A DNA stretch of 64,000 bases from Parapedobacter soli (GTDB lineage Bacteria; Bacteroidota; Bacteroidia; Sphingobacteriales; Sphingobacteriaceae), in assembly GCF_025460835.1 (NCBI RefSeq), contig NZ_JAMXAY010000006.1, forward strand, positions 62,001 through 126,000, read 5' to 3'. Below are positions 1-64,000 of the stretch, one piece after another; within the stretch, counting starts at the first letter, position 1; each line of letters starts with the position of its first letter. The notes under the pieces are model-generated. The model did no database searches and was not told the DNA's origin. It saw only the letters and a program-made list of their open reading frames with translations. Position numbers and translations under genes: made by a program.

Positions 1-280
1 CTTGGTTGTCTTGCGGCCAGAATTTTGTCTTGGCGCCATCGAATGCCAAGTTATATTTGAACGTCCTGAACTGGGGGTTTGTACGCTTGTATTGCTCGAA
101 TGCCTGTTCCATGAAGCTGCTGCTGCCTACCCGGTTCTGGATCTTGGCATACATGTTTACGCGTTTTTCAAATTCGATTACCCCGCTTTCCACAAACCGG
201 GCGTATTGTGCTTGTGCCGACTGGATACAAAACGCCAATGCAAACAAACAAGCGAATAACTGAAACGTCTTTATCTTCAT
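1..280 (-). CDS. GLPGLI family protein, N-terminal part (cut by window edge)
   Basis: The minus-strand frame opens with ATG at 280 and runs off the window start, so only about 93 N-terminal residues are visible. It begins with a signal peptide (MKIKTFQLFACLFALAFC, cleavage near SAQAQ) followed by a soluble, Lys/Phe-rich stretch with FVESGVIEFEKRVNMY, which fits the start of GLPGLI proteins: periplasmic or secreted Bacteroidota proteins of unknown function. It starts 5 bases after the stop of the outer-membrane barrel gene, so the two are probably co-transcribed; GLPGLI genes are commonly found in just this position. The family motif itself lies outside the window, so the name rests on the N-terminal pattern and context. 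Confidence 0.7.
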   Translation of the reverse strand, partial: MKIKTFQLFACLFALAFCIQSAQAQYARFVESGVIEFEKRVNMYAKIQNRVGSSSFMEQAFEQYKRTNPQFRTFKYNLAFDGAKTKFWPQDNQ

Positions 281-285
281 GTTCT

Positions 286-3084
286 TTAGTTTTGGATGGA
301 TGTGCCGCCACCCATTTTGTTAAAGTCCCACGTGAGGGAAAACATCAGGAAACGGGTAATGGTAGTATAGCGATTTTGGGTAATATATGTGCTGCTTGCT
401 GAACGGCTAAAGCCCGTATTCTGTTTGAAAATATCATTAACTCCCACGGAAAACCGGAGTGTCTCATCTTTCAGGAACTTCTTGCTCACGGATGCATCAA
501 CGGTAAATCGCTCGAAATCTTCATCGAACGATTGCGTGGCTGCCGTATACATGTAATTACCCTCTGAACTGATCTGGAATTTCCATGGCAGGTAAACGTT
601 GAAAGAATAGCGGCCATTCATTCCCCAACCATTGTTATTCCTGTCGGGCTGAAGCGAAGACTGCCCCAAGTTATAGCTAGGCCCGAAGCTGATATTGAAA
701 TCATATTTCTTTTGGATGTATTGGCGCAGGTAAACCGACCCGGAATAGCTTGAGCTCTTGGTTTTGTTCAGTTCACCGTTTGCCAGGTTATAATAAATAT
801 TGCCGTTTGTGTTTAACCCAACACCCACGTTGAGATTCCACTTTTTGAGGTTTTTACTGAAATTAGAATAAAAGTAGTAGTTCATCGGTGTCTCATCGCC
901 CAGATTTGCATACTGGAACGTATTACGCCCCACCGAATCGGTATAGGTATTGCTCACAATCGCATTGTTGGTGTTCGAAAAACTACCGGAGAAATAGATG
1001 TATTGATTGCCGAGCACTTTAAATGAATTGTACCACACGTTGAATCTATTGGTATATGATGGCTTGAGGTTGGGATTACCGAGAACGATGTTCATCGGGT
1101 CGTCGTTTACCAGCACCGGCTGTATCTGGTTTATCGTGGGCTGGGTATTGCTGCCGTTATAGGAAATGTTGAACGACTTCTGTTGCGAAAACCGGTATTG
1201 CCAGCGCAGTTGTGGATTGTAGTTGGTGAAACTCCGCTCAAACCGATCGTTGACATATCGGTCGGTCTGGTCGAACTGCACACGGCTTACGCGCGTGCCG
1301 AAATTGAGTGTCGATTTCCCTTTTTTGAAATTAAAGATCGCTCCCAATTGGTTGGCCATCTGGTTTAACTTGAAATCATTACTGTATAGCGAATCCAAAT
1401 CCGTATAGCTCCCGGTGCCGACCGGATTGAACGACTGGCGGAGCGATGTGCCGTTAGTGGCCGAAAGCCGGTAATTCAACACAAGTGAAAGTGTATTGGT
1501 GAACGGTTCGGAATACGTGATGTTCGAATTAAACACCGAGTTCCGCGTATCGTTGATCTTCATCTGATCGACCACCAGCAAGCTATCCACTCCGCCTCCA
1601 TCGTTATAAAACGAGTTTTCGGAATAGAGGAATCCGTTCGCTTTATTCTGGTTGATGGTTTCGTTGAGTTCCCATGAGACGGTGCGCCCGGCCTTCCGCA
1701 GCTTTTTCGTCCACAATGCAGACAGGTACACATCCTGCCCGTCGGTCTTATTATTGGTACGGCGTACCGATTCATTGAGTAGCTGCCCTGCTCCATTGGC
1801 ACCTTCCGATTCATTAAACTCGGTTGTTTCTCCGTTTCTGAGCGCCCCATTGAGCGTTACTTTTAAGTTGGAAGTCGAGTCAAACTGGGCTTCAAAGATG
1901 GCTCCGCCGCGTTGACGGAAAATCCGACGGTCGAACGTCTGGTCAGATTCAGTGTTAATGGTCCCCGTGGGCAAGTTGTTCTGGGTTATGGTATTGCCGG
2001 TTCCTTTGACTCCCAGCTCACCGATTTTATAGTTCCCGTTGATGGAGTTCTTGCCGTCATTCCATTTATTACTGTAAAAAGCACCGCCATTCCATACAGA
2101 TGGTATGCCGTGCCCATCGTAACGGCCGCCCCACGATTCGATTTCGTCTTGCCCGCCACTAAAGGAAATCATGATGCCCCCGTCTTCCGTTAACGTTGTA
2201 TTCCCCGAGGGCGCATACCGGTCGGCATCCTGCCAATCGAGCCCGGTGCGGCCCGTATTTCCCAGAGTACCGAAAGCGGAAAACCGCTGCTTATCATTAA
2301 AACGGTTGAACATGGCCTGTCCCTGGTACATGTCATTTGTCCCTACCCCAGCATCCACTTTACCGAAATACCCTTTCTTCTTATCTTCTTTCAGTTTGAT
2401 ATTGATTGTTTTCGAGCGCTCGCCATCGTCCACGCCGGTAAATTCCGCCTGGTCGCTCCGCTTGTCGTACAGCTGCACTTTATCTACCATATCGCCCCGC
2501 AGGTTCCGGGTCACCAGCGTAGGGTCATCGCCAAAAAACTCTTCACCATCAACCAGCACCTTATTTACTGTCTGCCCCTGCGCCGTAATCTTGCCATCCT
2601 GGTCTACCTGTATACCGGGCAGCTGCTTAAGAAGATCTTCCACCTTGGCGTTGGGCTGTATCGTAAAACTCGCAGCATCATACTCGGTGGTATCGCCACG
2701 GATCACGATGGCTTGGCTTCGGTTCACCAATACTTCTTCCAACAACTTAGACCGCAACACAAGCCCTACATGACCAAAATCCATTACCGTAGTAGTGCTA
2801 TCCAATGTGAAGCGCTCCACATAATCGGCATACTCCGGAAATGTTACGAACACCATGTATTCGCCCGTATCTAGATTACCGAGTTTGAAATCGCCCTGCT
2901 CGCCCGAACGGGTGAATCGGTACAGCATCGAATCTTTGGCATGGACTAGTACAATAGACGATTTGGCCAACCTTTGTCCCGAAGCCGTATCTACGACCGT
3001 GCCCGTGATAGATCTCCCCTCTTGGGCAGACACTGACAACCAGCAAGCGCAGGCCATAATGAGCGTAACAAGCGATCTTTTCAT
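286..3084 (-). CDS. Outer-membrane beta-barrel protein with CarboxypepD regulatory-like domain (OMP_b-brl_3 type)
   Basis: About 932 residues. I chose the ATG at 3084 because it is followed directly by a signal peptide (MKRSLVTLIMACACWLSVSA); the in-frame ATG 36 bases upstream would add a non-signal leader. After the signal comes a carboxypeptidase regulatory-like beta domain (SITGTVVDTASGQRL), then a plug-like segment (LLKQLPGIQVDQDGKITAQG, KVLVDGEEFFGDDP) and a long series of amphipathic strands ending in RFLMFSLTWDFNK. The family resembles TonB-dependent receptors in architecture, but no TonB box is obvious and the substrate is unknown. It is followed by the GLPGLI gene in the same operon. 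A gene upstream of 3084 on this strand is absent, so this is the first gene of its transcript. Confidence 0.85.
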   Translation of the reverse strand: MKRSLVTLIMACACWLSVSAQEGRSITGTVVDTASGQRLAKSSIVLVHAKDSMLYRFTRSGEQGDFKLGNLDTGEYMVFVTFPEYADYVERFTLDSTTTVMDFGHVGLVLRSKLLEEVLVNRSQAIVIRGDTTEYDAASFTIQPNAKVEDLLKQLPGIQVDQDGKITAQGQTVNKVLVDGEEFFGDDPTLVTRNLRGDMVDKVQLYDKRSDQAEFTGVDDGERSKTINIKLKEDKKKGYFGKVDAGVGTNDMYQGQAMFNRFNDKQRFSAFGTLGNTGRTGLDWQDADRYAPSGNTTLTEDGGIMISFSGGQDEIESWGGRYDGHGIPSVWNGGAFYSNKWNDGKNSINGNYKIGELGVKGTGNTITQNNLPTGTINTESDQTFDRRIFRQRGGAIFEAQFDSTSNLKVTLNGALRNGETTEFNESEGANGAGQLLNESVRRTNNKTDGQDVYLSALWTKKLRKAGRTVSWELNETINQNKANGFLYSENSFYNDGGGVDSLLVVDQMKINDTRNSVFNSNITYSEPFTNTLSLVLNYRLSATNGTSLRQSFNPVGTGSYTDLDSLYSNDFKLNQMANQLGAIFNFKKGKSTLNFGTRVSRVQFDQTDRYVNDRFERSFTNYNPQLRWQYRFSQQKSFNISYNGSNTQPTINQIQPVLVNDDPMNIVLGNPNLKPSYTNRFNVWYNSFKVLGNQYIYFSGSFSNTNNAIVSNTYTDSVGRNTFQYANLGDETPMNYYFYSNFSKNLKKWNLNVGVGLNTNGNIYYNLANGELNKTKSSSYSGSVYLRQYIQKKYDFNISFGPSYNLGQSSLQPDRNNNGWGMNGRYSFNVYLPWKFQISSEGNYMYTAATQSFDEDFERFTVDASVSKKFLKDETLRFSVGVNDIFKQNTGFSRSASSTYITQNRYTTITRFLMFSLTWDFNKMGGGTSIQN

Positions 3085-3137
3085 AGTGGTTTTTATGCTA
3101 TAATATATAAGGACACCCATTGGTTTCCGACCGACGG

Positions 3138-3145
3138 CAAATATA
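3138..3145 (-). promoter_or_regulatory. Candidate -7 promoter box for the barrel/GLPGLI operon
   Basis: Read on the minus strand this is TATATTTG, a full match to the Bacteroidota -7 consensus TAnnTTTG, about 54 bases upstream of the ATG at 3084. No clear -33 TTG/TTTG sits at the usual distance, so the call is weak. Confidence 0.4.
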
Positions 3146-3390
3146 TAACTAAAAAAATAGTTTTTATGTTTTTCACTATTATTTTAACATTTTTTAGCAA
3201 AATATACCGATTGGATAAGTTTGATTTCCGTATTTACCGTAAAACGACGAAAAAATAGTAGACACACAAGCCCTATGTATGTGCACTAAAATGTGACAAA
3301 AAGGCCCCGATATCGTTAGGCTGTCATTAGTCTGACGCACTCCGCAGCGAAATGTTACATAACCGGCCAATCTTATCTACGTGATACAAA

Positions 3391-4236
3391 TTTGCCTGTT
3401 TTCGGCAAATTAGCTAAGTTTCACCTAGCACACCGTTTTTCTAAGGCAGGTGAGAGATCGCTAACTTCCCTATTTCTGGCAAATTAGCTAAGTTTCACCT
3501 AGCATAGCGTTTTTCTAAGGCAGGAGAGAGATAGCTAACTTGCCTATTTCTGGCACATTAGCTAAGTTTCACCTAGCATAGCGTTTTTCTAAGGCAGGAG
3601 AGAGATAGCTAACTTGCCTATTTCTGGCAAATTAGCTAAGTTTCACCTAGCACACCGTTTTTCTAAGGCAGGTGAGAGATCGCTAACTTGCCTATTTCTG
3701 GCAAATTAGCTAAGTTTCACCTAGCACACCGTTTTTCTAAGGCAGGTGAGAGATCGCTAACTTGCCTATTTCTGGCAAATTAGCTAAGTTTCACCTAGCA
3801 CACCGTTTTTCTAAGGCAGGTGAGAGATCGCTAACTTGCCTATTTCTGGCAAATTAGCTAAGTTTCACCTAGCACACCGTTTTTCTAAGGCAGGTGAGAG
3901 ATCGCTAACTTGCCTATTTCTGGCAAATTAGCTAAGTTTCACCTAGCACACCGTTTTTCTAAGGCAGGTGAGAGATCGCTAACTTGCCTATTTCTGGCAA
4001 ATTAGCTAAGTTTCACCTAGCACACCGTTTTTCTAAGGCAGGTGAGAGATCGCTAACTTGCCTATTTCTGGCAAATTAGCTAAGTTTCACCTAGCATACC
4101 GTTTTTCTAAGGCAGGTGAGAGATCGCTAACTTGCCTATTTCTGGCAAATTAGCTAAGTTTCACCTAGCATACCGTTTTTCTAAGGCAGGTGAGAGATCG
4201 CTAACTTGCCTATTTCTGGCAAATTAGCTAAGTTTG
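3391..4236. repeat. 74-bp tandem repeat array, 11 full units plus partial ends
   Basis: Units start at 3404, 3478, 3552, 3626, 3700, 3774, 3848, 3922, 3996, 4070 and 4144, exactly 74 bases apart; a partial unit at 4218 stops after 18 bases, and a degenerate lead-in begins near 3391. Units 4 to 9 look identical. Units 2 and 3 share a variant set (loop bases, GGTG to GGAG, ATCGC to ATAGC) and units 10 and 11 share one change. Within each unit, TCACCT pairs with AGGTGA and GGCAA with TTGCC, giving an imperfect hairpin of roughly 18 of 23 pairs. A second short hairpin (TTGCC/GGCAA, 7-base loop) spans each unit junction. Because 74 is not a multiple of three, the array cannot code for a repeated protein. 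There is no spacer variation, so it is not CRISPR. Confidence 0.97.
4206..4236 (+). promoter_or_regulatory. Candidate promoter formed at the end of the repeat array
   Basis: TTG at 4206-4208 and TAAGTTTG at 4229-4236 are separated by 20 bases, matching the Bacteroidota -33/-7 layout. The -7 box lies 17 bases before the ATG of the dipeptidase. In every full repeat unit the same position reads TAAGTTTC; only the last, truncated unit has the consensus G, because the repeat breaks off at that base. Confidence 0.55.
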
Positions 4237-4253
4237 CGGCAAAGCCTTGAGAT

Positions 4254-5627
4254 ATGCAAACAATCAAAAAATATGTAGAAGCGAATACCCAACGTTTCTT
4301 GGATGAGTTGGTCGAATTACTCCGTTTTCCGTCGGTAAGTGCCGATCCGAAATATAAAGGTGACGTCCAGAAGGCTGCCGAATACGTTGCCCAAAAACTG
4401 CGTGATGCGGGTGCCGACAACGTGGAAATATGTCCTACCGCTGGCCATCCCATCGTGTATGGCGAGAAAATCATTGACCCGGCCAAACCTACCGTCTTGG
4501 TGTATGGCCATTATGACGTGCAGCCGCCCGACCCGTTGGAGTTGTGGGAAACGCCGCCCTTTGAGCCCACCATACGCGATGGTAAAATCTTTGCACGCGG
4601 TGCATGTGATGACAAAGGGCAGTTCTATATGCATGTCAAAGCTTTCGAATTGATGCAGGCCACGGACACCCTTGCCTGCAACATCAAATTCATGATTGAG
4701 GGCGAAGAAGAAGTGGGATCGGATAACCTAGGTATTTTTGTAAAGGCCAACAAACAGCGGTTGGCAGCCGACGTGGTATTAATTTCCGATACGGCGATGA
4801 TCAGCCTGGAGACGCCTTCGTTGGAAACGGGGCTGCGCGGACTGTCGTACCTCGAAGTAGAGGTAACCGGCCCGAACCGCGACTTGCACTCGGGCGTATA
4901 CGGCGGTGCGGTAGCCAACCCCATCACCATCCTGGCCAAAATGATTGCTTCCCTGCACGACGAAAACAACCACATCACCATTCCTGGCTTTTACGACGAC
5001 GTGGTTGAGTTGGATGCAGCTGAACGTGAGGCGCTGAACGCTGCCCCCTTTGACGAATCCGAATACAAATCCGACCTCGGCATCAAAGCCCTTTGGGGTG
5101 AAAAAGGATACACAACGATTGAACGTACGGGTATACGGCCAACCCTGGAGCTTAACGGCATCTGGGGTGGTTATATCGGCGAAGGCGCCAAAACCGTACT
5201 CCCATCCAAGGCGCAGGCCAAAATCTCCATGCGGCTGGTACCTAACCAGGATTCGGATAAAATCACCAAACTTTTCACCGATCATTTCAAGCGCATTGCG
5301 CCGGAATATATATCTGTCAAGGTTACCCCGCACCACGGCGGACAGCCGGCAGTGACACCAACCGACAGCACCGCATACCGTGCGGCAGAGAAGGCCATCG
5401 AAGAGGCTTTTGGGAAGAAACCCATACCCACCCGTGGCGGCGGGAGCATCCCGATTGTTTCGCTATTTGAGAATGAGCTCGGACTGAAAACAGTGCTGAT
5501 GGGGTTCGGGTTGGATAGCGACAACCTGCATTCGCCCAATGAGAAGTACGACATCGCAAACTACCTCAAGGGAATTGAGACCATCCCGCTTTTCCATAAG
5601 TACTTTGCGGAGTTGAGCCAACAATAA
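4254..5627 (+). CDS. M20 family dipeptidase (CNDP/PepV-like metallopeptidase)
   Basis: 457 residues, a normal length for cytosolic M20 dipeptidases; no signal peptide. Metal-site motifs are all present: GHYDVQP (His86, Asp88), GACDDKG (bridging Asp near 119), and EGEEEVGS (catalytic Glu near 151-152). A dimerisation lid domain (LHSGVYGG) follows at about 215-340 and the catalytic domain resumes with GGGSIPI and a late metal-ligand His in DNLHSPNEKY. It probably hydrolyses dipeptides with two bound zinc or manganese ions. The start codon lies 17 bases after a promoter box produced by the end of the 74-bp repeat array, so the array may influence its expression. The acyltransferase gene follows after 14 bases. 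Confidence 0.92.
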   Translation: MQTIKKYVEANTQRFLDELVELLRFPSVSADPKYKGDVQKAAEYVAQKLRDAGADNVEICPTAGHPIVYGEKIIDPAKPTVLVYGHYDVQPPDPLELWETPPFEPTIRDGKIFARGACDDKGQFYMHVKAFELMQATDTLACNIKFMIEGEEEVGSDNLGIFVKANKQRLAADVVLISDTAMISLETPSLETGLRGLSYLEVEVTGPNRDLHSGVYGGAVANPITILAKMIASLHDENNHITIPGFYDDVVELDAAEREALNAAPFDESEYKSDLGIKALWGEKGYTTIERTGIRPTLELNGIWGGYIGEGAKTVLPSKAQAKISMRLVPNQDSDKITKLFTDHFKRIAPEYISVKVTPHHGGQPAVTPTDSTAYRAAEKAIEEAFGKKPIPTRGGGSIPIVSLFENELGLKTVLMGFGLDSDNLHSPNEKYDIANYLKGIETIPLFHKYFAELSQQ

Positions 5628-5641
5628 GAATAGCTACACAC

Positions 5642-6394
5642 GTGAACGGCAGTCTACGTTTGTTGAAAAAAACACACAGATGCCTGTATTTGGCATCTGT
5701 TTTATTTTTCTTTGTGCTTTGCTACCCGATGCTCTATGTATGGGCCAAGAATCCCGGGCGTCATTCCCGTCAAATCGCCCGATGCCGCCGCATTATCGGC
5801 CGGTTAAGCTCCGTATGCGTAGGGATACGCTACCGGTTTAGCTACGAGAAGCCCATCGATTGGTCAACGCCGTGCATCATCTGTGCCAACCACACCTCAA
5901 ACCTCGACATTACCGCGATGGTACTGCTCTGCCCTACCGATTTTTCATTCATAGGAAAAATCGAATTGCTCAACAACCCAGTAACCGGCATGTTTTTCCG
6001 CACCATCGATATCCCCCTCAACCGAAAGAGCAACATATCAGCTTTCCGGGCGTTCAAACGGGCTGGCGGCGAATTGCAGAAAGGCAGGAGCGTGGTTATC
6101 TTCCCCGAGGGGCATATCGGCGAGGAGTTTCCTCCCCACTTGTATGACTTTAAAAACGGCCCATTCAAACTCGCTATCGAAAGGAAAGTACCCATTGTAC
6201 CGGTCGTCATCCATAACGCATGGAAAATCTTCTGGGATGATGCCAAGCGGTTCGGCAGCAGGCCCGGCACGGTGCTGGTCGACGTGTTTGCTCCGATCGA
6301 TACCACCGGCCACCGGCCGGAGGACGCCGACCAGTTGCGCGACGAAGTGCATGCGCTCATAAAAAAACACTGGGAGAGACAGGGCGGACTGTAA
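5642..6394 (+). CDS. 1-acyl-sn-glycerol-3-phosphate acyltransferase (PlsC family)
   Basis: 250 residues. It transfers a fatty acyl chain to lysophosphatidic acid, or to a related lysolipid, at the inner membrane. An N-terminal hydrophobic segment (about 15-35) anchors it. The catalytic motif is NHTSNLD (His84, Asp89, a variant of HX4D), motif [11 protein letters not shown] is at about 154-161, and [10 protein letters not shown] matches motif IV. The start is read as GTG at 5642 because no upstream ATG is in frame and the next Met would remove the anchor; a TTG a few codons later is also possible. It lies in a likely operon behind the dipeptidase. Close paralogues act on ornithine lipids, so the exact substrate is open. 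Confidence 0.85.
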
Positions 6395-6437
6395 CTTTTC
6401 CTATATTAGAGCGTCTTACCACAAAAAGAACGAATAT

Positions 6438-7196
6438 ATGTCGCAGCAGCCGCTCATCCAAGTCACCGACATCGGACGTAAGTATGTAATCGGTGCGGAG
6501 ACCATCCATGCACTTAAATCCGTAACACTCCAGATCAACAAAGGGGAGTTCGTAGCGCTCATGGGCCCGTCAGGATCAGGCAAGTCTACACTGATGAATA
6601 TCCTAGGCTGTTTGGATACGCCCACTCGGGGGGAATATATCCTCAACGGCATCAATGTGAGCGACATGACCGACGACGAACTTGCTGACGTGAGAAATAA
6701 GGAAATCGGGTTCGTATTCCAAACTTTCAACCTATTACCCCGCTCCACATCGCTGGATAATGTGGCCCTCCCCCTTATCTATGCTGGCTACGGCAAGAAA
6801 ACAAGGAATGAAATGGCACAACGGGCATTGGAAAGTGTGGGATTGGGCAACCGGGTAGATCACAAACCGAATGAGCTCTCGGGTGGCCAGCGCCAACGGG
6901 TGGCAGTAGCGCGGGCATTGATCAATAACCCTTCCATCATATTGGCCGATGAACCCACGGGCAACCTGGACACGAAAACCTCCGTGGAAATCATGGGATT
7001 GCTGGAAGAAATTCACCACAAAGGCAACACCATAATCCTGGTAACACACGAAGAGGATATCGCCCAGCATGCCCACCGCATTGTACGCATGCGCGATGGA
7101 CTCATTGAAGACGATCACCCCAATAAAGACATCAGAAGCGTATCGCCCCGGCTGGCTACACTCCGGGAAAAGGGCTCCGATTTCGAGAACATCTAA
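6438..7196 (+). CDS. ABC transporter ATP-binding protein, MacB/LolD family
   Basis: 252 residues. Walker A GPSGSGKS (about 43-50), Q-loop in [11 protein letters not shown], signature [15 protein letters not shown], Walker [13 protein letters not shown] and the H-loop in LVTHEED are intact, so it should be an active ATPase. The FNLLPR and PTGNLD pattern is typical of the type VII ABC group (MacB, LolD, FtsE), which drives periplasmic or outer-membrane directed processes rather than simple uptake. No permease gene lies nearby, so its membrane partner must be encoded elsewhere. The C-terminal 25 residues ([14 protein letters not shown]) extend past the usual end. It sits 43 bases behind plsC on the same strand. 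Confidence 0.9.
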
Positions 7197-7351
7197 CCGA
7201 TATCCCCGCTGCATTAGGTCGGCCAATCGATTCAAATGGAAATCACAAGTCCTTTCCGTTAGCCATTTTTATGTAAAAAAGGAGCTTTAACAGAACAATA
7301 ATAAGCTGATAAACAAACAATTACACCAATACGACAAATTATTGACAAAAA

Positions 7352-7385
7352 ATTTCAAAATCATACTATAAATATTATATTTTTG
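7352..7385 (+). promoter_or_regulatory. Promoter of the DUF2795 gene
   Basis: TTG at 7352-7354, 23 bases, then TATTTTTG at 7378-7385, a full match to TAnnTTTG, in an AT-rich stretch 31 bases before the ATG. Confidence 0.6.
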
Positions 7386-7416
7386 CGCAAAATTGAAAAG
7401 CTTAAATTGAAAGGTT

Positions 7417-7638
7417 ATGTACTGGACACTAGAATTAGCCTCACATTTAGAAGATGCACCCTGGCCGGCAACGAAAGACGAGCTGATTGACTACGCTATC
7501 CGTTCTGGCGCACCGGTTGAAGTTATTGAAAACCTGCAAGCCCTGGAGGACGACGGTGAGCCCTATGAAAATATAGAAGAGATTTGGCCAGACTATCCTA
7601 CCAAGGATGACTTCTTCTTCAACGAAGATGAATACTAA
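7417..7638 (+). CDS. DUF2795 domain protein, small acidic
   Basis: 73 residues, strongly acidic (ends in DDFFFNEDEY). The sequence MYWTLELASHLEDAPWPATKDELIDYAIRSGAP is the hallmark of a short DUF2795 protein that is very conserved in Bacteroidota. Function unknown; the KDELIDYA..SGAP region resembles a small helical domain found in other DUF2795 proteins. It has its own promoter and is followed at once by a strong terminator, so it is a single-gene transcript. There is no signal peptide, so it should be cytosolic. Confidence 0.88.
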   Translation: MYWTLELASHLEDAPWPATKDELIDYAIRSGAPVEVIENLQALEDDGEPYENIEEIWPDYPTKDDFFFNEDEY

Positions 7639-7644
7639 GAGATA

Positions 7645-7683
7645 GCCGCCCCGCACGATGAGTACGGGGCGGTTTTGTTTTCT
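7645..7683 (+). terminator. Rho-independent terminator after the DUF2795 gene
   Basis: An 8-bp GC stem (CCGCCCCG at 7646-7653 with CGGGGCGG at 7665-7672, 11-base loop) is followed by TTTTGTTTT. Confidence 0.9.
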
Positions 7684-7719
7684 CCCCCTTGTTTTAGTAC
7701 CTAAAAAAAGTTTTCTCCC

Positions 7720-7750
7720 TTGCATCTTTCAAAACAAAAACCCATATTTG
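7720..7750 (+). promoter_or_regulatory. Candidate promoter of the trp operon
   Basis: TTG at 7720-7722, 20 bases, then CATATTTG at 7743-7750 (one mismatch to TAnnTTTG). Transcription would begin near 7757, just before the leader peptide at 7764. Confidence 0.55.
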
Positions 7751-7763
7751 CCTCACAACGGAA

Positions 7764-7811
7764 ATGAACGTTACGAAAGGACATATTACCTGGTGGTGGC
7801 ATAGCAATTAA
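7764..7811 (+). CDS. trpL: trp operon leader peptide (MNVTKGHITWWWHSN)
   Basis: A 15-codon reading frame with three consecutive TGG (Trp) codons at 7791-7799 and stop TAA at 7809-7811. It sits between a promoter-like sequence and a strong terminator hairpin directly in front of trpD. Three Trp codons in 15 is the signature of a leader peptide used to sense charged tRNA-Trp: when tryptophan is scarce the ribosome stalls on these codons and changes the folding of the RNA downstream. The peptide itself probably has no function. Confidence 0.88.
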   Translation: MNVTKGHITWWWHSN

Positions 7812-7889
7812 CGCTGTGGCAACCTCCTATTGTAAGTAATAGTTACTGAACTTTATAGCGGCTTGCCCATCATCGGCAGGCCGTTTTTT
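7800..7889 (+). promoter_or_regulatory. trp attenuator: alternative hairpins and terminator
   Basis: Terminator (3:4): CGGCTTGCC at 7859-7867 pairs with GGCAGGCCG at 7875-7883 (one wobble), loop of 7, then six T at 7884-7889. Pause hairpin (1:2): CATAGC at 7800-7805, right after the Trp codons, pairs with GCTGTG at 7813-7818. Antiterminator (2:3): CGCTGT at 7812-7817 pairs with ATAGCG at 7855-7860, which takes the foot of the terminator stem; GGCAA at 7818-7822 with TTGCC at 7863-7867 is another option that would block it more fully. A ribosome held on the Trp codons would cover segment 1 and favour read-through into trpD. Pairings were found by eye, without energy calculation. Confidence 0.85.
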
Positions 7890-7905
7890 ATGGATATTAG
7901 ACGAT

Positions 7906-8892
7906 ATGAAAAAAATACTGGCCCACCTTTTCGAATTCAAAACCTTCACGCGGCGTGAGGCGTATGAGATATTGACCAACATCGCCTCGGGGAAGTATAA
8001 CAACTCCCAAATCGCGGCATTCATGACGGCATACGGCATGCGGAGTATCCGTGTAGAAGAACTGGAAGGCTTCCGTGATGCGATGTACGACCTCTGCCTG
8101 CAACTGGAATTCCCAGGTCACAAGCTCATCGATCTATGCGGTACGGGCGGTGATGGCAAAAACACATTCAACATCTCCACATTGGCCTCTTTTGTAGTGG
8201 CCGGTGCCGGTTACCACGTAGCCAAGCACGGCAACTACGGTGTGTCATCCGGCTGCGGATCTTCCAACGTGATGGAATTCCTCGGCTACCGGTTCACCAA
8301 TGATAAAGACACTATCGACCGTCAATTGGAGCAGGCAAACATCTGCTTCCTCCACGCCCCGTTATTCCACCCAGCTATGAAAACCGTAGCACCCATACGC
8401 CGCGAATTGGGAGTGAAGACATTTTTCAACATGATTGGCCCGTTGGTAAACCCGGCCAACCCGTACTACCAATCCGTTGGGGTATTCAACTTGGAACTTG
8501 CGCGGTTATACGCTTACCTTTACCAGCAAACCGACAAGCAATACACCATTCTCCATGCGCTGGATGGCTACGACGAGGTTTCGCTGACCGGCAATTTCAA
8601 GACCATCAGCAACAAAGGCGAACACATCTACAGCATCGATCAACTGGGATTTACACCCATAGCGGCCGAGCGTATACATGGTGGTGAGACCGTAGAGGAG
8701 GCAGCCAGGATATTTGCATCGGTACTCAATGGGGAAGGCACCACCGAACAGAACAATGTGGTATTGGCCAATGCAGCCATTGCCATACAGACCATCAACC
8801 CCGAAAAGAGTTTTGGTGATTGCTACTACGAGGCAGAAGCGTCGCTGGTGGGGAAGAAAGCCCAAAAAAGTTTTAAAAAATTAATAGCGTAA
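7906..8892 (+). CDS. trpD: Anthranilate phosphoribosyltransferase
   Basis: 328 residues. Joins anthranilate to PRPP in tryptophan synthesis, in the cytosol as a homodimer. The N-terminal helical domain (about 1-65) precedes the PRPP site LCGTGGDGKNTFNIST (GTGGDG at 79-84), then AKHGNYGVSSGCGSSNVMEFLG (anthranilate/PRPP contacts) and RRELGVKTFFNMIGPLVNP. All hallmark residues are in place. It is the first structural gene behind the attenuator, 16 bases after the terminator T-run. The trpG and trpE genes that often precede it, and trpC that often follows it, are missing here. Confidence 0.95.
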   Translation: MKKILAHLFEFKTFTRREAYEILTNIASGKYNNSQIAAFMTAYGMRSIRVEELEGFRDAMYDLCLQLEFPGHKLIDLCGTGGDGKNTFNISTLASFVVAGAGYHVAKHGNYGVSSGCGSSNVMEFLGYRFTNDKDTIDRQLEQANICFLHAPLFHPAMKTVAPIRRELGVKTFFNMIGPLVNPANPYYQSVGVFNLELARLYAYLYQQTDKQYTILHALDGYDEVSLTGNFKTISNKGEHIYSIDQLGFTPIAAERIHGGETVEEAARIFASVLNGEGTTEQNNVVLANAAIAIQTINPEKSFGDCYYEAEASLVGKKAQKSFKKLIA

Positions 8893-8943
8893 AACACCGG
8901 CAGCACGGGAGGTCGCACGACCTGCACTGCCCGCAATCAGCGA

Positions 8944-9570
8944 ATGAAACCGAAAATAAAAATATGCGGCTTGAAGCACCCCGATAATATCCGGGAAGTG
9001 ATTGCTTTGGGTCCGGATTACGTAGGTTTCATCTGCTACCCCGGTTCCAAACGGTACATCGGCCGACTGGATGCCGGGTGGGTCGCTAAACTGAACGGGG
9101 TGAAGAAGACGGGTGTTTTCGTCAACGCAGCGATCCATGAGGTGAAAGCCGCGATCCAACAATACAATTTCCAGGCAGTGCAACTGCATGGTGCGGAAAC
9201 GCCGGCATATTGTGCGGAGCTCGCGGATCTCGGCGTGGAAATCATCAAAGCCTTCGGCATCAGTGAGCAGTTCGAGTGGGCAACATTAACGGCCTACGAC
9301 CCCGTAGCACACCATTACCTTTTTGACACACAAAGCAGCCAATACGGCGGCACGGGCAAGCGTTTCGACTGGAAGCTGCTTGCCGGGTACACGGGCAATA
9401 AACATTTTTTCCTGAGCGGCGGTATCAGTGCCAAAAATATCGCAGACGCGCTAAGTATTAACGATAGACGTCTTTATGGATTGGATTTAAACTCCCGGTT
9501 CGAGACCGCCCCCGGCGTCAAAGACATTATATTATTGAAAAATACGCTACAGACCATCAGCAATGAGTAA
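8944..9570 (+). CDS. trpF: Phosphoribosylanthranilate isomerase
   Basis: 208 residues, a single TIM barrel. Catalyses the Amadori rearrangement of phosphoribosylanthranilate. The catalytic Cys lies in [10 protein letters not shown] (Cys8) and the catalytic Asp in [20 protein letters not shown] (about residue 128); the phosphate loop [10 protein letters not shown] follows. It starts 51 bases after trpD; that gap contains a short palindrome (AGGTCG/CGACCT) and no trace of trpC. Its last 8 bases overlap the start of trpB, so translation of the two is probably coupled. Confidence 0.95.
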
Positions 9571-10747
9571 GTATCAAGTAAACGACAATGGTTATTACGG
9601 CGATTTCGGTGGAGCCTACATCCCCGAAATGCTGTATCCCAACGTGGAGGAGCTACGGCAGCAGTACCTTGCCATCATCCAAAGTGCAGGCTTCCAAGAG
9701 GAATTCGACCAACTATTGCGTGACTACGTGGGGCGGCCATCACCGCTGTACCTCGCCGAGCGCCTGTCAGACCGATATGGCGCCAATGTCTTCTTAAAGC
9801 GGGAGGATCTCAACCATACCGGGGCCCATAAAATAAACAATACCATCGGCCAGATCCTCCTTGCCGAACGGCTTGGAAAAAAGCGCATCATTGCCGAAAC
9901 CGGTGCCGGCCAGCATGGTGTGGCCACCGCCACGGTCTGCGCCCTCAAAGGCCTCCAGTGCGTGGTGTATATGGGCGCGATAGACATCCAGCGGCAAGCT
10001 CCCAATGTAGCCCGGATGAAAATGATGGGTGCGGAGGTGGTGGCAGCCACCTCCGGCAGCAAAACACTCAAAGACGCCACCAATGAGGCCATGCGCGACT
10101 GGATAAACAATCCGGTAGACACGCACTACATCATTGGGTCAGTGGTTGGGCCGCACCCCTACCCGGATATGGTGGCCCGCTTCCAGTCGGTCATATCGGC
10201 CGAAACAAGGAAGCAGCTGCTCGAAAAAACCGGTCGCGAGACACCCGATTATGCCATTGCCTGCGTAGGTGGTGGCAGTAATGCCGCCGGTATGTTCTAC
10301 CATTTCCTGGACTCGCCCGAGGTGAAACTGGTTGCCGTTGAAGCAGCCGGAAAAGGGGTCGAATCCGGCGAATCGGCGGCAACCACAGTACTCGGCCGCG
10401 AGGGCGTACTGCACGGCAGCAGGTCGCTCTTGATGCAGACCGATGATGGGCAGGTGGTAGAACCGTATTCAATCTCGGCCGGACTGGATTACCCGGGCAT
10501 CGGACCGCTGCATGCTTGGCTGCATAAAACAAAACGGGCAACGTATGCCAGCGCCACAGACGACGATGCCATGCAGGCCGGCCTATTGCTCACCCAGCTG
10601 GAAGGCATCATCCCGGCCATAGAAAGTGCCCACGCACTGGCCCAGCTGGAGAAAATGACCTTTGCAGCCAACGACAACGTCGTTGTATGCCTCTCCGGGC
10701 GTGGTGATAAAGATTTGGACAATTACATGAAGTATTTTGGATTTTAG
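9563..10747 (+). CDS. trpB: Tryptophan synthase beta chain
   Basis: 394 residues. PLP-dependent enzyme that condenses indole and serine. The PLP lysine is Lys90 in [10 protein letters not shown]; the phosphate-binding loop is GGGSNAAG and the C-terminal substrate/PLP contact is CLSGRGDKD. The indole tunnel and alpha-chain contact segments ([22 protein letters not shown]) are typical of TrpB1, the form that works in complex with TrpA. Start chosen at ATG 9563, overlapping trpF by 8 bases. The stop TAG abuts the first ATG of trpA. Confidence 0.97.
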
Positions 10748-11533
10748 ATGATGAACCGCATTAAGAACTTATTTGCCAACAAAGGCGACAAACGCATCCT
10801 ATCCATCTATTATACGGCAGGCTACCCGACGCTCAACAGCACGGTTGACATTGCCGAGGCACTCGAAAAAGCAGGGGTCGATTTCCTGGAAATAGGATTC
10901 CCCTACTCCGACCCCGTTGCCGACGGACCCGTCATCCAGCATAGCTCCGAAATGGCCCTGCGCAATGGCATGACACTGGATGTACTCTTCGATCAACTGA
11001 AAGATTTACGCAAGCGGGTGAATATCCCTGTATTTCTGATGGGATACGTGAACCCGGTACTGCAATACGGTGTTGAGAACTTCTGCAAAGCGTGCGCAGC
11101 CGTGGGTGTAGACGGCACAATCATACCCGATTTGCCCATGTATGAGTATGAGGAACAATACCAAACGGTATTTGAAACACATGGATTGAGCAACATCTTT
11201 TTGGTAACACCGCAAACATCCGAGGAACGTATCCGGAAAATCGATAGGTTATCCACCGGATTTATTTACCTACTTTCCTCTTCTGCCACCACGGGCAAGA
11301 ATCTAACGGTTTCGGAAAATACAGAAAGTTATTTTTCCCGCATCCGGGCTATGGAACTCGATAATCCAACGGTAATCGGTTTCGGCATCTCGAACCACGA
11401 TACGTTTGTACATGCCACCGACCATGCCGACGGTGCCATCGTAGGCAGTGCATTCGTGAAGCTGCTGGATGACCCGGAGTATAGCACGAAAATCGCCCCG
11501 TTTATCCAGCAACTCAGTCCATCCGTTCCTTAA
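10748..11533 (+). CDS. trpA: Tryptophan synthase alpha chain
   Basis: 261 residues, TIM barrel; releases indole from indole-3-glycerol phosphate and passes it to TrpB. Catalytic Glu48 (FLEIGFPYSDP) and Asp59 (VADGP) are present; the flexible loop and phosphate site (GFGISNHDT, AIVGSAFVKLL) also match. Two ATG codons in a row follow the trpB stop without any gap; either could be used. It is the last gene of the operon. Its final 20 bases overlap the end of the convergent PepSY-like gene. No terminator is apparent after it, so that gene may supply antisense transcription. Confidence 0.96.
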   Translation: MMNRIKNLFANKGDKRILSIYYTAGYPTLNSTVDIAEALEKAGVDFLEIGFPYSDPVADGPVIQHSSEMALRNGMTLDVLFDQLKDLRKRVNIPVFLMGYVNPVLQYGVENFCKACAAVGVDGTIIPDLPMYEYEEQYQTVFETHGLSNIFLVTPQTSEERIRKIDRLSTGFIYLLSSSATTGKNLTVSENTESYFSRIRAMELDNPTVIGFGISNHDTFVHATDHADGAIVGSAFVKLLDDPEYSTKIAPFIQQLSPSVP

Positions 11534-11963
11534 TGATTTTGCCATCTGCCCCGAAAACGGCTTTCAGATCGCCGAATCGGCTATCCAGCTCCACCACATA
11601 GGTGGTGATACCGCCGGCTTCGACTTTCTTCACATCGTCCACCCGATACCCGTCGAATTCCACCTTGATCTGCTCCTTCACAGCATCGGGCAGCGAATAG
11701 GAGGATAGCTCTTCTTCGTGGCGCAGTATCTTCCCTTCCGGGCTGATTATCGCCTGATGGTCGCGGCTGAACAAGCCGACATCAAATTCCACCTCGTAAT
11801 TTCCGTCGCGGTTCTTCTCCCACTCCGCCTGCCGTGCTTTCGGGAACTGCTGCTGAAAAGCATTCAGCACCACCGCAGGTACACCGCGCTGCCGCACCCC
11901 CTGGGCATTGCCCGGTAGGTATGCCAGCGACAAAACACATAAGCCTAACAGTAATTTTTTCAT
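11514..11963 (-). CDS. PepSY-like (DUF2874) periplasmic protein
   Basis: 149 residues. A signal peptide (MKKLLLGLCVLSLAYLPGNAQ) is followed by a repeat of the PepSY-like fold: VLNAFQQQFPKARQAEWEKNRDGNYEVEFDVG and VKEQIKVEFDGYRVDDVKKVEAGGITTYVVELD, each with the typical A-x-W/V and YEVE/YVVEL strands. These small exported proteins are common in Bacteroidota; their role is unknown, with proposed links to protease inhibition. It is transcribed alone, toward trpA, with overlapping 3' ends. Confidence 0.8.
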   Translation of the reverse strand: MKKLLLGLCVLSLAYLPGNAQGVRQRGVPAVVLNAFQQQFPKARQAEWEKNRDGNYEVEFDVGLFSRDHQAIISPEGKILRHEEELSSYSLPDAVKEQIKVEFDGYRVDDVKKVEAGGITTYVVELDSRFGDLKAVFGADGKIIKERMD

Positions 11964-12118
11964 AGTATTACTTTTTATTATCGATTACAATTTTTTTTCA
12001 ACTACAAATGAAACATTGAAAACAGGAAAAATTTTGGAAATTAGGAATTGTTGTAACATCTTCTCAAATTTGACATCCAATAGACAAACACACGGCTTCA
12101 TTATAATCTAGGCAGGAA

Positions 12119-12718
12119 ATGAACATAACACTATCCATAGCCACATGGTGGCAGGCGCTCGGGGGCATCGAGAAGTTCTTTTGGGCAATCGCCTTACTAT
12201 TCTCTTTCATGTTTGTCATCCAGACAATCCTCGCTTTCGTTGGCGGTGGCGGTGATGATGACGGGGCCTTTGGCGATTCGGATGAATACGTGGACGGAGA
12301 CAGCGGCATTGATTACCAGTTTTTCACCGTCAAGAACTTCATTACTTTCTTCACCGTTTTCGGTTGGGTGGGATTGGGCTGCCTGAAAGCCGACCTTCCG
12401 TTAGCACAGGTCGTTATTTGGTCTACCCTATCCGGTGTTATTATCGTGTTGATCATGTTCTACCTCTTTTCACAGATGGCGAAGCTGCGTTCAAGCGGCA
12501 CACTGCAGATTCAGAACGCGCTGCACAAGCAAGCCGAAACATACTTGCGCATCCCGGCCATACGCAGCGGCTACGGCAAGGTGCATATCCGGGTACAGGG
12601 ATCCCTACGGGAACTCCGCGCGCTTACTGACGATGAGGAGGACATCCCGACAGGGAAGCCGGTTACTGTAATCGGCATTGTAAACGAAAGCATCCTGCTG
12701 GTAACAGGTAAAGGCTGA
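12119..12718 (+). CDS. NfeD/YqiJ-like membrane protein with OB-fold (flotillin partner)
   Basis: 199 residues. Three hydrophobic segments (about 18-40, 70-90, 93-115) with an acidic glycine-rich loop (GGGGDDDGAFGDSDEYVDGD) between the first two, then a cytosolic OB-fold tail (YGKVHIRVQGSLRELRALTDDEEDIPTGKPVTVIGIVNESILLVTG). This is the layout of NfeD-like/YqiJ proteins that pair with flotillins in bacterial membrane microdomains. The flotillin gene follows 106 bases downstream with its own promoter box, which supports the pairing. The OB-fold probably contacts flotillin; the exact task is not known. Confidence 0.78.
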   Translation: MNITLSIATWWQALGGIEKFFWAIALLFSFMFVIQTILAFVGGGGDDDGAFGDSDEYVDGDSGIDYQFFTVKNFITFFTVFGWVGLGCLKADLPLAQVVIWSTLSGVIIVLIMFYLFSQMAKLRSSGTLQIQNALHKQAETYLRIPAIRSGYGKVHIRVQGSLRELRALTDDEEDIPTGKPVTVIGIVNESILLVTGKG

Positions 12719-12793
12719 TAATGGATCGATTCGGTAGCCCGGATATCATTCGGCCAATGTACAATTGATAACGAAAAACTGCTTATTAACACA

Positions 12794-12801
12794 TATATTT
12801 G
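12794..12801 (+). promoter_or_regulatory. -7 promoter box for the flotillin gene
   Basis: TATATTTG, full match to TAnnTTTG. A TTG at 12765-12767 is 26 bases upstream, rather far. The box lies downstream of an earlier in-frame ATG (12765), which favours 12825 as the true start of flotillin. Confidence 0.5.
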
Positions 12802-12824
12802 CACCAACTAACACTGAAAGCCGT

Positions 12825-14408
12825 ATGGAGTTTATATTAGTCGCGATTGCCGTTGGCATCATCATTGTCTTCGTATTTATCGTATCGTTGTTCAAGCGTT
12901 ACAAGCGCTGCCCATCAGACCGCATCCTGGTCGTTTATGGGAAGGTCGGGAAAAACGCCTCCGACCTCACCCGTGTTGCCAAATGCATCCATGGCGGCGC
13001 CGCATTCATCTGGCCGGTCATCCAGGATTATGCGTTTCTCGACCTCACACCGATTTCTATCGAGGTAAACCTCACCAGCGCGCTCAGCAAACAGAATATC
13101 CGTGTAGATGTACCCTCCCGCTATACGGTGGGTATCTCTACCGAGCCAACCGTGATGATGAATGCGGCAGAGCGTCTGCTCGGCATGCAGCGCCCCGAAA
13201 TCCACGAACTTGCGAAAGACATCATCCTCGGGCAGATGCGCCTTGTGGTGGCGATGATGGATATCGAGGAAATCAACAACAACCGCGACAAATTCCTGCA
13301 TAATATCGGCACCAATGTGGAGGCCGAGCTCAACAAGATCGGGTTGAAGATGATCAACGTAAACGTTACCGATATCAAAGACGAAAGCGGTTACATCGAT
13401 GCGTTGGGTAAAGAGGCGGCCGCAAAGGCCATCAATGAAGCCAAAATCCGGGTGGCCGAACAGGAAAGGCTGGGCGATGTGGGAAAAACAGAAGCTGAAA
13501 AGGAACGAGACATCAAGGTGGCAGAAATGCAGCGGGACCGAGATATCGAGGTTGCTATAGCCGACAAAGACCGGGAAGTGAACATTGCCGGCGCACTGCG
13601 CGACGAGAACATCGGTAAGGCGGAAGCCGAACGCGATACCCGTGTGAAAGTAGCCGACGCAAACGCCATCGCCGTGCAGGGTGAGAACCTTTCGAAAATA
13701 CAAATTGCCGATTCGGAGGCCGAGCGCCGGGAACGGGAGGCCGAAGCACTGAAAAAGGCGGTAGCTGCCGAGAAAGTGCAGCAAGCGCTGGCCCTTGAAG
13801 AGGCATACAAGGCCGAACAACGGGCCGAGAACGCACGGGCCGAGCGGGACCGCGCAGCCCAAAACGCCTCTATCGTGGTGGCGGCAGAAATCCAAAAGCA
13901 AAAAGCCATCATCGAAGCCCAGGCCGAAGCCGAACAATTGCGCGAAAAAGCACGCGGCGAAGCAGACGCCATTTTTGCTAAGCTGGAAGCTGAAGCACGG
14001 GGGGTATACGAAATGCTTACCAAACAAGCAGAAGGGCTTAATGAAATTGTCAAATCCGCCGGAAACAATCCCAAAGATGCCGTATTGCTGTTGATTACCG
14101 ATAAACTCCCCGAGCTTGTCAAGCTGCAAACAGAAGCCATCAAGAACATCAAGATCGACAAGGTGACTGTGTGGGACGGTGGAACCGGCTCCAACGAGGA
14201 CGGCAAAACATCGACCGCTAATTTCGTTTCGGGATTATATAAATCCGTACCGCCACTGAAAGATATCTTCGATATGGCTGGGATGGAACTCCCCAACTAC
14301 CTCGGCGAGGCTAAAAACAAGCCGACCACAACCGATACCGAAAATCATAAAAAGCGGAAAAAGGATGGCCCCGACGACGGCATAACAGATGCCGAAGAAG
14401 TAAAATAA
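12825..14408 (+). CDS. Flotillin family protein (SPFH domain, YqiK-like)
   Basis: 527 residues. One N-terminal membrane segment (EFILVAIAVGIIIVFVFIVSLF), an SPFH/band 7 domain (about 30-200, including VDVPSRYTVGISTEPTVMMNAAERLLGM), then a long alanine/glutamate-rich coiled coil (about 205-400, repeated AEAER and ADA motifs) and a charged C-terminal tail. Such proteins assemble into oligomeric scaffolds at the cytoplasmic membrane. I use ATG 12825 because it follows a promoter box and starts right at the membrane segment. Upstream lies its NfeD-like partner. A separate FloA gene is present 5 kb away, so the cell has two flotillin types. Confidence 0.88.
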   Translation: MEFILVAIAVGIIIVFVFIVSLFKRYKRCPSDRILVVYGKVGKNASDLTRVAKCIHGGAAFIWPVIQDYAFLDLTPISIEVNLTSALSKQNIRVDVPSRYTVGISTEPTVMMNAAERLLGMQRPEIHELAKDIILGQMRLVVAMMDIEEINNNRDKFLHNIGTNVEAELNKIGLKMINVNVTDIKDESGYIDALGKEAAAKAINEAKIRVAEQERLGDVGKTEAEKERDIKVAEMQRDRDIEVAIADKDREVNIAGALRDENIGKAEAERDTRVKVADANAIAVQGENLSKIQIADSEAERREREAEALKKAVAAEKVQQALALEEAYKAEQRAENARAERDRAAQNASIVVAAEIQKQKAIIEAQAEAEQLREKARGEADAIFAKLEAEARGVYEMLTKQAEGLNEIVKSAGNNPKDAVLLLITDKLPELVKLQTEAIKNIKIDKVTVWDGGTGSNEDGKTSTANFVSGLYKSVPPLKDIFDMAGMELPNYLGEAKNKPTTTDTENHKKRKKDGPDDGITDAEEVK

Positions 14409-14410
14409 GC

Positions 14411-14452
14411 TAAAAACCCCGCAGGGATATTGAAACCTGTGGGGTTTTTCTT
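14411..14452 (+). terminator. Terminator after flotillin
   Basis: ACCCCGCAGG pairs with CCTGTGGGGT (one wobble), extended by A-T pairs (14412-14425 with 14436-14449), loop of 10, followed by a T-rich run. The promoter of the next gene overlaps this hairpin. Confidence 0.88.
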
Positions 14453-14460
14453 TATCTTTG
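14430..14460 (+). promoter_or_regulatory. Promoter overlapping the flotillin terminator
   Basis: TTG at 14430-14432 lies in the terminator loop; 20 bases later TATCTTTG at 14453-14460 is a full -7 match. The ATG of the next gene is only 8 bases past the box, so its mRNA would be leaderless or nearly so. Confidence 0.6.
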
Positions 14461-14467
14461 CCCTACC

Positions 14468-14920
14468 ATGTCAAAGGTGTTCACCATATGGCTTGTATTC
14501 GTATATGCTTTTTCAGCAACGGGAGCCACTGTACACCTACATTATTGCTGCGGTAAACTCCAGCATTTAACCATGGAACAAGAGCATACCACCAACCATG
14601 AAGACTGTACGCTCTGCCTCAACCACCACCAAAACGATGCCCATTCCGATTGCGTTGACACGCAACATTGTATCAACGATGCCCCGTCGCACGACCATTG
14701 CCAGGACATCCAGGTAGACGTACAGAAAACAACGGGAGAGCACCTGCCCAGCAGCGATAAGAACCTACTGAAGATCCAGTCGTTGGAGCTATTGGTCTTT
14801 ATGCTGGTACAGGCATCGGTCTTCCCCATAGACAATCACCACGCGGCTGAGCCAACAATCACCGCACCGCATGCCGAGACCACTCCTCTATTCATCCGGC
14901 ACTGCACCTACCGCATTTGA
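14468..14920 (+). CDS. HYC_CC_PP family Cys/His-rich exported protein
   Basis: 150 residues. N-terminal signal or anchor (MSKVFTIWLVFVYAFSATGATV) runs into the HYCCGK motif, followed by paired cysteines (CTLC), a dense His/Cys block (NHHQNDAHSDCVDTQHC, HDHCQ), a hydrophobic segment (LELLVFMLVQASVFP) and a conserved end (APHAETTPLFIRHCTYRI). This matches the Bacteroidota family named for its HYC, CC and PP motifs. The many Cys and His suggest metal binding, probably copper or zinc, in the periplasm; that is inference. It precedes a TonB receptor with a metal-binding domain, which points the same way. Start fixed by the signal peptide and the nearby promoter. Confidence 0.72.
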   Translation: MSKVFTIWLVFVYAFSATGATVHLHYCCGKLQHLTMEQEHTTNHEDCTLCLNHHQNDAHSDCVDTQHCINDAPSHDHCQDIQVDVQKTTGEHLPSSDKNLLKIQSLELLVFMLVQASVFPIDNHHAAEPTITAPHAETTPLFIRHCTYRI

Positions 14921-14939
14921 TTTTATACATCCAACTTGC

Positions 14940-14998
14940 GTGAACACGGTAAAAACCCGTCGTTCATCGGGCTGTGCGTGGTTCACATCCCGTTTTTA
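14940..14998 (+). other. Structured leader element before the HMA-TonB receptor
   Basis: GTGAACACG (14940-14948) pairs with CGTGGTTCAC (14977-14986) with one bulged G, enclosing a CCCG/CGGG hairpin (14956-14959 with 14968-14971). ACGG (14946-14949) can instead pair with CCGT (14957-14960). A T-run follows at 14994-14998. It could be a weak terminator/attenuator or a regulatory RNA structure between the two metal-related genes. Confidence 0.45.
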
Positions 14999-15030
14999 GA
15001 AGATGTTTAGGATTAAAATCAAATACGACA

Positions 15031-17592
15031 ATGACTTATTTCATCAAAACGAATATCATCTTATGCATGCTGCTGGCAGCGACCGCATGGCCGGCAGTAG
15101 CGCAAGACAATACATCAACCTTTACCGTTGCCGGTATGTGCGGCATGTGCGAAGCCCGCATTGAACAGGCTGCCGATAGCAGCGGATTGATAAAGGCCGA
15201 TTGGAATGCGGGCACTGGCTTACTTACCCTACACCATGATGCCACGTACGACGTAGAAGCAGCCAAGCGGCGCATCCTAGCCGCCGGCCACGATGTGGAT
15301 GGCAGTACCGCCTCGCAAGCGGCGTACGAGGCGCTCCCTGCCTGCTGCCAATACCACGACGAAAAAAACGCGCATAAAACCGGCGGGCAGGATGCGCACG
15401 GCAGCCATACGGTTACAGGTATCATCATGCAGGAAAACAACCGCGGCGAATTAACCCCCATCGAACATGCGAACGTTCGTTGGCTGGAGGCCCCATCGAT
15501 AAATGCGCGCTCTGACGAATCGGGTGTATTCCGGATTGCACATGAGGCAGGGCGCAAGCAACTTATCATCTCATACGTAGGTCTACAGCCCGATACCGTC
15601 CCGGTAACCGATCCACATGAGGTTGTGGTGGTCACCGCCAAAGACAATGTTTTGGCCGAGGTGACCGTATCGGCCAGGCGCCGGTCAAACTACATCGCCG
15701 CACTTAGCCCCACCCGGCTGGAAATGCTGACCGGCCAAGAGCTCTTTAAGGCCGCTTGCTGCGACCTGAGTGAAAGCTTCGAAACCAATGCATCGGTAGA
15801 TGTGGTGAACAGCGATGCCGTAACCGGCAGTAAACAAATCCAGATGCTAGGGCTCAGCGGCACCTACACCCAGCTCACCGTAGAAAACCTCCCCGGGCCG
15901 CGTGGATTGGCTACCCCGCTAGGGCTGAACAGCATATCGGGCACCTGGATCGAGTCTATCCAGATCGGCAAAGGTATCGGGTCGGTAGTGAACGGCTTCG
16001 AAAACATAGCCGGACAAATCAACGTGGAACTGAAAAAACCCGGTACATCCGAAAAGCTATTTTTCAATGCCTATGGCAATAACATGGGGCGTACCGACGT
16101 GAACCTCAACCTTTCCCACCAGTTTAACGAACGCTGGGCAGGCAGTTTGTTGCTGCACGATAACTTCATGTACAACAAACACATGAACTTCAGCAACAAT
16201 GGCTTCCGTGACGCTCCGATAGGTAATATCTTCTCTGGAGTGGGCCGCTGGAAGTATGAAGATGGCAAGGGCTTTATCCTCCAATTCGGGGTGAAATTCC
16301 TCAGCGACGACCGTACTGGGGGAGAGATCGACTTCAACCCCACAACCGATAAACTGACCGAGAACCGCTACGGCCTTGCTTTCGATATTGAGCGATACGA
16401 AGCATTTGCCAAAATCGGCTATGTTTTTCCCCACAACACCCAACGCAGCATCGGGCTGCAACTATCGGGTACTGCGTACAATCAGCGTTCTTATTTCGGC
16501 ATACGCACTTACGATGCCGACCAACAGAACGCCTACGCCAACTTGATCTACCAGGACATCATCGGTACGGTGGTACATAAATACCGTACAGGGCTCAGCA
16601 TGCAATACGATCGCTATGACGAGCGGTACATGGCGGATCAGTTCAGACGCACCGAGGTGGTGCCGGGCGGGTTCTTCGAATACACATACAGCCCGTCAGA
16701 TAAATTCGATGCCGTAGCCGGGATCCGTGGTGATTATAACAGCCTATATGGTTGGTTTGCCACGCCGCGGGTACACCTGCGCTACCAGCCGGTAACAGGC
16801 ACCACGTTCCGGGTCAGCGGCGGCCGCGGACAACGGACGGCCAATATTTTCGCCGAGAATACGGCTGCATTGGCCAGCTCCCGTTCGGTCCGAATTGCGG
16901 CTGCCAACACCGCAGAAAATGCGTACGGGCTTAAACCGGAGGTAGCCTGGAATACGGGTATCAGCTTCGACCAATCTTTCCGGATGTTCAATCGACAGGC
17001 TTCTTTCAGCACCGAGTTTTTCCGGAACGATTTCACCAACCAAGTGGTCGTAGACTTCGAAAACCCCCGCGAATTGGCTTTTTATAACCTGGATGGGAAA
17101 TCCTATTCAAACAGCCTGCAGACAGAGCTGCGGTTCATGCCGTTGCCCCATTTTGAAACGCGGATGGCTTATCGCTTTTTCGACGTGAAAACCACCTACG
17201 GGAATGAGTTGTTGCAAAAGCCGCTCGTAGCACGACACCGCGGTTTCCTCAACTTAGCATACAATACCCACAGTGGCGGGTGGCATTTCGATTATACGCT
17301 GAATATCACAGGTCAGAAAAGGCTGCCATCAACGGTAGCCAATCCGGTCGACTACCGGATGCCCGATTATTCGAAGTCGTACGTAACCATGAATGCGCAG
17401 GTGAGCAAAACGATTGGGAAAGCACGGCCGATCGACCTGTATATAGGCGGCGAAAACCTGACAAATTTCTTCCAGCAAAATCCGGTCTTGGCAGCAGACC
17501 AACCGTTCAGTGAGTTTTTCGACACCTCCCTGCTGTGGGGCCCGCTCACAGGTAGGATGTTTTATGCTGGAGTGAGGTTCAGCATCAATTGA
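15031..17592 (+). CDS. TonB-dependent receptor with N-terminal HMA metal-binding domain
   Basis: 853 residues from ATG 15031, which starts the signal peptide (MTYFIKTNIILCMLLAATAW); an earlier in-frame ATG at 14974 falls inside the structured leader. Order: signal peptide; heavy-metal-associated fold (about 26-85) with the CxxC site in VAGMCGMCEARIE; a Cys/His linker (ALPACCQYHDEKNAHKTGG, DAHGSH); a carboxypeptidase regulatory-like beta domain (about 125-205); a plug domain (LTGQELFKAACCDLSESFETNASVDVV, QIQMLGLSGTYTQLTVENLPGPRG); and a 22-strand-type barrel ending in GRMFYAGVRFSIN. It presumably imports a metal or metal chelate across the outer membrane, with the HMA part in the periplasm. 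Copper is a guess from the MxCxxC site and the upstream gene. Confidence 0.9.
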   Translation: MTYFIKTNIILCMLLAATAWPAVAQDNTSTFTVAGMCGMCEARIEQAADSSGLIKADWNAGTGLLTLHHDATYDVEAAKRRILAAGHDVDGSTASQAAYEALPACCQYHDEKNAHKTGGQDAHGSHTVTGIIMQENNRGELTPIEHANVRWLEAPSINARSDESGVFRIAHEAGRKQLIISYVGLQPDTVPVTDPHEVVVVTAKDNVLAEVTVSARRRSNYIAALSPTRLEMLTGQELFKAACCDLSESFETNASVDVVNSDAVTGSKQIQMLGLSGTYTQLTVENLPGPRGLATPLGLNSISGTWIESIQIGKGIGSVVNGFENIAGQINVELKKPGTSEKLFFNAYGNNMGRTDVNLNLSHQFNERWAGSLLLHDNFMYNKHMNFSNNGFRDAPIGNIFSGVGRWKYEDGKGFILQFGVKFLSDDRTGGEIDFNPTTDKLTENRYGLAFDIERYEAFAKIGYVFPHNTQRSIGLQLSGTAYNQRSYFGIRTYDADQQNAYANLIYQDIIGTVVHKYRTGLSMQYDRYDERYMADQFRRTEVVPGGFFEYTYSPSDKFDAVAGIRGDYNSLYGWFATPRVHLRYQPVTGTTFRVSGGRGQRTANIFAENTAALASSRSVRIAAANTAENAYGLKPEVAWNTGISFDQSFRMFNRQASFSTEFFRNDFTNQVVVDFENPRELAFYNLDGKSYSNSLQTELRFMPLPHFETRMAYRFFDVKTTYGNELLQKPLVARHRGFLNLAYNTHSGGWHFDYTLNITGQKRLPSTVANPVDYRMPDYSKSYVTMNAQVSKTIGKARPIDLYIGGENLTNFFQQNPVLAADQPFSEFFDTSLLWGPLTGRMFYAGVRFSIN

Positions 17593-17628
17593 TGCCGATC
17601 ATGCCAGGATTACCATGATGCACCACAA

Positions 17629-18207
17629 TCAGGGAATTACGGCGTCCGGATAGGATGTTTTGAGAACACGGTACAACCGTTGAGTCGGCAACCCCACCAC
17701 ATTAGTGTAGGATCCCACAATCTGCTCGATGGCCACCGTTCCGATCCATTCCTGGATACCGTAACTCCCTGCTTTGTCGTAAGGTCTGAATTGGTCGATG
17801 TAGTAATCTATCTCTTGGTCGGACAAGACCCGGAAATAGACTTCCGTAACTTCATGGAAAGTCTGAATAAGACCATTATGCAACAAGGATACCGCCGTGA
17901 TGACCTCATGTTTCCGGCCCGATAAGCTCATCAGCATACCGATGGCTTCGGTACGGTCCTTTGGCTTGCCGAGGATCTGCCGATCGACCGCAACAATCGT
18001 ATCGGCGGCAATGACCAGCTCATCTGCTACCGCTCCCACAAAAGCAGCAGCTTTCTTTTCGGCAATATGGCGCACGGCGTCCACCGGGTCGAACCCATCC
18101 GGGAATTGCTCATCTACAGCGCGCACCGATACTTCGAAAGACACTCCCATCGATGAAAGCAATTCACGGCGGCGGGGCGACTGCGAAGCGAGGATAACTT
18201 TCATCAT
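17629..18207 (-). CDS. maf: Maf family nucleotide pyrophosphatase
   Basis: 192 residues from the ATG at 18207, whose first bases overlap the TGA of the upstream HAD gene (ATGA), pointing to coupled translation. The Maf phosphate motif SQSPRRRELL opens the protein, followed by VIAADTIVAVDRQILGKP (catalytic Asp in ADT), SGRKHEVITAV, and YDKAGSYGIQEWIG. Maf proteins hydrolyse noncanonical or UTP/dTTP nucleotides; the R-and-E pattern here suggests the YhdE-like dTTP/UTP group, not certain. It ends 36 bases from the convergent TonB receptor. Confidence 0.9.
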   Translation of the reverse strand: MMKVILASQSPRRRELLSSMGVSFEVSVRAVDEQFPDGFDPVDAVRHIAEKKAAAFVGAVADELVIAADTIVAVDRQILGKPKDRTEAIGMLMSLSGRKHEVITAVSLLHNGLIQTFHEVTEVYFRVLSDQEIDYYIDQFRPYDKAGSYGIQEWIGTVAIEQIVGSYTNVVGLPTQRLYRVLKTSYPDAVIP

Positions 18208-18728
18208 GACCGTATTTTTAGACGATGACCGCCGCTCCATGTTCCCTGGAGCTTCATTACCTTCTCGATAACATCCCGCACGGCACCCGCACCGCCATTG
18301 CAGCGCGATATATAAGCAGATGCAGCCTTCACATCCGGAACCGCATCGGCGGGACTGGCACCGAATCCCGTATCGGCCATAAACGCTAAATCTGCCATAT
18401 CGCTACCCATGGCCAACACACTGTCGGCATCGAGCCCGTTGCCAGTCATCCAATTGCTCAAGGCAGCACGTTGGTCGTCAATACCGAAAAATAAATCTAC
18501 GACACCCAATCCGTCCAACCATTGCCCTACCCCGGCGGGATACACACTCCCCCCGACAACGGCAACGGGATAGCGGGACGCCGCCAGTTGCAGCGCATAG
18601 CGATCCCTGCTATCGAAGGCATACCATCGATCACCTTGGGCCGATACCCAAAGCCTACTTTCGGCACATACGCCTTCAAAAGCGAAAACAAATGCCCGCA
18701 CCTGTTTAAACCGATCAAATAACATCAT
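18204..18728 (-). CDS. KdsC-like HAD protein lacking the catalytic Asp pair
   Basis: 174 residues; length, order and C-terminus (AYISRCNGGAGAVRDVIEKVMKLQG) follow KdsC/YrbI, the phosphatase of KDO-8-phosphate in LPS synthesis. The active site does not. The usual DVDGV nucleophile motif reads FAFEGV: Ala16 replaces the nucleophile Asp and Glu18 the acid. The Thr/Lys motif (TGR/K) reads VGGSV. Only the last Asp motif is partly kept (GSDMADL in place of GDDxxD). The protein is otherwise intact in frame and coupled to maf, so it may be a pseudoenzyme with a structural or binding role rather than a dying gene. It should not dephosphorylate by the normal HAD mechanism. Confidence 0.8.
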   Translation of the reverse strand: MMLFDRFKQVRAFVFAFEGVCAESRLWVSAQGDRWYAFDSRDRYALQLAASRYPVAVVGGSVYPAGVGQWLDGLGVVDLFFGIDDQRAALSNWMTGNGLDADSVLAMGSDMADLAFMADTGFGASPADAVPDVKAASAYISRCNGGAGAVRDVIEKVMKLQGTWSGGHRLKIRS

Positions 18729-19018
18729 ACCCTGTAATATGGGCCAAACTTAAAATAAAATCCGCAACCTGAAAATGCACTGTCAAAAAAACATTCCGTT
18801 GGCAGATCCAGACACCCCGTCTGATTTTATGACAGGTGTCATGGCAGGCACACGAGAATGTCCATGTCCAACATCAGGCTGAAACAGTGTTATTTGAACA
18901 CTAAGTGAATATTGTTGAAGTTTGGCATGCGTTTTGATTATATCATCATGAATATGCATACGATAGTTTTTAAGGCACATTCAGCAAAAGTTCTTTTGAC
19001 AATTTATTTACAAAACTA
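18729..19018. other. Intergenic, no gene seen
   Basis: No convincing reading frame on either strand. A small inverted repeat, GACACC near 18809 with GGTGTC near 18835, encloses the short palindrome TGACAGGTGTCA. Otherwise I see nothing until the small-RNA promoter. Confidence 0.5.
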
Positions 19019-19050
19019 TTGTTAGGAATAAAAAAAGTTGCGTACTTTTG
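19019..19050 (+). promoter_or_regulatory. Promoter of the small-RNA candidate
   Basis: TTG at 19019-19021, 21 bases, then TACTTTTG at 19043-19050 (full TAnnTTTG match). No protein gene follows on this strand before the terminator at 19131. Confidence 0.7.
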
Positions 19051-19056
19051 CAGTAA

Positions 19057-19163
19057 GATTTTAACCCGGGTGATACCGGGGATTTAGATTGTCTTTTCAT
19101 AATTTAGGTTTATAATTGGTTAGTAACAAACCCCGGTGCCCATCACCGGGGTTTTGTTTTTTT
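19057..19163 (+). ncRNA. Candidate small RNA, about 107 nt, with own promoter and terminator
   Basis: A consensus promoter (19019-19050) and a strong terminator bracket a stretch with no start codon or frame worth calling. Structure visible by eye: 5' hairpin CCCGG/CCGGG (19065-19081), an AT-rich middle, and a 3' terminator hairpin CCCCGGTG (19131-19138) with CACCGGGG (19144-19151), loop CCCAT, then TTTTGTTTTTTT. The 5' arm is also nearly complementary to the whole 3' arm, so the RNA could close into one long stem instead. It stands alone, since the neighbours on both sides are transcribed from the minus strand. It could be a regulatory sRNA; comparison with Rfam Bacteroidota families such as Flavo-1 would be sensible. 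Confidence 0.65.
19131..19163 (+). terminator. Terminator of the small-RNA candidate
   Basis: Perfect 8-bp GC stem with a 5-base loop followed by TTTTGTTTTTTT. Confidence 0.9.
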
Positions 19164-19236
19164 CTACCCCGTTATCTTTCTACCCCGTTATCGTTATTTC
19201 ACGACATCGTTTGATTTCCTCGGCCAACGGCGCCAC

Positions 19237-19267
19237 AAAAAAACCGCCTGTTGCAATCAACAGGCGG
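19237..19267 (-). terminator. Terminator after floA
   Basis: CCGCCTGTTG (19244-19253) and CAACAGGCGG (19258-19267) form a perfect 10-bp stem with a 4-base loop; on the minus strand seven T follow (19237-19243). Confidence 0.92.
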
Positions 19268-19289
19268 CCATTCACCTAACTGCTATGGC

Positions 19290-20297
19290 TTAGCCTTTTT
19301 TATGTAGACTACCGCCACTGCCTTTCCCCGTGTCTCCGCCCGGTTTTGCTATGGATCCGCGCATATCGGTATCGGCTTGTATATTCTGCATCCGGTAGTA
19401 GTCCATGACCCCTAGGTTGCCATTGCGGAACGCTTCGGCCATCGCAAGGGGCACCTGCGCTTCTGCTTCGATTACTTTTGCCCGCGCCTCCTGTGCTTTT
19501 GCCCGCATTTCCTGTTCAGATGCCACGGCCATGGCACGGCGTTCTTCTGCACGTGCATTCGCTACTTTCAGGTCGGCCTCCGCCTGATCGGTCTGCAACT
19601 TCGCTCCAATATTCTCGCCGATATCAATGTCAGCAATATCGATAGACAAAATTTCGAATGCCGTTCCGCTATCCAGCCCCTTGGAAAGCACAGTTTTTGA
19701 TATACGGTCGGGGCTTTCCAGAACCTCTTTGTGGTTTGATGCCGACCCGATCGTAGAGACGATCCCCTCTCCTACCCGGGCGAGGATGGTCTCTTCGCCG
19801 GCACCACCCACCAATTGGTTGATGTTGGCCCTCACCGTTACCCGCGCCTTGGCAATGAGCTGGATCCCGTCTTTTGCCACGGCAGCCACGGGCGGCGTGT
19901 TGATTACCCGCGGATTTACCGATATCTGCACAGCATCAAAAACATCCCGGCCGGCCAAATCGATAGCCGTCGCCAGCTTAAAATCCAATGGGATGTTAGC
20001 TTTGTCCGCAGATATCAATGCTTTGATAACGTTATTGACATTCCCACCCGCCAAAAAGTGGGTTTCGATTTCATTCGACGTGATGTCTAACCCCGCCTTG
20101 GTAGACGTAATCATGGCATTGGTCACCAATGCCGGCGGAACTTTCCGCAAGCGCATCAGCAACAGGTTGAGCAGGTTGATACGGACACCAGATAACTGGG
20201 CAGTAAACCAGAGATTTACGGGGAGGAGGTACAGCAGTATAAAAAAAGCAACAATAGCTCCTACAATAATCAAAATGGGGGTGAAACTCGGATCCAT
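19290..20297 (-). CDS. floA: Flotillin-like protein FloA
   Basis: 335 residues, the normal FloA (UPF0365) length. A single N-terminal membrane hairpin ([33 protein letters not shown]), then the SPFH-like domain ([53 protein letters not shown]) and a short Ala/Glu-rich helix ([42 protein letters not shown]). FloA forms scaffolds in membrane microdomains. This gene is monocistronic, closed by a strong terminator, with no NfeD neighbour. It is a separate family from the YqiK-like flotillin at 12.8 kb. Confidence 0.93.
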
Positions 20298-20391
20298 AAG
20301 GTCAAATACGTTTTAAAATGCGTTTATTGCTCCTAAAGGTACAACTTTTTTGCAGCTAACTCAAAAAACTCAAACCTTTTCCTCCCGGCAA

Positions 20392-20410
20392 TACCGGGAG
20401 CGGGCACCGC
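20392..20410. other. Perfect hairpin in the floA/acetyltransferase divergent region
   Basis: CTCCCGG and CCGGGAG flank CAATA. No T-run follows on either strand, so it is not a standard terminator. It could be an operator or lie in the floA 5' leader, about 95 bases from its ATG. Confidence 0.35.
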
Positions 20411-20496
20411 TTCCGCCAAAGCAAACACCGTGAAACTTGTGGAAACGGGAACAAACCGCTATTTTTAGCACCGATTGAATCGATTCGACAGCATAT

Positions 20497-21663
20497 ATGG
20501 ATATCATACCCGTTATAGGAAAACAGCTGGCCCAATCGTTCGTAACGATGGCTCTCCCCTTGTACAAAGATGACCCGCATTACATCCGGCCGCTCGACAA
20601 CGATGTGCACCATGTTTTCGACCCGGAGACCAACCCACGCCACCATACGGGCGAATGTGCCCGGTGGCTGCTCCGCGACGGCACAGGTCGTTACATCGGC
20701 CGCATCGCCGCGTTTTACAGCACCAACACATTCGAACGGGATGAATTCCCCGTGGGGGGCTGCGGTTTTTTCGAGTGCGTCGATAATCAGCAGGCGGCCA
20801 ACCTACTTTTTGACACCGCAAAGGAATGGTTGCAGGAAAGAGGTATCCAAGCTATGGATGGTCCGATCAATTTCGGCAATCGCGAGCGCTGGTGGGGCCT
20901 GCTCGTCGATGGTTTCTACGCACCGTGCTATTGCTGCAACTACAACCCGCCCTATTACCAAAAATTATTCGAAAGTTATGGCTTCGAGCTGTACTTCAAG
21001 CAATTCACTTACCGCCGGGAAATCGCTGCCAAGCTATCGAGCAAAGTGGGTGAAAAAGCGATGAGCACCTTGCAAGATGCAGGTTATACCTTCGGCCACA
21101 TAAGCCGCAACAACCTCGGCAAAGCTGCGGAAGACTTCTGCACGGTGTATAACGAAGCTTGGGCAAGGCACGAGGGGGTGAGTCCCATGAGCATCGAAAA
21201 TGCACATAAGCTCATGCAAAGCCTGAAGCCGGTTGTCGACCCCAAAATTATCTGGTTTGCTTACTATCAAGGCAAGCCGGTGGCATTCTGGGTCAATATA
21301 CCCGATGTAAACCAACTGATCGTAAAATACATGGACGGCAAATTGACTTTATGGGGCAAACTCCTTTTTGTTTGGAATAAATGGCGGAAACGCTGCAAGA
21401 CGATGTTTGGCATCGTTTTCGGTGTGGTGCCCGATCACCAACGCAAAGGTGTGGAAGCCGCCCTCGTGGTGGCCGCCGCCAAAGTGGTACAAGACCCCGC
21501 ACAAACGGGATATGAAGAGCTGCAGATGAACTGGATTGGCGATTTCAACCCGAAAATGATGAACGTGGCACGGTATATCGGCGGGACTATATATAAAACC
21601 CACCACACATACCGATACTTATTTGACCCTACAAAACCGTTCGAGAGGTATCCGATACTCTAG
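20497..21663 (+). CDS. GNAT-like acetyltransferase domain protein, conserved in Bacteroidota
   Basis: 388 residues, cytosolic. The N-terminal half (IIPVIGKQLAQSFVTMALPLYKDDPHYIRPLDNDVHHVFDP, then IGRIAAFYS and GGCGFFECVDNQQAANLLFDTAKEWLQERG) follows the GNAT fold, and the C-terminal half carries another GNAT-like stretch (VFGVVPDHQRKGVEAALVVAAAKV, with the acetyl-CoA loop pattern R-x-G-x-x-A). Such two-part proteins are widespread in Bacteroidota with unknown substrate. It is transcribed away from floA. The signalling cassette begins about 70 bases downstream but has its own promoter box, so they are probably separate transcripts. Confidence 0.7.
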   Translation: MDIIPVIGKQLAQSFVTMALPLYKDDPHYIRPLDNDVHHVFDPETNPRHHTGECARWLLRDGTGRYIGRIAAFYSTNTFERDEFPVGGCGFFECVDNQQAANLLFDTAKEWLQERGIQAMDGPINFGNRERWWGLLVDGFYAPCYCCNYNPPYYQKLFESYGFELYFKQFTYRREIAAKLSSKVGEKAMSTLQDAGYTFGHISRNNLGKAAEDFCTVYNEAWARHEGVSPMSIENAHKLMQSLKPVVDPKIIWFAYYQGKPVAFWVNIPDVNQLIVKYMDGKLTLWGKLLFVWNKWRKRCKTMFGIVFGVVPDHQRKGVEAALVVAAAKVVQDPAQTGYEELQMNWIGDFNPKMMNVARYIGGTIYKTHHTYRYLFDPTKPFERYPIL

Positions 21664-21707
21664 CGCCAAGATGAAAAGCGGGACACTATTCATGTCTCGA
21701 CTTTTTG

Positions 21708-21715
21708 TACTTTTG
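21708..21715 (+). promoter_or_regulatory. -7 promoter box of the signalling cassette
   Basis: TACTTTTG, full TAnnTTTG match, 22 bases before the ATG at 21737. No clear -33 element. Its place argues against the far upstream in-frame ATG at 21623, which lies inside the preceding gene. Confidence 0.5.
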
Positions 21716-21736
21716 CAACAAATGGGGAAAACGATC

Positions 21737-24685
21737 ATGAAAAGACTAACGTTCAGGGCACACATTTATATTGGTTTCTCTTTGTTGATCGCTATACTGC
21801 TTATCAGCCTCTCCTACCTACTTTTACTATTCAAGCAGTTAGACATCGTCCACACTACCCTTACCAGCATACGCACTACATTTCTCGTCTCCGCGGTACT
21901 CGTTTTTGCACTCGTGGTATGGCTACTGTTTTACATCACTAAGACATTTGAACACTATAAGAAAATCGCCCTCCACACCCGTAAGGCTAACCGCGATTTA
22001 AGCAGGCTCTCCAGAGAAAAAGAGGATGACAACTGGATATTGAATGGTTTGGCAGGCCTCGACGACCACACGCGCGGCGGGCGTAGCGAAAAGGAGATTG
22101 CTATAAATGCCATCCGGATAGTCTGCCAGCACGTACAGGCAAAGGTAGGGATGATTTACCTCCGTAGTGCCTCCAGTAGCGACGTGTATGTCCATGCGGG
22201 GTCTTACGCCGTTGAGACTCCTGATATACAGCCAAAAATCATAACTGGGCAAGGTCTTATTGGCGAAAGCATTTCGGCAAAAAAACAATTCGTCTTGCCC
22301 GACATACCTGAAAACTACCTCACTGTAACCTCTTCATTAGGCCATACCCAACCGAGAAATATTGTTATCCAACCCTTGGTATACGAAGAAGAAGTGCTGG
22401 GCGTGATGGAAATCGGCTTTTTCCGCGAGGTGGATAAGAAAACCCTCCGTTTCCTCGACCGGGCGGGCATTACATTGGCGGTAGCCAGTAAAGTGTCGTA
22501 CGCACATGCCGCCCTCACCCACCTTTACGAAGAGACCCAGCAACAGGCCGAAGAGCTGGAGGCACAACAAGAGGAATTGCGGGTAAACCAAGAGGAACTC
22601 AAGCACACCAACCTGGAGCTCGAAGAAAAAGCCCACCTCCTGGAAGAGCACAACGTCTCCCTGGAACTCGCCCGACAGTCGTTCGCCATGAAGGTCGACG
22701 AGTTGGAACAATCGGGCAAATATAAATCGGAGTTTATGGCCAATATTAGCCATGAACTGCGCACACCACTCAACAGTATCCTCATCCTTGCCAAGTTGCT
22801 GGAAGACAATAAAAACGGCAACCTCAACGCCGAACAGGTGAAATATGCTTCCGTTATCCACAATGCAGGATCGGATTTGCTCGGCCTCATCAACGATATC
22901 TTGGACTTGTCGAAAATCGAGTCGGGGAATGTCGAATTATTGATGGAATCCATCGCCTTATCGTCGATCGCGGAAGACATGCTCGACCTTTTCGGGAGCG
23001 TTGCCGACAGTAAATCAATCGACTTCCGTATTTCGGTGGACGAAGGTGTACCCGCTGCCATCACTTCCGATGAGCAGCGTTTAAGGCAAATACTCAGGAA
23101 CCTACTTTCCAACGCCTTCAAATTCACGAAAGAAGAGGGGCGGGTAGAACTGCGGTTCACCCTGGCCGACCAAGCCCTGGCAATCGCCGTGTCAGACACC
23201 GGGGTGGGCATTTCCGATGAGAAACAGCAGCTGATTTTCGAGGCATTCAAACAGGCCGACGGCTCCACGAGCCGCCAATTCGGTGGCACCGGGCTCGGGC
23301 TGTCTATCTCCAAGGAGCTAGCCGCACTGCTTGGTGGCCACATCCAGCTGGAAAGCGAATTGGGCCGGGGCAGCACCTTCACCTTATTCCTGCCGCTACG
23401 CCACGATCCGCAGATGGCCGATACAGCTGGCCCCGCGCTAGCGCAGGCCCCAAAAACAATGGCTGTGACACCACGGCCATCGGTAACGGACACCACCGGG
23501 CCGAAACGGCTACTGATTATTGAAGACGACGCCTTTTTCGCTGATATCTTAGCGACGTATGCCAAAGAAAGGGGCTTTGAAACACTGGTCGCTAATCAGG
23601 GCGACACAGGCTTGAAAATGGCTGCCGATTTACGGCCCGACGCCATCATCCTCGACATTATGCTGCCCGTAATGGACGGATGGACGGTACTCAAAAAATT
23701 GAAGAGCAATCCAGCCACCCAGAATATCCCGGTACACCTGATGTCGGCCGATCATCGGAAACGTATCGATATCGAAGCCGATACGGTAGGATTCCTGGAA
23801 AAACCGGTTAATAAGAAATCACTGGATGAGGTATTCATCCACCTGCACCAGATTATAGCAACGCCGCTGAAAAAAGTGCTCGTGGTGGAAGACCATGAGA
23901 TACAAAGCGATAATCTAAAAGACTTCTTACTGAACAGCGGCGTGGACGTAACGCAGGCCTTCACCGGCAGGGAGGCGCTCGACTCCCTGGAATCGGGCGA
24001 GCATTACGATTGCATCGTATTGGATCTCGACCTCCCCGACATTTCGGGGATTGACCTGCTAGACACGATAAAGAGCAAGCCGCAACATGGCGATATACCG
24101 GTAATCATCAATACCGCCATGGAACTCACATCCGAAATGACCAGCCATATTCTGGAGCATGCCAAAACCATGGTGCTGAAATCGGACAAATCCAATACCC
24201 GTATCCTAGACGAGGTGCACTTGTTCATAAACAGACTGAACGACGACAACCCCACGGCTGATCGGCTCCAGTCGGTACACCCCGGATCAAACCCCATCCA
24301 AATGGATGATGTATTGACGGGAAAACGTATCTTGCTGGTGGATGATGATATGCGGAATATTTTTTCGTTGAACATGGTATTTGCGCCGTATGAAATGGCT
24401 GTTGACACAGCCAACAATGGGCGCGAAGCGTTGGAAGTGCTGCAAAGCAATCCTGATATCGCCTTGGTTTTGATGGATATCATGATGCCCGAAATGGATG
24501 GCTATGAAGCGATTGCGGAAATTCGAGCAAACAAGAAGTTCTCGGAGCTACCCATCATTGCCATAACGGCCAAAGCAATGCCGGACGACCGCCAGCGCGT
24601 ACTTGATGCCGGTGCCAACGACTATATCGCGAAGCCGGTTGACATAAAAAAGCTGCTTTCACTGATACGGGTATGGCTAAGTTAA
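21737..24685 (+). CDS. Hybrid sensor histidine kinase with GAF domain and three receiver domains
   Basis: About 982 residues from ATG 21737 (MKRLTFRAHIYIGF); an ATG at 21722 is a near alternative, while longer starts overlap the previous gene or precede the promoter box. Order (approximate): two membrane helices (9-32, 48-68), GAF domain (112-252), Gln/Glu-rich coiled coil (262-332), HisKA with phospho-acceptor His339 in FMANISHELRTP, HATPase_c with N, G1 and G2 boxes (GTGLGLSISKELAALLGG), then three receiver domains, each with a phosphorylatable Asp (LDIMLP, LDLDLP, MDIMMP) and the conserved Lys. No output domain. It opens a four-gene cassette with cheR, cheB and a second hybrid kinase, and is probably a phosphorelay hub sensing a cytosolic or small-molecule signal. 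Confidence 0.92.
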   Translation: MKRLTFRAHIYIGFSLLIAILLISLSYLLLLFKQLDIVHTTLTSIRTTFLVSAVLVFALVVWLLFYITKTFEHYKKIALHTRKANRDLSRLSREKEDDNWILNGLAGLDDHTRGGRSEKEIAINAIRIVCQHVQAKVGMIYLRSASSSDVYVHAGSYAVETPDIQPKIITGQGLIGESISAKKQFVLPDIPENYLTVTSSLGHTQPRNIVIQPLVYEEEVLGVMEIGFFREVDKKTLRFLDRAGITLAVASKVSYAHAALTHLYEETQQQAEELEAQQEELRVNQEELKHTNLELEEKAHLLEEHNVSLELARQSFAMKVDELEQSGKYKSEFMANISHELRTPLNSILILAKLLEDNKNGNLNAEQVKYASVIHNAGSDLLGLINDILDLSKIESGNVELLMESIALSSIAEDMLDLFGSVADSKSIDFRISVDEGVPAAITSDEQRLRQILRNLLSNAFKFTKEEGRVELRFTLADQALAIAVSDTGVGISDEKQQLIFEAFKQADGSTSRQFGGTGLGLSISKELAALLGGHIQLESELGRGSTFTLFLPLRHDPQMADTAGPALAQAPKTMAVTPRPSVTDTTGPKRLLIIEDDAFFADILATYAKERGFETLVANQGDTGLKMAADLRPDAIILDIMLPVMDGWTVLKKLKSNPATQNIPVHLMSADHRKRIDIEADTVGFLEKPVNKKSLDEVFIHLHQIIATPLKKVLVVEDHEIQSDNLKDFLLNSGVDVTQAFTGREALDSLESGEHYDCIVLDLDLPDISGIDLLDTIKSKPQHGDIPVIINTAMELTSEMTSHILEHAKTMVLKSDKSNTRILDEVHLFINRLNDDNPTADRLQSVHPGSNPIQMDDVLTGKRILLVDDDMRNIFSLNMVFAPYEMAVDTANNGREALEVLQSNPDIALVLMDIMMPEMDGYEAIAEIRANKKFSELPIIAITAKAMPDDRQRVLDAGANDYIAKPVDIKKLLSLIRVWLS

Positions 24686-24695
24686 GTAACAGGTA

Positions 24696-25508
24696 ATGGC
24701 AATATCATTCGGACACATCGAAGAGCTCATAGCGCTGGTCGACAACGTCTATAGTTTCGATTTAGGCGGCTATTCGCGTGCGTCCCTCAAACGCCGTGTA
24801 TCGCGTATCCTAACGATTTACGACATTGACTTTGCCGGCTTGAAATACAACTTAGTGAATTCACCGGGTTTCTTCAACAAATTCCTTATCGAGATCACGG
24901 TCAACGTGACCGAGATGTTCCGCGATCCGCCGTTCTACAAAAGCGTACGCGAGGAAATATGCCCTTACCTAGCAACCTTCCCGCATATCAAGGTATGGAG
25001 TGCGGGATGTGCGACGGGTGAAGAAGTTTATTCCCTTGCCATCGTACTTAGCGAACAAGGATTGTACAACCGCTCTTTCATCTATGGTACGGACATCAAC
25101 ACAGCGGTTATAGAACGTGCCAAACAGGGAGTCATCGACCTGAGAAAAATGAAGACATATTCCGATAATTACCTGCAAACTGAGCCGAACAGCTCACTGT
25201 CGGGATACTATACAGCGAAATACGATGCCGCGGTTATCCGGCACGAGCTCCGTAAGAACATCTTGTTTTCAACACACAACCTCATCTCCGATGGCGTCTT
25301 CAATGAGTTCCAACTGATTACCTGCCGCAACGTGCTCATTTATTTCGATACAGCATTCCAATATAAAATAACCGAATTGCTCCACGCAAGCCTAACTTTA
25401 TTCGGTTTCCTCTGCCTCGGCGCCAAGGAGACACTCGCCTCGAATGATCTGAAAAATAAATTCCGTATAATCAATAAAACATATAATATTTACCAAAAAA
25501 TTGCTTGA
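24696..25508 (+). CDS. cheR: CheR-type protein-glutamate O-methyltransferase
   Basis: 270 residues: a short N-terminal helical domain (about 1-75, with SRASLKRRVSRIL) and a SAM-binding domain with WSAGCATGEEVYSLA (101-115), TDINTAVIERAKQG and LITCRNVLIYF. The motif set is complete, so it should be an active methyltransferase. CheR normally methylates chemoreceptors, but no receptor, CheA or CheW gene is here. It starts 10 bases after the hybrid kinase and overlaps cheB by 8 bases. The target is more likely the kinase coiled coil or another membrane protein; that is inference. Confidence 0.9.
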   Translation: MAISFGHIEELIALVDNVYSFDLGGYSRASLKRRVSRILTIYDIDFAGLKYNLVNSPGFFNKFLIEITVNVTEMFRDPPFYKSVREEICPYLATFPHIKVWSAGCATGEEVYSLAIVLSEQGLYNRSFIYGTDINTAVIERAKQGVIDLRKMKTYSDNYLQTEPNSSLSGYYTAKYDAAVIRHELRKNILFSTHNLISDGVFNEFQLITCRNVLIYFDTAFQYKITELLHASLTLFGFLCLGAKETLASNDLKNKFRIINKTYNIYQKIA

Positions 25509-26115
25509 ATTAAGTACACATATCGTCTACAAGCTCCAACGCACCGGAGTACTCGTTCTAGGCTGTTCGGCCGGCGGTTTTGAGTTGTTGACGCATATAC
25601 TTCAAGCACTGCCGCCGACCCTCCCTTATGGTGTCTTGGCGGTCATCCACCGGAATGCCCGGTATGAAACGCACCTCGAAAAGAAGCTTGCCGATAAATG
25701 TGCTATCGGTATCAAAGCAGCAGCCGACAAAGAGCCGATTGAGTCTGCCACCGCATATTTCGCACCTGCCGGATACCACCTGCTGGTGGAACCCAACCGC
25801 AGCCTGTCTTTGGACGTTTCCGAGCCCGTTCATTTCTGCAGGCCCTCGATCGACGTGACTATGCAGAGCGCAGCAGACGTGTACGGGCCAGCCACCGCTG
25901 CAATATTGCTATCAGGAGCCAACAAAGACGGCGCCATGGGCATGATGTCAATCCACCGTGCAGGCGGGCTATGCATCGCACAGGACCCCCGCTATGCGGA
26001 AATCGACACGATGCCTGCGGCAGCCGTAGCGCTGGGGGGTGTCCACCTGATCCTCAGAAACGATGAACTCATCATATTCAGCAAACAGCTGAGCAACTAT
26101 ACTTTTAGGAATTAG
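25501..26115 (+). CDS. cheB: CheB-type methylesterase domain protein without receiver domain
   Basis: 204 residues, corresponding to the catalytic domain of CheB only. The triad is visible: Ser23 in GCSAGG, His50 in AVIHRN, Asp143 in SGANKDGAMG. The start is read as TTG at 25501, overlapping the cheR stop by 8 bases, since there is no ATG or GTG before the Ser motif. Lacking the N-terminal receiver domain, it cannot be switched by phosphorylation in the classical way. It probably reverses the methylation made by the upstream CheR. The second hybrid kinase begins 2 bases after its stop. Confidence 0.88.
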   Translation: MLELSTHIVYKLQRTGVLVLGCSAGGFELLTHILQALPPTLPYGVLAVIHRNARYETHLEKKLADKCAIGIKAAADKEPIESATAYFAPAGYHLLVEPNRSLSLDVSEPVHFCRPSIDVTMQSAADVYGPATAAILLSGANKDGAMGMMSIHRAGGLCIAQDPRYAEIDTMPAAAVALGGVHLILRNDELIIFSKQLSNYTFRN

Positions 26116-26117
26116 TC

Positions 26118-27731
26118 ATGGAGAAATTGAAGTTAGTTATTGTAGACGACAAAGAAGAGAATGTATTGAGCCTGAAGGCACTGCTAGCGGATATAGACAA
26201 CCTGGATATCTGGGGAAGCACCTCACCCAACGACGCACTCCGATACTGTTGGAACAACGATGTCGCCATTGCGATGGTAGATGTGCAGATGCCAGAAATC
26301 AACGGGTTCGAATTCGTTTCGTTGCTTCAAAACAATCCAAAGACCTGGCAGATCATGGCCATCATGGTAACAGCAATATCCAAAGAAGACAAATTCCTGC
26401 TCAAAGGGCTTCATAGTGGTGCGGTAGATTACCTTTACAAACCGCTAAATCCCGATATTACCGTTGCAAAAGTGAAATCGTTTATGCAGCAAGTGTATAT
26501 CCAGCGGGAGCTGAAACGAAAAAACGAAGAACTCGAACGATCCCATATCGAGTTGGTCAACGCAAAAAAAGAAGCTGACCAAGCGCGCAAGTCGAAAGAA
26601 AATTTCCTTGCCAACATGAGCCACGAAATCCGGACACCCATCAACGGCATCATGGGCATTACCACGATGCTCCGCAACTCGCCACTCAATAACCAGCAAT
26701 CCGAGTGGTTGGACTACCTCGAAAATGCATCCCAACAATTACTCCTCATTATCAACGATATCCTCGACCTGTCGAAAATCGATTCGGGCAAAATGCGGCT
26801 CGACTACTCACGTACATCATTGAGCAAAATCATCGAGGAGCTCAACAACCTCTTTAATTACAAGGCGGAACAAAAGGGGATTGTCTTCCAAACCATCGTA
26901 GACAGCAAGCTACCCAAACACATCTTGGCCGATTCACTTCGGCTTACACAGATACTGAGCAATCTCATCTCCAATGGCATCAAATTCACCGAACAGGGCA
27001 GCGTAATACTGGAAGCCAAACTGCTCGGCTGCGAGGATCAACGTGTCCATATCCAGTTTTCTGTAAAAGATACCGGTATCGGCATCAACAGCAATGCCAT
27101 CGACAAGATTTTCCAATCGTTCGAACAGGGCGAAGAAGGGATTACCAAACGTTTCGGCGGCACCGGCCTCGGGCTTGCTATCGTGAAACGGCTGGTTATC
27201 CTTTACCAGGGTGAAATCCACGCCTACAGCGAACTGGGTAAAGGCAGCGAATTCGTATTCACCTGCTGGTTTGACGAGGCCGATTCGGATACGGCACCGA
27301 AATCAGACAAAAAACAATACACCGATCTGGCACCGCTCAACGACGTCACTATCCTATTGGCCGAAGACAATGAGCTGAACAGCTTCATGGTGACTCACAT
27401 GCTGAAAACGTGGGGCATCGTGGTAGACACGGTAAAAAACGGGAAAGAAGCGCTAGACAAGGTCGAAACAACCCCATACAGCCTGATCCTCATGGATGCC
27501 CACATGCCCGTGATGAGCGGTTTCGAAGCCATCCGGACAATCAGGGAAGACAAGCGGGAGCACATCCGGCAGATCCCCATCATTTCTATTTCGGCATCGG
27601 TGCTCCAACGCGAACAGCAAGCGGCTTATGCTGCAGGGGCCGACGCCGTGGTAGGCAAGCCTTTTGACCCCGTGGCCTTGTATCAGCTCATCAGAACGCT
27701 TACAGAAACGAAAAATGAAACCACTGCATGA
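26118..27731 (+). CDS. Hybrid histidine kinase, REC-HisKA-HATPase-REC
   Basis: 537 residues, no membrane segment. Order: receiver domain (about 3-122; phospho-Asp55 in VDVQMPE, Lys108), coiled coil (128-165), HisKA with His169 in LANMSHEIRTPING, HATPase_c (about 280-395; GIGINSNAIDKIFQSFEQ, GGTGLGLAIVKRL) and a C-terminal receiver domain (about 410-530; LMDAHMPVMSG). With a receiver at the front it is likely controlled by another kinase, plausibly the membrane kinase at the head of the operon. Last gene of the cassette. No DNA-binding output is encoded, so the response regulator acting on genes must be elsewhere. Confidence 0.92.
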   Translation: MEKLKLVIVDDKEENVLSLKALLADIDNLDIWGSTSPNDALRYCWNNDVAIAMVDVQMPEINGFEFVSLLQNNPKTWQIMAIMVTAISKEDKFLLKGLHSGAVDYLYKPLNPDITVAKVKSFMQQVYIQRELKRKNEELERSHIELVNAKKEADQARKSKENFLANMSHEIRTPINGIMGITTMLRNSPLNNQQSEWLDYLENASQQLLLIINDILDLSKIDSGKMRLDYSRTSLSKIIEELNNLFNYKAEQKGIVFQTIVDSKLPKHILADSLRLTQILSNLISNGIKFTEQGSVILEAKLLGCEDQRVHIQFSVKDTGIGINSNAIDKIFQSFEQGEEGITKRFGGTGLGLAIVKRLVILYQGEIHAYSELGKGSEFVFTCWFDEADSDTAPKSDKKQYTDLAPLNDVTILLAEDNELNSFMVTHMLKTWGIVVDTVKNGKEALDKVETTPYSLILMDAHMPVMSGFEAIRTIREDKREHIRQIPIISISASVLQREQQAAYAAGADAVVGKPFDPVALYQLIRTLTETKNETTA

Positions 27732-27773
27732 TATTAAAAATGCATTAAATTACATTTTAGTGATAAATACACT

Positions 27774-27803
27774 TTTGTTGCATTCCAAATTCGCTTACCT
27801 TTG
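27774..27803 (+). promoter_or_regulatory. Promoter of the azurin gene
   Basis: TTTG at 27774-27777, 18 bases, TACCTTTG at 27796-27803: both boxes are full matches. The transcript would have a 5' leader of about 68 bases. Confidence 0.7.
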
Positions 27804-27876
27804 GGGCGCAAACAAACAACAGGTTGCATTGTTAATATAGATAAAGCATTATCTGAACACTAGATTTAAACAAAAA

Positions 27877-28416
27877 ATGAAACAGTTTTTTTTAATCCCC
27901 GTGGTTGCGGGAGCAGTTCTCGCCGCCGCTTGCGGAGGTAACCAATCCAATGAAGGATCATCAACTGAAACAACGGAAACCGCGGCTACCGAGCAAGCAG
28001 CGCCTGCAGTAGACATCCCCGGTTTGGAAGATGTTGCCGTTAGCAACGAGATCGCACTGGAAGGTAACGACCTGATGCAATTTGACAAAACACTTTTCCG
28101 TGTTAAAGCCGGTGAGACCGTGAAGTTAACCTTTAAGAATGTGGGCGAAATGCCTAAGGAATCCATGGGCCACAACGTTGTTGTGCTGCAGCCCGGAACG
28201 GATTTACCTGCGTTTGGTGGCGAAGCCATCAAAGCTGTCGATTCCGAATACATCCCCGTAACGTTCTCCTCGTCTATCGTTGCTCACACCAAACTCCTGG
28301 GCCCTGGAGAAACGGACGCAATCGAATTCACACTGGATAGTAAGGGTGTATATCCATTCCTTTGCAGCTTCCCCGGCCACTACGGTGTAATGCAAGGTAA
28401 AATCGTTGCTGAATAG
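27877..28416 (+). CDS. Azurin-family cupredoxin lipoprotein
   Basis: 179 residues. Lipoprotein signal with lipobox LAAAC (Cys19), an Ser/Thr/Glu-rich linker (21-48), then an azurin domain. Type 1 copper ligands are all visible: His99 (SMGHN), Cys163 (FLCSFPGHYGVMQG), His168 and Met172. It is thus a membrane-tethered electron carrier in the periplasm or at the outer membrane. The linker suggests it reaches out from its lipid anchor to partners such as cytochromes. It is a single-gene transcript with a strong promoter and terminator. Confidence 0.93.
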   Translation: MKQFFLIPVVAGAVLAAACGGNQSNEGSSTETTETAATEQAAPAVDIPGLEDVAVSNEIALEGNDLMQFDKTLFRVKAGETVKLTFKNVGEMPKESMGHNVVVLQPGTDLPAFGGEAIKAVDSEYIPVTFSSSIVAHTKLLGPGETDAIEFTLDSKGVYPFLCSFPGHYGVMQGKIVAE

Positions 28417-28440
28417 CCGATTACTCAGCATAAAATATTG

Positions 28441-28469
28441 AAAAGACAGTCAATCGGCTGTCTTTTTTT
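28441..28469 (+). terminator. Terminator after azurin
   Basis: AAAAGACAG (28441-28449) pairs with CTGTCTTTT (28458-28466), 8-base loop, continuing into a T-run. Confidence 0.85.
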
Positions 28470-28472
28470 GTG

Positions 28473-28480
28473 TATCTTTG
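28473..28480 (+). promoter_or_regulatory. -7 promoter box of the first lipoamide dehydrogenase gene
   Basis: TATCTTTG, full TAnnTTTG match, 27 bases before the ATG at 28508; no clear -33 box. Confidence 0.45.
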
Positions 28481-28507
28481 GGAAATCGAATTGAATAATT
28501 TCATCAC

Positions 28508-29914
28508 ATGCAATACGACGTCATCATCATCGGCAGCGGGCCGGGTGGGTATGTAGCCGCCATCCGTTGTGCCCAATTGGGTTTGAAAACCGCTATCATC
28601 GAAAAATACAACACATTTGGTGGCACCTGTCTCAACGTAGGCTGCATTCCATCGAAAGCATTGCTGGACTCTTCGGAGCATTACCATAATGCGGCCCACC
28701 ATTTCGGGGGGCACGGCATCAACCTCAGCGACCTGGAGGTAGATATGAAGAAGATGGTTGCCCGGAAAGATGATGTCATTGCCCAGAACGTTGCCGGGAT
28801 CGCGTTCCTCTTCAAGAAGAACAAAATCGATAGTTTCGTTGGCGTTGGCTCATTTGTCGACAAAAACACGGTGAAGATCACCACGTCCGACGGAAAAAAG
28901 GAGCAGATCACGGGCAAAAACGTAATCATTGCATCGGGATCTAAACCCACGGCACTCCCCTTCCTGCCTATCGATAAGAAACGAATCATCACCTCTACGG
29001 AAGCACTGGCACTCAGCGAAGTGCCCAACCACCTGATCATCATCGGTGGAGGGGTTATCGGGCTGGAGCTTGGCTCGGTATACGCACGCCTCGGCGCCAA
29101 GGTATCGGTAGTGGAATATGAAAAAAGCATCATCCCCACAATGGACGGTGGCCTGGGTAAGGAGCTGCAGCGCGTACTGAAGAAATCGCTTGGCATGGAG
29201 TTTTACCTGGGACACAAGGTAACGGGCGCCACGGCCAAAGGGAAGAAAGTAACCGTGAATGCCGAAAATGCCAAGGGAGAGGCCGTTAAGTGGGAAGGTG
29301 ACTACTGCATTGTAGCCGTGGGCCGTACCGCTTATACGGAGGGGCTCGGACTCGAAAATATCGGTATCACACTGGAGGACCGGGGTAAAAAGATACCCGT
29401 AAACGAGCACCTCGAAACTCCCGTGGCAGGTGTTTATGCCATCGGCGACGTGGTAAAGGGTGCCATGCTGGCCCACAAAGCAGAAGACGAAGGCGTATAT
29501 GTTGCCGAGCGGCTGGCCGGCCAGAAACCGCATATCGATTACAACCTTATTCCCGGTGTGGTATACACATGGCCGGAGGTTGCCAGTGTTGGTAAAACCG
29601 AAGAGCAGCTGAAGGCGGAGGGGCACCGATATAAAGCGGGGTCGTTCCCGTTCAAAGCCAGTGGCCGCGCCAAAGCCAGCGGCGATACCGATGGCTTCGT
29701 AAAAGTATTGGCTGATACCGCAACCGACGAGATACTCGGTGTGCACATGATCGGGCCGCGCGCAGCCGATATGATTGCCGAAGCTGCCGTAGCCATGGAA
29801 TACCGGGCCTCGGCCGAAGACATTGCGCGGATCTGTCACGCCCACCCTACCTACACGGAGGCATTCCGGGAAGCAGCGCTTGCCGCCACGGATAACCGTG
29901 CCATCCACATGTAA
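28508..29914 (+). CDS. lpdA: Dihydrolipoyl dehydrogenase, copy 1 (E3 of 2-oxoacid dehydrogenase complexes)
   Basis: 468 residues. FAD-binding GSGPGGYVAAIRCAQLG, redox-active disulfide GGTCLNVGCIPSK, NAD-binding GGGVIGLELGSVYARLG, second FAD contact GVYAIGDVVKGAMLAHKAEDEG, and the catalytic His-Glu pair HAHPTYTEAFREA. It reoxidises dihydrolipoamide and makes NADH. It differs clearly from the second copy at 30.8 kb (GTCLNVG versus GICLNWG; longer 110-140 region), so the two probably serve different complexes. The thioesterase gene follows 19 bases after its stop. Confidence 0.93.
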   Translation: MQYDVIIIGSGPGGYVAAIRCAQLGLKTAIIEKYNTFGGTCLNVGCIPSKALLDSSEHYHNAAHHFGGHGINLSDLEVDMKKMVARKDDVIAQNVAGIAFLFKKNKIDSFVGVGSFVDKNTVKITTSDGKKEQITGKNVIIASGSKPTALPFLPIDKKRIITSTEALALSEVPNHLIIIGGGVIGLELGSVYARLGAKVSVVEYEKSIIPTMDGGLGKELQRVLKKSLGMEFYLGHKVTGATAKGKKVTVNAENAKGEAVKWEGDYCIVAVGRTAYTEGLGLENIGITLEDRGKKIPVNEHLETPVAGVYAIGDVVKGAMLAHKAEDEGVYVAERLAGQKPHIDYNLIPGVVYTWPEVASVGKTEEQLKAEGHRYKAGSFPFKASGRAKASGDTDGFVKVLADTATDEILGVHMIGPRAADMIAEAAVAMEYRASAEDIARICHAHPTYTEAFREAALAATDNRAIHM

Positions 29915-29933
29915 GTTTAAGCTTGATCCCACG

Positions 29934-30323
29934 ATGAATTTCCATACCCGAAAATGGGTCAAACCCGAAGACCTAAACCCCAACGGGACACTTTTCGGTG
30001 GCACGTTGCTCCGATGGATTGACGAAGAGGCCGTCATTTACGCCATCGTGCAGCTCGGCAACCAACATGTGGTTACCAAGTTTATCTCCGAAATCAATTT
30101 CGTGAGTTCGGCACGCAAAGGCGATATCATCGAGCTCGGCATCACCGCCACGCATTTCGGGCGCACCTCCATCACGCTGACGTGCCAGGTGCGCAATAAA
30201 ATCACCCGTAAAAGCATTCTGACGATCGACAAACTGGTGTTTGTAAACCTCGATGTAGATGGCAATCCCACGCCGCATGGCAAGACGGAAATCACCTATG
30301 CCAATTCCGCCAACAAGCCCTAG
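29934..30323 (+). CDS. Acyl-CoA thioesterase, hotdog fold
   Basis: 129 residues from ATG 29934; a longer reading frame starting within the lipoamide dehydrogenase gene is not plausible because the hotdog domain begins here. Motifs: NPNGTLFGGTLLRWIDEEAVIYA (catalytic Asn/Asp helix of the YciA/BACH group), KFISEINFVSSARKGDIIELG, and GRTSITLTCQVRN. It probably hydrolyses fatty acyl-CoA in the cytosol. It follows lpd copy 1 closely and ends 2 bases from the convergent DUF3817 gene. Confidence 0.87.
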   Translation: MNFHTRKWVKPEDLNPNGTLFGGTLLRWIDEEAVIYAIVQLGNQHVVTKFISEINFVSSARKGDIIELGITATHFGRTSITLTCQVRNKITRKSILTIDKLVFVNLDVDGNPTPHGKTEITYANSANKP

Positions 30324-30325
30324 CG

Positions 30326-30628
30326 CTATCCTTCATGCCGCAGCTTCCTTTCTACAAAGAAGGGAGCAAAGGGAATCAATGATGCCAAAAAGAATGTGAT
30401 TACCCGGCCTATTTTCCATTTATACCGGTCCATACAGGCCCAGAGCAGGTATACGTAGGCAATAAATAGGGCACCGTGGGCCCAGCCGACATATTTTACC
30501 CCCAATACCGCCCAGTCGTAGTCGGTGGTGCGCTTCAATACCGAAAACATGACCAGCACCACCATCGATATCCCCTCGATGAGGGCAATATTACAGAACC
30601 ATTTCAAGGTTTGTTTCGTTATACGCAT
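30326..30628 (-). CDS. DUF3817 small membrane protein
   Basis: 100 residues with three membrane helices (about 8-28, 42-64, 74-92). The signature IALIEGISMVVLVM..LKR and KYVGWAHGALFIAYVYLLW marks DUF3817, a family often found beside membrane or metabolic genes, function unknown. It is convergent with the thioesterase gene and stands alone. Confidence 0.87.
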   Translation of the reverse strand: MRITKQTLKWFCNIALIEGISMVVLVMFSVLKRTTDYDWAVLGVKYVGWAHGALFIAYVYLLWACMDRYKWKIGRVITFFLASLIPFAPFFVERKLRHEG

Positions 30629-30734
30629 CGTTCATCATTTTGGGCCGCAAGATAGCCAATTATCCGCCCCGAATAAGATTGGCGGATCGCTTTGACTGAA
30701 ATGTGACGGTAAGATATTCTTAAAAAAATTTATG

Positions 30735-30742
30735 TAAGTTTG
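30735..30742 (+). promoter_or_regulatory. -7 promoter box of the second lipoamide dehydrogenase gene
   Basis: TAAGTTTG, full match, 67 bases before the ATG at 30810. No clear -33 TTG at the usual spacing. Confidence 0.45.
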
Positions 30743-30809
30743 TAACCACTATAAAGGTTTGGAATAGCAACTGAAACGTGAATCAATCTCAAGAAAGCAA
30801 CTAAAATAT

Positions 30810-32198
30810 ATGAACTACGACATCATTGTAATCGGAAGCGGGCCGGGTGGCTATGTGGCCGCCATCCGGGCCTCACAGCTTGGGTTAAAAACTGCTATTG
30901 TAGAACGGGAATCACTCGGCGGCATCTGCCTTAACTGGGGGTGTATCCCCACCAAGGCGTTGCTCAAAAGTGCCCAGGTATTCGAATACCTCAACCACGC
31001 CGCAGATTATGGTATCAAGGTAAGTGGCGGTGAAGCTGATTTCGGTGCAATTGTGAAGCGTAGCCGCGGTGTCGCCGACGGGATGAGCAAAGGCATCCAG
31101 TTCCTGATGAAGAAAAACAAGATCGATGTAATCATGGGCACCGCCAAAATCAAAAAAGGTGGCCAGGTTGAAGTGAAGGACGACGCAGGCAGCACCAAGA
31201 CATACACGGCGAAACATACGATATTGGCCACCGGGGCACGGTCGCGTGAGCTCCCCAACCTGAAACAGGACGGCAAGCGCATCATCGGGTATCGGCAGGC
31301 CATGAACCTCGAAAAGCAACCCGAATCCTTGGTGGTTATCGGATCGGGAGCTATCGGCGTTGAGTTTGCCTATTTCTACAGTGCTATCGGCACGAAGGTC
31401 ACCGTGGTGGAATACCTCGACCGTATCGTCCCGGTAGAAGACGAAGAGATTTCCAAACAGTTGGAACGCAGCCTTAAGAAAGCTGGGATAACTATCCTTA
31501 CCAGCTCCGAAGTACAGTCGGTAGACACTTCCGGCAAGCTGTGCAAGGTACAGGTCAAGACCGCCAAAGGCACGGAAACCATCGAGGCCGAGACCGTGCT
31601 ATCGGCCGTAGGCATCACACCGAACATCGAAAACTTAGGGTTGGAAGAAGTCGGTGTCAAGACCGAAAAAGGCCGTGTGGTGGTCGACGACTTCTACAAG
31701 ACCAATGTAGCGGGCGTGTACGCCATCGGCGACATAGTAAAAGGACAGGCCCTCGCCCACGTCGCTTCGGCCGAAGGCATCACCTGTGTTGAAAAGATAA
31801 AAGGGTTAGACGTATCTCCCATAGACTACAACAACATACCCGGCTGTACCTACAGCTCGCCCGAAGTAGCATCAGTGGGTTATACCGAAAAGGCGGCCAA
31901 GGAAGCGGGATATGAAGTCAAAGTGGGTAAATTCCCATTCTCCGCATCGGGTAAGGCAAGCGCCGCCGGGGCAAAAGACGGTTTTGTCAAAGTGATTTTT
32001 GACGCTAAATATGGTGAATTCCTAGGGGCGCACATGATCGGAGCCAACGTGACCGAGATGATCGGTGAAGTAGTGGTCGCACGCAAGCTGGAAACCACCG
32101 GACATGAAATCATCAAAGCGGTGCATCCACACCCCACAATGAGCGAAGCTATCATGGAGGCTGCTGCAGACGCCTATGGCGAAGTAATCCATTTGTAG
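30810..32198 (+). CDS. lpdA: Dihydrolipoyl dehydrogenase, copy 2
   Basis: 462 residues. FAD site GSGPGGYVAAIRASQLG, redox disulfide GGICLNWGCIPTKALL, NAD site GSGAIGVEFAYFYSAIG, GVYAIGDIVKGQALAHVASAEG, and the catalytic HPHPTMSEAIMEA. All active-site residues are present. The GICLNWGCIPTK form is the one usual for the pyruvate or 2-oxoglutarate dehydrogenase E3 of Bacteroidota; copy 1 is of the other type. It has its own promoter box and stands alone. Downstream lies an unusual inverted repeat with heptamer repeats. Confidence 0.94.
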   Translation: MNYDIIVIGSGPGGYVAAIRASQLGLKTAIVERESLGGICLNWGCIPTKALLKSAQVFEYLNHAADYGIKVSGGEADFGAIVKRSRGVADGMSKGIQFLMKKNKIDVIMGTAKIKKGGQVEVKDDAGSTKTYTAKHTILATGARSRELPNLKQDGKRIIGYRQAMNLEKQPESLVVIGSGAIGVEFAYFYSAIGTKVTVVEYLDRIVPVEDEEISKQLERSLKKAGITILTSSEVQSVDTSGKLCKVQVKTAKGTETIEAETVLSAVGITPNIENLGLEEVGVKTEKGRVVVDDFYKTNVAGVYAIGDIVKGQALAHVASAEGITCVEKIKGLDVSPIDYNNIPGCTYSSPEVASVGYTEKAAKEAGYEVKVGKFPFSASGKASAAGAKDGFVKVIFDAKYGEFLGAHMIGANVTEMIGEVVVARKLETTGHEIIKAVHPHPTMSEAIMEAAADAYGEVIHL

Positions 32199-32213
32199 CT
32201 TTTCGTGTTTTTT

Positions 32214-32274
32214 AGTCGTAAGTCATTCCTGACCACAAGCACCCCAAAAGGCCGGCCACGGATGACTTACGACT
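32214..32274. repeat. Perfect 13-bp inverted repeat after lpd copy 2
   Basis: AGTCGTAAGTCAT (32214-32226) and its exact reverse complement (32262-32274) flank a 35-base core. The arms themselves look like AGTCGTA/AGTCAT heptads. It may act as a terminator-like hairpin, but the loop is long and no T-run follows. Confidence 0.85.
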
Positions 32275-32311
32275 TTACTAAATACTAAATACTAAATACT
32301 AAACACCTAAA
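32275..32311. repeat. Heptamer tandem repeat (ACTAAAT)
   Basis: Four head-to-tail copies of ACTAAAT with a degenerate fifth (ACCTAAAT), abutting the inverted repeat. Related TTAGTAN heptads recur between folD and lepA. Confidence 0.85.
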
Positions 32312-32316
32312 TACCG

Positions 32317-33327
32317 CTACGCCTTACTCACCAGGTGCGATTTAAAGGTAACTTTCACCGGTTCCGGCCGCTCTGGGGCATCGATTAGTTCGAAGAGGAG
32401 CTCCGCAGCCTTTTTCCCCTGTTCTCCAGGGAACTGCTCGATGGATGCCATGGGTGGGTTTTCCATATATGTCCAAAGCGGGTAATTGGCATAGCTGATG
32501 AAATGGATATCCTGATTGAGGGTTACCCCCCTTTCGCGGACCAACTTCATGACATCAAGCGCCACGTAGTCATTGAAAGAGACCACGGCCGACGGACGCT
32601 GCGGCAGGGCCAGTAATTGCGATATCGCAGCCTCGTTGCCTTCTGTAGTAAGGTCGGTATTTACCACATACTCTTCCTTGAACGGAATACCTGCTCTTTC
32701 GAGCCCCTTCAAGTAGGCGCGCATGCGTTCAACACTTGCCGGCAGCAGCGGTGGTCCGTTGATAAGCGATATGGCACGGTGGCCGCAGGAAACAAACATG
32801 TCAATTGCTTCCAGCATGCCGGTTTCCAAATCGCTCACCACCTTGTTGATGTCATCCAGATCGGGCACGCAGTCGAAAAAGACAACGGGTATACCGGCGG
32901 CCTCCAGCAGCTCCATGAAGGGGTATTCGCGGGTATTCTTACCGATCGACATCAGTACGCCGTCTACCCGGTGTGTTTTCAGCGTTTGCAGGATACGGAA
33001 TTCACGGTCGGCATCATCCAGCGACTGCCCCATGATGACCGTATAATTCTTATCGTTGGCCACATTTTCAATTTCACTGATGGCCGCAGAAAAAAAAGGT
33101 TCCGATAGGCTCGGCAATACCACACCGATGGTAAATGTTTTACGCTGCTTAAAGAAAATAGCTGTCTGGTTAGGCTCATAGTTCAGTTCCTCGGCCATTT
33201 TCTTCACGCGCATGGTTGTTACCAAACCGATACTCGGATGGTCATTCAGTGCCCTTGAGACCGTAGACGGTGAAATCTTCAACCGTTTCGCTATCTCCTT
33301 AATCGTTGCCGGTTTACTTTCCTTCAT
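32317..33327 (-). CDS. LacI family transcriptional regulator
   Basis: 336 residues. The N-terminal helix-turn-helix and hinge (TIKEIAKRLKISPSTVSRALNDHPSIG, about 7-32) bind DNA; the rest is a periplasmic-binding-protein-like sugar sensor (FTIGVVLPSLSEPFFSAAISEIENVA, DGVLMSIGKNTREY, VVFFDCVPDL, SAVVSFNDYVALDVMKL). Such regulators in Bacteroidota control carbohydrate genes. No sugar gene is adjacent, so the target is not local or is its own promoter. It ends against the heptamer repeat that follows lpd copy 2. Confidence 0.92.
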   Translation of the reverse strand: MKESKPATIKEIAKRLKISPSTVSRALNDHPSIGLVTTMRVKKMAEELNYEPNQTAIFFKQRKTFTIGVVLPSLSEPFFSAAISEIENVANDKNYTVIMGQSLDDADREFRILQTLKTHRVDGVLMSIGKNTREYPFMELLEAAGIPVVFFDCVPDLDDINKVVSDLETGMLEAIDMFVSCGHRAISLINGPPLLPASVERMRAYLKGLERAGIPFKEEYVVNTDLTTEGNEAAISQLLALPQRPSAVVSFNDYVALDVMKLVRERGVTLNQDIHFISYANYPLWTYMENPPMASIEQFPGEQGKKAAELLFELIDAPERPEPVKVTFKSHLVSKA

Positions 33328-33434
33328 CAGCTTTCCCTTTAGTGGTCAGTCCAACCCCCGTTGGAAAGCGCAATATACGAATTATTGACGGAAGGCCCGC
33401 ACAGGGGAGGCAACGTTCGCTGGCAACGTTCGTG

Positions 33435-34889
33435 TTACGGAGTTACATGCGCGCTGAAAGTATACATCCCTTTCACGCCATGCCGGTCGAGCGTACGGTT
33501 TATTTCGCGGGCGCGCATTGTCCCATAGCGTGCCAGTCCGTTCAACTGCTGGCTTTGTGTATTCGATGAAAACCTGCCATTTTCAGCATAGTACAGTGCT
33601 TCCGCAACCATATCTTCCCGTGGATCGCCGAAGTCCCGTGTCAAATCATCAAACACCAGCTTATCAACATGTAGCCCTGAAAAATAGTCGCCATATCCAA
33701 TCGAATTGAATGTCTGGAACGATACCGCGTAGAGGTCTACCCCCAAGATATCCCAGTTGAAGAAACCTACGGGTTTACCATAAGTTGCATGTTCACCGAT
33801 CAGTTTCACATCGATATGGGGGGTCAGGTTGTTAATGAGCAGCTCACTTGCCGACGCCGTACCTTCGGTTACCAAAAAGTAAATCCTATCGAGGTCTAAC
33901 CCATTGGTCTTATTGAAATTCACTGGCGAAAAATCGACGCGAATACCCTGGCTCCGCAGAAAAGCGTCGAGGCCATTATTGACCTTGTTGGTGTACATCA
34001 CGCCGTTTCCAACCGACGTAGGGGCAAGGAGGTCCGAGAGGTACTCGGCGGTCACCACTGCTCCACCCCCATTATACCGCAGGTCTACGATCAACTCATC
34101 AACACCTTCAGCCTCAAATTGGGCTATCAATTGGTCGAGCTGGTCCTTCACATAGGTTGTGCCGCCGCGACTGTTGACCGTAGATACAAACGAGTCAAAA
34201 GCAAAATACCCCACTTTTTTGTTTGTCACACTGTATACCCCCTGACTCAGGATAGGTTGTATCTGGTAGTTAGCCCGTTGCATACCTACGCTTACCTCTT
34301 CGCCATTGGGCGTCCGGAGCACGAGGTTGATCTGGCTGGCATCCAATGCATCGAAGAGGAAAGTAAAGTTATCCTGCTCCATAGATGATAGCGACAGGTC
34401 GCTCACGCCGTTTATTGACACGATCTGCCAGCCGCGCCGAATGCCGCGCTGGTAAGCCGGCGAGCCCGTATCCACCTTTTTCACATAGAGGTCCGTATCG
34501 TTATTGTAGCGCACATCAAACCCAAAGTTACCCGCATATCCCAGCTGTATTTCGGCATTTATAGTACCCCACCGATCTAAGAAACTAAACCGGTCGTATG
34601 GGTTGCCACTACCGTCGCGTGCATACCCTTTCAATGCCTCCAATACGGCGTCTGCCGAGTTATATTGGCGGGTATGGCCGCGTATGTCGCTAAACCAATC
34701 GGGCAGGTCAGCCTGCCACAAGTAAAATCCGTAGGTGTAATAGTACACCGAGTCCTTCAACAGGTCTTCGTCGGTGTCTGGTCGGGCGGGCCGTTCCAGC
34801 TCGGGTACTACCGTCTGGCGGTTGCAACCGGCTGAGGTACCCAATAGCAGCAACACGGCTGCGAGGCGCATAAATTTGGTCATGTTCAT
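33435..34889 (-). CDS. S41 family C-terminal processing-like peptidase, lipoprotein
   Basis: 484 residues. Signal ends in lipobox LGTSAGC (Cys22). A helical region, then a PDZ domain (about 115-200; YVKKVDTGSPAYQRGIRRGWQIVSING) and a peptidase domain with FDSFV, VDLRYNGGGAVV, the nucleophile Ser in TEGTASASELLINNL and the general-base Lys in YGKPVGFF. It should be active and face the periplasm or cell surface. Start at 34889: its ATG overlaps the TGA of the upstream HAD gene (ATGA), so translation is coupled; ATG 34883 is a near alternative. Last gene of a four-gene minus-strand operon. Confidence 0.9.
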   Translation of the reverse strand: MNMTKFMRLAAVLLLLGTSAGCNRQTVVPELERPARPDTDEDLLKDSVYYYTYGFYLWQADLPDWFSDIRGHTRQYNSADAVLEALKGYARDGSGNPYDRFSFLDRWGTINAEIQLGYAGNFGFDVRYNNDTDLYVKKVDTGSPAYQRGIRRGWQIVSINGVSDLSLSSMEQDNFTFLFDALDASQINLVLRTPNGEEVSVGMQRANYQIQPILSQGVYSVTNKKVGYFAFDSFVSTVNSRGGTTYVKDQLDQLIAQFEAEGVDELIVDLRYNGGGAVVTAEYLSDLLAPTSVGNGVMYTNKVNNGLDAFLRSQGIRVDFSPVNFNKTNGLDLDRIYFLVTEGTASASELLINNLTPHIDVKLIGEHATYGKPVGFFNWDILGVDLYAVSFQTFNSIGYGDYFSGLHVDKLVFDDLTRDFGDPREDMVAEALYYAENGRFSSNTQSQQLNGLARYGTMRAREINRTLDRHGVKGMYTFSAHVTP

Positions 34890-35536
34890 TGTTTATCCGG
34901 GTAAGCGCGCTGCTCAGACGATGAGGTTTCCAGAAAACGGGCGGCAGCAATATGGTCTATACCCAAGGCTGCGGCCATACCGGGGCTGTCGCTAGCGTAG
35001 ATATAGAGCACATCGTCTTTTTTCAGTCCGTTTTTTTTCAATAAATGGTCGATCGGCTCGTACCCCTTTGCCCGGAGCTCCGCTTGGAAATATACTGTCA
35101 CCGCCCGTTCCAATCCGTTCCATTCCACATACTGTAGCTTATTCAATTGAATGGCAGGGTTGCCGTCCGTAAAAATGAACAGTTTTTTTCCGTCACCGTG
35201 GGCGTCACGCATCAGGTCGAGCATCGCTTGGTAAAGCAAGAGTTTTACCGGGAGGCGCGCGGTGTGATGCATACGCTCAAACTGCGTTTTATACTTGGGG
35301 TCAATGCCGAATGCTTCCGCCGCACGTTCAAAAAGCCCGGCTTCGCCATGGTGCTCATAAGCTGTTTTAAGGAACCCCGTGAGTTCCGAGGCAGGCGGCA
35401 CGGTCTCGGTATATTCCAGCAAATTGGCAAACAGGTAATACACCTGCAGCAAATAATCCTTTTTTGGGAACAACACATTGTCCACCTCAAAAAGCAGTGC
35501 CTTTTTACCGGCATCGATATTTGCGTAAGTCAACAT
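34886..35536 (-). CDS. HAD-like protein with Glu in place of the nucleophile Asp
   Basis: 216 residues. The order of HAD motifs is clear: ALLFEVDNVLFPKKDYLLQ (motif I), LFIFTDGNPA (motif II Thr), a Lys in KGYEPIDHLLKK (motif III) and YIYASDSPGMAAALG (motif IV region). In motif I the first Asp is Glu17 (EVD, normally DxD), and the motif IV GDxxxD pattern is reduced. The helical cap (about 25-100) is like pyrimidine nucleotidase or phosphoglycolate phosphatase relatives. Glu is not known to form the usual aspartyl-phosphate, so activity is doubtful. It lies between the unknown protein and the S41 protease. Confidence 0.78.
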   Translation of the reverse strand: MLTYANIDAGKKALLFEVDNVLFPKKDYLLQVYYLFANLLEYTETVPPASELTGFLKTAYEHHGEAGLFERAAEAFGIDPKYKTQFERMHHTARLPVKLLLYQAMLDLMRDAHGDGKKLFIFTDGNPAIQLNKLQYVEWNGLERAVTVYFQAELRAKGYEPIDHLLKKNGLKKDDVLYIYASDSPGMAAALGIDHIAAARFLETSSSEQRAYPDKQ

Positions 35537-35568
35537 ATATCAGTTTGATTCAAAACATTCACATAGGT

Positions 35569-36057
35569 TTAATCGGCAATGCAGCACCATGCCAACTCAT
35601 GGGCGGAATCTAGTCGGGCAAACACGCCCGACATGGTATGGGTTAGCGTTGGCGGCTGTTCGCCCACAACGGCTGTCCCGCGGTCGAGCACGAGTAGCGG
35701 GTAGTGCCGGCCGGGGTTCCTCATCATGCCAAGTTCGTCTAAGTGTCCGGCATCGGGAACCCATACCGCTATGCCATATTCAGCAAAAAGCTGCTGTGTG
35801 CGGGCCAGCGCGCGGATTTCCTGCTCGCCAAGCGGGATCAGCACGTCCACCCCACCGTCCAAACAGGTCCGTAGCATCACATGCTCGAAAGCCGCTGCAT
35901 TTACCTGCGGAAACTGCATGTAATTTCCGGTACGCAGCAGCACCTGCGGAATCTCATCCGCAGCGCCGAACAGCACCTCGTACTGTACCTGCAGCAGTTT
36001 ACCCACGCGTTGGGCAAACGGCCTAGTACCCTGTGTTATCAATATCCTGCCTGACAT
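35569..36057 (-). CDS. Unknown protein resembling a pre-ATP-grasp domain
   Basis: 162 residues, cytosolic. The start ILITQGTRPFAQRVGKLL, then YEVLFGAADEIPQVL, HVMLRTCLDGGVDVLIPLGEQEIRALARTQQLFAEYGIAVWVPD follows the Rossmann-like N-terminal domain of carbamoyl phosphate synthase and other ATP-grasp enzymes, but no ATP-grasp domain follows. I do not recognise the family. It is 13 bases after the LolD-type ATPase stop and before the HAD gene in the same operon. Confidence 0.6.
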   Translation of the reverse strand: MSGRILITQGTRPFAQRVGKLLQVQYEVLFGAADEIPQVLLRTGNYMQFPQVNAAAFEHVMLRTCLDGGVDVLIPLGEQEIRALARTQQLFAEYGIAVWVPDAGHLDELGMMRNPGRHYPLLVLDRGTAVVGEQPPTLTHTMSGVFARLDSAHELAWCCIAD

Positions 36058-36070
36058 ACGTATCCCACTG

Positions 36071-36727
36071 CTAGTCCGGTTGGATCACCCCATCTTTGAT
36101 ATGCACCATGCGGTCGGCGATGCTGGCCAGCTCTTCGTTGTGGGTCACCACCACGAACGTTTGGTTGAGCTGTGTGCGTAGGTCTACAAACAGCTGGTGC
36201 AGCGCGGCGGCATTCTCCGAATCGAGGTTGCCCGACGGCTCGTCGGCGAGGACCACCGCTGGCCGGTTCACCAGTGCCCGCGCCACCGCTACACGCTGCT
36301 GCTCACCGCCGGAGAGCTCGCCCGGCTTATGGCCCTTCCGGTGGGCCACACCCAGCAGCGCTAGCAATTCCATGGCCCGCTGTTCAGCCGCTTTGGGCGA
36401 TACTTTTTTGATATAAGCCGGGATACATACGTTCTCCAATGCCGTAAACTCGGGCAGCAGGTGGTGAAACTGGAAGACAAATCCGATGTGCTCGTTGCGG
36501 AACGCGCTCAGCTGCTTAGGCGTGAGCGTGCTGATATCTGTACCTTGGAGCGATACCGTGCCACGGTCGGGCCTATCCAATGTACCGATGATATGGAGAA
36601 GGGTGCTTTTACCCGCACCAGACGCGCCGACGAGGCTGACAATCTCTCCGGTAGCCACTTCCAGGTCCACCCCTTTCAAAATGGGCAGTGCGCCATACGA
36701 TTTGTATATACCCCTTGCGCTTAACAT
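36071..36727 (-). CDS. ABC transporter ATP-binding protein, LolD-type
   Basis: 218 residues. Walker [10 protein letters not shown]-loop [18 protein letters not shown], signature [15 protein letters not shown], Walker [14 protein letters not shown]-loop [23 protein letters not shown] matches LolD, the ATPase that extracts lipoproteins from the inner membrane for delivery to the outer membrane. Its LolC/E partner is not adjacent. First gene of the operon that also holds the S41 lipoprotein protease. The -10 region is divergent with sucC. Confidence 0.9.
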
Positions 36728-36759
36728 GGTGCGAAGGTATGGATTTTTAGTGGTTTAGC

Positions 36760-36790
36760 TTGACCATTCGCGATTAAAACCCTACTTTTA
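36760..36790 (+). promoter_or_regulatory. Candidate promoter of sucC
   Basis: TTG at 36760-36762, 20 bases, then TACTTTTA at 36783-36790 (one mismatch to TAnnTTTG), 17 bases before the ATG. Confidence 0.5.
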
Positions 36791-36807
36791 CGGCAAATTT
36801 CACACAA

Positions 36808-37998
36808 ATGAACATTCACGAATATCAAGGTAAGCAAATACTGAAAAGTTTTGGCGTTAGGGTACAGGAAGGTATCGTAGCCGAAACACCCGAACAAGCT
36901 GTGGAAGCAGCCAAAAAGTTGAAGGAAGACTACAATTCCGACTGGGTGGTGGTAAAAGCCCAGATCCATGCCGGTGGCCGCGGAAAAGGCGGTGGGGTCA
37001 AGCTTGCCAAAAACCTTGATGAAGTGAAGCAACGCGCTACCGATATCATCGGCATGCAGTTGGTCACGCCACAGACCGGACCTGAGGGCAAGAAGGTAAA
37101 CAAAGTGTTAATCGCACAAGACGTATACTACCCCGGCGAAAGTGAAACGAAAGAATTTTACATGAGCGTACTGCTCGACCGGGCTCGGGGCCGGAACATC
37201 ATCATGTACTCCACCGAAGGGGGAATGGACATCGAGCAGGTGGCTGAAAAGACCCCCCACCTGATTTTCAAAGAGGAAATCGACCCGAAGGTAGGCCTTC
37301 GTCCCTTCCAGGCCCGGAAGGTTGCATTCAACCTAGGGCTGGACGGTGCGGCGTTCAAGGACATGACAAAATTCGTTGCCGCACTCTATAAAGCATACGA
37401 ATCGACCGACTCCTCATTGTTTGAAATCAATCCGGTGCTGAAGACCTCTGACGACAAGATACTGGCCGTTGATGCCAAGGTGAACCTCGATGAAAATGGC
37501 CTGTTCCGCCATCCGGACTATGCTGCCATGCGTGATGTTACCGAAGAGGATCCCACGGAAGTGGAAGCGGGCGAGTCTAACCTCAACTATGTGAAACTCG
37601 ACGGCAACGTAGGCTGCATGGTAAACGGTGCCGGCTTGGCTATGGCTACCATGGACATCATCAAACTGGCCGGTGGTGAGCCCGCCAATTTCCTCGATGT
37701 AGGTGGCACCGCAAACGCACAGACAGTCAAAGCAGGATTCAACATCATCCTGAAAGACCCGAATGTGAAAGCTATCCTGATCAACATCTTCGGTGGGATT
37801 GTCCGTTGCGACCGTGTGGCACAAGGTGTTATCGATGCCTACAAAGAAATCGGCAACATCCCTGTCCCCATCATCGTAAGGTTGCAGGGTACCAACGCAG
37901 AAGAAGCTAAACGGCTGATTGACGAATCCGGATTGGAGGTATACTCCGCGATTCTACTCAAGGAAGCTGCCGATTTGGTTACGAAAGTCTTGTCTTAA
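36808..37998 (+). CDS. sucC: Succinyl-CoA ligase beta subunit
   Basis: 396 residues. ATP-grasp enzyme of the TCA cycle that makes ATP (or GTP) from succinyl-CoA with the SucD alpha subunit. It starts with the conserved MNIHEYQGKQILKSFGV; nucleotide site VVKAQIHAGGRGKGGGVKL, and the C-terminal ligase domain with NFLDVGGTAN and ILINIFGGIVRCDRVAQG (phosphate loop). The full length is present. sucD is not adjacent; asnS follows after a terminator. Confidence 0.96.
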   Translation: MNIHEYQGKQILKSFGVRVQEGIVAETPEQAVEAAKKLKEDYNSDWVVVKAQIHAGGRGKGGGVKLAKNLDEVKQRATDIIGMQLVTPQTGPEGKKVNKVLIAQDVYYPGESETKEFYMSVLLDRARGRNIIMYSTEGGMDIEQVAEKTPHLIFKEEIDPKVGLRPFQARKVAFNLGLDGAAFKDMTKFVAALYKAYESTDSSLFEINPVLKTSDDKILAVDAKVNLDENGLFRHPDYAAMRDVTEEDPTEVEAGESNLNYVKLDGNVGCMVNGAGLAMATMDIIKLAGGEPANFLDVGGTANAQTVKAGFNIILKDPNVKAILINIFGGIVRCDRVAQGVIDAYKEIGNIPVPIIVRLQGTNAEEAKRLIDESGLEVYSAILLKEAADLVTKVLS

Positions 37999-38021
37999 TT
38001 GACGATTGTAGATATTCCAGC

Positions 38022-38057
38022 AAAGCCTCCAGTTAACACGTGGAGGTTTTTGTTTTT
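38022..38057 (+). terminator. Terminator after sucC
   Basis: CCTCCA (38026-38031) with TGGAGG (38041-38046), then TTTTTGTTTTT. Confidence 0.82.
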
Positions 38058-38087
38058 AACTCAATACCCAATACTCGTTAGCCAACA

Positions 38088-39533
38088 ATGAAACATACTC
38101 GTATAAAAGACCTGTTAAACTCCACCGACTACGGCCATCAGATTACCGTAAAAGGGTGGGTGCGGACATTCCGCAACAATCAGTTCATCGCCATCAATGA
38201 TGGTTCTACCCTAGGCAATATCCAAGCTGTGGTCGACTTCAAGAACACAGACGAAGCCCTGCTGAAGCGCATCACTACCGGAGCCGCGATTTCGGTCACC
38301 GGGCCGTTGATTGAATCGCTGGGCAAGGGTCAGCGTGTGGAAATAAAGGTGGAGACGTTAGCGATATTGGGCGACAGCGACCCGGATAAGTTCCCGTTGC
38401 AGCCCAAGAAGCACAGCCTCGAATTCTTACGTGAAATTGCCCACCTACGTTTCCGCACCAATACCTTCAATGCCATCTTCCGGGTACGGACAGCCCTTTC
38501 GTTTGCAATACACCAGTTTTTCTTCGAGCGCGGGTTTGTGTACCTGCATACGCCCATCATCACCGGGTCGGATGCAGAAGGTGCAGGTGAGATGTTCCAG
38601 GTAACAACGCTCGACCTCGACAATATACCACGCAATCCCGACGGGTCGGTAGATTACAGCGAGGATTTCTTCGGGAAGCCGACAAACCTCACCGTATCGG
38701 GGCAGTTGGAAGGTGAGCTGGCGGCTATGGCCCTGGGCAATATCTACACCTTCGGCCCCACTTTCCGTGCCGAAAACTCCAATACCACTCGCCACCTTGC
38801 CGAGTTTTGGATGGTTGAACCCGAAATGGCATTCTATGAGCTGGAAGACAACATGGACCTGGCCGAAGAACTGCTCAAATATGTCATCCGATTTGCGCTC
38901 GACCACTGCCCTGACGAAATCGAATTTTTACGCAACAGACTGCTCGAAGAAGAGAAAAGCAAGCCGCAGAACGAACGGTCTGAAATGGACTTGGTGTCCA
39001 AACTCAATTTCTGCTTGGACAACAGCTTCGAGCGGCTCACCTACACGGAGGCCATCAACATCCTCCAGCGCAGCAAGCCCAACCAGAAGAAGCAATTCAA
39101 ATACCTCATCGAGGGCTGGGGAGCCGACCTCCAATCGGAACACGAACGGTACCTGGTCGAAAAGCATTTCAAAAAACCGGTTATCCTCACCGATTACCCG
39201 GCAGACATCAAAGCGTTTTACATGCGGCAGAACGAGCCCGACGCCGAAGGACGGCACACCGTCCGCGCCATGGATATCCTGTTCCCCGGCATCGGCGAGA
39301 TGGTGGGCGGATCGCAGCGCGAAGAGCGGCTGGACAAATTAACACAGCGGATGGAGGAGATGAACATACCGGCAGACGAGATGGACTGGTTCCTGGATAC
39401 CCGCCGGTTTGGAACAGCGCCACACTCCGGATTCGGTGTCGGTTTCGAGCGCCTCGTGCTGTTCGTCACCGGGATGACCAACATACGCGATGTCATCCCC
39501 TTCCCGCGCACGCCGCACAACGCGGAATTTTGA
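38088..39533 (+). CDS. asnS: Asparaginyl-tRNA synthetase
   Basis: 481 residues, class IIb. N-terminal OB-fold (about 15-120; [23 protein letters not shown]) binds the anticodon. Catalytic motif 2 [24 protein letters not shown] and motif 3 [28 protein letters not shown] are intact; the ending ([10 protein letters not shown]) is characteristic of AsnRS. Likely operon with the TsaC-type gene 9 bases downstream. Confidence 0.96.
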
Positions 39534-39542
39534 TAGTTAACG

Positions 39543-40163
39543 ATGTTACTGCGTATCTACGAAGAAAACCCCAACCCTAAGGCTATCCAGCAGGTGGCTG
39601 AGGTATTGCGGCGTGGTGGACTGATCATCTACCCTACCGACACCGTATATGGCTTGGGCTGCGACATCAACAACCACAAAGCCATCGAGCGCGTTTGTGA
39701 ACTGCGGGGAATAAAGCCTGAAAAGGCTAACCTCTCGTTCATCTGCTACGACCTCACCGGCATATCGCAATATACCAAGCCGTTTGATACGACCACGTTC
39801 CGGGTATTGAAAAAAGCATTACCGGGGCCATTCACATTTATCTTCAACGCCAGTGGGCAAGTACCCAAACTACTGAGCTCCAAAAAGAAAACGGTGGGTA
39901 TCCGGGTTCCAGACAATCTTATCGCACGGGAAATTGTGCGCGAACTGGGCAACCCCATCGTATCAGCGTCCATCCATGATGAGGACGAAATCGTGGAATA
40001 TTCCACCGATCCCGAACTCATCCACGAGAAGTACGGCAACCTGGTGGACATGGTGATCGATGGTGGTTACGGCGGCAACATCGCCTCTACGGTGGTAGAC
40101 GTTACATCGGGCGAGTTCGAGATCATCCGTGAGGGCAAGGGTGATATCAGCCTTTTCATGTAG
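39543..40163 (+). CDS. L-threonylcarbamoyladenylate synthase (TsaC/YrdC family)
   Basis: 206 residues. YrdC fold: EVLRRGGLIIYPTDTVYGLGCDINNHKAIERVCELRGIKPEKANLSFIC (the PTDTVYGLGCD motif), ALPGPFTFIF, GIRVPDNLIAREIVRELGNPIVSAS, and the SSTVVD-like ASTVVDVTSGEFEIIREGKG. It forms threonylcarbamoyl-AMP, the precursor of the t6A base at tRNA position 37. It lacks the extra Sua5 C-terminal domain, so it is the short form; YciO-type proteins look similar. The pairing with asnS makes functional sense, since both act on tRNA. Confidence 0.9.
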   Translation: MLLRIYEENPNPKAIQQVAEVLRRGGLIIYPTDTVYGLGCDINNHKAIERVCELRGIKPEKANLSFICYDLTGISQYTKPFDTTTFRVLKKALPGPFTFIFNASGQVPKLLSSKKKTVGIRVPDNLIAREIVRELGNPIVSASIHDEDEIVEYSTDPELIHEKYGNLVDMVIDGGYGGNIASTVVDVTSGEFEIIREGKGDISLFM

Positions 40164-40208
40164 CAGAAAGAAGCAGATTAAGCAGTAACCGATAATTATT
40201 TTTCACAG

Positions 40209-41375
40209 ATGCGCAAACAGATCAAGCAGTTTTTCGAAGCCGATTCCGCAAGCGGTATCACCCTACTGGTATTTTTAGTTATCTCACTGATTATTGCCAA
40301 TTCCCCTTTGGGACCGGGCTTTGAATCCCTGCTTGGCCAGCAAATCGGCTTTGAAACACCGCAGGTTCACCTTAAATACCCCGTGCTCCTTTGGATCAAC
40401 GACGGCCTGATGGCCCTCTTTTTCCTCATGGTGGGCATCGAGATCAAACAGGAACTGGCCCATGGGCAGCTTTCGTCGGCAAAAAAGGCATCCCTGCCCA
40501 TCTTCGCCGCTCTGGGTGGTATGCTGGTTCCGGCAGGCCTCTATGCCCTGTTCAATACCGGCACCGAGACCGCCCACGGCTGGGGCATCCCCATGGCAAC
40601 CGATATCGCATTTGCCATCGGCATATTGTCTATATTGGGAAAACGGGTCCCCATCGCCCTGAAAGTGCTCCTTACCGCGTTGGCCATTGCAGATGACCTC
40701 GGGGCTATCCTTGTTATCGCCATTTTCTACACCACCGAGCTCCACACTACCTACCTGCTCTATGCGTTCGGCATATTCGCCGCGATGCTGTTGCTGAACC
40801 GCATCGGCGTCAAATCGGTATGGGTTTACCTTATCCCCGGTGTCTTCATTTGGTATTTCATCCACCACTCCGGCATCCATGCCACCATTGCGGGCGTGCT
40901 TACGGCATTCGCCATTCCTATCAAAGGTAAAACGGGAGGTCCTTCCCCCATTCAGACGGTAGAACATGCAATCGCCACACCGGTAAACTTCATCATCATG
41001 CCATTGTTTGCGCTGGCCAATACCAACATCCGATTTGAGAGCGGTATGGTGGAAGGCCTCGCCAGCCCGTTGGGCATGGGCATCATTGCCGGGCTGTTCA
41101 TCGGCAAGCCTATCGGGATAACGTTGCTTTCCTGGATTTCGGTGAAGCTGGGGCTTAGCGAACTACCCAAGGGTACCAAATGGTTCCAGGTTCTCGCTAT
41201 CGGCTTAATGGGCGGTATCGGGTTTACGATGTCTATATTCATCGCACTCTTGTCGTTTGACGACGTGTACCATCAAACAGAGGCCAAATTTGCCATCCTC
41301 GTCGCTTCGGCCCTTTCGGGAACTATCGGGTACGTGGTACTGCGCAGTATCGGGAAAAAATACGTTACCGGGTAA
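40209..41375 (+). CDS. nhaA: Na+/H+ antiporter NhaA
   Basis: 388 residues with about 12 membrane helices. The conserved GWGIPMATDIAFAIG (Asp132) and LAIADDLGAILVIA (Asp162-Asp163, ion-binding pair) are present, along with the N-terminal SASGITLLVFLVISLIIANSP and the pH-sensor region EIKQELAHGQL. It exports Na+ or Li+ in exchange for protons at the inner membrane, for pH and salt balance. It follows the TsaC-type gene after 45 bases on the same strand. Confidence 0.95.
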   Translation: MRKQIKQFFEADSASGITLLVFLVISLIIANSPLGPGFESLLGQQIGFETPQVHLKYPVLLWINDGLMALFFLMVGIEIKQELAHGQLSSAKKASLPIFAALGGMLVPAGLYALFNTGTETAHGWGIPMATDIAFAIGILSILGKRVPIALKVLLTALAIADDLGAILVIAIFYTTELHTTYLLYAFGIFAAMLLLNRIGVKSVWVYLIPGVFIWYFIHHSGIHATIAGVLTAFAIPIKGKTGGPSPIQTVEHAIATPVNFIIMPLFALANTNIRFESGMVEGLASPLGMGIIAGLFIGKPIGITLLSWISVKLGLSELPKGTKWFQVLAIGLMGGIGFTMSIFIALLSFDDVYHQTEAKFAILVASALSGTIGYVVLRSIGKKYVTG

Positions 41376-41387
41376 ACCAATTACGGT

Positions 41388-41457
41388 GCATGGCCATGCC
41401 GGTGGCGGTTACCGAAATTGAAATGGGCAACCTTTGTATTAACAAAAGCTGCCCATT
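41388..41457 (+). other. Palindrome and long hairpin downstream of nhaA
   Basis: A perfect 12-base palindrome GCATGGCCATGC (41388-41399) is followed by a hairpin: AATGGGCA (41422-41429) with TGCCCATT (41450-41457), extended by CTTTGT/ACAAAAG inner pairs with a loop of ATTA. No T-run follows. It may stabilise the nhaA mRNA end or be a terminator without the usual tail. Confidence 0.5.
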
Positions 41458-41650
41458 CCACACTTGGATATATTTTGTTTTGATAGGGTACAATTACATT
41501 TACATAACAAAAGTAATACATTCGCTCACCGGAGCCTGTTAACAAATGCCCAACAAAATGTTAATGAAAACCAAATACCCCCTCATACGATACTTATTCT
41601 CATGATTTCATTATTATATTCGCTCATATTAGAACAGGTAGACCAAATAC

Positions 41651-43081
41651 ATGCGGTATTCATTAACAACACATAAGGGTGTTTCGCTGATGGGGCTTAT
41701 TTTATTGGCCTCGGTGGTATTCTACCTTACCTTCAACACTTTTAAGCTGAAAGACGAACAGTACCAAGCCGTAGAGAAGACCCTCATCAACGAACGGTAC
41801 ACCCAGCGTATCCGCAACGATAAGGTGTTTCCGGGTGGCGTAGACATCATAGACAGGTACCTGATGACCAACATCCACGCCCTGGAGGCCGCGTACCACA
41901 GCGGCCCGGATCGCTTCGAGCACGAAAAGAACCTCGTACTGGACAGCATGTTCGTAGCCCTCCGGGAAGGCAACACCATGGACAGCCTCTTTGAAACGGT
42001 GAAAGCTGAGTACGGCCTGGATGAAGACCTCGAATACCTACTTACCATCAACGCAATACAGCTGGTTTTCAAAAACATGATGCTTGTCAATGCCTACCAT
42101 GCCAGCAGTCCGCCCCCTTTCGTTCCCGACAGTCTGAACACGCCCATCGGCATCAACATCGGCGGCGCCCTTAAAACGCCGCTTCCGCAAAACGAAATTG
42201 CCAAGATCACGGTCAGCAACGCCGAAGACTACAACTACTGGATGTCGTTCTCGCTGCATGCCGACCACCGTAACCGTTCGTGGCGCATCATGAAACTGAT
42301 GATGCCGACGTTCCTCATCGCCTTATTCGCCATTGGCTGTGTGGTATCTATTTACTATGTCACCTACCGCAATTGGCTACGCCAGAAAAAACTGGCCGAA
42401 ATGAAGTCGGATTTTGTCAATAGTATCACACACGAGTTCAACACGCCGCTCTCTACCATCATCGTGGCCAATAAGAACATGCAGAACGACAACATCCTGG
42501 CAAACGCTGAAAACATCAAGCCGCTCACCAAAATCATCGAACGGCAATCCCTGCGCTTGCAGAAGCTCTTTGAGCAGGTGATGGACATCACCACGATGGA
42601 TAACTCCACCCTTCAAAAGGAGCCGCATGAGCTAAACAACTTGCTTGCCGAAATCATTACGGACTATAACATGAAGCTATCCGTGCAAAACACGGCTGTC
42701 ACCTTGCATACTGTTCCTCTCCCGCTCCATGTTGAGCTCAACAAGTTTTTCTTCACCACGATGCTATTGAACCTGTTTGACAATGCCATCAAATACAACC
42801 ATAGCGAGCACAAGCAAATTTCAGTAGACACCGTGGTTGCGGGCAACACCATTGATTTACGTATATCCGACAATGGCACGGGCATCCCCGACAAGGAAAT
42901 CGAGCACGTATTCGAGAAATTCTACCGCTTCCAACAACGGGGCACCCAGCATATTTCCGGATTGGGGCTGGGGCTATATTACACCTACCAATGCATAAAA
43001 AGCCATGGGTGGACGCTATCCGTAACAAGCAAGGAGCATGTAGGCAGTCAATTCACCATCCACATACCCTATAAAAGTTAG
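41651..43081 (+). CDS. Sensor histidine kinase with periplasmic domain
   Basis: 476 residues. Two membrane segments (about 12-31 and 218-238) bracket a periplasmic sensor of about 185 residues with no recognised domain. Cytosolic HisKA with His261 in SDFVNSITHEFNTPLSTI and HATPase_c (LNLFDNAIKYN, DNGTGIPDKEIEHVFEKFYRF, GLGLGLYYTYQCI) follow. The overall form resembles RprX-type kinases of Bacteroides. The response regulator gene begins immediately after, so the two form a pair. The signal is unknown; nearby nhaA hints at, but does not prove, ion or pH stress. Confidence 0.9.
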   Translation: MRYSLTTHKGVSLMGLILLASVVFYLTFNTFKLKDEQYQAVEKTLINERYTQRIRNDKVFPGGVDIIDRYLMTNIHALEAAYHSGPDRFEHEKNLVLDSMFVALREGNTMDSLFETVKAEYGLDEDLEYLLTINAIQLVFKNMMLVNAYHASSPPPFVPDSLNTPIGINIGGALKTPLPQNEIAKITVSNAEDYNYWMSFSLHADHRNRSWRIMKLMMPTFLIALFAIGCVVSIYYVTYRNWLRQKKLAEMKSDFVNSITHEFNTPLSTIIVANKNMQNDNILANAENIKPLTKIIERQSLRLQKLFEQVMDITTMDNSTLQKEPHELNNLLAEIITDYNMKLSVQNTAVTLHTVPLPLHVELNKFFFTTMLLNLFDNAIKYNHSEHKQISVDTVVAGNTIDLRISDNGTGIPDKEIEHVFEKFYRFQQRGTQHISGLGLGLYYTYQCIKSHGWTLSVTSKEHVGSQFTIHIPYKS

Positions 43082-43089
43082 TGCATGCA

Positions 43090-43800
43090 ATGAATCCGAA
43101 GTTACTATATGTAGAAGATGAAGTAGATTTGGGCAATGTGACCAAACAATACCTGGAGGCTATGAACTTTGACGTCACGTGGTGCGTGGATGCCAAAAGC
43201 GCCTACCAGGAGTATTTACGGCAAGACGAGAACTACAGCTTGGTCATCATTGATATCCAACTCCCCGATTTCAATGGCTTCGATCTGGCCAAAAAAATCG
43301 TGGCACACGACAAAAACGCTTATTTCCTGTTCCTCACCGCACGCAAGGAAAAAAAGGATCGGCTGCTGGGGCTGGACATGGGGGCAATGGATTACATTAC
43401 CAAGCCTTTCGATATCGACGAACTGGTATTGCGCATCCGCAACATCGTGCGGCGCAAGGGTAATACGGCCGAGCCGGAGCGGGTTTCAGAGATGGTTGAA
43501 ATCGGCAACATCACCTTGAATAAAGAAGCGCTGAGCCTTTCGGTGGATGGCCAGGTAAAAACCACCGTAACGCTGCGCGAGGCCGAACTGTTGGAGTATC
43601 TATATACCCACCGTAACACCATTGTAAAGCGCGAAGACCTGTTGATCCGATTTTGGGGCGAAAACGACTACTTCATGGGGCGCAGTCTGGATGTGTTCAT
43701 CTCCAGGCTCCGCAAGCTCCTCCGGTATTCATCGTCGGGAGCGCGGATCGAAAATATTTACGGTGTAGGGTTTATCCTTTCCATTCCAGCGTCAGAGTAG
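43090..43800 (+). CDS. OmpR-family response regulator
   Basis: 236 residues from ATG 43090 (MNPKLLYVEDEVDLG); a GTG at 43081 that overlaps the kinase stop would add three residues. Receiver domain with phospho-Asp55 (LVIIDIQLPDFNG) and Lys in YITKPFDIDEL, followed by a winged-helix DNA-binding domain (about 135-235; LREAELLEYLYTHRNTIVKREDLL, DVFISRLRKLL, IENIYGVGFIL). It is RprY-like and acts with the kinase upstream. Its last 9 bases overlap the convergent DUF721 gene. Confidence 0.9.
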   Translation: MNPKLLYVEDEVDLGNVTKQYLEAMNFDVTWCVDAKSAYQEYLRQDENYSLVIIDIQLPDFNGFDLAKKIVAHDKNAYFLFLTARKEKKDRLLGLDMGAMDYITKPFDIDELVLRIRNIVRRKGNTAEPERVSEMVEIGNITLNKEALSLSVDGQVKTTVTLREAELLEYLYTHRNTIVKREDLLIRFWGENDYFMGRSLDVFISRLRKLLRYSSSGARIENIYGVGFILSIPASE

Positions 43801-44082
43801 TACCAGATCTTCGATCACCACATGGCCCACGTGCTCATTCAAACGGCCGATGATCTGTGACCGCATCAGCACCAACTCGTTTTTGATGACCGACGATTCT
43901 ACCTTTACGAAGAGCTTCTTATCGCGGATATACAGTTGTTTGGTTCGGTTGGCAATGGCTTTCCCCATCAGTTGCGGCCATGCTGACACCAGCGCGGTTT
44001 CATCAAACTTGCGCCGTAGTTTGTATACCTCGAGCATTTTCTCGATGGCTTCCTTGATGGTCATGTCGTCACCCCTACCCAT
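43792..44082 (-). CDS. DUF721 family protein (DciA-like)
   Basis: 96 residues. The DUF721 fold is visible: MTIKEAIEKMLEVYKLRRKFDETALVSAWPQLMGKAIANRTKQLYIRDKKLFVKVESSVIKNELVLMRSQIIGRLNE. DciA proteins load the replicative helicase DnaB; short Bacteroidota versions keep the KH-like part. It begins within the end of recF (ATGGGTAG, 8-base overlap, so coupled translation), which fits a replication/repair role. Convergent with the response regulator gene. Confidence 0.82.
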   Translation of the reverse strand: MGRGDDMTIKEAIEKMLEVYKLRRKFDETALVSAWPQLMGKAIANRTKQLYIRDKKLFVKVESSVIKNELVLMRSQIIGRLNEHVGHVVIEDLVLL

Positions 44083-45193
44083 TCTTTTCCAATTGGCGTG
44101 CCGTACAGCTGTTTATTTCAAAAATACGGACGCGGCGGTTTATCTCATCAAAGATACGGTTTATCCGCATGGAATCCGTGTCGGTTAGGAATATCTGTCC
44201 GAAATCATCTGCCGATACCATCTGCATCAGTTTCCGTGTGCGGTGATCGTCCAACTTATCGAAGATATCGTCTAGCAGCAGCAGTGGTTTGAATCCCTTC
44301 TGGCGGTGCAGGAAACTATACTGCGCCAGCTTAAGTGCGATAAGGAACGACTTTTGCTGCCCCTGTGAGCCAAATTTCTTGAGTGGCATATCACCATGTA
44401 TGGTAAAGAGCAGATCGTCCTTGTGTATACCCACGTTTGTCCGCTCCAGCAGCCGGTCGCGATCTAAGTATTGCTCCAGCAGCGTGCCGAACGGCGCGTG
44501 CATCAGCTGCGATTCGTACACCAGCGACACCGTTTCGGCAGTGTCTGTAAGGAACCGGTAGTGGTTGTCGAACTCAGGGATAAATTCTGCCATGAATGCC
44601 CGTCGTTTTTCGAAAATCGGCACGCCGAATTCCACAAGCTGCATATCGAGCACTTCAAGCAAGCTGCTGTCTAACTTACTGCCCCTGGCGGCCTGTTTCA
44701 GCAAGCTGTTGCGCTGGGCCAGGCATTTGTTGTAGGCAATCAGCCCATCGAGGTACGCAAGGTCTGTCTGCGAGATCACGTTATCCACAAAGCGGCGGCG
44801 CTCTTCGCTCCCATCGGTAACGATGGCCGAATCGCTGGGTGACACCATGACCAGCGGGAACTGCCCGATATGATCGGCCAGTCGGCTATATGCTTTCTTA
44901 TTTTTCTTGAATTGCTTTTTCTGGTTGCGTTTAAGGCTACATGCCACCGTATCGGCCTGGCCATCTTTATCGAATTCGCCCTGCACCATAAACCAATCGG
45001 CATCCCGGCGGATTTGCTGGGAGTCTATCGGGTTGAAAAAACTCTTACATAGCGACAGGTAGTGGATGGCATCCAGCAGGTTGGTTTTACCGGCACCGTT
45101 GGCACCCGTAAATGCATTCACCTCCGGCGCAAAGTGCAGGGTAACTTCGGTATAATTCTTGAAATTCAGTACAGCCAGTTGTTTCAGCCACAC
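44075..45193 (-). CDS. recF: DNA replication and repair protein RecF
   Basis: 372 residues. Walker A GANGAGKT (30-37), DAIHYLSLCKSF, the RecF middle (VMVSPSDSAIVTDGSEERRRFVDNVISQTDLAYLDGLIAYNKCLAQRN) and Walker B/signature (FGSQGQQKSFLIALKLAQYSFL, PLLLLDDIFDKLDDHRTRKLM). RecF binds gapped DNA and loads RecA with RecO and RecR. It is coupled to the DUF721 gene and follows the DUF4834 gene by 33 bases. Confidence 0.95.
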   Translation of the reverse strand: MWLKQLAVLNFKNYTEVTLHFAPEVNAFTGANGAGKTNLLDAIHYLSLCKSFFNPIDSQQIRRDADWFMVQGEFDKDGQADTVACSLKRNQKKQFKKNKKAYSRLADHIGQFPLVMVSPSDSAIVTDGSEERRRFVDNVISQTDLAYLDGLIAYNKCLAQRNSLLKQAARGSKLDSSLLEVLDMQLVEFGVPIFEKRRAFMAEFIPEFDNHYRFLTDTAETVSLVYESQLMHAPFGTLLEQYLDRDRLLERTNVGIHKDDLLFTIHGDMPLKKFGSQGQQKSFLIALKLAQYSFLHRQKGFKPLLLLDDIFDKLDDHRTRKLMQMVSADDFGQIFLTDTDSMRINRIFDEINRRVRIFEINSCTARQLEKNG

Positions 45194-45226
45194 GACTTTA
45201 GATTTAGGATACGGCTTCCGTTACCA

Positions 45227-45523
45227 TCACTCACTAGTTGATTTGATTTCCTCGAAATCCACAAATTCACCAGCATTTTTGGCGCCGTTTTTTGGTTTGC
45301 TTTGCGGTGGCATGTAGTCTATCCGTACCTTGCCATCGGGTTGCTGCCGTTCATCGGGTTTCGCACCACGGAAGGTCGTGTTTCGATATTGGTATTGGCT
45401 TTGGGGGTTGCCCATTACCTTTTCTGCCATCTTACGCATCGCCCATGGGAAAAGGAGCCGTGCTACCACACGTACCAACCACAGGACGGCTATTGCGACG
45501 AATAAAAATTTCAACAATCCCAT
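45227..45523 (-). CDS. DUF4834 family small membrane protein
   Basis: 98 residues: one N-terminal membrane helix (LLKFLFVAIAVLWLVRVVARLLFPW) and a hydrophilic tail (RGAKPDERQQPDGKVRIDYMPP, KNAGEFVDFEEIK). The family is usually encoded beside recF in this phylum, as here. Function unknown. Its tail, rich in proline and acidic residues, faces the cytosol. Confidence 0.8.
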   Translation of the reverse strand: MGLLKFLFVAIAVLWLVRVVARLLFPWAMRKMAEKVMGNPQSQYQYRNTTFRGAKPDERQQPDGKVRIDYMPPQSKPKNGAKNAGEFVDFEEIKSTSE

Positions 45524-45671
45524 ATTGATACAAACTTAGGTAAAAATGGTTTTACATGCAAGCGAAGATGTATTTCAAATGCCTGCAATCCGCTACGAAG
45601 CCGTCATTTACCCACCTATTCCGCACCTTTCGGCAGTGAGGTGTGCTTTGGGACCAGTATTTAACCAAGCT

Positions 45672-46154
45672 CTACCTCTTCGCCTTAAGGATGGCCTGCT
45701 CAAGCTCCACTTGCCGTTGCGTACCGATGATATACTGCAGGCCGTCGCGGTCTGTAAGCCACACCGCATCCTTCCCTCCGGCATAAAACTTAATCCGCCC
45801 TTTTTGGTGCAGGTTATAAACCGGGTTGTTGATGAAAAACTTGCTGTACGGCTTGCGCTCCACCTTCGTAATGCTATTGAGGTCTATCTTCACCAAGCGG
45901 GTAGTCCATAGTCCGCTCAGTTTCACACAACCCTTATTCACCGTGATGCGGTATTGTAACATATACATCATCACAATGGAAACGAATAGGATGGCAATGC
46001 CCACCAACAGGAACAGCTGGCTTTCGCTCTCGCGCTCAATGTTGATGTAGTAAGCGGTGAAGCAAAACAGGGCAAGCACCAGCCGCACGCTCAGCCAACC
46101 GCGGTCGCGCCCCAGGTATTGGTTTTCTACATAAATCGGCTTTTCTTCCTCCAT
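45672..46154 (-). CDS. Unknown two-helix membrane protein with PH-like tail
   Basis: 160 residues. Two membrane segments (about 22-40 and 46-66) and a C-terminal beta-rich stretch with YRITVNKGCVKLSGLWTTRLVKIDLNSITKVERKP, which looks like a bacterial PH domain (similar to YcxB/EbsA type). Function unknown. It starts 4 bases after the tilS stop, so it is in the same operon. Confidence 0.65.
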   Translation of the reverse strand: MEEEKPIYVENQYLGRDRGWLSVRLVLALFCFTAYYINIERESESQLFLLVGIAILFVSIVMMYMLQYRITVNKGCVKLSGLWTTRLVKIDLNSITKVERKPYSKFFINNPVYNLHQKGRIKFYAGGKDAVWLTDRDGLQYIIGTQRQVELEQAILKAKR

Positions 46155-46158
46155 GGCA

Positions 46159-47496
46159 TTAAAGACGTGCTAATGTAAACACTTTTTTCGTTTCGCTTGT
46201 AATTTTATACCGATTGTCCATCCGGTAAGGGGCCACCCAAATGATATCACCATTACCGTTCACCACCACGGGCACCTCATGTTTGCGGTACACCGGAATT
46301 TTTAACGACACGAAAAAATCGCTGAGTTTCTTTCTACCTGCCATCCCCAGCGGATAAAAAACATCGGCAGCACGCCATGAGCGGATCTGCAGGGGAAACA
46401 CGATGCGGCCGGCATCAAACTGGGCAACATCCGCGTCAGTTTGTATAGCCATATCGGTAGATATTGCTGCTTCGAAGCGGTGCCCGCCCCAAGATACACG
46501 ATCACCAACACTCCCGATGGCCACCACTTCGTCGGCCGCAGCGCGGTTCCGCCGCATCACTACGTTATCACGGTCTATATACAGTGTATGTGACGGCGAT
46601 GAAAATCGCTTGCCTGATATCCCCGGCAGCGCCGCCGCCAAATCGCCCAGCACCGCTTCCGTGAATCCATAAGGCTTAAACAGTTCATACAGTAAAAACG
46701 GTTGCGGATCAAGGGCCATCAGCTCGGCTACGGGGATGTGCCATTCCTCCGCCCCTTCCACTTCGTGCACCACGAACAACCGGCTTCGTAAGTCATCCAG
46801 ATGCCGCTGCAATACGATATAAGCATCTGAGAAATGGGTCATATTTGCAGCTATCGTCCGCTCCAGGGCTGGGTTCAGTTCTTTCAGCTTGGGAATGACG
46901 TCCAGCCGGATTTTGTTGCGGGCATACTTGGTAGAGAAATTGGACGCATCATCGCGGTAAGCCAATCCCCGCCGGGATACCTCGGCGGCCACCTCGGCAG
47001 CGGTGAGGAAGAGTAACGGCCGGATGATACGGCCACGCTTGGGTTGGATACCACGGAGTCCGCCCAGCCCGGTACCGCGCACCAGGTTAAGCAACAGTGT
47101 TTCCACGTGGTCATTCTGGTGTTGTGCGATGGCGATGTAATCATACCCTTGTGATGCTCGGATCGTCTCCAGCCATTCATACCTCAGATCGCGCGCAGCC
47201 ATTTGGATGGAGATACCCCGCTGGCCGGCGTAAGCCGCTGTATCGAACGCCGTGGCATAGAACGGTACGTCTAACTGCCGTGCCAGGCGGTTCACCAGCG
47301 CCTCGTCGGCATCGGCCTCAGCACCGCGCAGCCGGAAATTGCAATGTGCAATGCCCACAGCGCAGGCTGAGTCAGCAAAAAGATGGGCCATCAGTACCGA
47401 ATCCTTACCACCGCTCACGGCCAATAAGATGCGTTCACCTGCTTTGCAAAGCTGCCCCTCAACAAGGTATCTGGTAAATCGCTCCTGCACACTCAT
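46159..47496 (-). CDS. tilS: tRNA(Ile)-lysidine synthase
   Basis: 445 residues. The PP-loop SGGKDS (28-33) binds ATP; AHCNFRLRGAEADADEALV and IAIAQHQNDHVETLLLNLVRGTGLGGLRGI match the catalytic domain, RLDVIPKLKELNPALE the middle and KKLSDFFVSLKIPVYRKHEVPVV the C-terminal TilS domain. It converts C34 of tRNA-Ile to lysidine. First gene of the operon running to the DUF721 gene. Confidence 0.95.
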   Translation of the reverse strand: MSVQERFTRYLVEGQLCKAGERILLAVSGGKDSVLMAHLFADSACAVGIAHCNFRLRGAEADADEALVNRLARQLDVPFYATAFDTAAYAGQRGISIQMAARDLRYEWLETIRASQGYDYIAIAQHQNDHVETLLLNLVRGTGLGGLRGIQPKRGRIIRPLLFLTAAEVAAEVSRRGLAYRDDASNFSTKYARNKIRLDVIPKLKELNPALERTIAANMTHFSDAYIVLQRHLDDLRSRLFVVHEVEGAEEWHIPVAELMALDPQPFLLYELFKPYGFTEAVLGDLAAALPGISGKRFSSPSHTLYIDRDNVVMRRNRAAADEVVAIGSVGDRVSWGGHRFEAAISTDMAIQTDADVAQFDAGRIVFPLQIRSWRAADVFYPLGMAGRKKLSDFFVSLKIPVYRKHEVPVVVNGNGDIIWVAPYRMDNRYKITSETKKVFTLARL

Positions 47497-47541
47497 ACGA
47501 CCAAAGGTACAGCATATTGGGTATAAGGCAATGTATAGGGC

Positions 47542-47691
47542 TTATTTTTTCGACAAGAGCCATTCCCGTATCTTCGATTGCTGTTCGGGATACGTCCAGT
47601 GACCGGTTTCCTGTACCAGATAAAGTTCCCGAGGTGCTTGTATTACGTTGTAAGCGGAATAGTATGAAGTAGACGGACAGGTTTCATTGGA
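47542..47691 (-). pseudogene. C-terminal remnant of an acetylxylan esterase / cephalosporin-C deacetylase (AXE1 family)
   Basis: The minus-strand frame from 47691 to the TAA at 47542 reads SNETCPSTSYYSAYNVIQAP, then RELYLVQETGHWTYPEQQ and a short helix. NETCP..T..AYN and LYLV.ETGHWTYPEQ are the end of AXE1 esterases, including the catalytic His in TGHW. There is no start codon and an in-frame TAG lies just upstream (47692-47694), so about 250-300 N-terminal residues including the catalytic Ser are gone. It lies downstream of susD on the same strand, which suggests it was once part of that polysaccharide locus. Confidence 0.75.
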
Positions 47692-47760
47692 CTAGCATTT
47701 CCCACTGCAAAGGCAAGTGAGGAATTTACACCCAAGAGCTGTTCTCTCATGCTGGGTGCA

Positions 47761-47791
47761 CAAAAAAGGTGTCCGGCCTAGGCCGGACACC
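47761..47791 (-). terminator. Terminator after susD
   Basis: A perfect 24-base palindrome at 47768-47791 (centre TA, arms of 11 GC-rich bases) followed on the minus strand by six T (47762-47767). Confidence 0.93.
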
Positions 47792-47834
47792 CTTATATAG
47801 CCATTGCTCTAAGAGCAAAATGCCAGGAATCTAA

Positions 47835-49442
47835 TTACCGAACAGTCACCGGGGCAGATCCGACCGATGGTTCGTTCAGGTCGATCTCGTTATCAGGCAC
47901 TGGCCACCAGCTTAAATAATTGTAATCGATAGTCGCATTCTCGTCTACAACATAAGAAGTAGCCCCTGAGGGAATATACAATACCACCGCCCCGCTCCGG
48001 CCGCCGCCTTCTGAAACAGGTTTCAAAACACCCCATCTGCGTGCGTCATAGAACGCAACGTTTTTATTCAACAAGCCTACCCGCCTTTCACTGCGAAGTT
48101 CTTCCAAAGCTTCAGCTTCAGTTAATCCAGTACCGGCAACGGCATCCAGCTGCGCATTTTGATAATCACGCACCTCATCGATCAACTCCAATCCACCGTC
48201 AATGTTCCCGGTCCTGATCAATGCTTCAGCACGCATCAACTGATTTTCTTCATACGCACCTGCAATGGTAATTTCAGCTAATCCAGCCACCTGGGTGGAA
48301 TAATCACCGCCGTCCTCTATACGGATAAAGCCATAGCGCGTACTGTAGTTAAACCCTCTTGCCTGGGCATTAATAATTGGATACGTGGGGTATTCCGTCG
48401 TATAATTACGTTCGAACCGATTGTCGCCAGGCTTGTAATCCTGGATCAGGCGCTCACTGATGTGCGACCACAAATCAACCGTTGACCGAAAGGGCTGCCA
48501 AGCTGTTTCAGACACCAAGTCGTTCTGCAAAGCTGACCGCATGGTAAATGTCTTGTCATTAGCTTGCATACCGCTTTCGGTTAATGTCAATACCTGCTGC
48601 CAGTCTGCACTTGTCATTTCAGACACTTCTTTGTTTACCACTAAATTGCGCGCTTTGTAAGTGTTGATATTCCGAATCCATTCCTGGGGAGATACCGCAC
48701 CGCCTTTGCCTGCGTTTGTGAAAGAAGGAATAATCGAAGTGAAGAAATCATTATATGCTTCGCCGCCCTGCATACCGTTGAGTACGCTAATTGCCTGATC
48801 AAAATTACGGTTGGCTTCAGCGATTATTTCCTCATGTGTCACGAAGTCACTATTCGTCTCGTTGAGCGTATTGGCAATAATACCCGCAATATAAAGTGAG
48901 CCGATCCTAGAATAGGCAAAGCCTTTCCACCAATACGCCCATGCACGCAATACATTTGTTTTCATCTCGCCGCTCGCAGAAAAACTCAAATTCGGGTCTT
49001 CCAATGCCGCAAGAATCAGATTAGCCTGGTTATTTACCAAATACATAGCTTGCCATTCGTATTGCAGCGCATTATCTTCACCGAAAGCTCTACCGTTACG
49101 GTTAAGCACTTCATCGACTTGTGAACCACCCTGGGGCGGTGTAAGCACTGTTCCATTACTCAATGTCATAGAGGTCGGCTGATTAAGCCAACGCCAGCCA
49201 AAATTTCCGACGGATGCAAAATAGGCATCACCCATTAAGTCGTGATTTTGCAATGCGAGCCACCAGTATTCCAAACCAAATTTATCATACACGCCCAATG
49301 CGGCACGCCGTATGCCTTCCTCCGTTTGCAGGGATGCCATACCCGGACTGTTTGGATTGACCAAATCCAGGCTGTCTTTATTACACGCACTTGCTCCAAT
49401 TACCATTGCAAAGGCAAGTGACAAATATTTCATTTTTTTCAT
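47835..49442 (-). CDS. SusD/RagB family nutrient-binding lipoprotein
   Basis: 535 residues. I chose ATG 49442 because it opens a lipoprotein signal with lipobox IGASAC (Cys20); the longer frame from 49481 would overlap susC. SusD family hallmarks: NPNSPGMASLQTEEGIRRAALGVYDKF, the TPR-like helices, NENQLMRAEALIRTGNIDGGLELIDEVR and LRSERRVGLLNKNVAFYDARRWGV. It caps the SusC barrel outside the cell and binds a glycan or peptide. Its binding surface cannot be predicted from sequence. Confidence 0.93.
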   Translation of the reverse strand: MKKMKYLSLAFAMVIGASACNKDSLDLVNPNSPGMASLQTEEGIRRAALGVYDKFGLEYWWLALQNHDLMGDAYFASVGNFGWRWLNQPTSMTLSNGTVLTPPQGGSQVDEVLNRNGRAFGEDNALQYEWQAMYLVNNQANLILAALEDPNLSFSASGEMKTNVLRAWAYWWKGFAYSRIGSLYIAGIIANTLNETNSDFVTHEEIIAEANRNFDQAISVLNGMQGGEAYNDFFTSIIPSFTNAGKGGAVSPQEWIRNINTYKARNLVVNKEVSEMTSADWQQVLTLTESGMQANDKTFTMRSALQNDLVSETAWQPFRSTVDLWSHISERLIQDYKPGDNRFERNYTTEYPTYPIINAQARGFNYSTRYGFIRIEDGGDYSTQVAGLAEITIAGAYEENQLMRAEALIRTGNIDGGLELIDEVRDYQNAQLDAVAGTGLTEAEALEELRSERRVGLLNKNVAFYDARRWGVLKPVSEGGGRSGAVVLYIPSGATSYVVDENATIDYNYLSWWPVPDNEIDLNEPSVGSAPVTVR

Positions 49443-49470
49443 AATGTCTTCTGTTGTCAAATTATACATC

Positions 49471-52400
49471 TTACAGCCCAAGCATCACACCAAACTGAAC
49501 GCTCCTAACGTTCGGGAACGAATGCAAATCCAACCCTCTTCTTGTAGCACTGTTAAATGATGCAGATGCTTCCGGGTCAATGCCAGTGTAGTTGGTGATG
49601 GTAAACAAATTCCTTCCCGTCACTGATAACTGAAGGTTTTTGAATACATTGGTATTCTTTAACAGATCGGTAAAGTTGTAAGATATTGTCAAATCACGCA
49701 GCCTCAGGAAACTTCCGTCTTCAACAAAATAAGCATTGTTTTGGTTGGTATTGTACAAACTGTTGTAATAGTTTACATATGCACCGCTCTGACCATTCAC
49801 AGTAATCGCCTTGTCTAGGTCAGCATGTAAATAGTCACGGTACAACCATTGCTTGGTCTGATTATAGATATCGTTTCCAAAGTACCAATCCAACTGGAAG
49901 CCGACGTTCAGGTTTTTATACAACGTCAGATTATTCAGAAAAGTAGCTGTAAATAAAGGGGTAGGGTTCCCTATTTCAACATTTTCTGATGTGAACCGCA
50001 CCGCTTTCGTACTCTTATTGACTACGATACCGTTAACCACCTCGAAGTCACCTGCTTGTGCCTCAGGGATATACCTTTCTCCATCTGCATTCGTTTCATC
50101 GATGCTGCTCAATGGCTTATATCCAAAGAACGTAGATACCTGAGCACCTTCACGTAGAACAAACTGACCGGAACCACCCGATCCCAAAATAATATCCTTG
50201 CCGTTAGAAATCTGATCTACAACGGTTTTGCTGGCACCGAAACGGGTTCCGAATGTCCAGTTTACATTGGGCTTGTCCAACACATCGAGGTCGAGTGCTA
50301 TCTGGATACCGTCACTCTTCAAGGTAATTGCGTTGTCAAAAATACCTGTTGCACCCGAAGATGGCGGCAGGTCGATCGTTCTAATCACGTTTTCGCTCGT
50401 CCTGAACCAATATGTCGTATTGAGCGTCAAACGCTTAAACCAGTCACCGTTACTGAGCCTTGCACCCAAATCAAATCCGAACTCTGTTTCATAAGACGAT
50501 TGCACCTGGAGGTTCGGGTTCCTAGCGGTAGATTCAAGGGCTAAAAATCCGGAAGTTCCGATATTACCCTGTCCCAAGGTGATTTGCCGTGCATAAAAAT
50601 CCGGTTGTGTACCCGCAGCACCATATGCACCACGCAGTTTCAACTCATATAAGGAAGAAGAATTGATCAGATCAGCCACATTGAAGTAGGCGTCTGCACG
50701 GGGGAATACAAACGGCTTGAAATCCGCACCACCAAACGTAGACGCATAGTCAACACGTAGTCCGCCGGATACACCGAACAGCGAACCATAATCGATACGC
50801 TGATTAACTAAATAACCATACGTAATGAATTCGCCAATAAATTCATCTACAGACTGTTCATCGCCTGAACGGAGTGTGTACGGCGGAAACGCAGCAAAAC
50901 CCGATGCTTGGGCTGTTATCCTGCTTTCATCGGTTTTTCTCCAATCAAACGCGAGGTGTGTACTGGTTTGGATCGGCAAGTCAGAGCCGAAGTCTTTTTG
51001 AAAATCAGTCCTGATAAAGGCACTCAGCAATGAGTTCTGATAAGTATCATTGTCATTCCGATGCATGAGTGCACCGGTCGTGGAGGGGATTTTGGCCCCC
51101 GGTGTTTGCACATCTTCTTGGTACTTGACAAAATCGGTATAATCAAACCGGGTATTGTCAATACCGTACTTATAGTCCAACTCCAAAAAACGTTCGAACT
51201 TATAGTTAAGATTAAAGTTCTGTACAATCCGGTTGGTAACACCCGTCAATGGATTAAACTGCTGCGTGTAAAACGGATTTACAGAGTTCGAATTCTCGGG
51301 ATCGGCAACGTAATGTCCATCAGCATTCTTGAAGGTCAGATCCCAATATGGCTTTGCCAACGAGGCCGAGCCGATACCACTGTAGATGTTATTAGCACCT
51401 GTAACCCCTCCGGTTGTATTATTGCCATGTACCAATTGCGTAATGCTCCGCACCGTGAAATTCTTGAACAGCTCGGCACCCAAATTGGTAGAAACATTGT
51501 ACCGTTTGTTTTTCCCATAAACAATACTTTGTTGATTCAAGTGGGACAGAGTGACAGCGTAATCAATTGCATCTCCACCGCCGGCAATACTTACGTTGGT
51601 ATTGTGCGTTAATGCGTTCGATATAAACAATTGCCCCAAGTGGTCATAAGTTTGTTCCATATAAGGCTTATCGTTTTTCAATTCGCCATCGATGGTCGGG
51701 TTACCTGGGATTGACCATCCGCCATTATCGTCTCTTACGATCCGATTTCCAGATGCATCCAGGATATACCCTTGCGCATCTACATTGTATCGATGTTTTT
51801 TTGCAAAATCCAGGTTACCTCTAAGGGCATTGTCAAAGGAAGCCCTCGAATTAATGGTGATTGACGGGCGTTGCCCTCTTTTCCCCCGCTTGGTGAAAAT
51901 CTGGATTACGCCATTTGCACCCTGAGCTCCGTATATCGTTCCCGCTGCCGCACCCTGGATCACTTCCACACGTTCAACGTTGGCCAAATCCAGATCGGAA
52001 AGACGCGAAGAAACGTTTTGGTCAGACCCGATGGTCGAACCGCCTGCATTGATCTGCACGCCATCAACAAGAATCATAGGTTGTGTTCCCTGCAGGGTAT
52101 TGATTCCACGCAGTAAAATCGACGCCTGTTGCCCAGGCTGGCCAGAAGTTGCAGATATCTGTGCACCAGCAATTTTACCGACGAGCGCTTGGTCCAATGA
52201 TCCTTGGGGTGCCTGCGGTAAATCCGAAGCATCCAGAGACTCAACAGCTATCGCCACCCGCTTACGCTCAGTGGCAACACCAACACCTGTCACCACCACT
52301 TCTTCCAACGTCGTGGCATCGGTGCCTAGGGCAACCGTTACGTAGTCACTGGACTCGATGTTAACCGTTTGGGAAACGTATCCCAAATAACGAAATTCCA

Positions 52401-52614
52401 GTGCCTTTACGGTAGAGGGGACTGTAATCGAAAATGTACCCAGTCCATCGGTTTGACTGGCTACGCTTGCGCCAACAGCTAATACGGATACACCAGCAAT
52501 CGGTTCACCATCGTCTGATGACGTAACCCTCCCGCTGATTCTCCTGTCTTGGGCATACGCCGATCCGATCAGCAGTACCCCCAACATAAAGAAACATAGT
52601 AATTTTTGTTTCAT
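49471..52614 (-). CDS. SusC/RagA family TonB-linked outer-membrane transporter
   Basis: 1047 residues. Signal peptide (MKQKLLCFFMLGVLLIGSAYAQ), regulatory-like domain (RRISGRVTSSDDGEPIAGVSVLAVG), TonB-box/plug (TTLEEVVVTGVGVATERKRVAIAVESLDASDLPQ, GKIAGAQISATSGQPGQQASILLRGINTLQG, ILVDGVQINAGG, VERVEVIQGAAAGTIYGAQGANGVIQIFTKRG) and a barrel ending in RSVQFGVMLGL. It moves oligomers into the periplasm with SusD. No sigma-factor pair is beside it. A promoter 340 bases upstream leaves a long 5' leader. The downstream esterase remnant suggests acetylated plant glycan as a former substrate. Confidence 0.94.
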   Translation of the reverse strand: MKQKLLCFFMLGVLLIGSAYAQDRRISGRVTSSDDGEPIAGVSVLAVGASVASQTDGLGTFSITVPSTVKALEFRYLGYVSQTVNIESSDYVTVALGTDATTLEEVVVTGVGVATERKRVAIAVESLDASDLPQAPQGSLDQALVGKIAGAQISATSGQPGQQASILLRGINTLQGTQPMILVDGVQINAGGSTIGSDQNVSSRLSDLDLANVERVEVIQGAAAGTIYGAQGANGVIQIFTKRGKRGQRPSITINSRASFDNALRGNLDFAKKHRYNVDAQGYILDASGNRIVRDDNGGWSIPGNPTIDGELKNDKPYMEQTYDHLGQLFISNALTHNTNVSIAGGGDAIDYAVTLSHLNQQSIVYGKNKRYNVSTNLGAELFKNFTVRSITQLVHGNNTTGGVTGANNIYSGIGSASLAKPYWDLTFKNADGHYVADPENSNSVNPFYTQQFNPLTGVTNRIVQNFNLNYKFERFLELDYKYGIDNTRFDYTDFVKYQEDVQTPGAKIPSTTGALMHRNDNDTYQNSLLSAFIRTDFQKDFGSDLPIQTSTHLAFDWRKTDESRITAQASGFAAFPPYTLRSGDEQSVDEFIGEFITYGYLVNQRIDYGSLFGVSGGLRVDYASTFGGADFKPFVFPRADAYFNVADLINSSSLYELKLRGAYGAAGTQPDFYARQITLGQGNIGTSGFLALESTARNPNLQVQSSYETEFGFDLGARLSNGDWFKRLTLNTTYWFRTSENVIRTIDLPPSSGATGIFDNAITLKSDGIQIALDLDVLDKPNVNWTFGTRFGASKTVVDQISNGKDIILGSGGSGQFVLREGAQVSTFFGYKPLSSIDETNADGERYIPEAQAGDFEVVNGIVVNKSTKAVRFTSENVEIGNPTPLFTATFLNNLTLYKNLNVGFQLDWYFGNDIYNQTKQWLYRDYLHADLDKAITVNGQSGAYVNYYNSLYNTNQNNAYFVEDGSFLRLRDLTISYNFTDLLKNTNVFKNLQLSVTGRNLFTITNYTGIDPEASASFNSATRRGLDLHSFPNVRSVQFGVMLGL

Positions 52615-52953
52615 GCGTTTGTGAATTTGGTTAAAAAATAAAAAATTGAGAATAATATCATTTAACCACAGCGACCTACTCGCCGGGTTTAATAATAAGT
52701 GAATAAAATCTTAACTGAAATTGTGACACCGCCAATGATACGGGCGCCGCAAATTTCTCTTCGAACATTGTCTTCACGTTAACCTAAGGTGCAACGCAAC
52801 AATCCTAAGCCGAAAGGCTGGCTTTAATATACCAGCACCAATCCCACCAAATCAATCTGATTCATCAGGCAAACGATTTATACAGTAAATCAGTGAAAGA
52901 ATCCAATCAATGCGTGCTTAAAAATGTGCTTTATGTGTGTCTAATTCTATCGC
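52615..52953 (-). promoter_or_regulatory. Long 5' leader of the susCD transcript
   Basis: About 340 bases without a reading frame of note between the consensus promoter and the susC ATG. Two small hairpins are visible near 52810-52840 (AGCC/GGCT with loop TTTC, and CTGG/CCAG with an AT-rich loop). It may bind an sRNA or regulatory protein, as is known for other PUL leaders; here that is inference. Confidence 0.4.
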
Positions 52954-52958
52954 TTCTG

Positions 52959-52989
52959 CAAAAATACGATGTTTAGCCATATAATCAAA
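52959..52989 (-). promoter_or_regulatory. Promoter of susCD
   Basis: On the minus strand TTTG (52986-52989), 19 bases, TATTTTTG (52959-52966): both boxes match the Bacteroidota consensus fully. Confidence 0.7.
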
Positions 52990-53083
52990 TTATCAATAGC
53001 AAAAAAGTTAAAAAATGTTAACGCTATGGGGCCGTATTCGATAAAGATTTTGTTACTTTGGTAATAAAATTCAAAAGAAAGCC

Positions 53084-53359
53084 ATGAGCGCAAAAACCAT
53101 TTCCATCATCGTACTGACCGTGTTGGTTACCGTCATCTTAATGAAAAATATGGACGAAGTGGACTTCTGGATATTCGGCACGCGATCTGTCCCGAAGCTC
53201 GCCGTACTGGGTACAATGTTCTTTATTGGTGCAGTGGTAGGGTTCTTGGTGGGCCGGCGGCCCAAAAAGAAGCATCTTGACGAGCAATATGAAACCGACG
53301 ACCCTTCTTTTGAGGTAAACAAACCGCTAAGCCAAGACGATAACGACTACATCAACTAG
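53084..53359 (+). CDS. Small membrane protein, LapA-like
   Basis: 91 residues with two helices (about 4-20 and 40-60) separated by NMDEVDFWIFGTRSVPKLAVLG, then a charged tail (GRRPKKKHLDEQYETDD). The spacing N-x-x-x-V-x-F and the GxxxGFLVG helix resemble LapA/DUF1049 proteins, which act in envelope assembly. Function here unknown. Its last 8 bases overlap the convergent kinase gene. Confidence 0.65.
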   Translation: MSAKTISIIVLTVLVTVILMKNMDEVDFWIFGTRSVPKLAVLGTMFFIGAVVGFLVGRRPKKKHLDEQYETDDPSFEVNKPLSQDDNDYIN

Positions 53360-54620
53360 GTAGCCTGAACGTAAACCGGTGCAAGCCGCCCCCATACCGG
53401 TAGGTCAGTTCAGCGCGGTGCAGCTGGGCAATGGCTTTTGCCACAGCCAAACCAAGACCCGTAGATGTGGAACTGTCTGACGACCGGTAGAATCGCGCGA
53501 ACATCTTTTCCGCGTCCAATGGCTGCGCAGCCCCCGTATTCGCTATCTCAAAGCGATCAGCCTTCACCACAATCCGGATCTGTCCGCCATCATGGTTATG
53601 CACAACGGCGTTCTTCAACAGGTTGGTGATCAACACATCGGCCAAATCCGGATTGAAATATCGCACCAACGGGGCTTCGTCGGTAATCTCCACGTCGATG
53701 TGCCGGTAGTGAAGCAGCTCGGAAAAATCGGCTACCTGCTGCTGCAGCCGGGCATTGAAATCAATCCGTGCTTCTGCAGCAAACTGCCGGTTTTCGATTT
53801 TAGAAAGCAATAGCAACGATTTGTTGAGCCTGGTCATCCGCTCCAGATAATGAATAGCATTAGCCAGTTGCTGCGCATCATCGCCCTGCGACTGCTCCAG
53901 CAGTAGCTCAAGTTTGTTGATGGCAATTGCTAAAGGTGTCTGTAGCTCGTGTGAGGCATTCTCAAGGAACTGCTTCTGCTGCTGGAAAACCGCAATGTTG
54001 GCCCTAAGTAATTCAGCCACGGTATCGTTCATGTCTTTAAACTCAGCCACTTTGGTTTGCGGCGGGTTGAACGTTTTGTCTACACCCAGCTTAAACCCAC
54101 GCAACTCGTGCTGCAGCCGGTAAAACGGGCGCCAGATTTTGCGCAACACCCAGTTATTAATGATAAATGCGCTCGCAATCACTGCTACGTACAGCCACAC
54201 CAGGGCGTGGAGCAAGTCGCCCAGCAAGTCCTCACCCTCTACCATGGAGGCTATGATCTTCAGCTCGTAGTACTGTTCATCCGGCGTGGAGAAGTAGGTG
54301 GTGAGCATACGCACCACCTCATAGTCTTCATCATACTCCATATACATCGATGTATCGCGGAAATCTTCGGTGGCCTGCAATGCAATGTCGCGGGGAATGG
54401 GCCGTATGGCATAATTGCTCTCATCGAAGCGGTTCTTCTGAAGCAGGGTCGAATCGCGCGACGCCTTTTTGATGATGAGCATCTTATAGTTTTCCAGCCC
54501 ATCGTCGATGCTGTCGTAGACCTCATCCATCATGCTGAAATAGAAGACCACTGCCCAAATACTCAGGATGAAAATCAGCGAAGCAGAGAGGTACAGCAGC
54601 GTATGGTTGAGCAGCTTCAT
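53352..54620 (-). CDS. Sensor histidine kinase
   Basis: 422 residues. Membrane helices at about 8-29 and 139-157 enclose a periplasmic domain of roughly 105 residues (SIDDGLENYKMLIIKKASRD). HisKA with His224 (FLENASHELQTPLAIAINKLELLLEQ), N-box LLKNAVVHNHDGGQ and G2 box TSTGLGLAVAKAIAQLH complete the kinase. The G1 region is short (EIANTGAAQPL), common in this type. It starts immediately after the stop of the response regulator gene, so the two are coupled. Confidence 0.88.
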   Translation of the reverse strand: MKLLNHTLLYLSASLIFILSIWAVVFYFSMMDEVYDSIDDGLENYKMLIIKKASRDSTLLQKNRFDESNYAIRPIPRDIALQATEDFRDTSMYMEYDEDYEVVRMLTTYFSTPDEQYYELKIIASMVEGEDLLGDLLHALVWLYVAVIASAFIINNWVLRKIWRPFYRLQHELRGFKLGVDKTFNPPQTKVAEFKDMNDTVAELLRANIAVFQQQKQFLENASHELQTPLAIAINKLELLLEQSQGDDAQQLANAIHYLERMTRLNKSLLLLSKIENRQFAAEARIDFNARLQQQVADFSELLHYRHIDVEITDEAPLVRYFNPDLADVLITNLLKNAVVHNHDGGQIRIVVKADRFEIANTGAAQPLDAEKMFARFYRSSDSSTSTGLGLAVAKAIAQLHRAELTYRYGGGLHRFTFRLPS

Positions 54621-55295
54621 CTACACGGTCAGCTTATACCCCACCCCGTATATGGCTTGGATTTCTAGGTTGGCTCCGTGATTTTTGAGCTTTTTGCGGA
54701 GGTTCTTTATCTGGGAGTAGATGAAATCGAAGTTATCTGCGTTGTCCATGTGATCGCCCCACACGTGCTCGGCCAGTGCAGATTTATAGATAAGCCGGTT
54801 TTTATTTACCACGAAGAAAGCCAGGATATCAAATTCCTTGCGGTTAAGGTGCACTTCCGTACTATCCACGCTCAGCGTGCGTGAGTCGAAATCGAGCTGC
54901 ATATTGCCTAGGCGTACAATGTTGCCCCCGCCCAGCGCTTTGCGGCGTAACACCGCCTTGATGCGGGCGTTGAGTTCAGCCAGGTGGAATGGTTTCGTCA
55001 GGTAATCGTCGGCACCGAGCTCAAGCCCTTCGAGTTTATCATCCAACGAATCTTTGGCAGAAATAATGATGACGTTATCGCGCTTTTGCTTTGACTTCAG
55101 CTCCCGCAAGAGGTTAAGGCCGTTCCCGTCCGGCAACCCGACATCAAGCAGGATGCAGTCGTAATCATAAAGCGATATTTTTTCGGTGGCTGCCTGGAAA
55201 CTGGCAGCAACCTCCACAATATACTGTTCCTTATTGAGGAATTGGGCTATGTTATCGCGCAGCCCCTTTTCGTCTTCAACAATGAGCAGTTTCAT
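54621..55295 (-). CDS. OmpR-family response regulator
   Basis: 224 residues: receiver domain with phospho-Asp51 (CILLDVGLPDGNG), Lys in YLTKPFHLAEL, and a winged-helix DNA-binding domain (about 128-222; VHLNRKEFDILAFFVVNKNRLIYKSALAEHVWG, QIKNLRKKLKNHGANLEIQAIYGVGYKL). It is encoded with its kinase and starts 6 bases after folD, in one operon with folD and lepA upstream. Confidence 0.92.
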   Translation of the reverse strand: MKLLIVEDEKGLRDNIAQFLNKEQYIVEVAASFQAATEKISLYDYDCILLDVGLPDGNGLNLLRELKSKQKRDNVIIISAKDSLDDKLEGLELGADDYLTKPFHLAELNARIKAVLRRKALGGGNIVRLGNMQLDFDSRTLSVDSTEVHLNRKEFDILAFFVVNKNRLIYKSALAEHVWGDHMDNADNFDFIYSQIKNLRKKLKNHGANLEIQAIYGVGYKLTV

Positions 55296-55301
55296 TTCCG
55301 T

Positions 55302-56180
55302 TTAATACACGCTTCCCTTTGCGGCTTCCAGCGTATTCTTCAATAGGCCCACAATGGTCATCAGCCCCACCCCACCCGGCACCGGTGTGATCCACGACGA
55401 TTTCGGGGCCACCTGATCGAAGTCGACATCACCGTATAGCTTATAGCCCGACTTGGTGAGGCTGCTGGTTTCGCGGTTGATGCCCACATCGATAACGATA
55501 GCACCTTCCTTAACCATATCTGCCGTGATGAAATGCTTCTTCCCGATGGCCGCCACAATGATATCGGCCCGCAGTACTTCTTCCTTGATGTTTTTTGTGC
55601 GGCTATGGGTCAGCGTTACCGTGCAGTTGCCCGGCGCCGCATTGCGTGCCAGCAGGATGCTCATGGGGCTCCCCACGATGTTGCTGCGCCCCACCACTAC
55701 CGCATGCATGCCGGTGGTATCGATGCCATAGTGATCCAGCATCAACATAATGCCGTAAGGAGTGGCCGGGATAAAACAGGGTAGGTTACGCTGCATGCGG
55801 CCAAGGTTTATCGGATGGAAACCATCCACGTCCTTACGGTAATCGATGGCCTCGGTAATACGGTCGGCGTTGATGTGCTTAGGCAGCGGAAGCTGCACGA
55901 TGAGCCCATCGACCCCGCGATCCGCATTGAGTTCTTTGATTTTCGCAATCAGCTCCGCTTCCGTAATGCTTTCTTCGTAGTGGATATTGGTCGATTCAAA
56001 GCCAACGAGCTCACAGTTGCGCATCTTGCTTGCCACGTAGGTCTCGCTGGCTCCGTCATTACCCACCAAAATGGCCACCAAATGCGGCCGCCGGCCGGTG
56101 GATACCAGAAATGAAGCGGCTTCCCGTTTGATATCTTCTTTAATCGCTGCTGATACCAGCTTTCCGTCGAGTAATTGCAT
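55302..56180 (-). CDS. folD: Bifunctional methylenetetrahydrofolate dehydrogenase/cyclohydrolase
   Basis: 292 residues. The signature [16 protein letters not shown] contains catalytic Tyr48 and Lys52; [46 protein letters not shown] (NADP site) and the end [17 protein letters not shown] follow. It interconverts one-carbon folates in the cytosol. A 130-base region with heptamer repeats separates it from lepA. Confidence 0.95.
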
Positions 56181-56181
56181 A

Positions 56182-56311
56182 GTCAGTACTTAGTAGTTAG
56201 TAATTAGTAATTAGCCTCACCAACGTGTTATTAGCTTATCATTCAACTTTTCAGCCCGGTTAAGGCGAGCAAAGAAATCTATGTACTCAGTACTAAATAC
56301 TCAGTACTCAC
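56182..56311. repeat. Imperfect inverted repeat of TTAGTAN heptads between lepA and folD
   Basis: Left arm 56182-56213 has heptads of the form AGTACTT, AGTAGTT, AGTAATT, AGTAATT; right arm 56281-56311 is a near reverse complement (GTACTCAGTACTAAATACTC). The core of about 65 bases between them is not repetitive. It is related to the ACTAAAT repeats at 32.28 kb. Confidence 0.75.
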
Positions 56312-56312
56312 G

Positions 56313-58103
56313 TCAATCCAATTTCAGTACCGCCATGAATGCCGACTGGGGGATTTCCACGTTGCCCACCTGCCGCATGCGTTTTTTCCCTTTCTTCTGT
56401 TTTTCCAGCAGCTTCCGCTTACGGGAAATATCACCACCGTAGCACTTTGCGGTTACGTCTTTGCGCAATGCGCGTATATTCTCGCGGGCAATGATCTTAG
56501 CACCAATCGATGCCTGGATAGCTATTTCAAATTGTTGCCGCGGCAGGAGTTCTTTTAACTTCTCACATATCTTCTTGCCGAAGTCGTACGAATTGCTCCT
56601 GTGGATGAGCGACGACAGGGCATCTACCGGCTCTCCGTTCAGGCGGATGTCCAGCTTCACCAAATCCGACTGGCGGTAACCGATCTGATGGTAATCGAAC
56701 GACGCGTACCCCTTGGAGATTGTCTTCAGTTTATCGTAGAAGTCAAATACGATCTCACCCATGGGCATCTCAAACACCAGCTCCACACGGTCTGCCGTGA
56801 GGTATGACTGATTCACGATGATACCGCGTTTCTGGATACATAATGACATGACCGGCCCTACGAACTCGGCTTTCGTGATGATGTTTGCCTTAATATAGGG
56901 CTCCTCCACATACTCCAGTTTGCTCGGATCGGGCAGATCAGAGGGGTTGTGCACGATCACCTCTTCATGGCTTTTGGTCAGATAGGCTTTGTACGACACG
57001 TTGGGCACTGTGGTGATAACGGTCATATCGAACTCGCGTTCGAGCCGCTCCTGTATGATTTCCATGTGGAGCATCCCCAGGAACCCGCAGCGGAAGCCGA
57101 AGCCCAGGGCGGCCGACGATTCCGGCTCGAACACGAGCGAGGCATCATTGAGCTGCAGCCGGTGCATGCTCTCGCGGAGCTCTTCGAAATCTTCTGTGTC
57201 GACCGGGTAAATCCCGGCGAACACCATCGGCTTCACTTCCTCAAAGCCCTTGATGGCTTCTTTGCTCGGGCGGGCGGTATGGGTAATCGTGTCGCCCACC
57301 TTTACCTCGCGGGCCTCCTTGATACCGGAGATGATGTAGCCCACATCGCCCGTGCGGATCACGTCTTTGGGCACCTGGTTCAGCTTCAACGTGCCGATTT
57401 CGTCGGCAATGTACTCTTTGCCGGTGGCGATGAACTTCACCTTGTCGCCTTTGCGTATTTCGCCGTTCTCGACTTTGAAATAGGCCATGATACCGCGGAA
57501 CGAATTGTATACCGAATCGAAAATCAACGCCTGTAACGGCGCATCCGGGTCGCCCACGGGCGCGGGCACCCGCTCCACGATGGCATTGAGGATATCCAGC
57601 ACGCCCAACCCGGTCTTACCCGATGCGGGGATGATGTCTTCCCGCTTTCCACCGATCAGCTCTACGATTTGGTCTTTTACCTCCTCGGGCATTGCACCCG
57701 GCAGGTCCATTTTATTCAGCACGGGGATGATCTCCAGGTCGTGCTCGATAGCCAGATAAAGGTTTGATATGGTCTGTGCCTGGATGCCCTGCGAGGCATC
57801 TACGATAAGCAGTGCTCCTTCACAAGCGGCAATGGACCGCGACACCTCATACGAGAAGTCGACGTGCCCCGGCGTGTCGATGAGGTTCAGCACATATTCC
57901 TGGCCATCCTTGATGTAGTTCATCTGGATGGCGTGGCTCTTTATGGTGATGCCCCGCTCGCGCTCCAGATCCATATTATCCAGCAACTGGGCCTGTGCCT
58001 CGCGTTGCGTAATGGTGTTGGTATACTCCAATAAACGGTCGGCCAGGGTGCTCTTCCCGTGGTCTATGTGCGCAATGATACAGAAATTGCGGATGTGCTG
58101 CAT
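56313..58103 (-). CDS. lepA: Elongation factor 4 (LepA), ribosomal back-translocase
   Basis: 596 residues from ATG 58103 ([19 protein letters not shown]), the usual LepA start; 15 bases more are open upstream but not conserved. GTPase boxes [26 protein letters not shown]-like domains II, III and V; and the LepA-specific C-terminal domain ([71 protein letters not shown] is present, covering the known end). It helps stalled ribosomes under stress. First gene of the operon. Confidence 0.96.
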
Positions 58104-58156
58104 ACAAATCGACTTCAAACGGCAAAGATAGGTTTTTGACAGGATATTTTGGATAG

Positions 58157-58378
58157 CAATGCTATTTTGCCAAGGGCAAATGGATTTTAATTCATCTTCT
58201 GGTTCATCACTTGGCCGACAATATCAGCCTGTCTAATTTCTCCGTTTATGCCAAATTGGGCTCGCGGCAGGGCGGTTCGCCCTGCACTGCGACTATTCTC
58301 GCACCTGCGCAAAACGATAGCTTGTACCACAACCCATTACGCAATACGCTGCGTTTCGGCCTGCTTTACGGGTGGTAA
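58157..58378 (+). pseudogene. C-terminal tail of an outer-membrane barrel gene, possibly PorV-like (copy 1)
   Basis: A plus-strand frame open from 58157 (after TAG) to TAA at 58376-58378. The last part reads [26 protein letters not shown], then NPLRNTLRFGLLYGW. NPL.NTLRF..... ending in an aromatic residue looks like the final strand of a barrel such as PorV/LptO. There is no start. A shorter, near-identical tail recurs at 59.4 kb. Confidence 0.5.
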
Positions 58379-58517
58379 ACGCTTTGGTCGTTGCCTTAAT
58401 GCCGGATGACAACCTGCCGTTTCTCGACCTCACCGTCTTTGTGGATATGCACGAAATAGGTGCCCTCAGGTAGACCTGCCGTTTCAAACTGTGTTTTACC
58501 ATCTTTGCTTGCACCAC
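58337..58517. repeat. 181-bp direct repeat, copy 1
   Basis: Matches 59411-59591 without gaps; I count 9 differences (about 95% identity). It contains the end of the barrel tail on the plus strand and the end of a T9SS sorting domain on the minus strand. The two copies bracket the toxin-antitoxin pair. Confidence 0.95.
58396..58515 (-). pseudogene. T9SS type A sorting domain remnant
   Basis: Encodes KDGKTQFETAGLPEGTYFVH followed by IHKDGEVEKRQVVIRH, the C-terminal sorting signal of a type IX secretion cargo, differing in few residues from the intact protein at 59.5-61.4 kb. Upstream of 58516 the similarity ends; a frame stays open to 58596 but without a cargo domain, so this is the tail of a lost gene or a duplicated end. 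Confidence 0.8.
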
Positions 58518-58653
58518 TGGCCGGATCGTCTTCCTGTTCCCATATCAGCAATAGGTCTGGAAAATACACAAAGGAGAATTCTCTTTTTTGGAACAACTTA
58601 ATGTAAGAAAGGCTAAGTTTAACAGCCGTAATCGACCCATGTAAAAAAACGGC

Positions 58654-59118
58654 TCAACGTTCTCCGACAATACGGAGGCATTGTTCGATTAGCGACTTGG
58701 CCACGCGAAAATTAGTGCGCTGGACACGACCAAGATAGGGACGAAGTTCGGTGATGACACCCTCTTGCCTGGCCATAATCAGGAGGCCTAATGTGCCCTT
58801 GAGAGTGAACCCAATCTTTTGGGCAAATTTGCGGGCTTTCATATCATCGATAACGAGAAGGTCAGCGTGTATTTCATCAGCCAAAACAAGGGCACTGGCT
58901 TCACCACGGTCAACTTTACCAAGATAGGAATGGAAGGTTTTTCGGTTTGTGACGGGTTTGACAATTACCCATTCGGGAAGCGGATCACCGAATTCCTCTG
59001 CGATCTCAGGTGTGGTGAAAACCGTGGTGAACAGTTCTTTCAGCACATCCAGAGCGTCGATTTTAGTAAGCAGGATGAAACAGCTGGTGTCGGTGATAAC
59101 AACCTTATTTTCGCCCAC
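58654..59118 (-). CDS. DUF3368 PIN-domain toxin (VapC-like)
   Basis: 154 residues. PIN-type ribonuclease motifs: Asp10 in VITDTSCFILL, Glu near 41-42, VDRGEASALVLADE (Glu73) and LVIDDMKARKFAQKIG (Asp91-Asp92). The C-terminal DUF3368 stretch GTLGLLIMARQEGVITELRPYL is clear. It probably cuts RNA and is held in check by the overlapping UPF0175 protein upstream. The two genes overlap by 14 bases. All acidic residues are in place, so this is an intact pair, unlike the second pair at 63.6 kb. Confidence 0.88.
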   Translation of the reverse strand: MGENKVVITDTSCFILLTKIDALDVLKELFTTVFTTPEIAEEFGDPLPEWVIVKPVTNRKTFHSYLGKVDRGEASALVLADEIHADLLVIDDMKARKFAQKIGFTLKGTLGLLIMARQEGVITELRPYLGRVQRTNFRVAKSLIEQCLRIVGER

Positions 59119-59338
59119 GTTCCACTATTTCCAGGTCCTCACGCAAGGCGGGCTCTAAATAATGGATACCATAATCCACTAGGATTTCAGCGAAATCCCA
59201 TTTCTTCATACCAGCCATCTGGGCGGCCTGCCCCAACGTCAACTTATCCGATTCGTATAGTTTGGCTGCGATGAAACGGACAGTATTCTGTCGATCCTTT
59301 TCCAGGGATGCAGGCACCTTGAGTGTCAAAGTATTCAT
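59105..59338 (-). CDS. UPF0175 antitoxin
   Basis: 77 residues. UPF0175 pattern LKVPASLE, then LYESDKLTLGQAAQMAGMKKWDFAEILVDYGI, with a helix-turn-helix-like segment (TLGQAAQMAGM) that should bind DNA. It neutralises the DUF3368 toxin and probably represses the operon. Near its start lie a CCGTA/TACGG palindrome and a repeated GTAATAC, fitting an operator. Confidence 0.88.
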   Translation of the reverse strand: MNTLTLKVPASLEKDRQNTVRFIAAKLYESDKLTLGQAAQMAGMKKWDFAEILVDYGIHYLEPALREDLEIVERGRK

Positions 59339-59339
59339 G

Positions 59340-59377
59340 CCGTAAATATACGGAATTTTGGTAATACAATGTAATAC
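59340..59377 (-). promoter_or_regulatory. Candidate operator of the UPF0175/DUF3368 pair
   Basis: CCGTA (59340-59344) and TACGG (59349-59353) form a palindrome with AATA between, directly upstream of the antitoxin ATG at 59338. Two GTAATAC copies ten bases apart follow at 59361-59377. Confidence 0.45.
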
Positions 59378-59395
59378 GATGGCAGGATGAAAGCG

Positions 59396-59452
59396 GAAAT
59401 GCCGACCACGTTACGCAATACGCTGCGCTTCGGCCTGCATTACGGGTGGTAA
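59396..59452 (+). pseudogene. C-terminal tail of an outer-membrane barrel gene (copy 2)
   Basis: Plus-strand tail TLRNTLRFGLHYGW ending at TAA 59450-59452, nearly identical to the one at 58.3 kb but with unrelated sequence upstream. Not a functional gene. Confidence 0.5.
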
Positions 59453-59591
59453 ACGTTTTGGTCGTTGCCTCAATGCCGGATGACAACCTGCCGTTTCTCG
59501 ACCTCACCGTCTTTATGGATATGCACGAAATAGGTGCCCTCCGGTAGACCTGCCGTTTCAAACTGTATTTTACCGTCTTTGCTTTCACCAC
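59411..59591. repeat. 181-bp direct repeat, copy 2
   Basis: Second copy of the repeat at 58337-58517, 9 differences in 181 bases. It includes the last 40 codons of the T9SS-sorted protease. Confidence 0.95.
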
Positions 59592-61410
59592 GCCGTTGCG
59601 CACGGCCGGAACCGTCATAGAGGATGACGGTGAATATAGTTTCCTGGCCTGTCAGCTGCGCCTGCCCGGAAACACCGTCATCTCCCACCGATATGGTAAG
59701 CGTTTCGTTAGCTGGATTGGGGTAGACGCTGAACATACTGCCTCCGGTGCTGCAGAAGAAAGACAGTGGATAGTACTCGGTTGACCAGCCACAATCATTC
59801 TGGGTAAACACCTTGACGTCATATAAACCCGGAGAGGGGAAGCTGAGCGCATGGTGGTGGTTGCCGTATTCAACGTGCGTGTAACTCCCCGGCCCGCTGA
59901 TCTCGAAACGGTAGAGGTGCCCGCCCAAGGCGCCATCGGGCTGCATGTAGATGGCAAGCGGCACGAGCGTATTGGGTGGCACGGTCATCGATCCGTAAAG
60001 TATCTCTTTAATCTGGGCATAGCCCGTCCAGAATTGCCGCTGTACCTGCATATTACCGCATGCCGTTGCCAGTGTAACCGTAAGCGTCACCTCGCCGTTG
60101 AAGCTGCCTGCCTTAGTCACCGTCCGCGAATTGCCGCTCCCGGAAAAAGTAACCGCTCCGGAAGGTGATGCGCTCCATCCCGTCACGGTAGCCCCCGTAG
60201 GCAGGTTGGAAATGGTGTAGGTCTCGGAAGTGCAGAGCAGATCGGGGCCAACAAGTGCAGTAATCGAATTATTTGGTAAATCGTTGCCAAGGTCATCAAT
60301 GATAAGCTGTATTGGTACGCCTCGATTAGGGCAATCAGCACAATGATGTAATGCAACCACCAAATTGTCACCATACGCAATTACGGGTGATCCCGAGGAA
60401 CCACCACGTGTATCAGCAAAATATCCCACATCGTTATAGCTTGAGGATGAACACCCCGGCTCCGAAAGTGATTGTATACGGGCAAATCCTCCAGCGTCAT
60501 TAGGATGACTAGAAAACAATGCAATTCTCTTTCCCCAACCTGAAGGGTGTTGGGGTACATATATACGTTCGCCTAATTGAGCACCCTCCGGCCTAAGTCT
60601 AAGAAACCCATATGTACCCGAAACATTTGTGGGAAGTCGCAACAATGCATAATCGAGATTGACATTCACTCGTTCTAAAGTCGATGAAGTGGCTTCAATT
60701 ACACCTGGACAACCAAACCAAGTATTGCAGTTTGATGTGCAATTTGTGCCTTCAGCCATAAATTCGATAGTGGTATTATTTGCGTCACTTTGATTAGCTA
60801 CACAATGTTCGTTCGTAATTAAATGCCCTTCATCCCCCAAAAGCCATCCGGTACATGCGAAGACGCCATTTATCAACAATCTCGCCACCGCTCTCGAATT
60901 ATCATATACACAGGGCTCCGCGGTTTGATAACAAATAGCATTTTCACTGTCATCACTTCCACAAATAGCTCGTGGCGCGAACGACAACGTATCTGCAGAA
61001 AATCCCTTGGCTATTTTGTCTATTTCATATCCAAAGGCTCCACTGGAATTTCTACTGTATATTTCTATGACCGCATCTTCTCCATAAATATGTATACTCC
61101 AAAAGTTATTTTCTTTGGCTTCAACCTCTGCGTAAGTATACTTCCAATGTCTCGTATTTTCAGGATTTCGAACGATTAAATAATCCCCGTCCCTTATTTC
61201 AATCTTACTAAAATGAAAAGCGATGTAACTCGCTCCTTTTTCATAAAAATTCTGTTGCCAGACCAGTTTCTCCTGTCCTTCGAAATTGGCGGGATACGGA
61301 TGCGGACTGGAAAAGGATTTATAGACTTCCTCACCGACTTTTTCTGGCATAATGTTCTGTCCATATGCCAAGCTATGAACAACGAGTACCAATAGTAGAG
61401 TCCTTTTCAT
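59470..61410 (-). CDS. Trypsin-like serine protease with T9SS sorting domain (lysyl endopeptidase-like)
   Basis: 646 residues. Signal peptide (MKRTLLLVLVVHSLAYG), an N-terminal domain (about 20-140), then a chymotrypsin-fold domain with His202 in LITNEHCV, Asp253 in NLDYALLRL and Ser339 in RGGSSGSPV. Cysteines at 150, 160, 167, 186, 203 and more match the disulfide-rich lysyl endopeptidase group. An Ig/PKD-like stretch (about 390-550) and a type A sorting domain (SVYPNPANETLTISV to KRQVVIRH) follow. It is secreted through the type IX system and anchored to or released from the cell surface. It looks intact, although the surrounding genes are broken. Confidence 0.88.
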   Translation of the reverse strand: MKRTLLLVLVVHSLAYGQNIMPEKVGEEVYKSFSSPHPYPANFEGQEKLVWQQNFYEKGASYIAFHFSKIEIRDGDYLIVRNPENTRHWKYTYAEVEAKENNFWSIHIYGEDAVIEIYSRNSSGAFGYEIDKIAKGFSADTLSFAPRAICGSDDSENAICYQTAEPCVYDNSRAVARLLINGVFACTGWLLGDEGHLITNEHCVANQSDANNTTIEFMAEGTNCTSNCNTWFGCPGVIEATSSTLERVNVNLDYALLRLPTNVSGTYGFLRLRPEGAQLGERIYVPQHPSGWGKRIALFSSHPNDAGGFARIQSLSEPGCSSSSYNDVGYFADTRGGSSGSPVIAYGDNLVVALHHCADCPNRGVPIQLIIDDLGNDLPNNSITALVGPDLLCTSETYTISNLPTGATVTGWSASPSGAVTFSGSGNSRTVTKAGSFNGEVTLTVTLATACGNMQVQRQFWTGYAQIKEILYGSMTVPPNTLVPLAIYMQPDGALGGHLYRFEISGPGSYTHVEYGNHHHALSFPSPGLYDVKVFTQNDCGWSTEYYPLSFFCSTGGSMFSVYPNPANETLTISVGDDGVSGQAQLTGQETIFTVILYDGSGRAQRRGESKDGKIQFETAGLPEGTYFVHIHKDGEVEKRQVVIRH

Positions 61411-61424
61411 AATCAGAATGGTTG

Positions 61425-61889
61425 CTAGTAATTATATAAAATAGCAGTAGGCCACCCCATTATGTTGAGGCGGATTTCGTTTTTACCTGTTACTTGGATG
61501 TTTTTCAAGTCAAAACTGACTTTCTTCGTGATCGAAGCTTCGCAAGGATCATTGTCTTTAAGTATTAGCTTTAAATTTCGTTCCAACAGTTTTGGATTTC
61601 CATCTTCATTCGAATCAACTAAAGATGTAACAATACTGCCACAACCTCCACCATACCTGATAACAATATGAAGGCAATCATCAATGATACTAACCTTAGC
61701 GAAATCAAATTCATCTCCTTGACCGCTCAGGAACAAAGATTCATCAAAGGTTATAGACTTGCATTGGGGCTGAAAAATACTGTGTTTTTTTCCACAGCTT
61801 AAAAAAATAAATAACACTAATGTAGTCGTACAGAAAGCTAATCCCGCTGATAGAAATTGTAACCACATTTTACTATTAAAAGTATCCAT
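61425..61889 (-). CDS. Unknown probable lipoprotein
   Basis: 154 residues from ATG 61889 (MDTFNSKMWLQF); ATG 61913 would add 8. A hydrophobic stretch leads to LFIFLSCGKK, a plausible lipobox. The rest is beta-rich, with cysteines (QCKSITFDE, DDCLHIVIRYGGGCGS, DNDPCEAS). I do not recognise it. It lies 14 bases upstream of the T9SS protease gene and probably shares its transcript. Confidence 0.6.
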   Translation of the reverse strand: MDTFNSKMWLQFLSAGLAFCTTTLVLFIFLSCGKKHSIFQPQCKSITFDESLFLSGQGDEFDFAKVSIIDDCLHIVIRYGGGCGSIVTSLVDSNEDGNPKLLERNLKLILKDNDPCEASITKKVSFDLKNIQVTGKNEIRLNIMGWPTAILYNY

Positions 61890-61965
61890 GTCCGTATAGG
61901 TTTTATTAATCAATAACTAGTAAAGTGACCCGGCTAAAAACGAAAAGCATCGGTCAATGTTGCTT

Positions 61966-62574
61966 TTAGAACAACCTGAAATCGCGAATACGACAATGAG
62001 CGCTAGCATTACCGATTTCGGGGGGAATTATATCAATATATCCTCCTTCTACCTTTAAAAAATACAACGACATCAATGTCTGCCCCGGATTGTATCCCGC
62101 ATTTCCCTCTCTGTCTGCTGTGGAAACGGTACTCCCTCTAGCCACAATATCTAAGGTGTTCCCAAAAGCGCTTCCCGGGTCGCAAGTGGCACACCAAGGA
62201 TCACAGGGGGTAGCCTCTGTGATAATGTCTGTCCTCCCCGACCGTATACCGCAGCGATCAATGGCCCCCACATTTAATATCAGCGGGTTACTGTTCGCGG
62301 GGTAATTGGAAGTTGCTGAATTGTTGTTGCCGCTGGCAAACACGATAATCATGCCACGTCCGTCTCGTCCTAAGGTAAGTGCATTATCTATGGCATCGTC
62401 CAAAAAAGACGATTGCAAATCATCATGGCCCCATGAGCAGTTTATTATATGTACGCCATTGCTTCGGGCGAAATTGAACCCGTCCGCGAGATGCTGGGAT
62501 GTATTTGGCGCTAAACTGGAACCCGAAAACAGAAGAATGATTAAAAGGGATAATGGAATGCAAAATTTTTTCAT
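61966..62574 (-). pseudogene. Subtilase (S8) remnant lacking the catalytic triad
   Basis: The frame encodes 202 residues: a signal peptide (MKKFCIPLSLLIILLFSGSS) joined directly to the middle of an S8 domain (QHLADGFNFARSNGVHIINC, SWGHDDLQSSFLDDAI, IVFASGNNNSATSNYPANSN with the oxyanion Asn, FGNTLDIVARGSTVSTADRE). The catalytic Asp and His regions, which should precede this part, and the GTS Ser region, which should follow NAGYNPG, are missing; the C-terminal 40 residues do not look like a subtilase. It may be expressed but cannot be an active protease. Confidence 0.75.
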
Positions 62575-62585
62575 GGGATTTCAAA

Positions 62586-63041
62586 TTAGTTCGTCTTCGT
62601 GATATCCATCTCTATCGGATAATTCAAATATTCCCTGGGGATTACCACAAAATAATTCGAACAGGTAATTGCAGCGCAGATTGTATTCTCGATTTCAATC
62701 GAATAGATAAGCCGATCGCAATGCAGCCGTACCTGTTGTTTCCGTAATATGCCACAGGCTGAACATGCCCGAACCGCAACCAGATATTCTTTTTCAAAAT
62801 CTATCCCGTCGAGTACTTCTTCAGAACAAAAATTTAGCTTTTCGACATCTTCCCGGTTGGCAAAAACAATCGCTTGTTCATAATCAATTTCCTCTATTTC
62901 TGGATTACAGGGTGTGGCCTCTCCAAACGGTGTCCGGATGGGAATGGTTATTCCATCAGCACATTGAGGTAATTCCGAGCGGTTACAACCAACTAAAGCA
63001 ATCAGCAGTAGCAAAACAATAATCTCACGGAAATCTTTCAT
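62586..63041 (-). CDS. Unknown lipoprotein
   Basis: 151 residues. Lipoprotein signal with lipobox LVGC (Cys19). The remainder holds many cysteines (QCADG, TPCNPE, FCSEE, ACSACGIL, HCDR, TICAAITCS) and an alternation of strands; I do not recognise the family. It starts a run of three minus-strand frames toward the T9SS protease. The subtilase remnant begins 11 bases after its stop. Confidence 0.6.
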   Translation of the reverse strand: MKDFREIIVLLLLIALVGCNRSELPQCADGITIPIRTPFGEATPCNPEIEEIDYEQAIVFANREDVEKLNFCSEEVLDGIDFEKEYLVAVRACSACGILRKQQVRLHCDRLIYSIEIENTICAAITCSNYFVVIPREYLNYPIEMDITKTN

Positions 63042-63257
63042 AATTCTTTTTTAATTGAAAATAACAGCTAAAAACGACAGGTATCGGCTCGTAAATGTTA
63101 GTATCAACTATATAGCCTTTTGAATTCAATATTCCAACGATTCGTTGGTTTTATTGGTTGGACGTATTTCATTGCCGGAACGCTACACCTAGACCAACAT
63201 TTGGAAATCGGTTCCGATACCGTTACCTTTACGGTGCATCCATAACAGCTACTAACC
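63042..63257. other. Intergenic with an open plus-strand frame of unclear meaning
   Basis: A plus-strand frame without start (from about 63100) ends just before the PorV fragment and reads GTLHLDQHLEIGSDTVTF near its end. It could be the tail of a further broken gene; I cannot assign it. Confidence 0.25.
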
Positions 63258-63505
63258 ATGCGATTGCGCCTCGTTTTATTTGCCTGTCTCATGCTCTGTT
63301 CGGTGTTGAGTTACGCCCAGCCCATCCGTACCGACGGCGGCAGGCACAGCGACGTGCGCATCGCCGTACCTTTCCTGCTCATTGCACCCGATGCAAGGGC
63401 CGCGGGGATGCAGGCGTGGCCACGCAGCCCGGTGTCCACGCCATGCACTGGAATGCGGCCAAGTATACTTTCGCGCCCCATCGGGCGGGTATCGGACTTT
63501 TTTGA
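63258..63505 (+). pseudogene. PorV/LptO-like gene, N-terminal fragment with frameshift
   Basis: Signal peptide (MRLRLVLFACLMLCSVLSYA), then IAVPFLLIAPDARAAGM, the typical PorV start. At 63408-63410 the frame shifts; in the next frame DAGVATQPGVHAMHWNAAKY and TFAPHRAGIGL continue the family pattern until TGA at 63503-63505. The joint is explained by loss of 7 bases between two ATG (M-G-D read as ATGGGCGAT). After GIGL the rest of the roughly 400-residue barrel is absent. PorV is the outer-membrane shuttle of the type IX system; this copy is dead. Confidence 0.8.
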
Positions 63506-63545
63506 AGGAAAAGAAAGAAAATAATTCAGCAATCGAACATGTAGT

Positions 63546-63605
63546 TCATAGGACGGATATGGGTGAGATATTGGTGTCCAACCAAATTTCCACATCAAGC
63601 GGCAT
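63546..63605 (-). pseudogene. DUF5615-like PIN toxin, N-terminal stub
   Basis: 19 codons (MPLDVEIWLDTNISPISVL, then TGA). VEIWLDTNISP is the start of DUF5615 PIN-like toxins, which are usually over 100 residues. Its ATG overlaps the end of the DUF433 frame, as in intact pairs. Confidence 0.65.
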
Positions 63606-63823
63606 AGATCACGGCCGTATTTTTTACTTTCATGGAAGCATAACGTAATGCGGCTCGGATATCCAACTGTTCCAGAATAGGATGTTGCTCTAATATTTCA
63701 GCTTCGGTAAGACCGCTTGCCAATAACTCAAGGATATCACTGACCGGAAACCGTAGGCCGTCCTCTCATCAATCCCGGCTTGATCGTAATGCAACTCAAT
63801 AACTCTTGTTGTTTGGCATCCAT
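63595..63823 (-). pseudogene. DUF433 antitoxin gene with frameshift
   Basis: First frame from ATG 63823: MDAKQQELLSCITIKPGLM then RGRPTVSG, stop. Second frame resumes with RFPVSDILELLASGLTEAEI then LEQHPILEQLDIRAALRYA and ends at TGA 63595-63597. Together they make a full DUF433 antitoxin. The joint lies in CGGTTTCCGGT (63743-63753 complement); loss of 14 bases between two copies of that sequence would give exactly this shift. Confidence 0.75.
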
Positions 63824-64000
63824 AGCAGCTAAAATTTGTTCAAGAAATTTCTTTGAATCCTGTGTGTCTCTAAGTTTACTGTTTTCAGGAATTATAACAA
63901 ACTTCGCAACACCATTTCATGTTGAATCGATAACCATCGCGGACTCTTGAGCAATTAACCAGCAAAAGTTTAATAAAGCCAGTAACGTGATTACAATTCT
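63824..64000 (-). other. Unassigned minus-strand coding-like stretch
   Basis: In the frame of the DUF433 start, the sequence reads VAKFVIIPENSKLRDTQDS after an in-frame TGA at 63917-63919. It looks coding but I cannot name it; possibly another decayed gene that continues beyond the window. Confidence 0.25.

Follow-up and report, generated by a model that had tools for sequence, protein, structure and literature searches.

A predicted ribosome-mediated tryptophan attenuator ahead of trpDFBA in Parapedobacter soli and its relation to Bacteroid-trp RNA

The trp leader of Escherichia coli (RF00513) works through Trp codons and alternative 1:2, 2:3 and 3:4 hairpins, and the leader described here shares this logic. 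Bacteroid-trp RNA (RF01692), which likewise lies upstream of trp genes in Bacteroidota, appears in Table 1 of PMC2864571 and is described as similar to the E. coli trp leader. In the same phylum, a Bacteroid-trp RNA has been reported upstream of the trp operon of Flavobacterium psychrophilum (PMC6414381), and clues of leader-peptide attenuation have been described for that species (PMC9723704). Transcripts of F. johnsoniae are reported to carry a 5' leader of 33 nt on average (PMC6847099). In Sinorhizobium meliloti, whose trp genes are split as they are here, the ATG of the Trp leader is reported as the point where the transcript starts (PMC7298713). Our searches of the open-licence PMC literature found no report of trp attenuators in Sphingobacteriaceae and none in which a split trp pathway has attenuators on both halves.

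In this study, we analyzed the leader ahead of trpD in a 64 kb stretch of Parapedobacter soli DNA (the window), focusing on its anatomy, conservation, covariation, predicted folding and relatives. The results indicate that a ribosome-mediated transcription attenuator very probably controls trpDFBA, with a separate attenuator of similar design on trpEGC, and that it is a divergent relative of Bacteroid-trp.

The trpD leader, its promoter and its conservation

The controlled unit lies on the forward strand and comprises trpD, its first gene (7906-8892; PF00591 and PF02885), trpF (8944-9570; PF00697), trpB (9563-10747; PF00291, named from position and family, PALP being broader) and trpA (10748-11533; PF00290). 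The window's TrpD shares 88% identity with the TrpD proteins of P. pyrenivorans and P. defluvii. Ahead of trpD on the same strand, direct reading gives a leader peptide frame, MNVTKGHITWWWHSN, at 7764-7811 (ATG at 7764, 15 codons, stop codon TAA at 7809-7811), in which three Trp codons at 7791-7799, conserved in relatives, are the predicted sites of ribosome stalling. A preliminary description had proposed a complete classical attenuator with a 15-codon leader containing three TGG codons directly in front of trpD; the leader proved to be correct base for base, the terminator ends at 7889, 16 nt before the trpD ATG at 7906, and the term complete classical attenuator is true of the anatomy.

Named genome records were scanned for trpD, and the best 80 of 131 candidate loci, from Parapedobacter, Sphingobacterium, Olivibacter, Pedobacter, Mucilaginibacter, Daejeonella and unclassified bins, were used as the sample. 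A filter for ATG and WW over 400 nt recovered a leader in 78 of these 80 loci (best 80 of 131); a 79th locus with a leader (L086) has TTG as its start codon, and the contig of the 80th (L043) gives only 183 nt upstream. In the genome of this last locus (G022), a second contig end bears a Trp leader (L110), and the last 65 bases of that end are the first 65 of L043. The conservation in relatives that the preliminary description had asked to see was found, with in-frame leaders having two or three consecutive Trp codons in 79 of the 80 trpD loci (best 80 of 131), and the pause hairpin and the terminator are also kept in the same alignment. This short conserved frame with consecutive Trp codons is one of the features that characterize the attenuator class.

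The window leader and the 79 relatives' leaders were combined in an alignment, A1, with 80 rows, 78 of them distinct, the rows having been chosen for WW. Three Trp codons are present in 75 of the 80 rows and two in the other five. These natural two-Trp leaders (L031, L050, L054, L081 and L106) read GWW or LWW or have a three-base deletion. The leader is exactly 15 codons long in 66 of the 80 rows, and among these Trp occupies codons 11 and 12 in all 66 and codon 10 in 63. Ahead of the Trp run the peptide sequence drifts and indels, as read from the alignment, come in multiples of three; such drift is what would be expected of an attenuator, and is thus not a separate proof of translation.

The leader region folds better than all of 200 dinucleotide shuffles (z -3.2), and the leader is the sole short ATG frame (8-30 codons) with WWW when both strands of the 64 kb are considered, none being found in 30 Markov windows. 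A run of TGG triplets by itself is not rare, with three in the window versus 0.47 expected. Over the whole genome, the pattern ATG-N15-42-TGGTGGTGG gave 79 matches and its reversed control gave 63; among 51 strings out of the 79, 18 rows were in frame and stop-free, the other 28 strings being out of frame by coordinates, and two of the 18 were the trpD and trpE leaders. From the remaining 16 rows 14 stretches were examined, C134:16345 being left out. A stricter terminator filter found nothing in these 14 non-trp stretches and also missed the terminator of the trpE leader, while a looser filter, which detects both trp terminators, returned one weak 7-pair stem 122 nt past the stop codon (L244) and none in the other 13 stretches, in one of which (L252) the frame runs beyond the stretch. 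The WWW pattern by itself is frequent in this genome; once a following terminator is required, the two trp leaders are the only ones to stand out among the stretches examined, the weak stem of L244 aside.

Upstream of the leader lie a gene for a DUF2795 protein (7417-7638; Pfam) and then, by direct reading, a G+C-rich terminator-like hairpin with a T-rich tail (7646-7672), so that the leader very probably starts its own transcript; the hairpin should insulate the leader. The predicted promoter, of Bacteroidota type, is on the forward strand and consists of a -33 element TTG (7720-7722), whose spacing is conserved in leaders, and a conserved -7 box, CATATTTG (7743-7750; TAnnTTTG type with the first T unmatched). 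A box ending in TTTG is found at most 35 nt upstream in 79 of the 80 A1 leaders, as NATATTTG in 64 of those, and of the 79 leaders with a box, 73 have a TTG at 20 nt and five at 19 nt upstream of the -7 octamer. The combined promoter pattern occurs once in the window versus 0.25 expected, and is therefore not significant by itself. On the model of F. psychrophilum, in which this box is reported at -12 to -5 (PMC9723704), the start was placed five bases past the box, which predicts transcription from about 7755 and a 5' UTR of about 9 nt.

Over A1 the predicted 5' UTR is 3-15 nt, and with a permissive box pattern its median is 7 nt for 28 trpD leaders of the family, 3.5 nt for 28 trpE leaders of the family and 8 nt for 17 trpE leaders of other families. 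Because the -33 TTG is found at 19-21 nt in only 8 of the 28 family trpE leaders versus 26 of the 28 family trpD leaders (11 of 17 for trpE in other families), the trpE start sites are less certain. No Shine-Dalgarno-like word was found upstream of the A1 leaders except in L081 (Sphingobacterium sp. FBM7-1, leader at 3848). This is also the only A1 leader without a promoter box; its sequence before the ATG is unlike that of its relatives and its first Trp codon reads GGG, and its promoter may be broken or replaced.

Alternative pairings of the leader RNA

The pause hairpin claimed earlier, formed by segments 1 and 2, is present at 7800-7818 on the forward strand (7800-7805 with 7813-7818), where it was recognized by reading and by covariation: 91.6% of its A1 cells are paired, and over the 78 distinct rows both sides have changed at four of the six pairs. 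The intrinsic terminator (7859-7889, forward strand), which lies between the leader and the first gene as in other members of the attenuator class, consists of the arms CGGCTTGCC (7859-7867) and GGCAGGCCG (7875-7883) and of U6 at 7884-7889; direct reading bore out the nine pairs and six T previously assigned to it. Eight of these pairs, 7860-7867 with 7875-7882, are formed in 99.8% of A1 cells, and a compensated C-G to G-C swap is seen in 14 rows. In pairings 1:2 and 3:4 together, 6 of 14 pairs show change on both sides (41 such cells versus 7.6 in shuffles), and slid versions of these pairings are formed in 31-54% of cells versus 96.3% for the true register. The 5' arm at 7860-7867, belonging to segment 3, is nearly invariant, one C/G swap excepted, whereas the 3' arm has drifted towards G-U partners. 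This asymmetry fits a second partner for segment 3, with the caveat that the letters of the two arms give unequal chances of wobble.

Nascent folding assigns the 5' side of the antiterminator to segment 2, GGCAACCUCCUAU (7818-7830, forward strand), and folding and conservation assign its 3' side to segment 3 (7855-7867, forward strand), of which 7859-7867 doubles as the terminator 5' arm. In this pairing GGCAACC..CUAU (7818-7830) stands against AUAG.GG.UUGCC (7855-7867), and a small hairpin is predicted in the loop at 7835-7847 on the same strand (7835-7839 with 7843-7847). The preliminary description had built the antiterminator from a repeated ATAGC motif overlapping the terminator by only two bases. 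The motif does occur at 7801-7805 and 7855-7859, but the main antiterminator, 7818-7830 with 7855-7867, is longer; the two-base overlap holds only for the GCUGU x AUAGC pairing, whereas the longer antiterminator covers the whole terminator 5' arm. As sole antiterminator the ATAGC pairing was rejected (pairs form in 87.8% of its cells, many of them G-U). Its competition in the window (about 0.60 versus 0.39) is confined to the shortest block and the shortest transcript, and in the folding model this pairing is a competing conformer, kept as an intermediate and not as the main form.

Folding with and without blocked bases, the check proposed in the preliminary description, did not separate the states, as the whole leader to 7889 gave the terminator in every one of them. 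Whole-leader folding being uninformative for this reason, truncated (nascent) transcripts cut at 7867 or 7872 were folded instead, with the ribosome covering 15 nt past the start of the P site (a chosen value). Since at equilibrium the full leader always forms the terminator and only nascent transcripts switch, the choice between the two structures would be kinetic. In the window, stalling at the second or third Trp codon gave pairing of 7863-7867 with segment 2 at a value of at least 0.91, and stalling at the first gave about 0.4 in the shorter transcript and 0.9 in the longer. With the ribosome at the stop codon 7863-7867 is unpaired, the neighbouring 7860-7861 remaining at about 0.5, and in the absence of a ribosome hairpin 1:2 is formed, with values for segment 3 of about 0.05 and 0.2 in the two transcripts.

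When all 80 A1 rows were folded in this way, the median upstream pairing of segment 3 was 0.98 for a stall at the last Trp codon, 0.05 at the stop codon and 0.01 without a ribosome, the window itself having 0.98, 0.30 and 0.19; with shuffled linkers the pairing was still about 0.39. The stalled state was the highest in 77 of the 80 rows. The three non-switching rows are Daejeonella leaders with longer frames containing segment 2, for which a second method that allows segment 2 in the frame gives 0.73-0.81. Against the switch, three Parapedobacter leaders had P >0.5 at the stop codon and four leaders had 0.80-0.93 without a ribosome. None of 50 shuffles reached the value of the window by the first method; by the second, the window had 0.80 versus 0.55 for its shuffles, 10% of which reached 0.80.

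The pairs 7818-7822 with 7863-7867 are formed in 99.2% of A1 cells, but are invariant or changed on one side, and those of 7827-7830 with 7855-7858 (CUAU x AUAG) in 84.7%, with 33 of 78 rows lacking the pair 7827-7858. So conserved a helix adds little covariation of its own (on its four variation measures, 18, 15, 82 and 4 of 500 shuffles do at least as well), and the antiterminator rests on conservation and folding, hardly on covariation. A competing antiterminator to be freed by a stalled ribosome, which the attenuator class also has, is recognizable here; the sharing of segment 3 was read directly and the freeing is predicted.

Relatives of the leader and the other half of the pathway

No Rfam family reached its gathering score in the window; at 7600-7960, RF01692 gave no match even at E 10 and RF00513 was not among the matches up to E 10. 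RF01692 at E up to 0.1 matched 18 of 61 genomes of the family, one of them over the cut-off (the leader of Olivibacter sp. XZL3, 53.7 bits with a cut-off of 49), and at this threshold had no match in the window's copy or in the four other Parapedobacter genomes of the sample. Among eight of the matched loci that were examined, seven lie before trpD and the eighth is at a contig end. The relatives that link the window to RF01692 align with it in A1. The window leader, which the model itself does not match, thus occupies a homologous position via these intermediates, and we class it as a divergent relative of the known Bacteroid-trp RNA.

A covariance model built from A1, R1, scored the window leader at 99.7 bits in its own genome and found nothing else at E <0.1; it also misses the trpE leader and fails as a detector of it. 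Its three weak matches in this genome (E 0.13 to 3.7) were rejected, having no trp gene in their loci; one of them (L119) was read and proved to be unrelated sequence carrying a hairpin with a T run. Among 295 genomes of the class, R1 matched 89 at E up to 0.01. Gene context was inspected for its best 30 places, 29 of which adjoin trp genes: 10 lie before trpD, all in the own family, 19 before trpE (one with trpB between), all in other families, and one is on a short contig without trp genes. RF01692 at E up to 0.01 matched 21 of the 295, 10 over the cut-off; judged by eye, 17 of these 21 are also R1 places, on the same strand, and R1 missed four. From the difference in number of genomes, with the best 30 R1 places inspected, it seems that many relatives escape the Rfam Bacteroid-trp model. 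One place in another family of the class (L180, in G230), matched by both models, has a different gene order, lying before trpB followed by the start of trpE.

The trpE, trpG and trpC genes of P. soli are on another contig, where trpE (L029, G000:C105) is preceded by a Trp-Trp-Trp leader, MITDRFLIGLWWWLDSDSVGLEGTVIHS. This leader has a terminator of its own and a sequence unlike that of the trpD leader, and its predicted 5' UTR is 2 nt. Its segments 2 and 3 pair over nine bases with no mismatch and, unlike those of the trpD leader, are folded together without a ribosome as well, so that it may lack the termination without translation that is predicted for trpD.

At the thresholds used, trpE was found in 35 and trpD in 34 of 41 family genomes searched. 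A WW leader (ATG, TTG or GTG start) lies within 450 nt in 25 of 30 trpE loci and 27 of 30 trpD loci examined, and genomes with both loci examined have Trp-Trp leaders on both halves in 22 of 28 cases. In four of the other six (G019, G020, G045 and G057) the missing leader has W-x-W, G022 is the truncated contig, and in G010 trpE is preceded by single Trp codons and trpD by a terminator that lacks a Trp leader. The trpD locus of G010 (L209), with a terminator-like hairpin but no Trp leader frame found, is perhaps a decayed attenuator. In the stretches examined from 32 family genomes, neither trpG beside trpD nor trpD beside trpE was found.

Folding supports the trpE leaders less strongly than the trpD leaders: 25 of 26 in the family are above 0.5, but their shuffles average 0.43, and outside the family 13 of 17 are above 0.5, with shuffles at 0.46. 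One Parapedobacter trpE leader (L124) is at 0.06, below its own shuffles (0.41), and its terminator call may be wrong.

Proposed mechanism, alternatives and comparison with known systems

From this anatomy we infer the start site, stalling, termination and response to tryptophan as follows. Transcription would start about 9 nt before the leader ATG, and the 15-codon leader would be translated with no Shine-Dalgarno sequence. A shortage of charged tRNA-Trp would stall the ribosome at the three Trp codons, where it would cover segment 1, leaving segment 2 (7818-7830) to pair with segment 3 (7855-7867); this would block the terminator and let RNA polymerase read into trpD. With plentiful tryptophan the ribosome would reach the stop codon and mask the start of segment 2, the terminator would form and transcription would end at about 7889. 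Without translation, hairpin 1:2 would form and the terminator would again win.

It is conceivable that the leader frame and the terminator are real but that the terminator acts constitutively, or under the control of Rho or a protein, and is blind to tryptophan, the WWW frame only tuning translation. The equilibrium folding, with the terminator in every modelled state, agrees with this, but two or three consecutive Trp codons persist in all 80 A1 rows (chosen for WW) while the remaining peptide drifts, they persist in 79 of the 80 trpD loci unselected for WW (best 80 of 131), the competing 2:3 pairing is kept and a similar design of different sequence stands before trpE, and we consider this explanation very improbable. 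T-boxes are, beside TRAP, an alternative type of leader, and TRAP is described as controlling the trp genes of Bacillus. We give next to no credence to a reading of the locus as a T-box, a ligand riboswitch or a TRAP-type protein target in which the WWW frame arose by chance: the leader frame is conserved, no Rfam family appeared in the window at gathering score, and the matches obtained at 7600-7960 up to E 10 include no T-box or riboswitch model.

In addition to a function in cis, there might be an effect in trans of the terminated leader RNA or its peptide on the other trp half or on other genes. In S. meliloti, rnTrpL and peTrpL are reported to act in trans, rnTrpL destabilizing trpDC mRNA (PMC7298713), and in P. 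soli too the pathway is split and termination would yield a leader RNA of about 135 nt. However, the peptide outside the Trp run drifts and both halves have their own leader, which leaves less need for trans action, and such a role appears unlikely. Ribosome-mediated attenuation in cis is retained for trpDFBA as very probable. For the Sphingobacteriaceae as a whole, we think it somewhat probable that the pathway is split into trpEGC and trpDFBA, each with its own attenuator and an almost leaderless transcript, and that two separately tuned Trp sensors, unlike in sequence, set the ratio of the halves.

Unlike Bacteroid-trp at the class places examined outside the family, which lie ahead of trpE, the window leader stands before trpD in a split pathway. 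It differs from the E. coli trp leader in having no Shine-Dalgarno-like word, a predicted 5' UTR of about 9 nt and trpD as the first gene. For F. psychrophilum one trp operon is reported, and split halves are not described in the accounts available (PMC6414381, PMC9723704). In S. meliloti, only trpE(G) of three trp operons is reported to be attenuated (PMC7298713), whereas the split pathway described here has Trp leaders on both halves. The locus contributes a well-supported attenuator to a class in which ribosomes reportedly do not recognise Shine-Dalgarno sequences (PMC9976891). Switches of this kind are known; what goes beyond the known systems is its Sphingobacteriaceae branch and the presence of Trp leaders on both split halves of the pathway.
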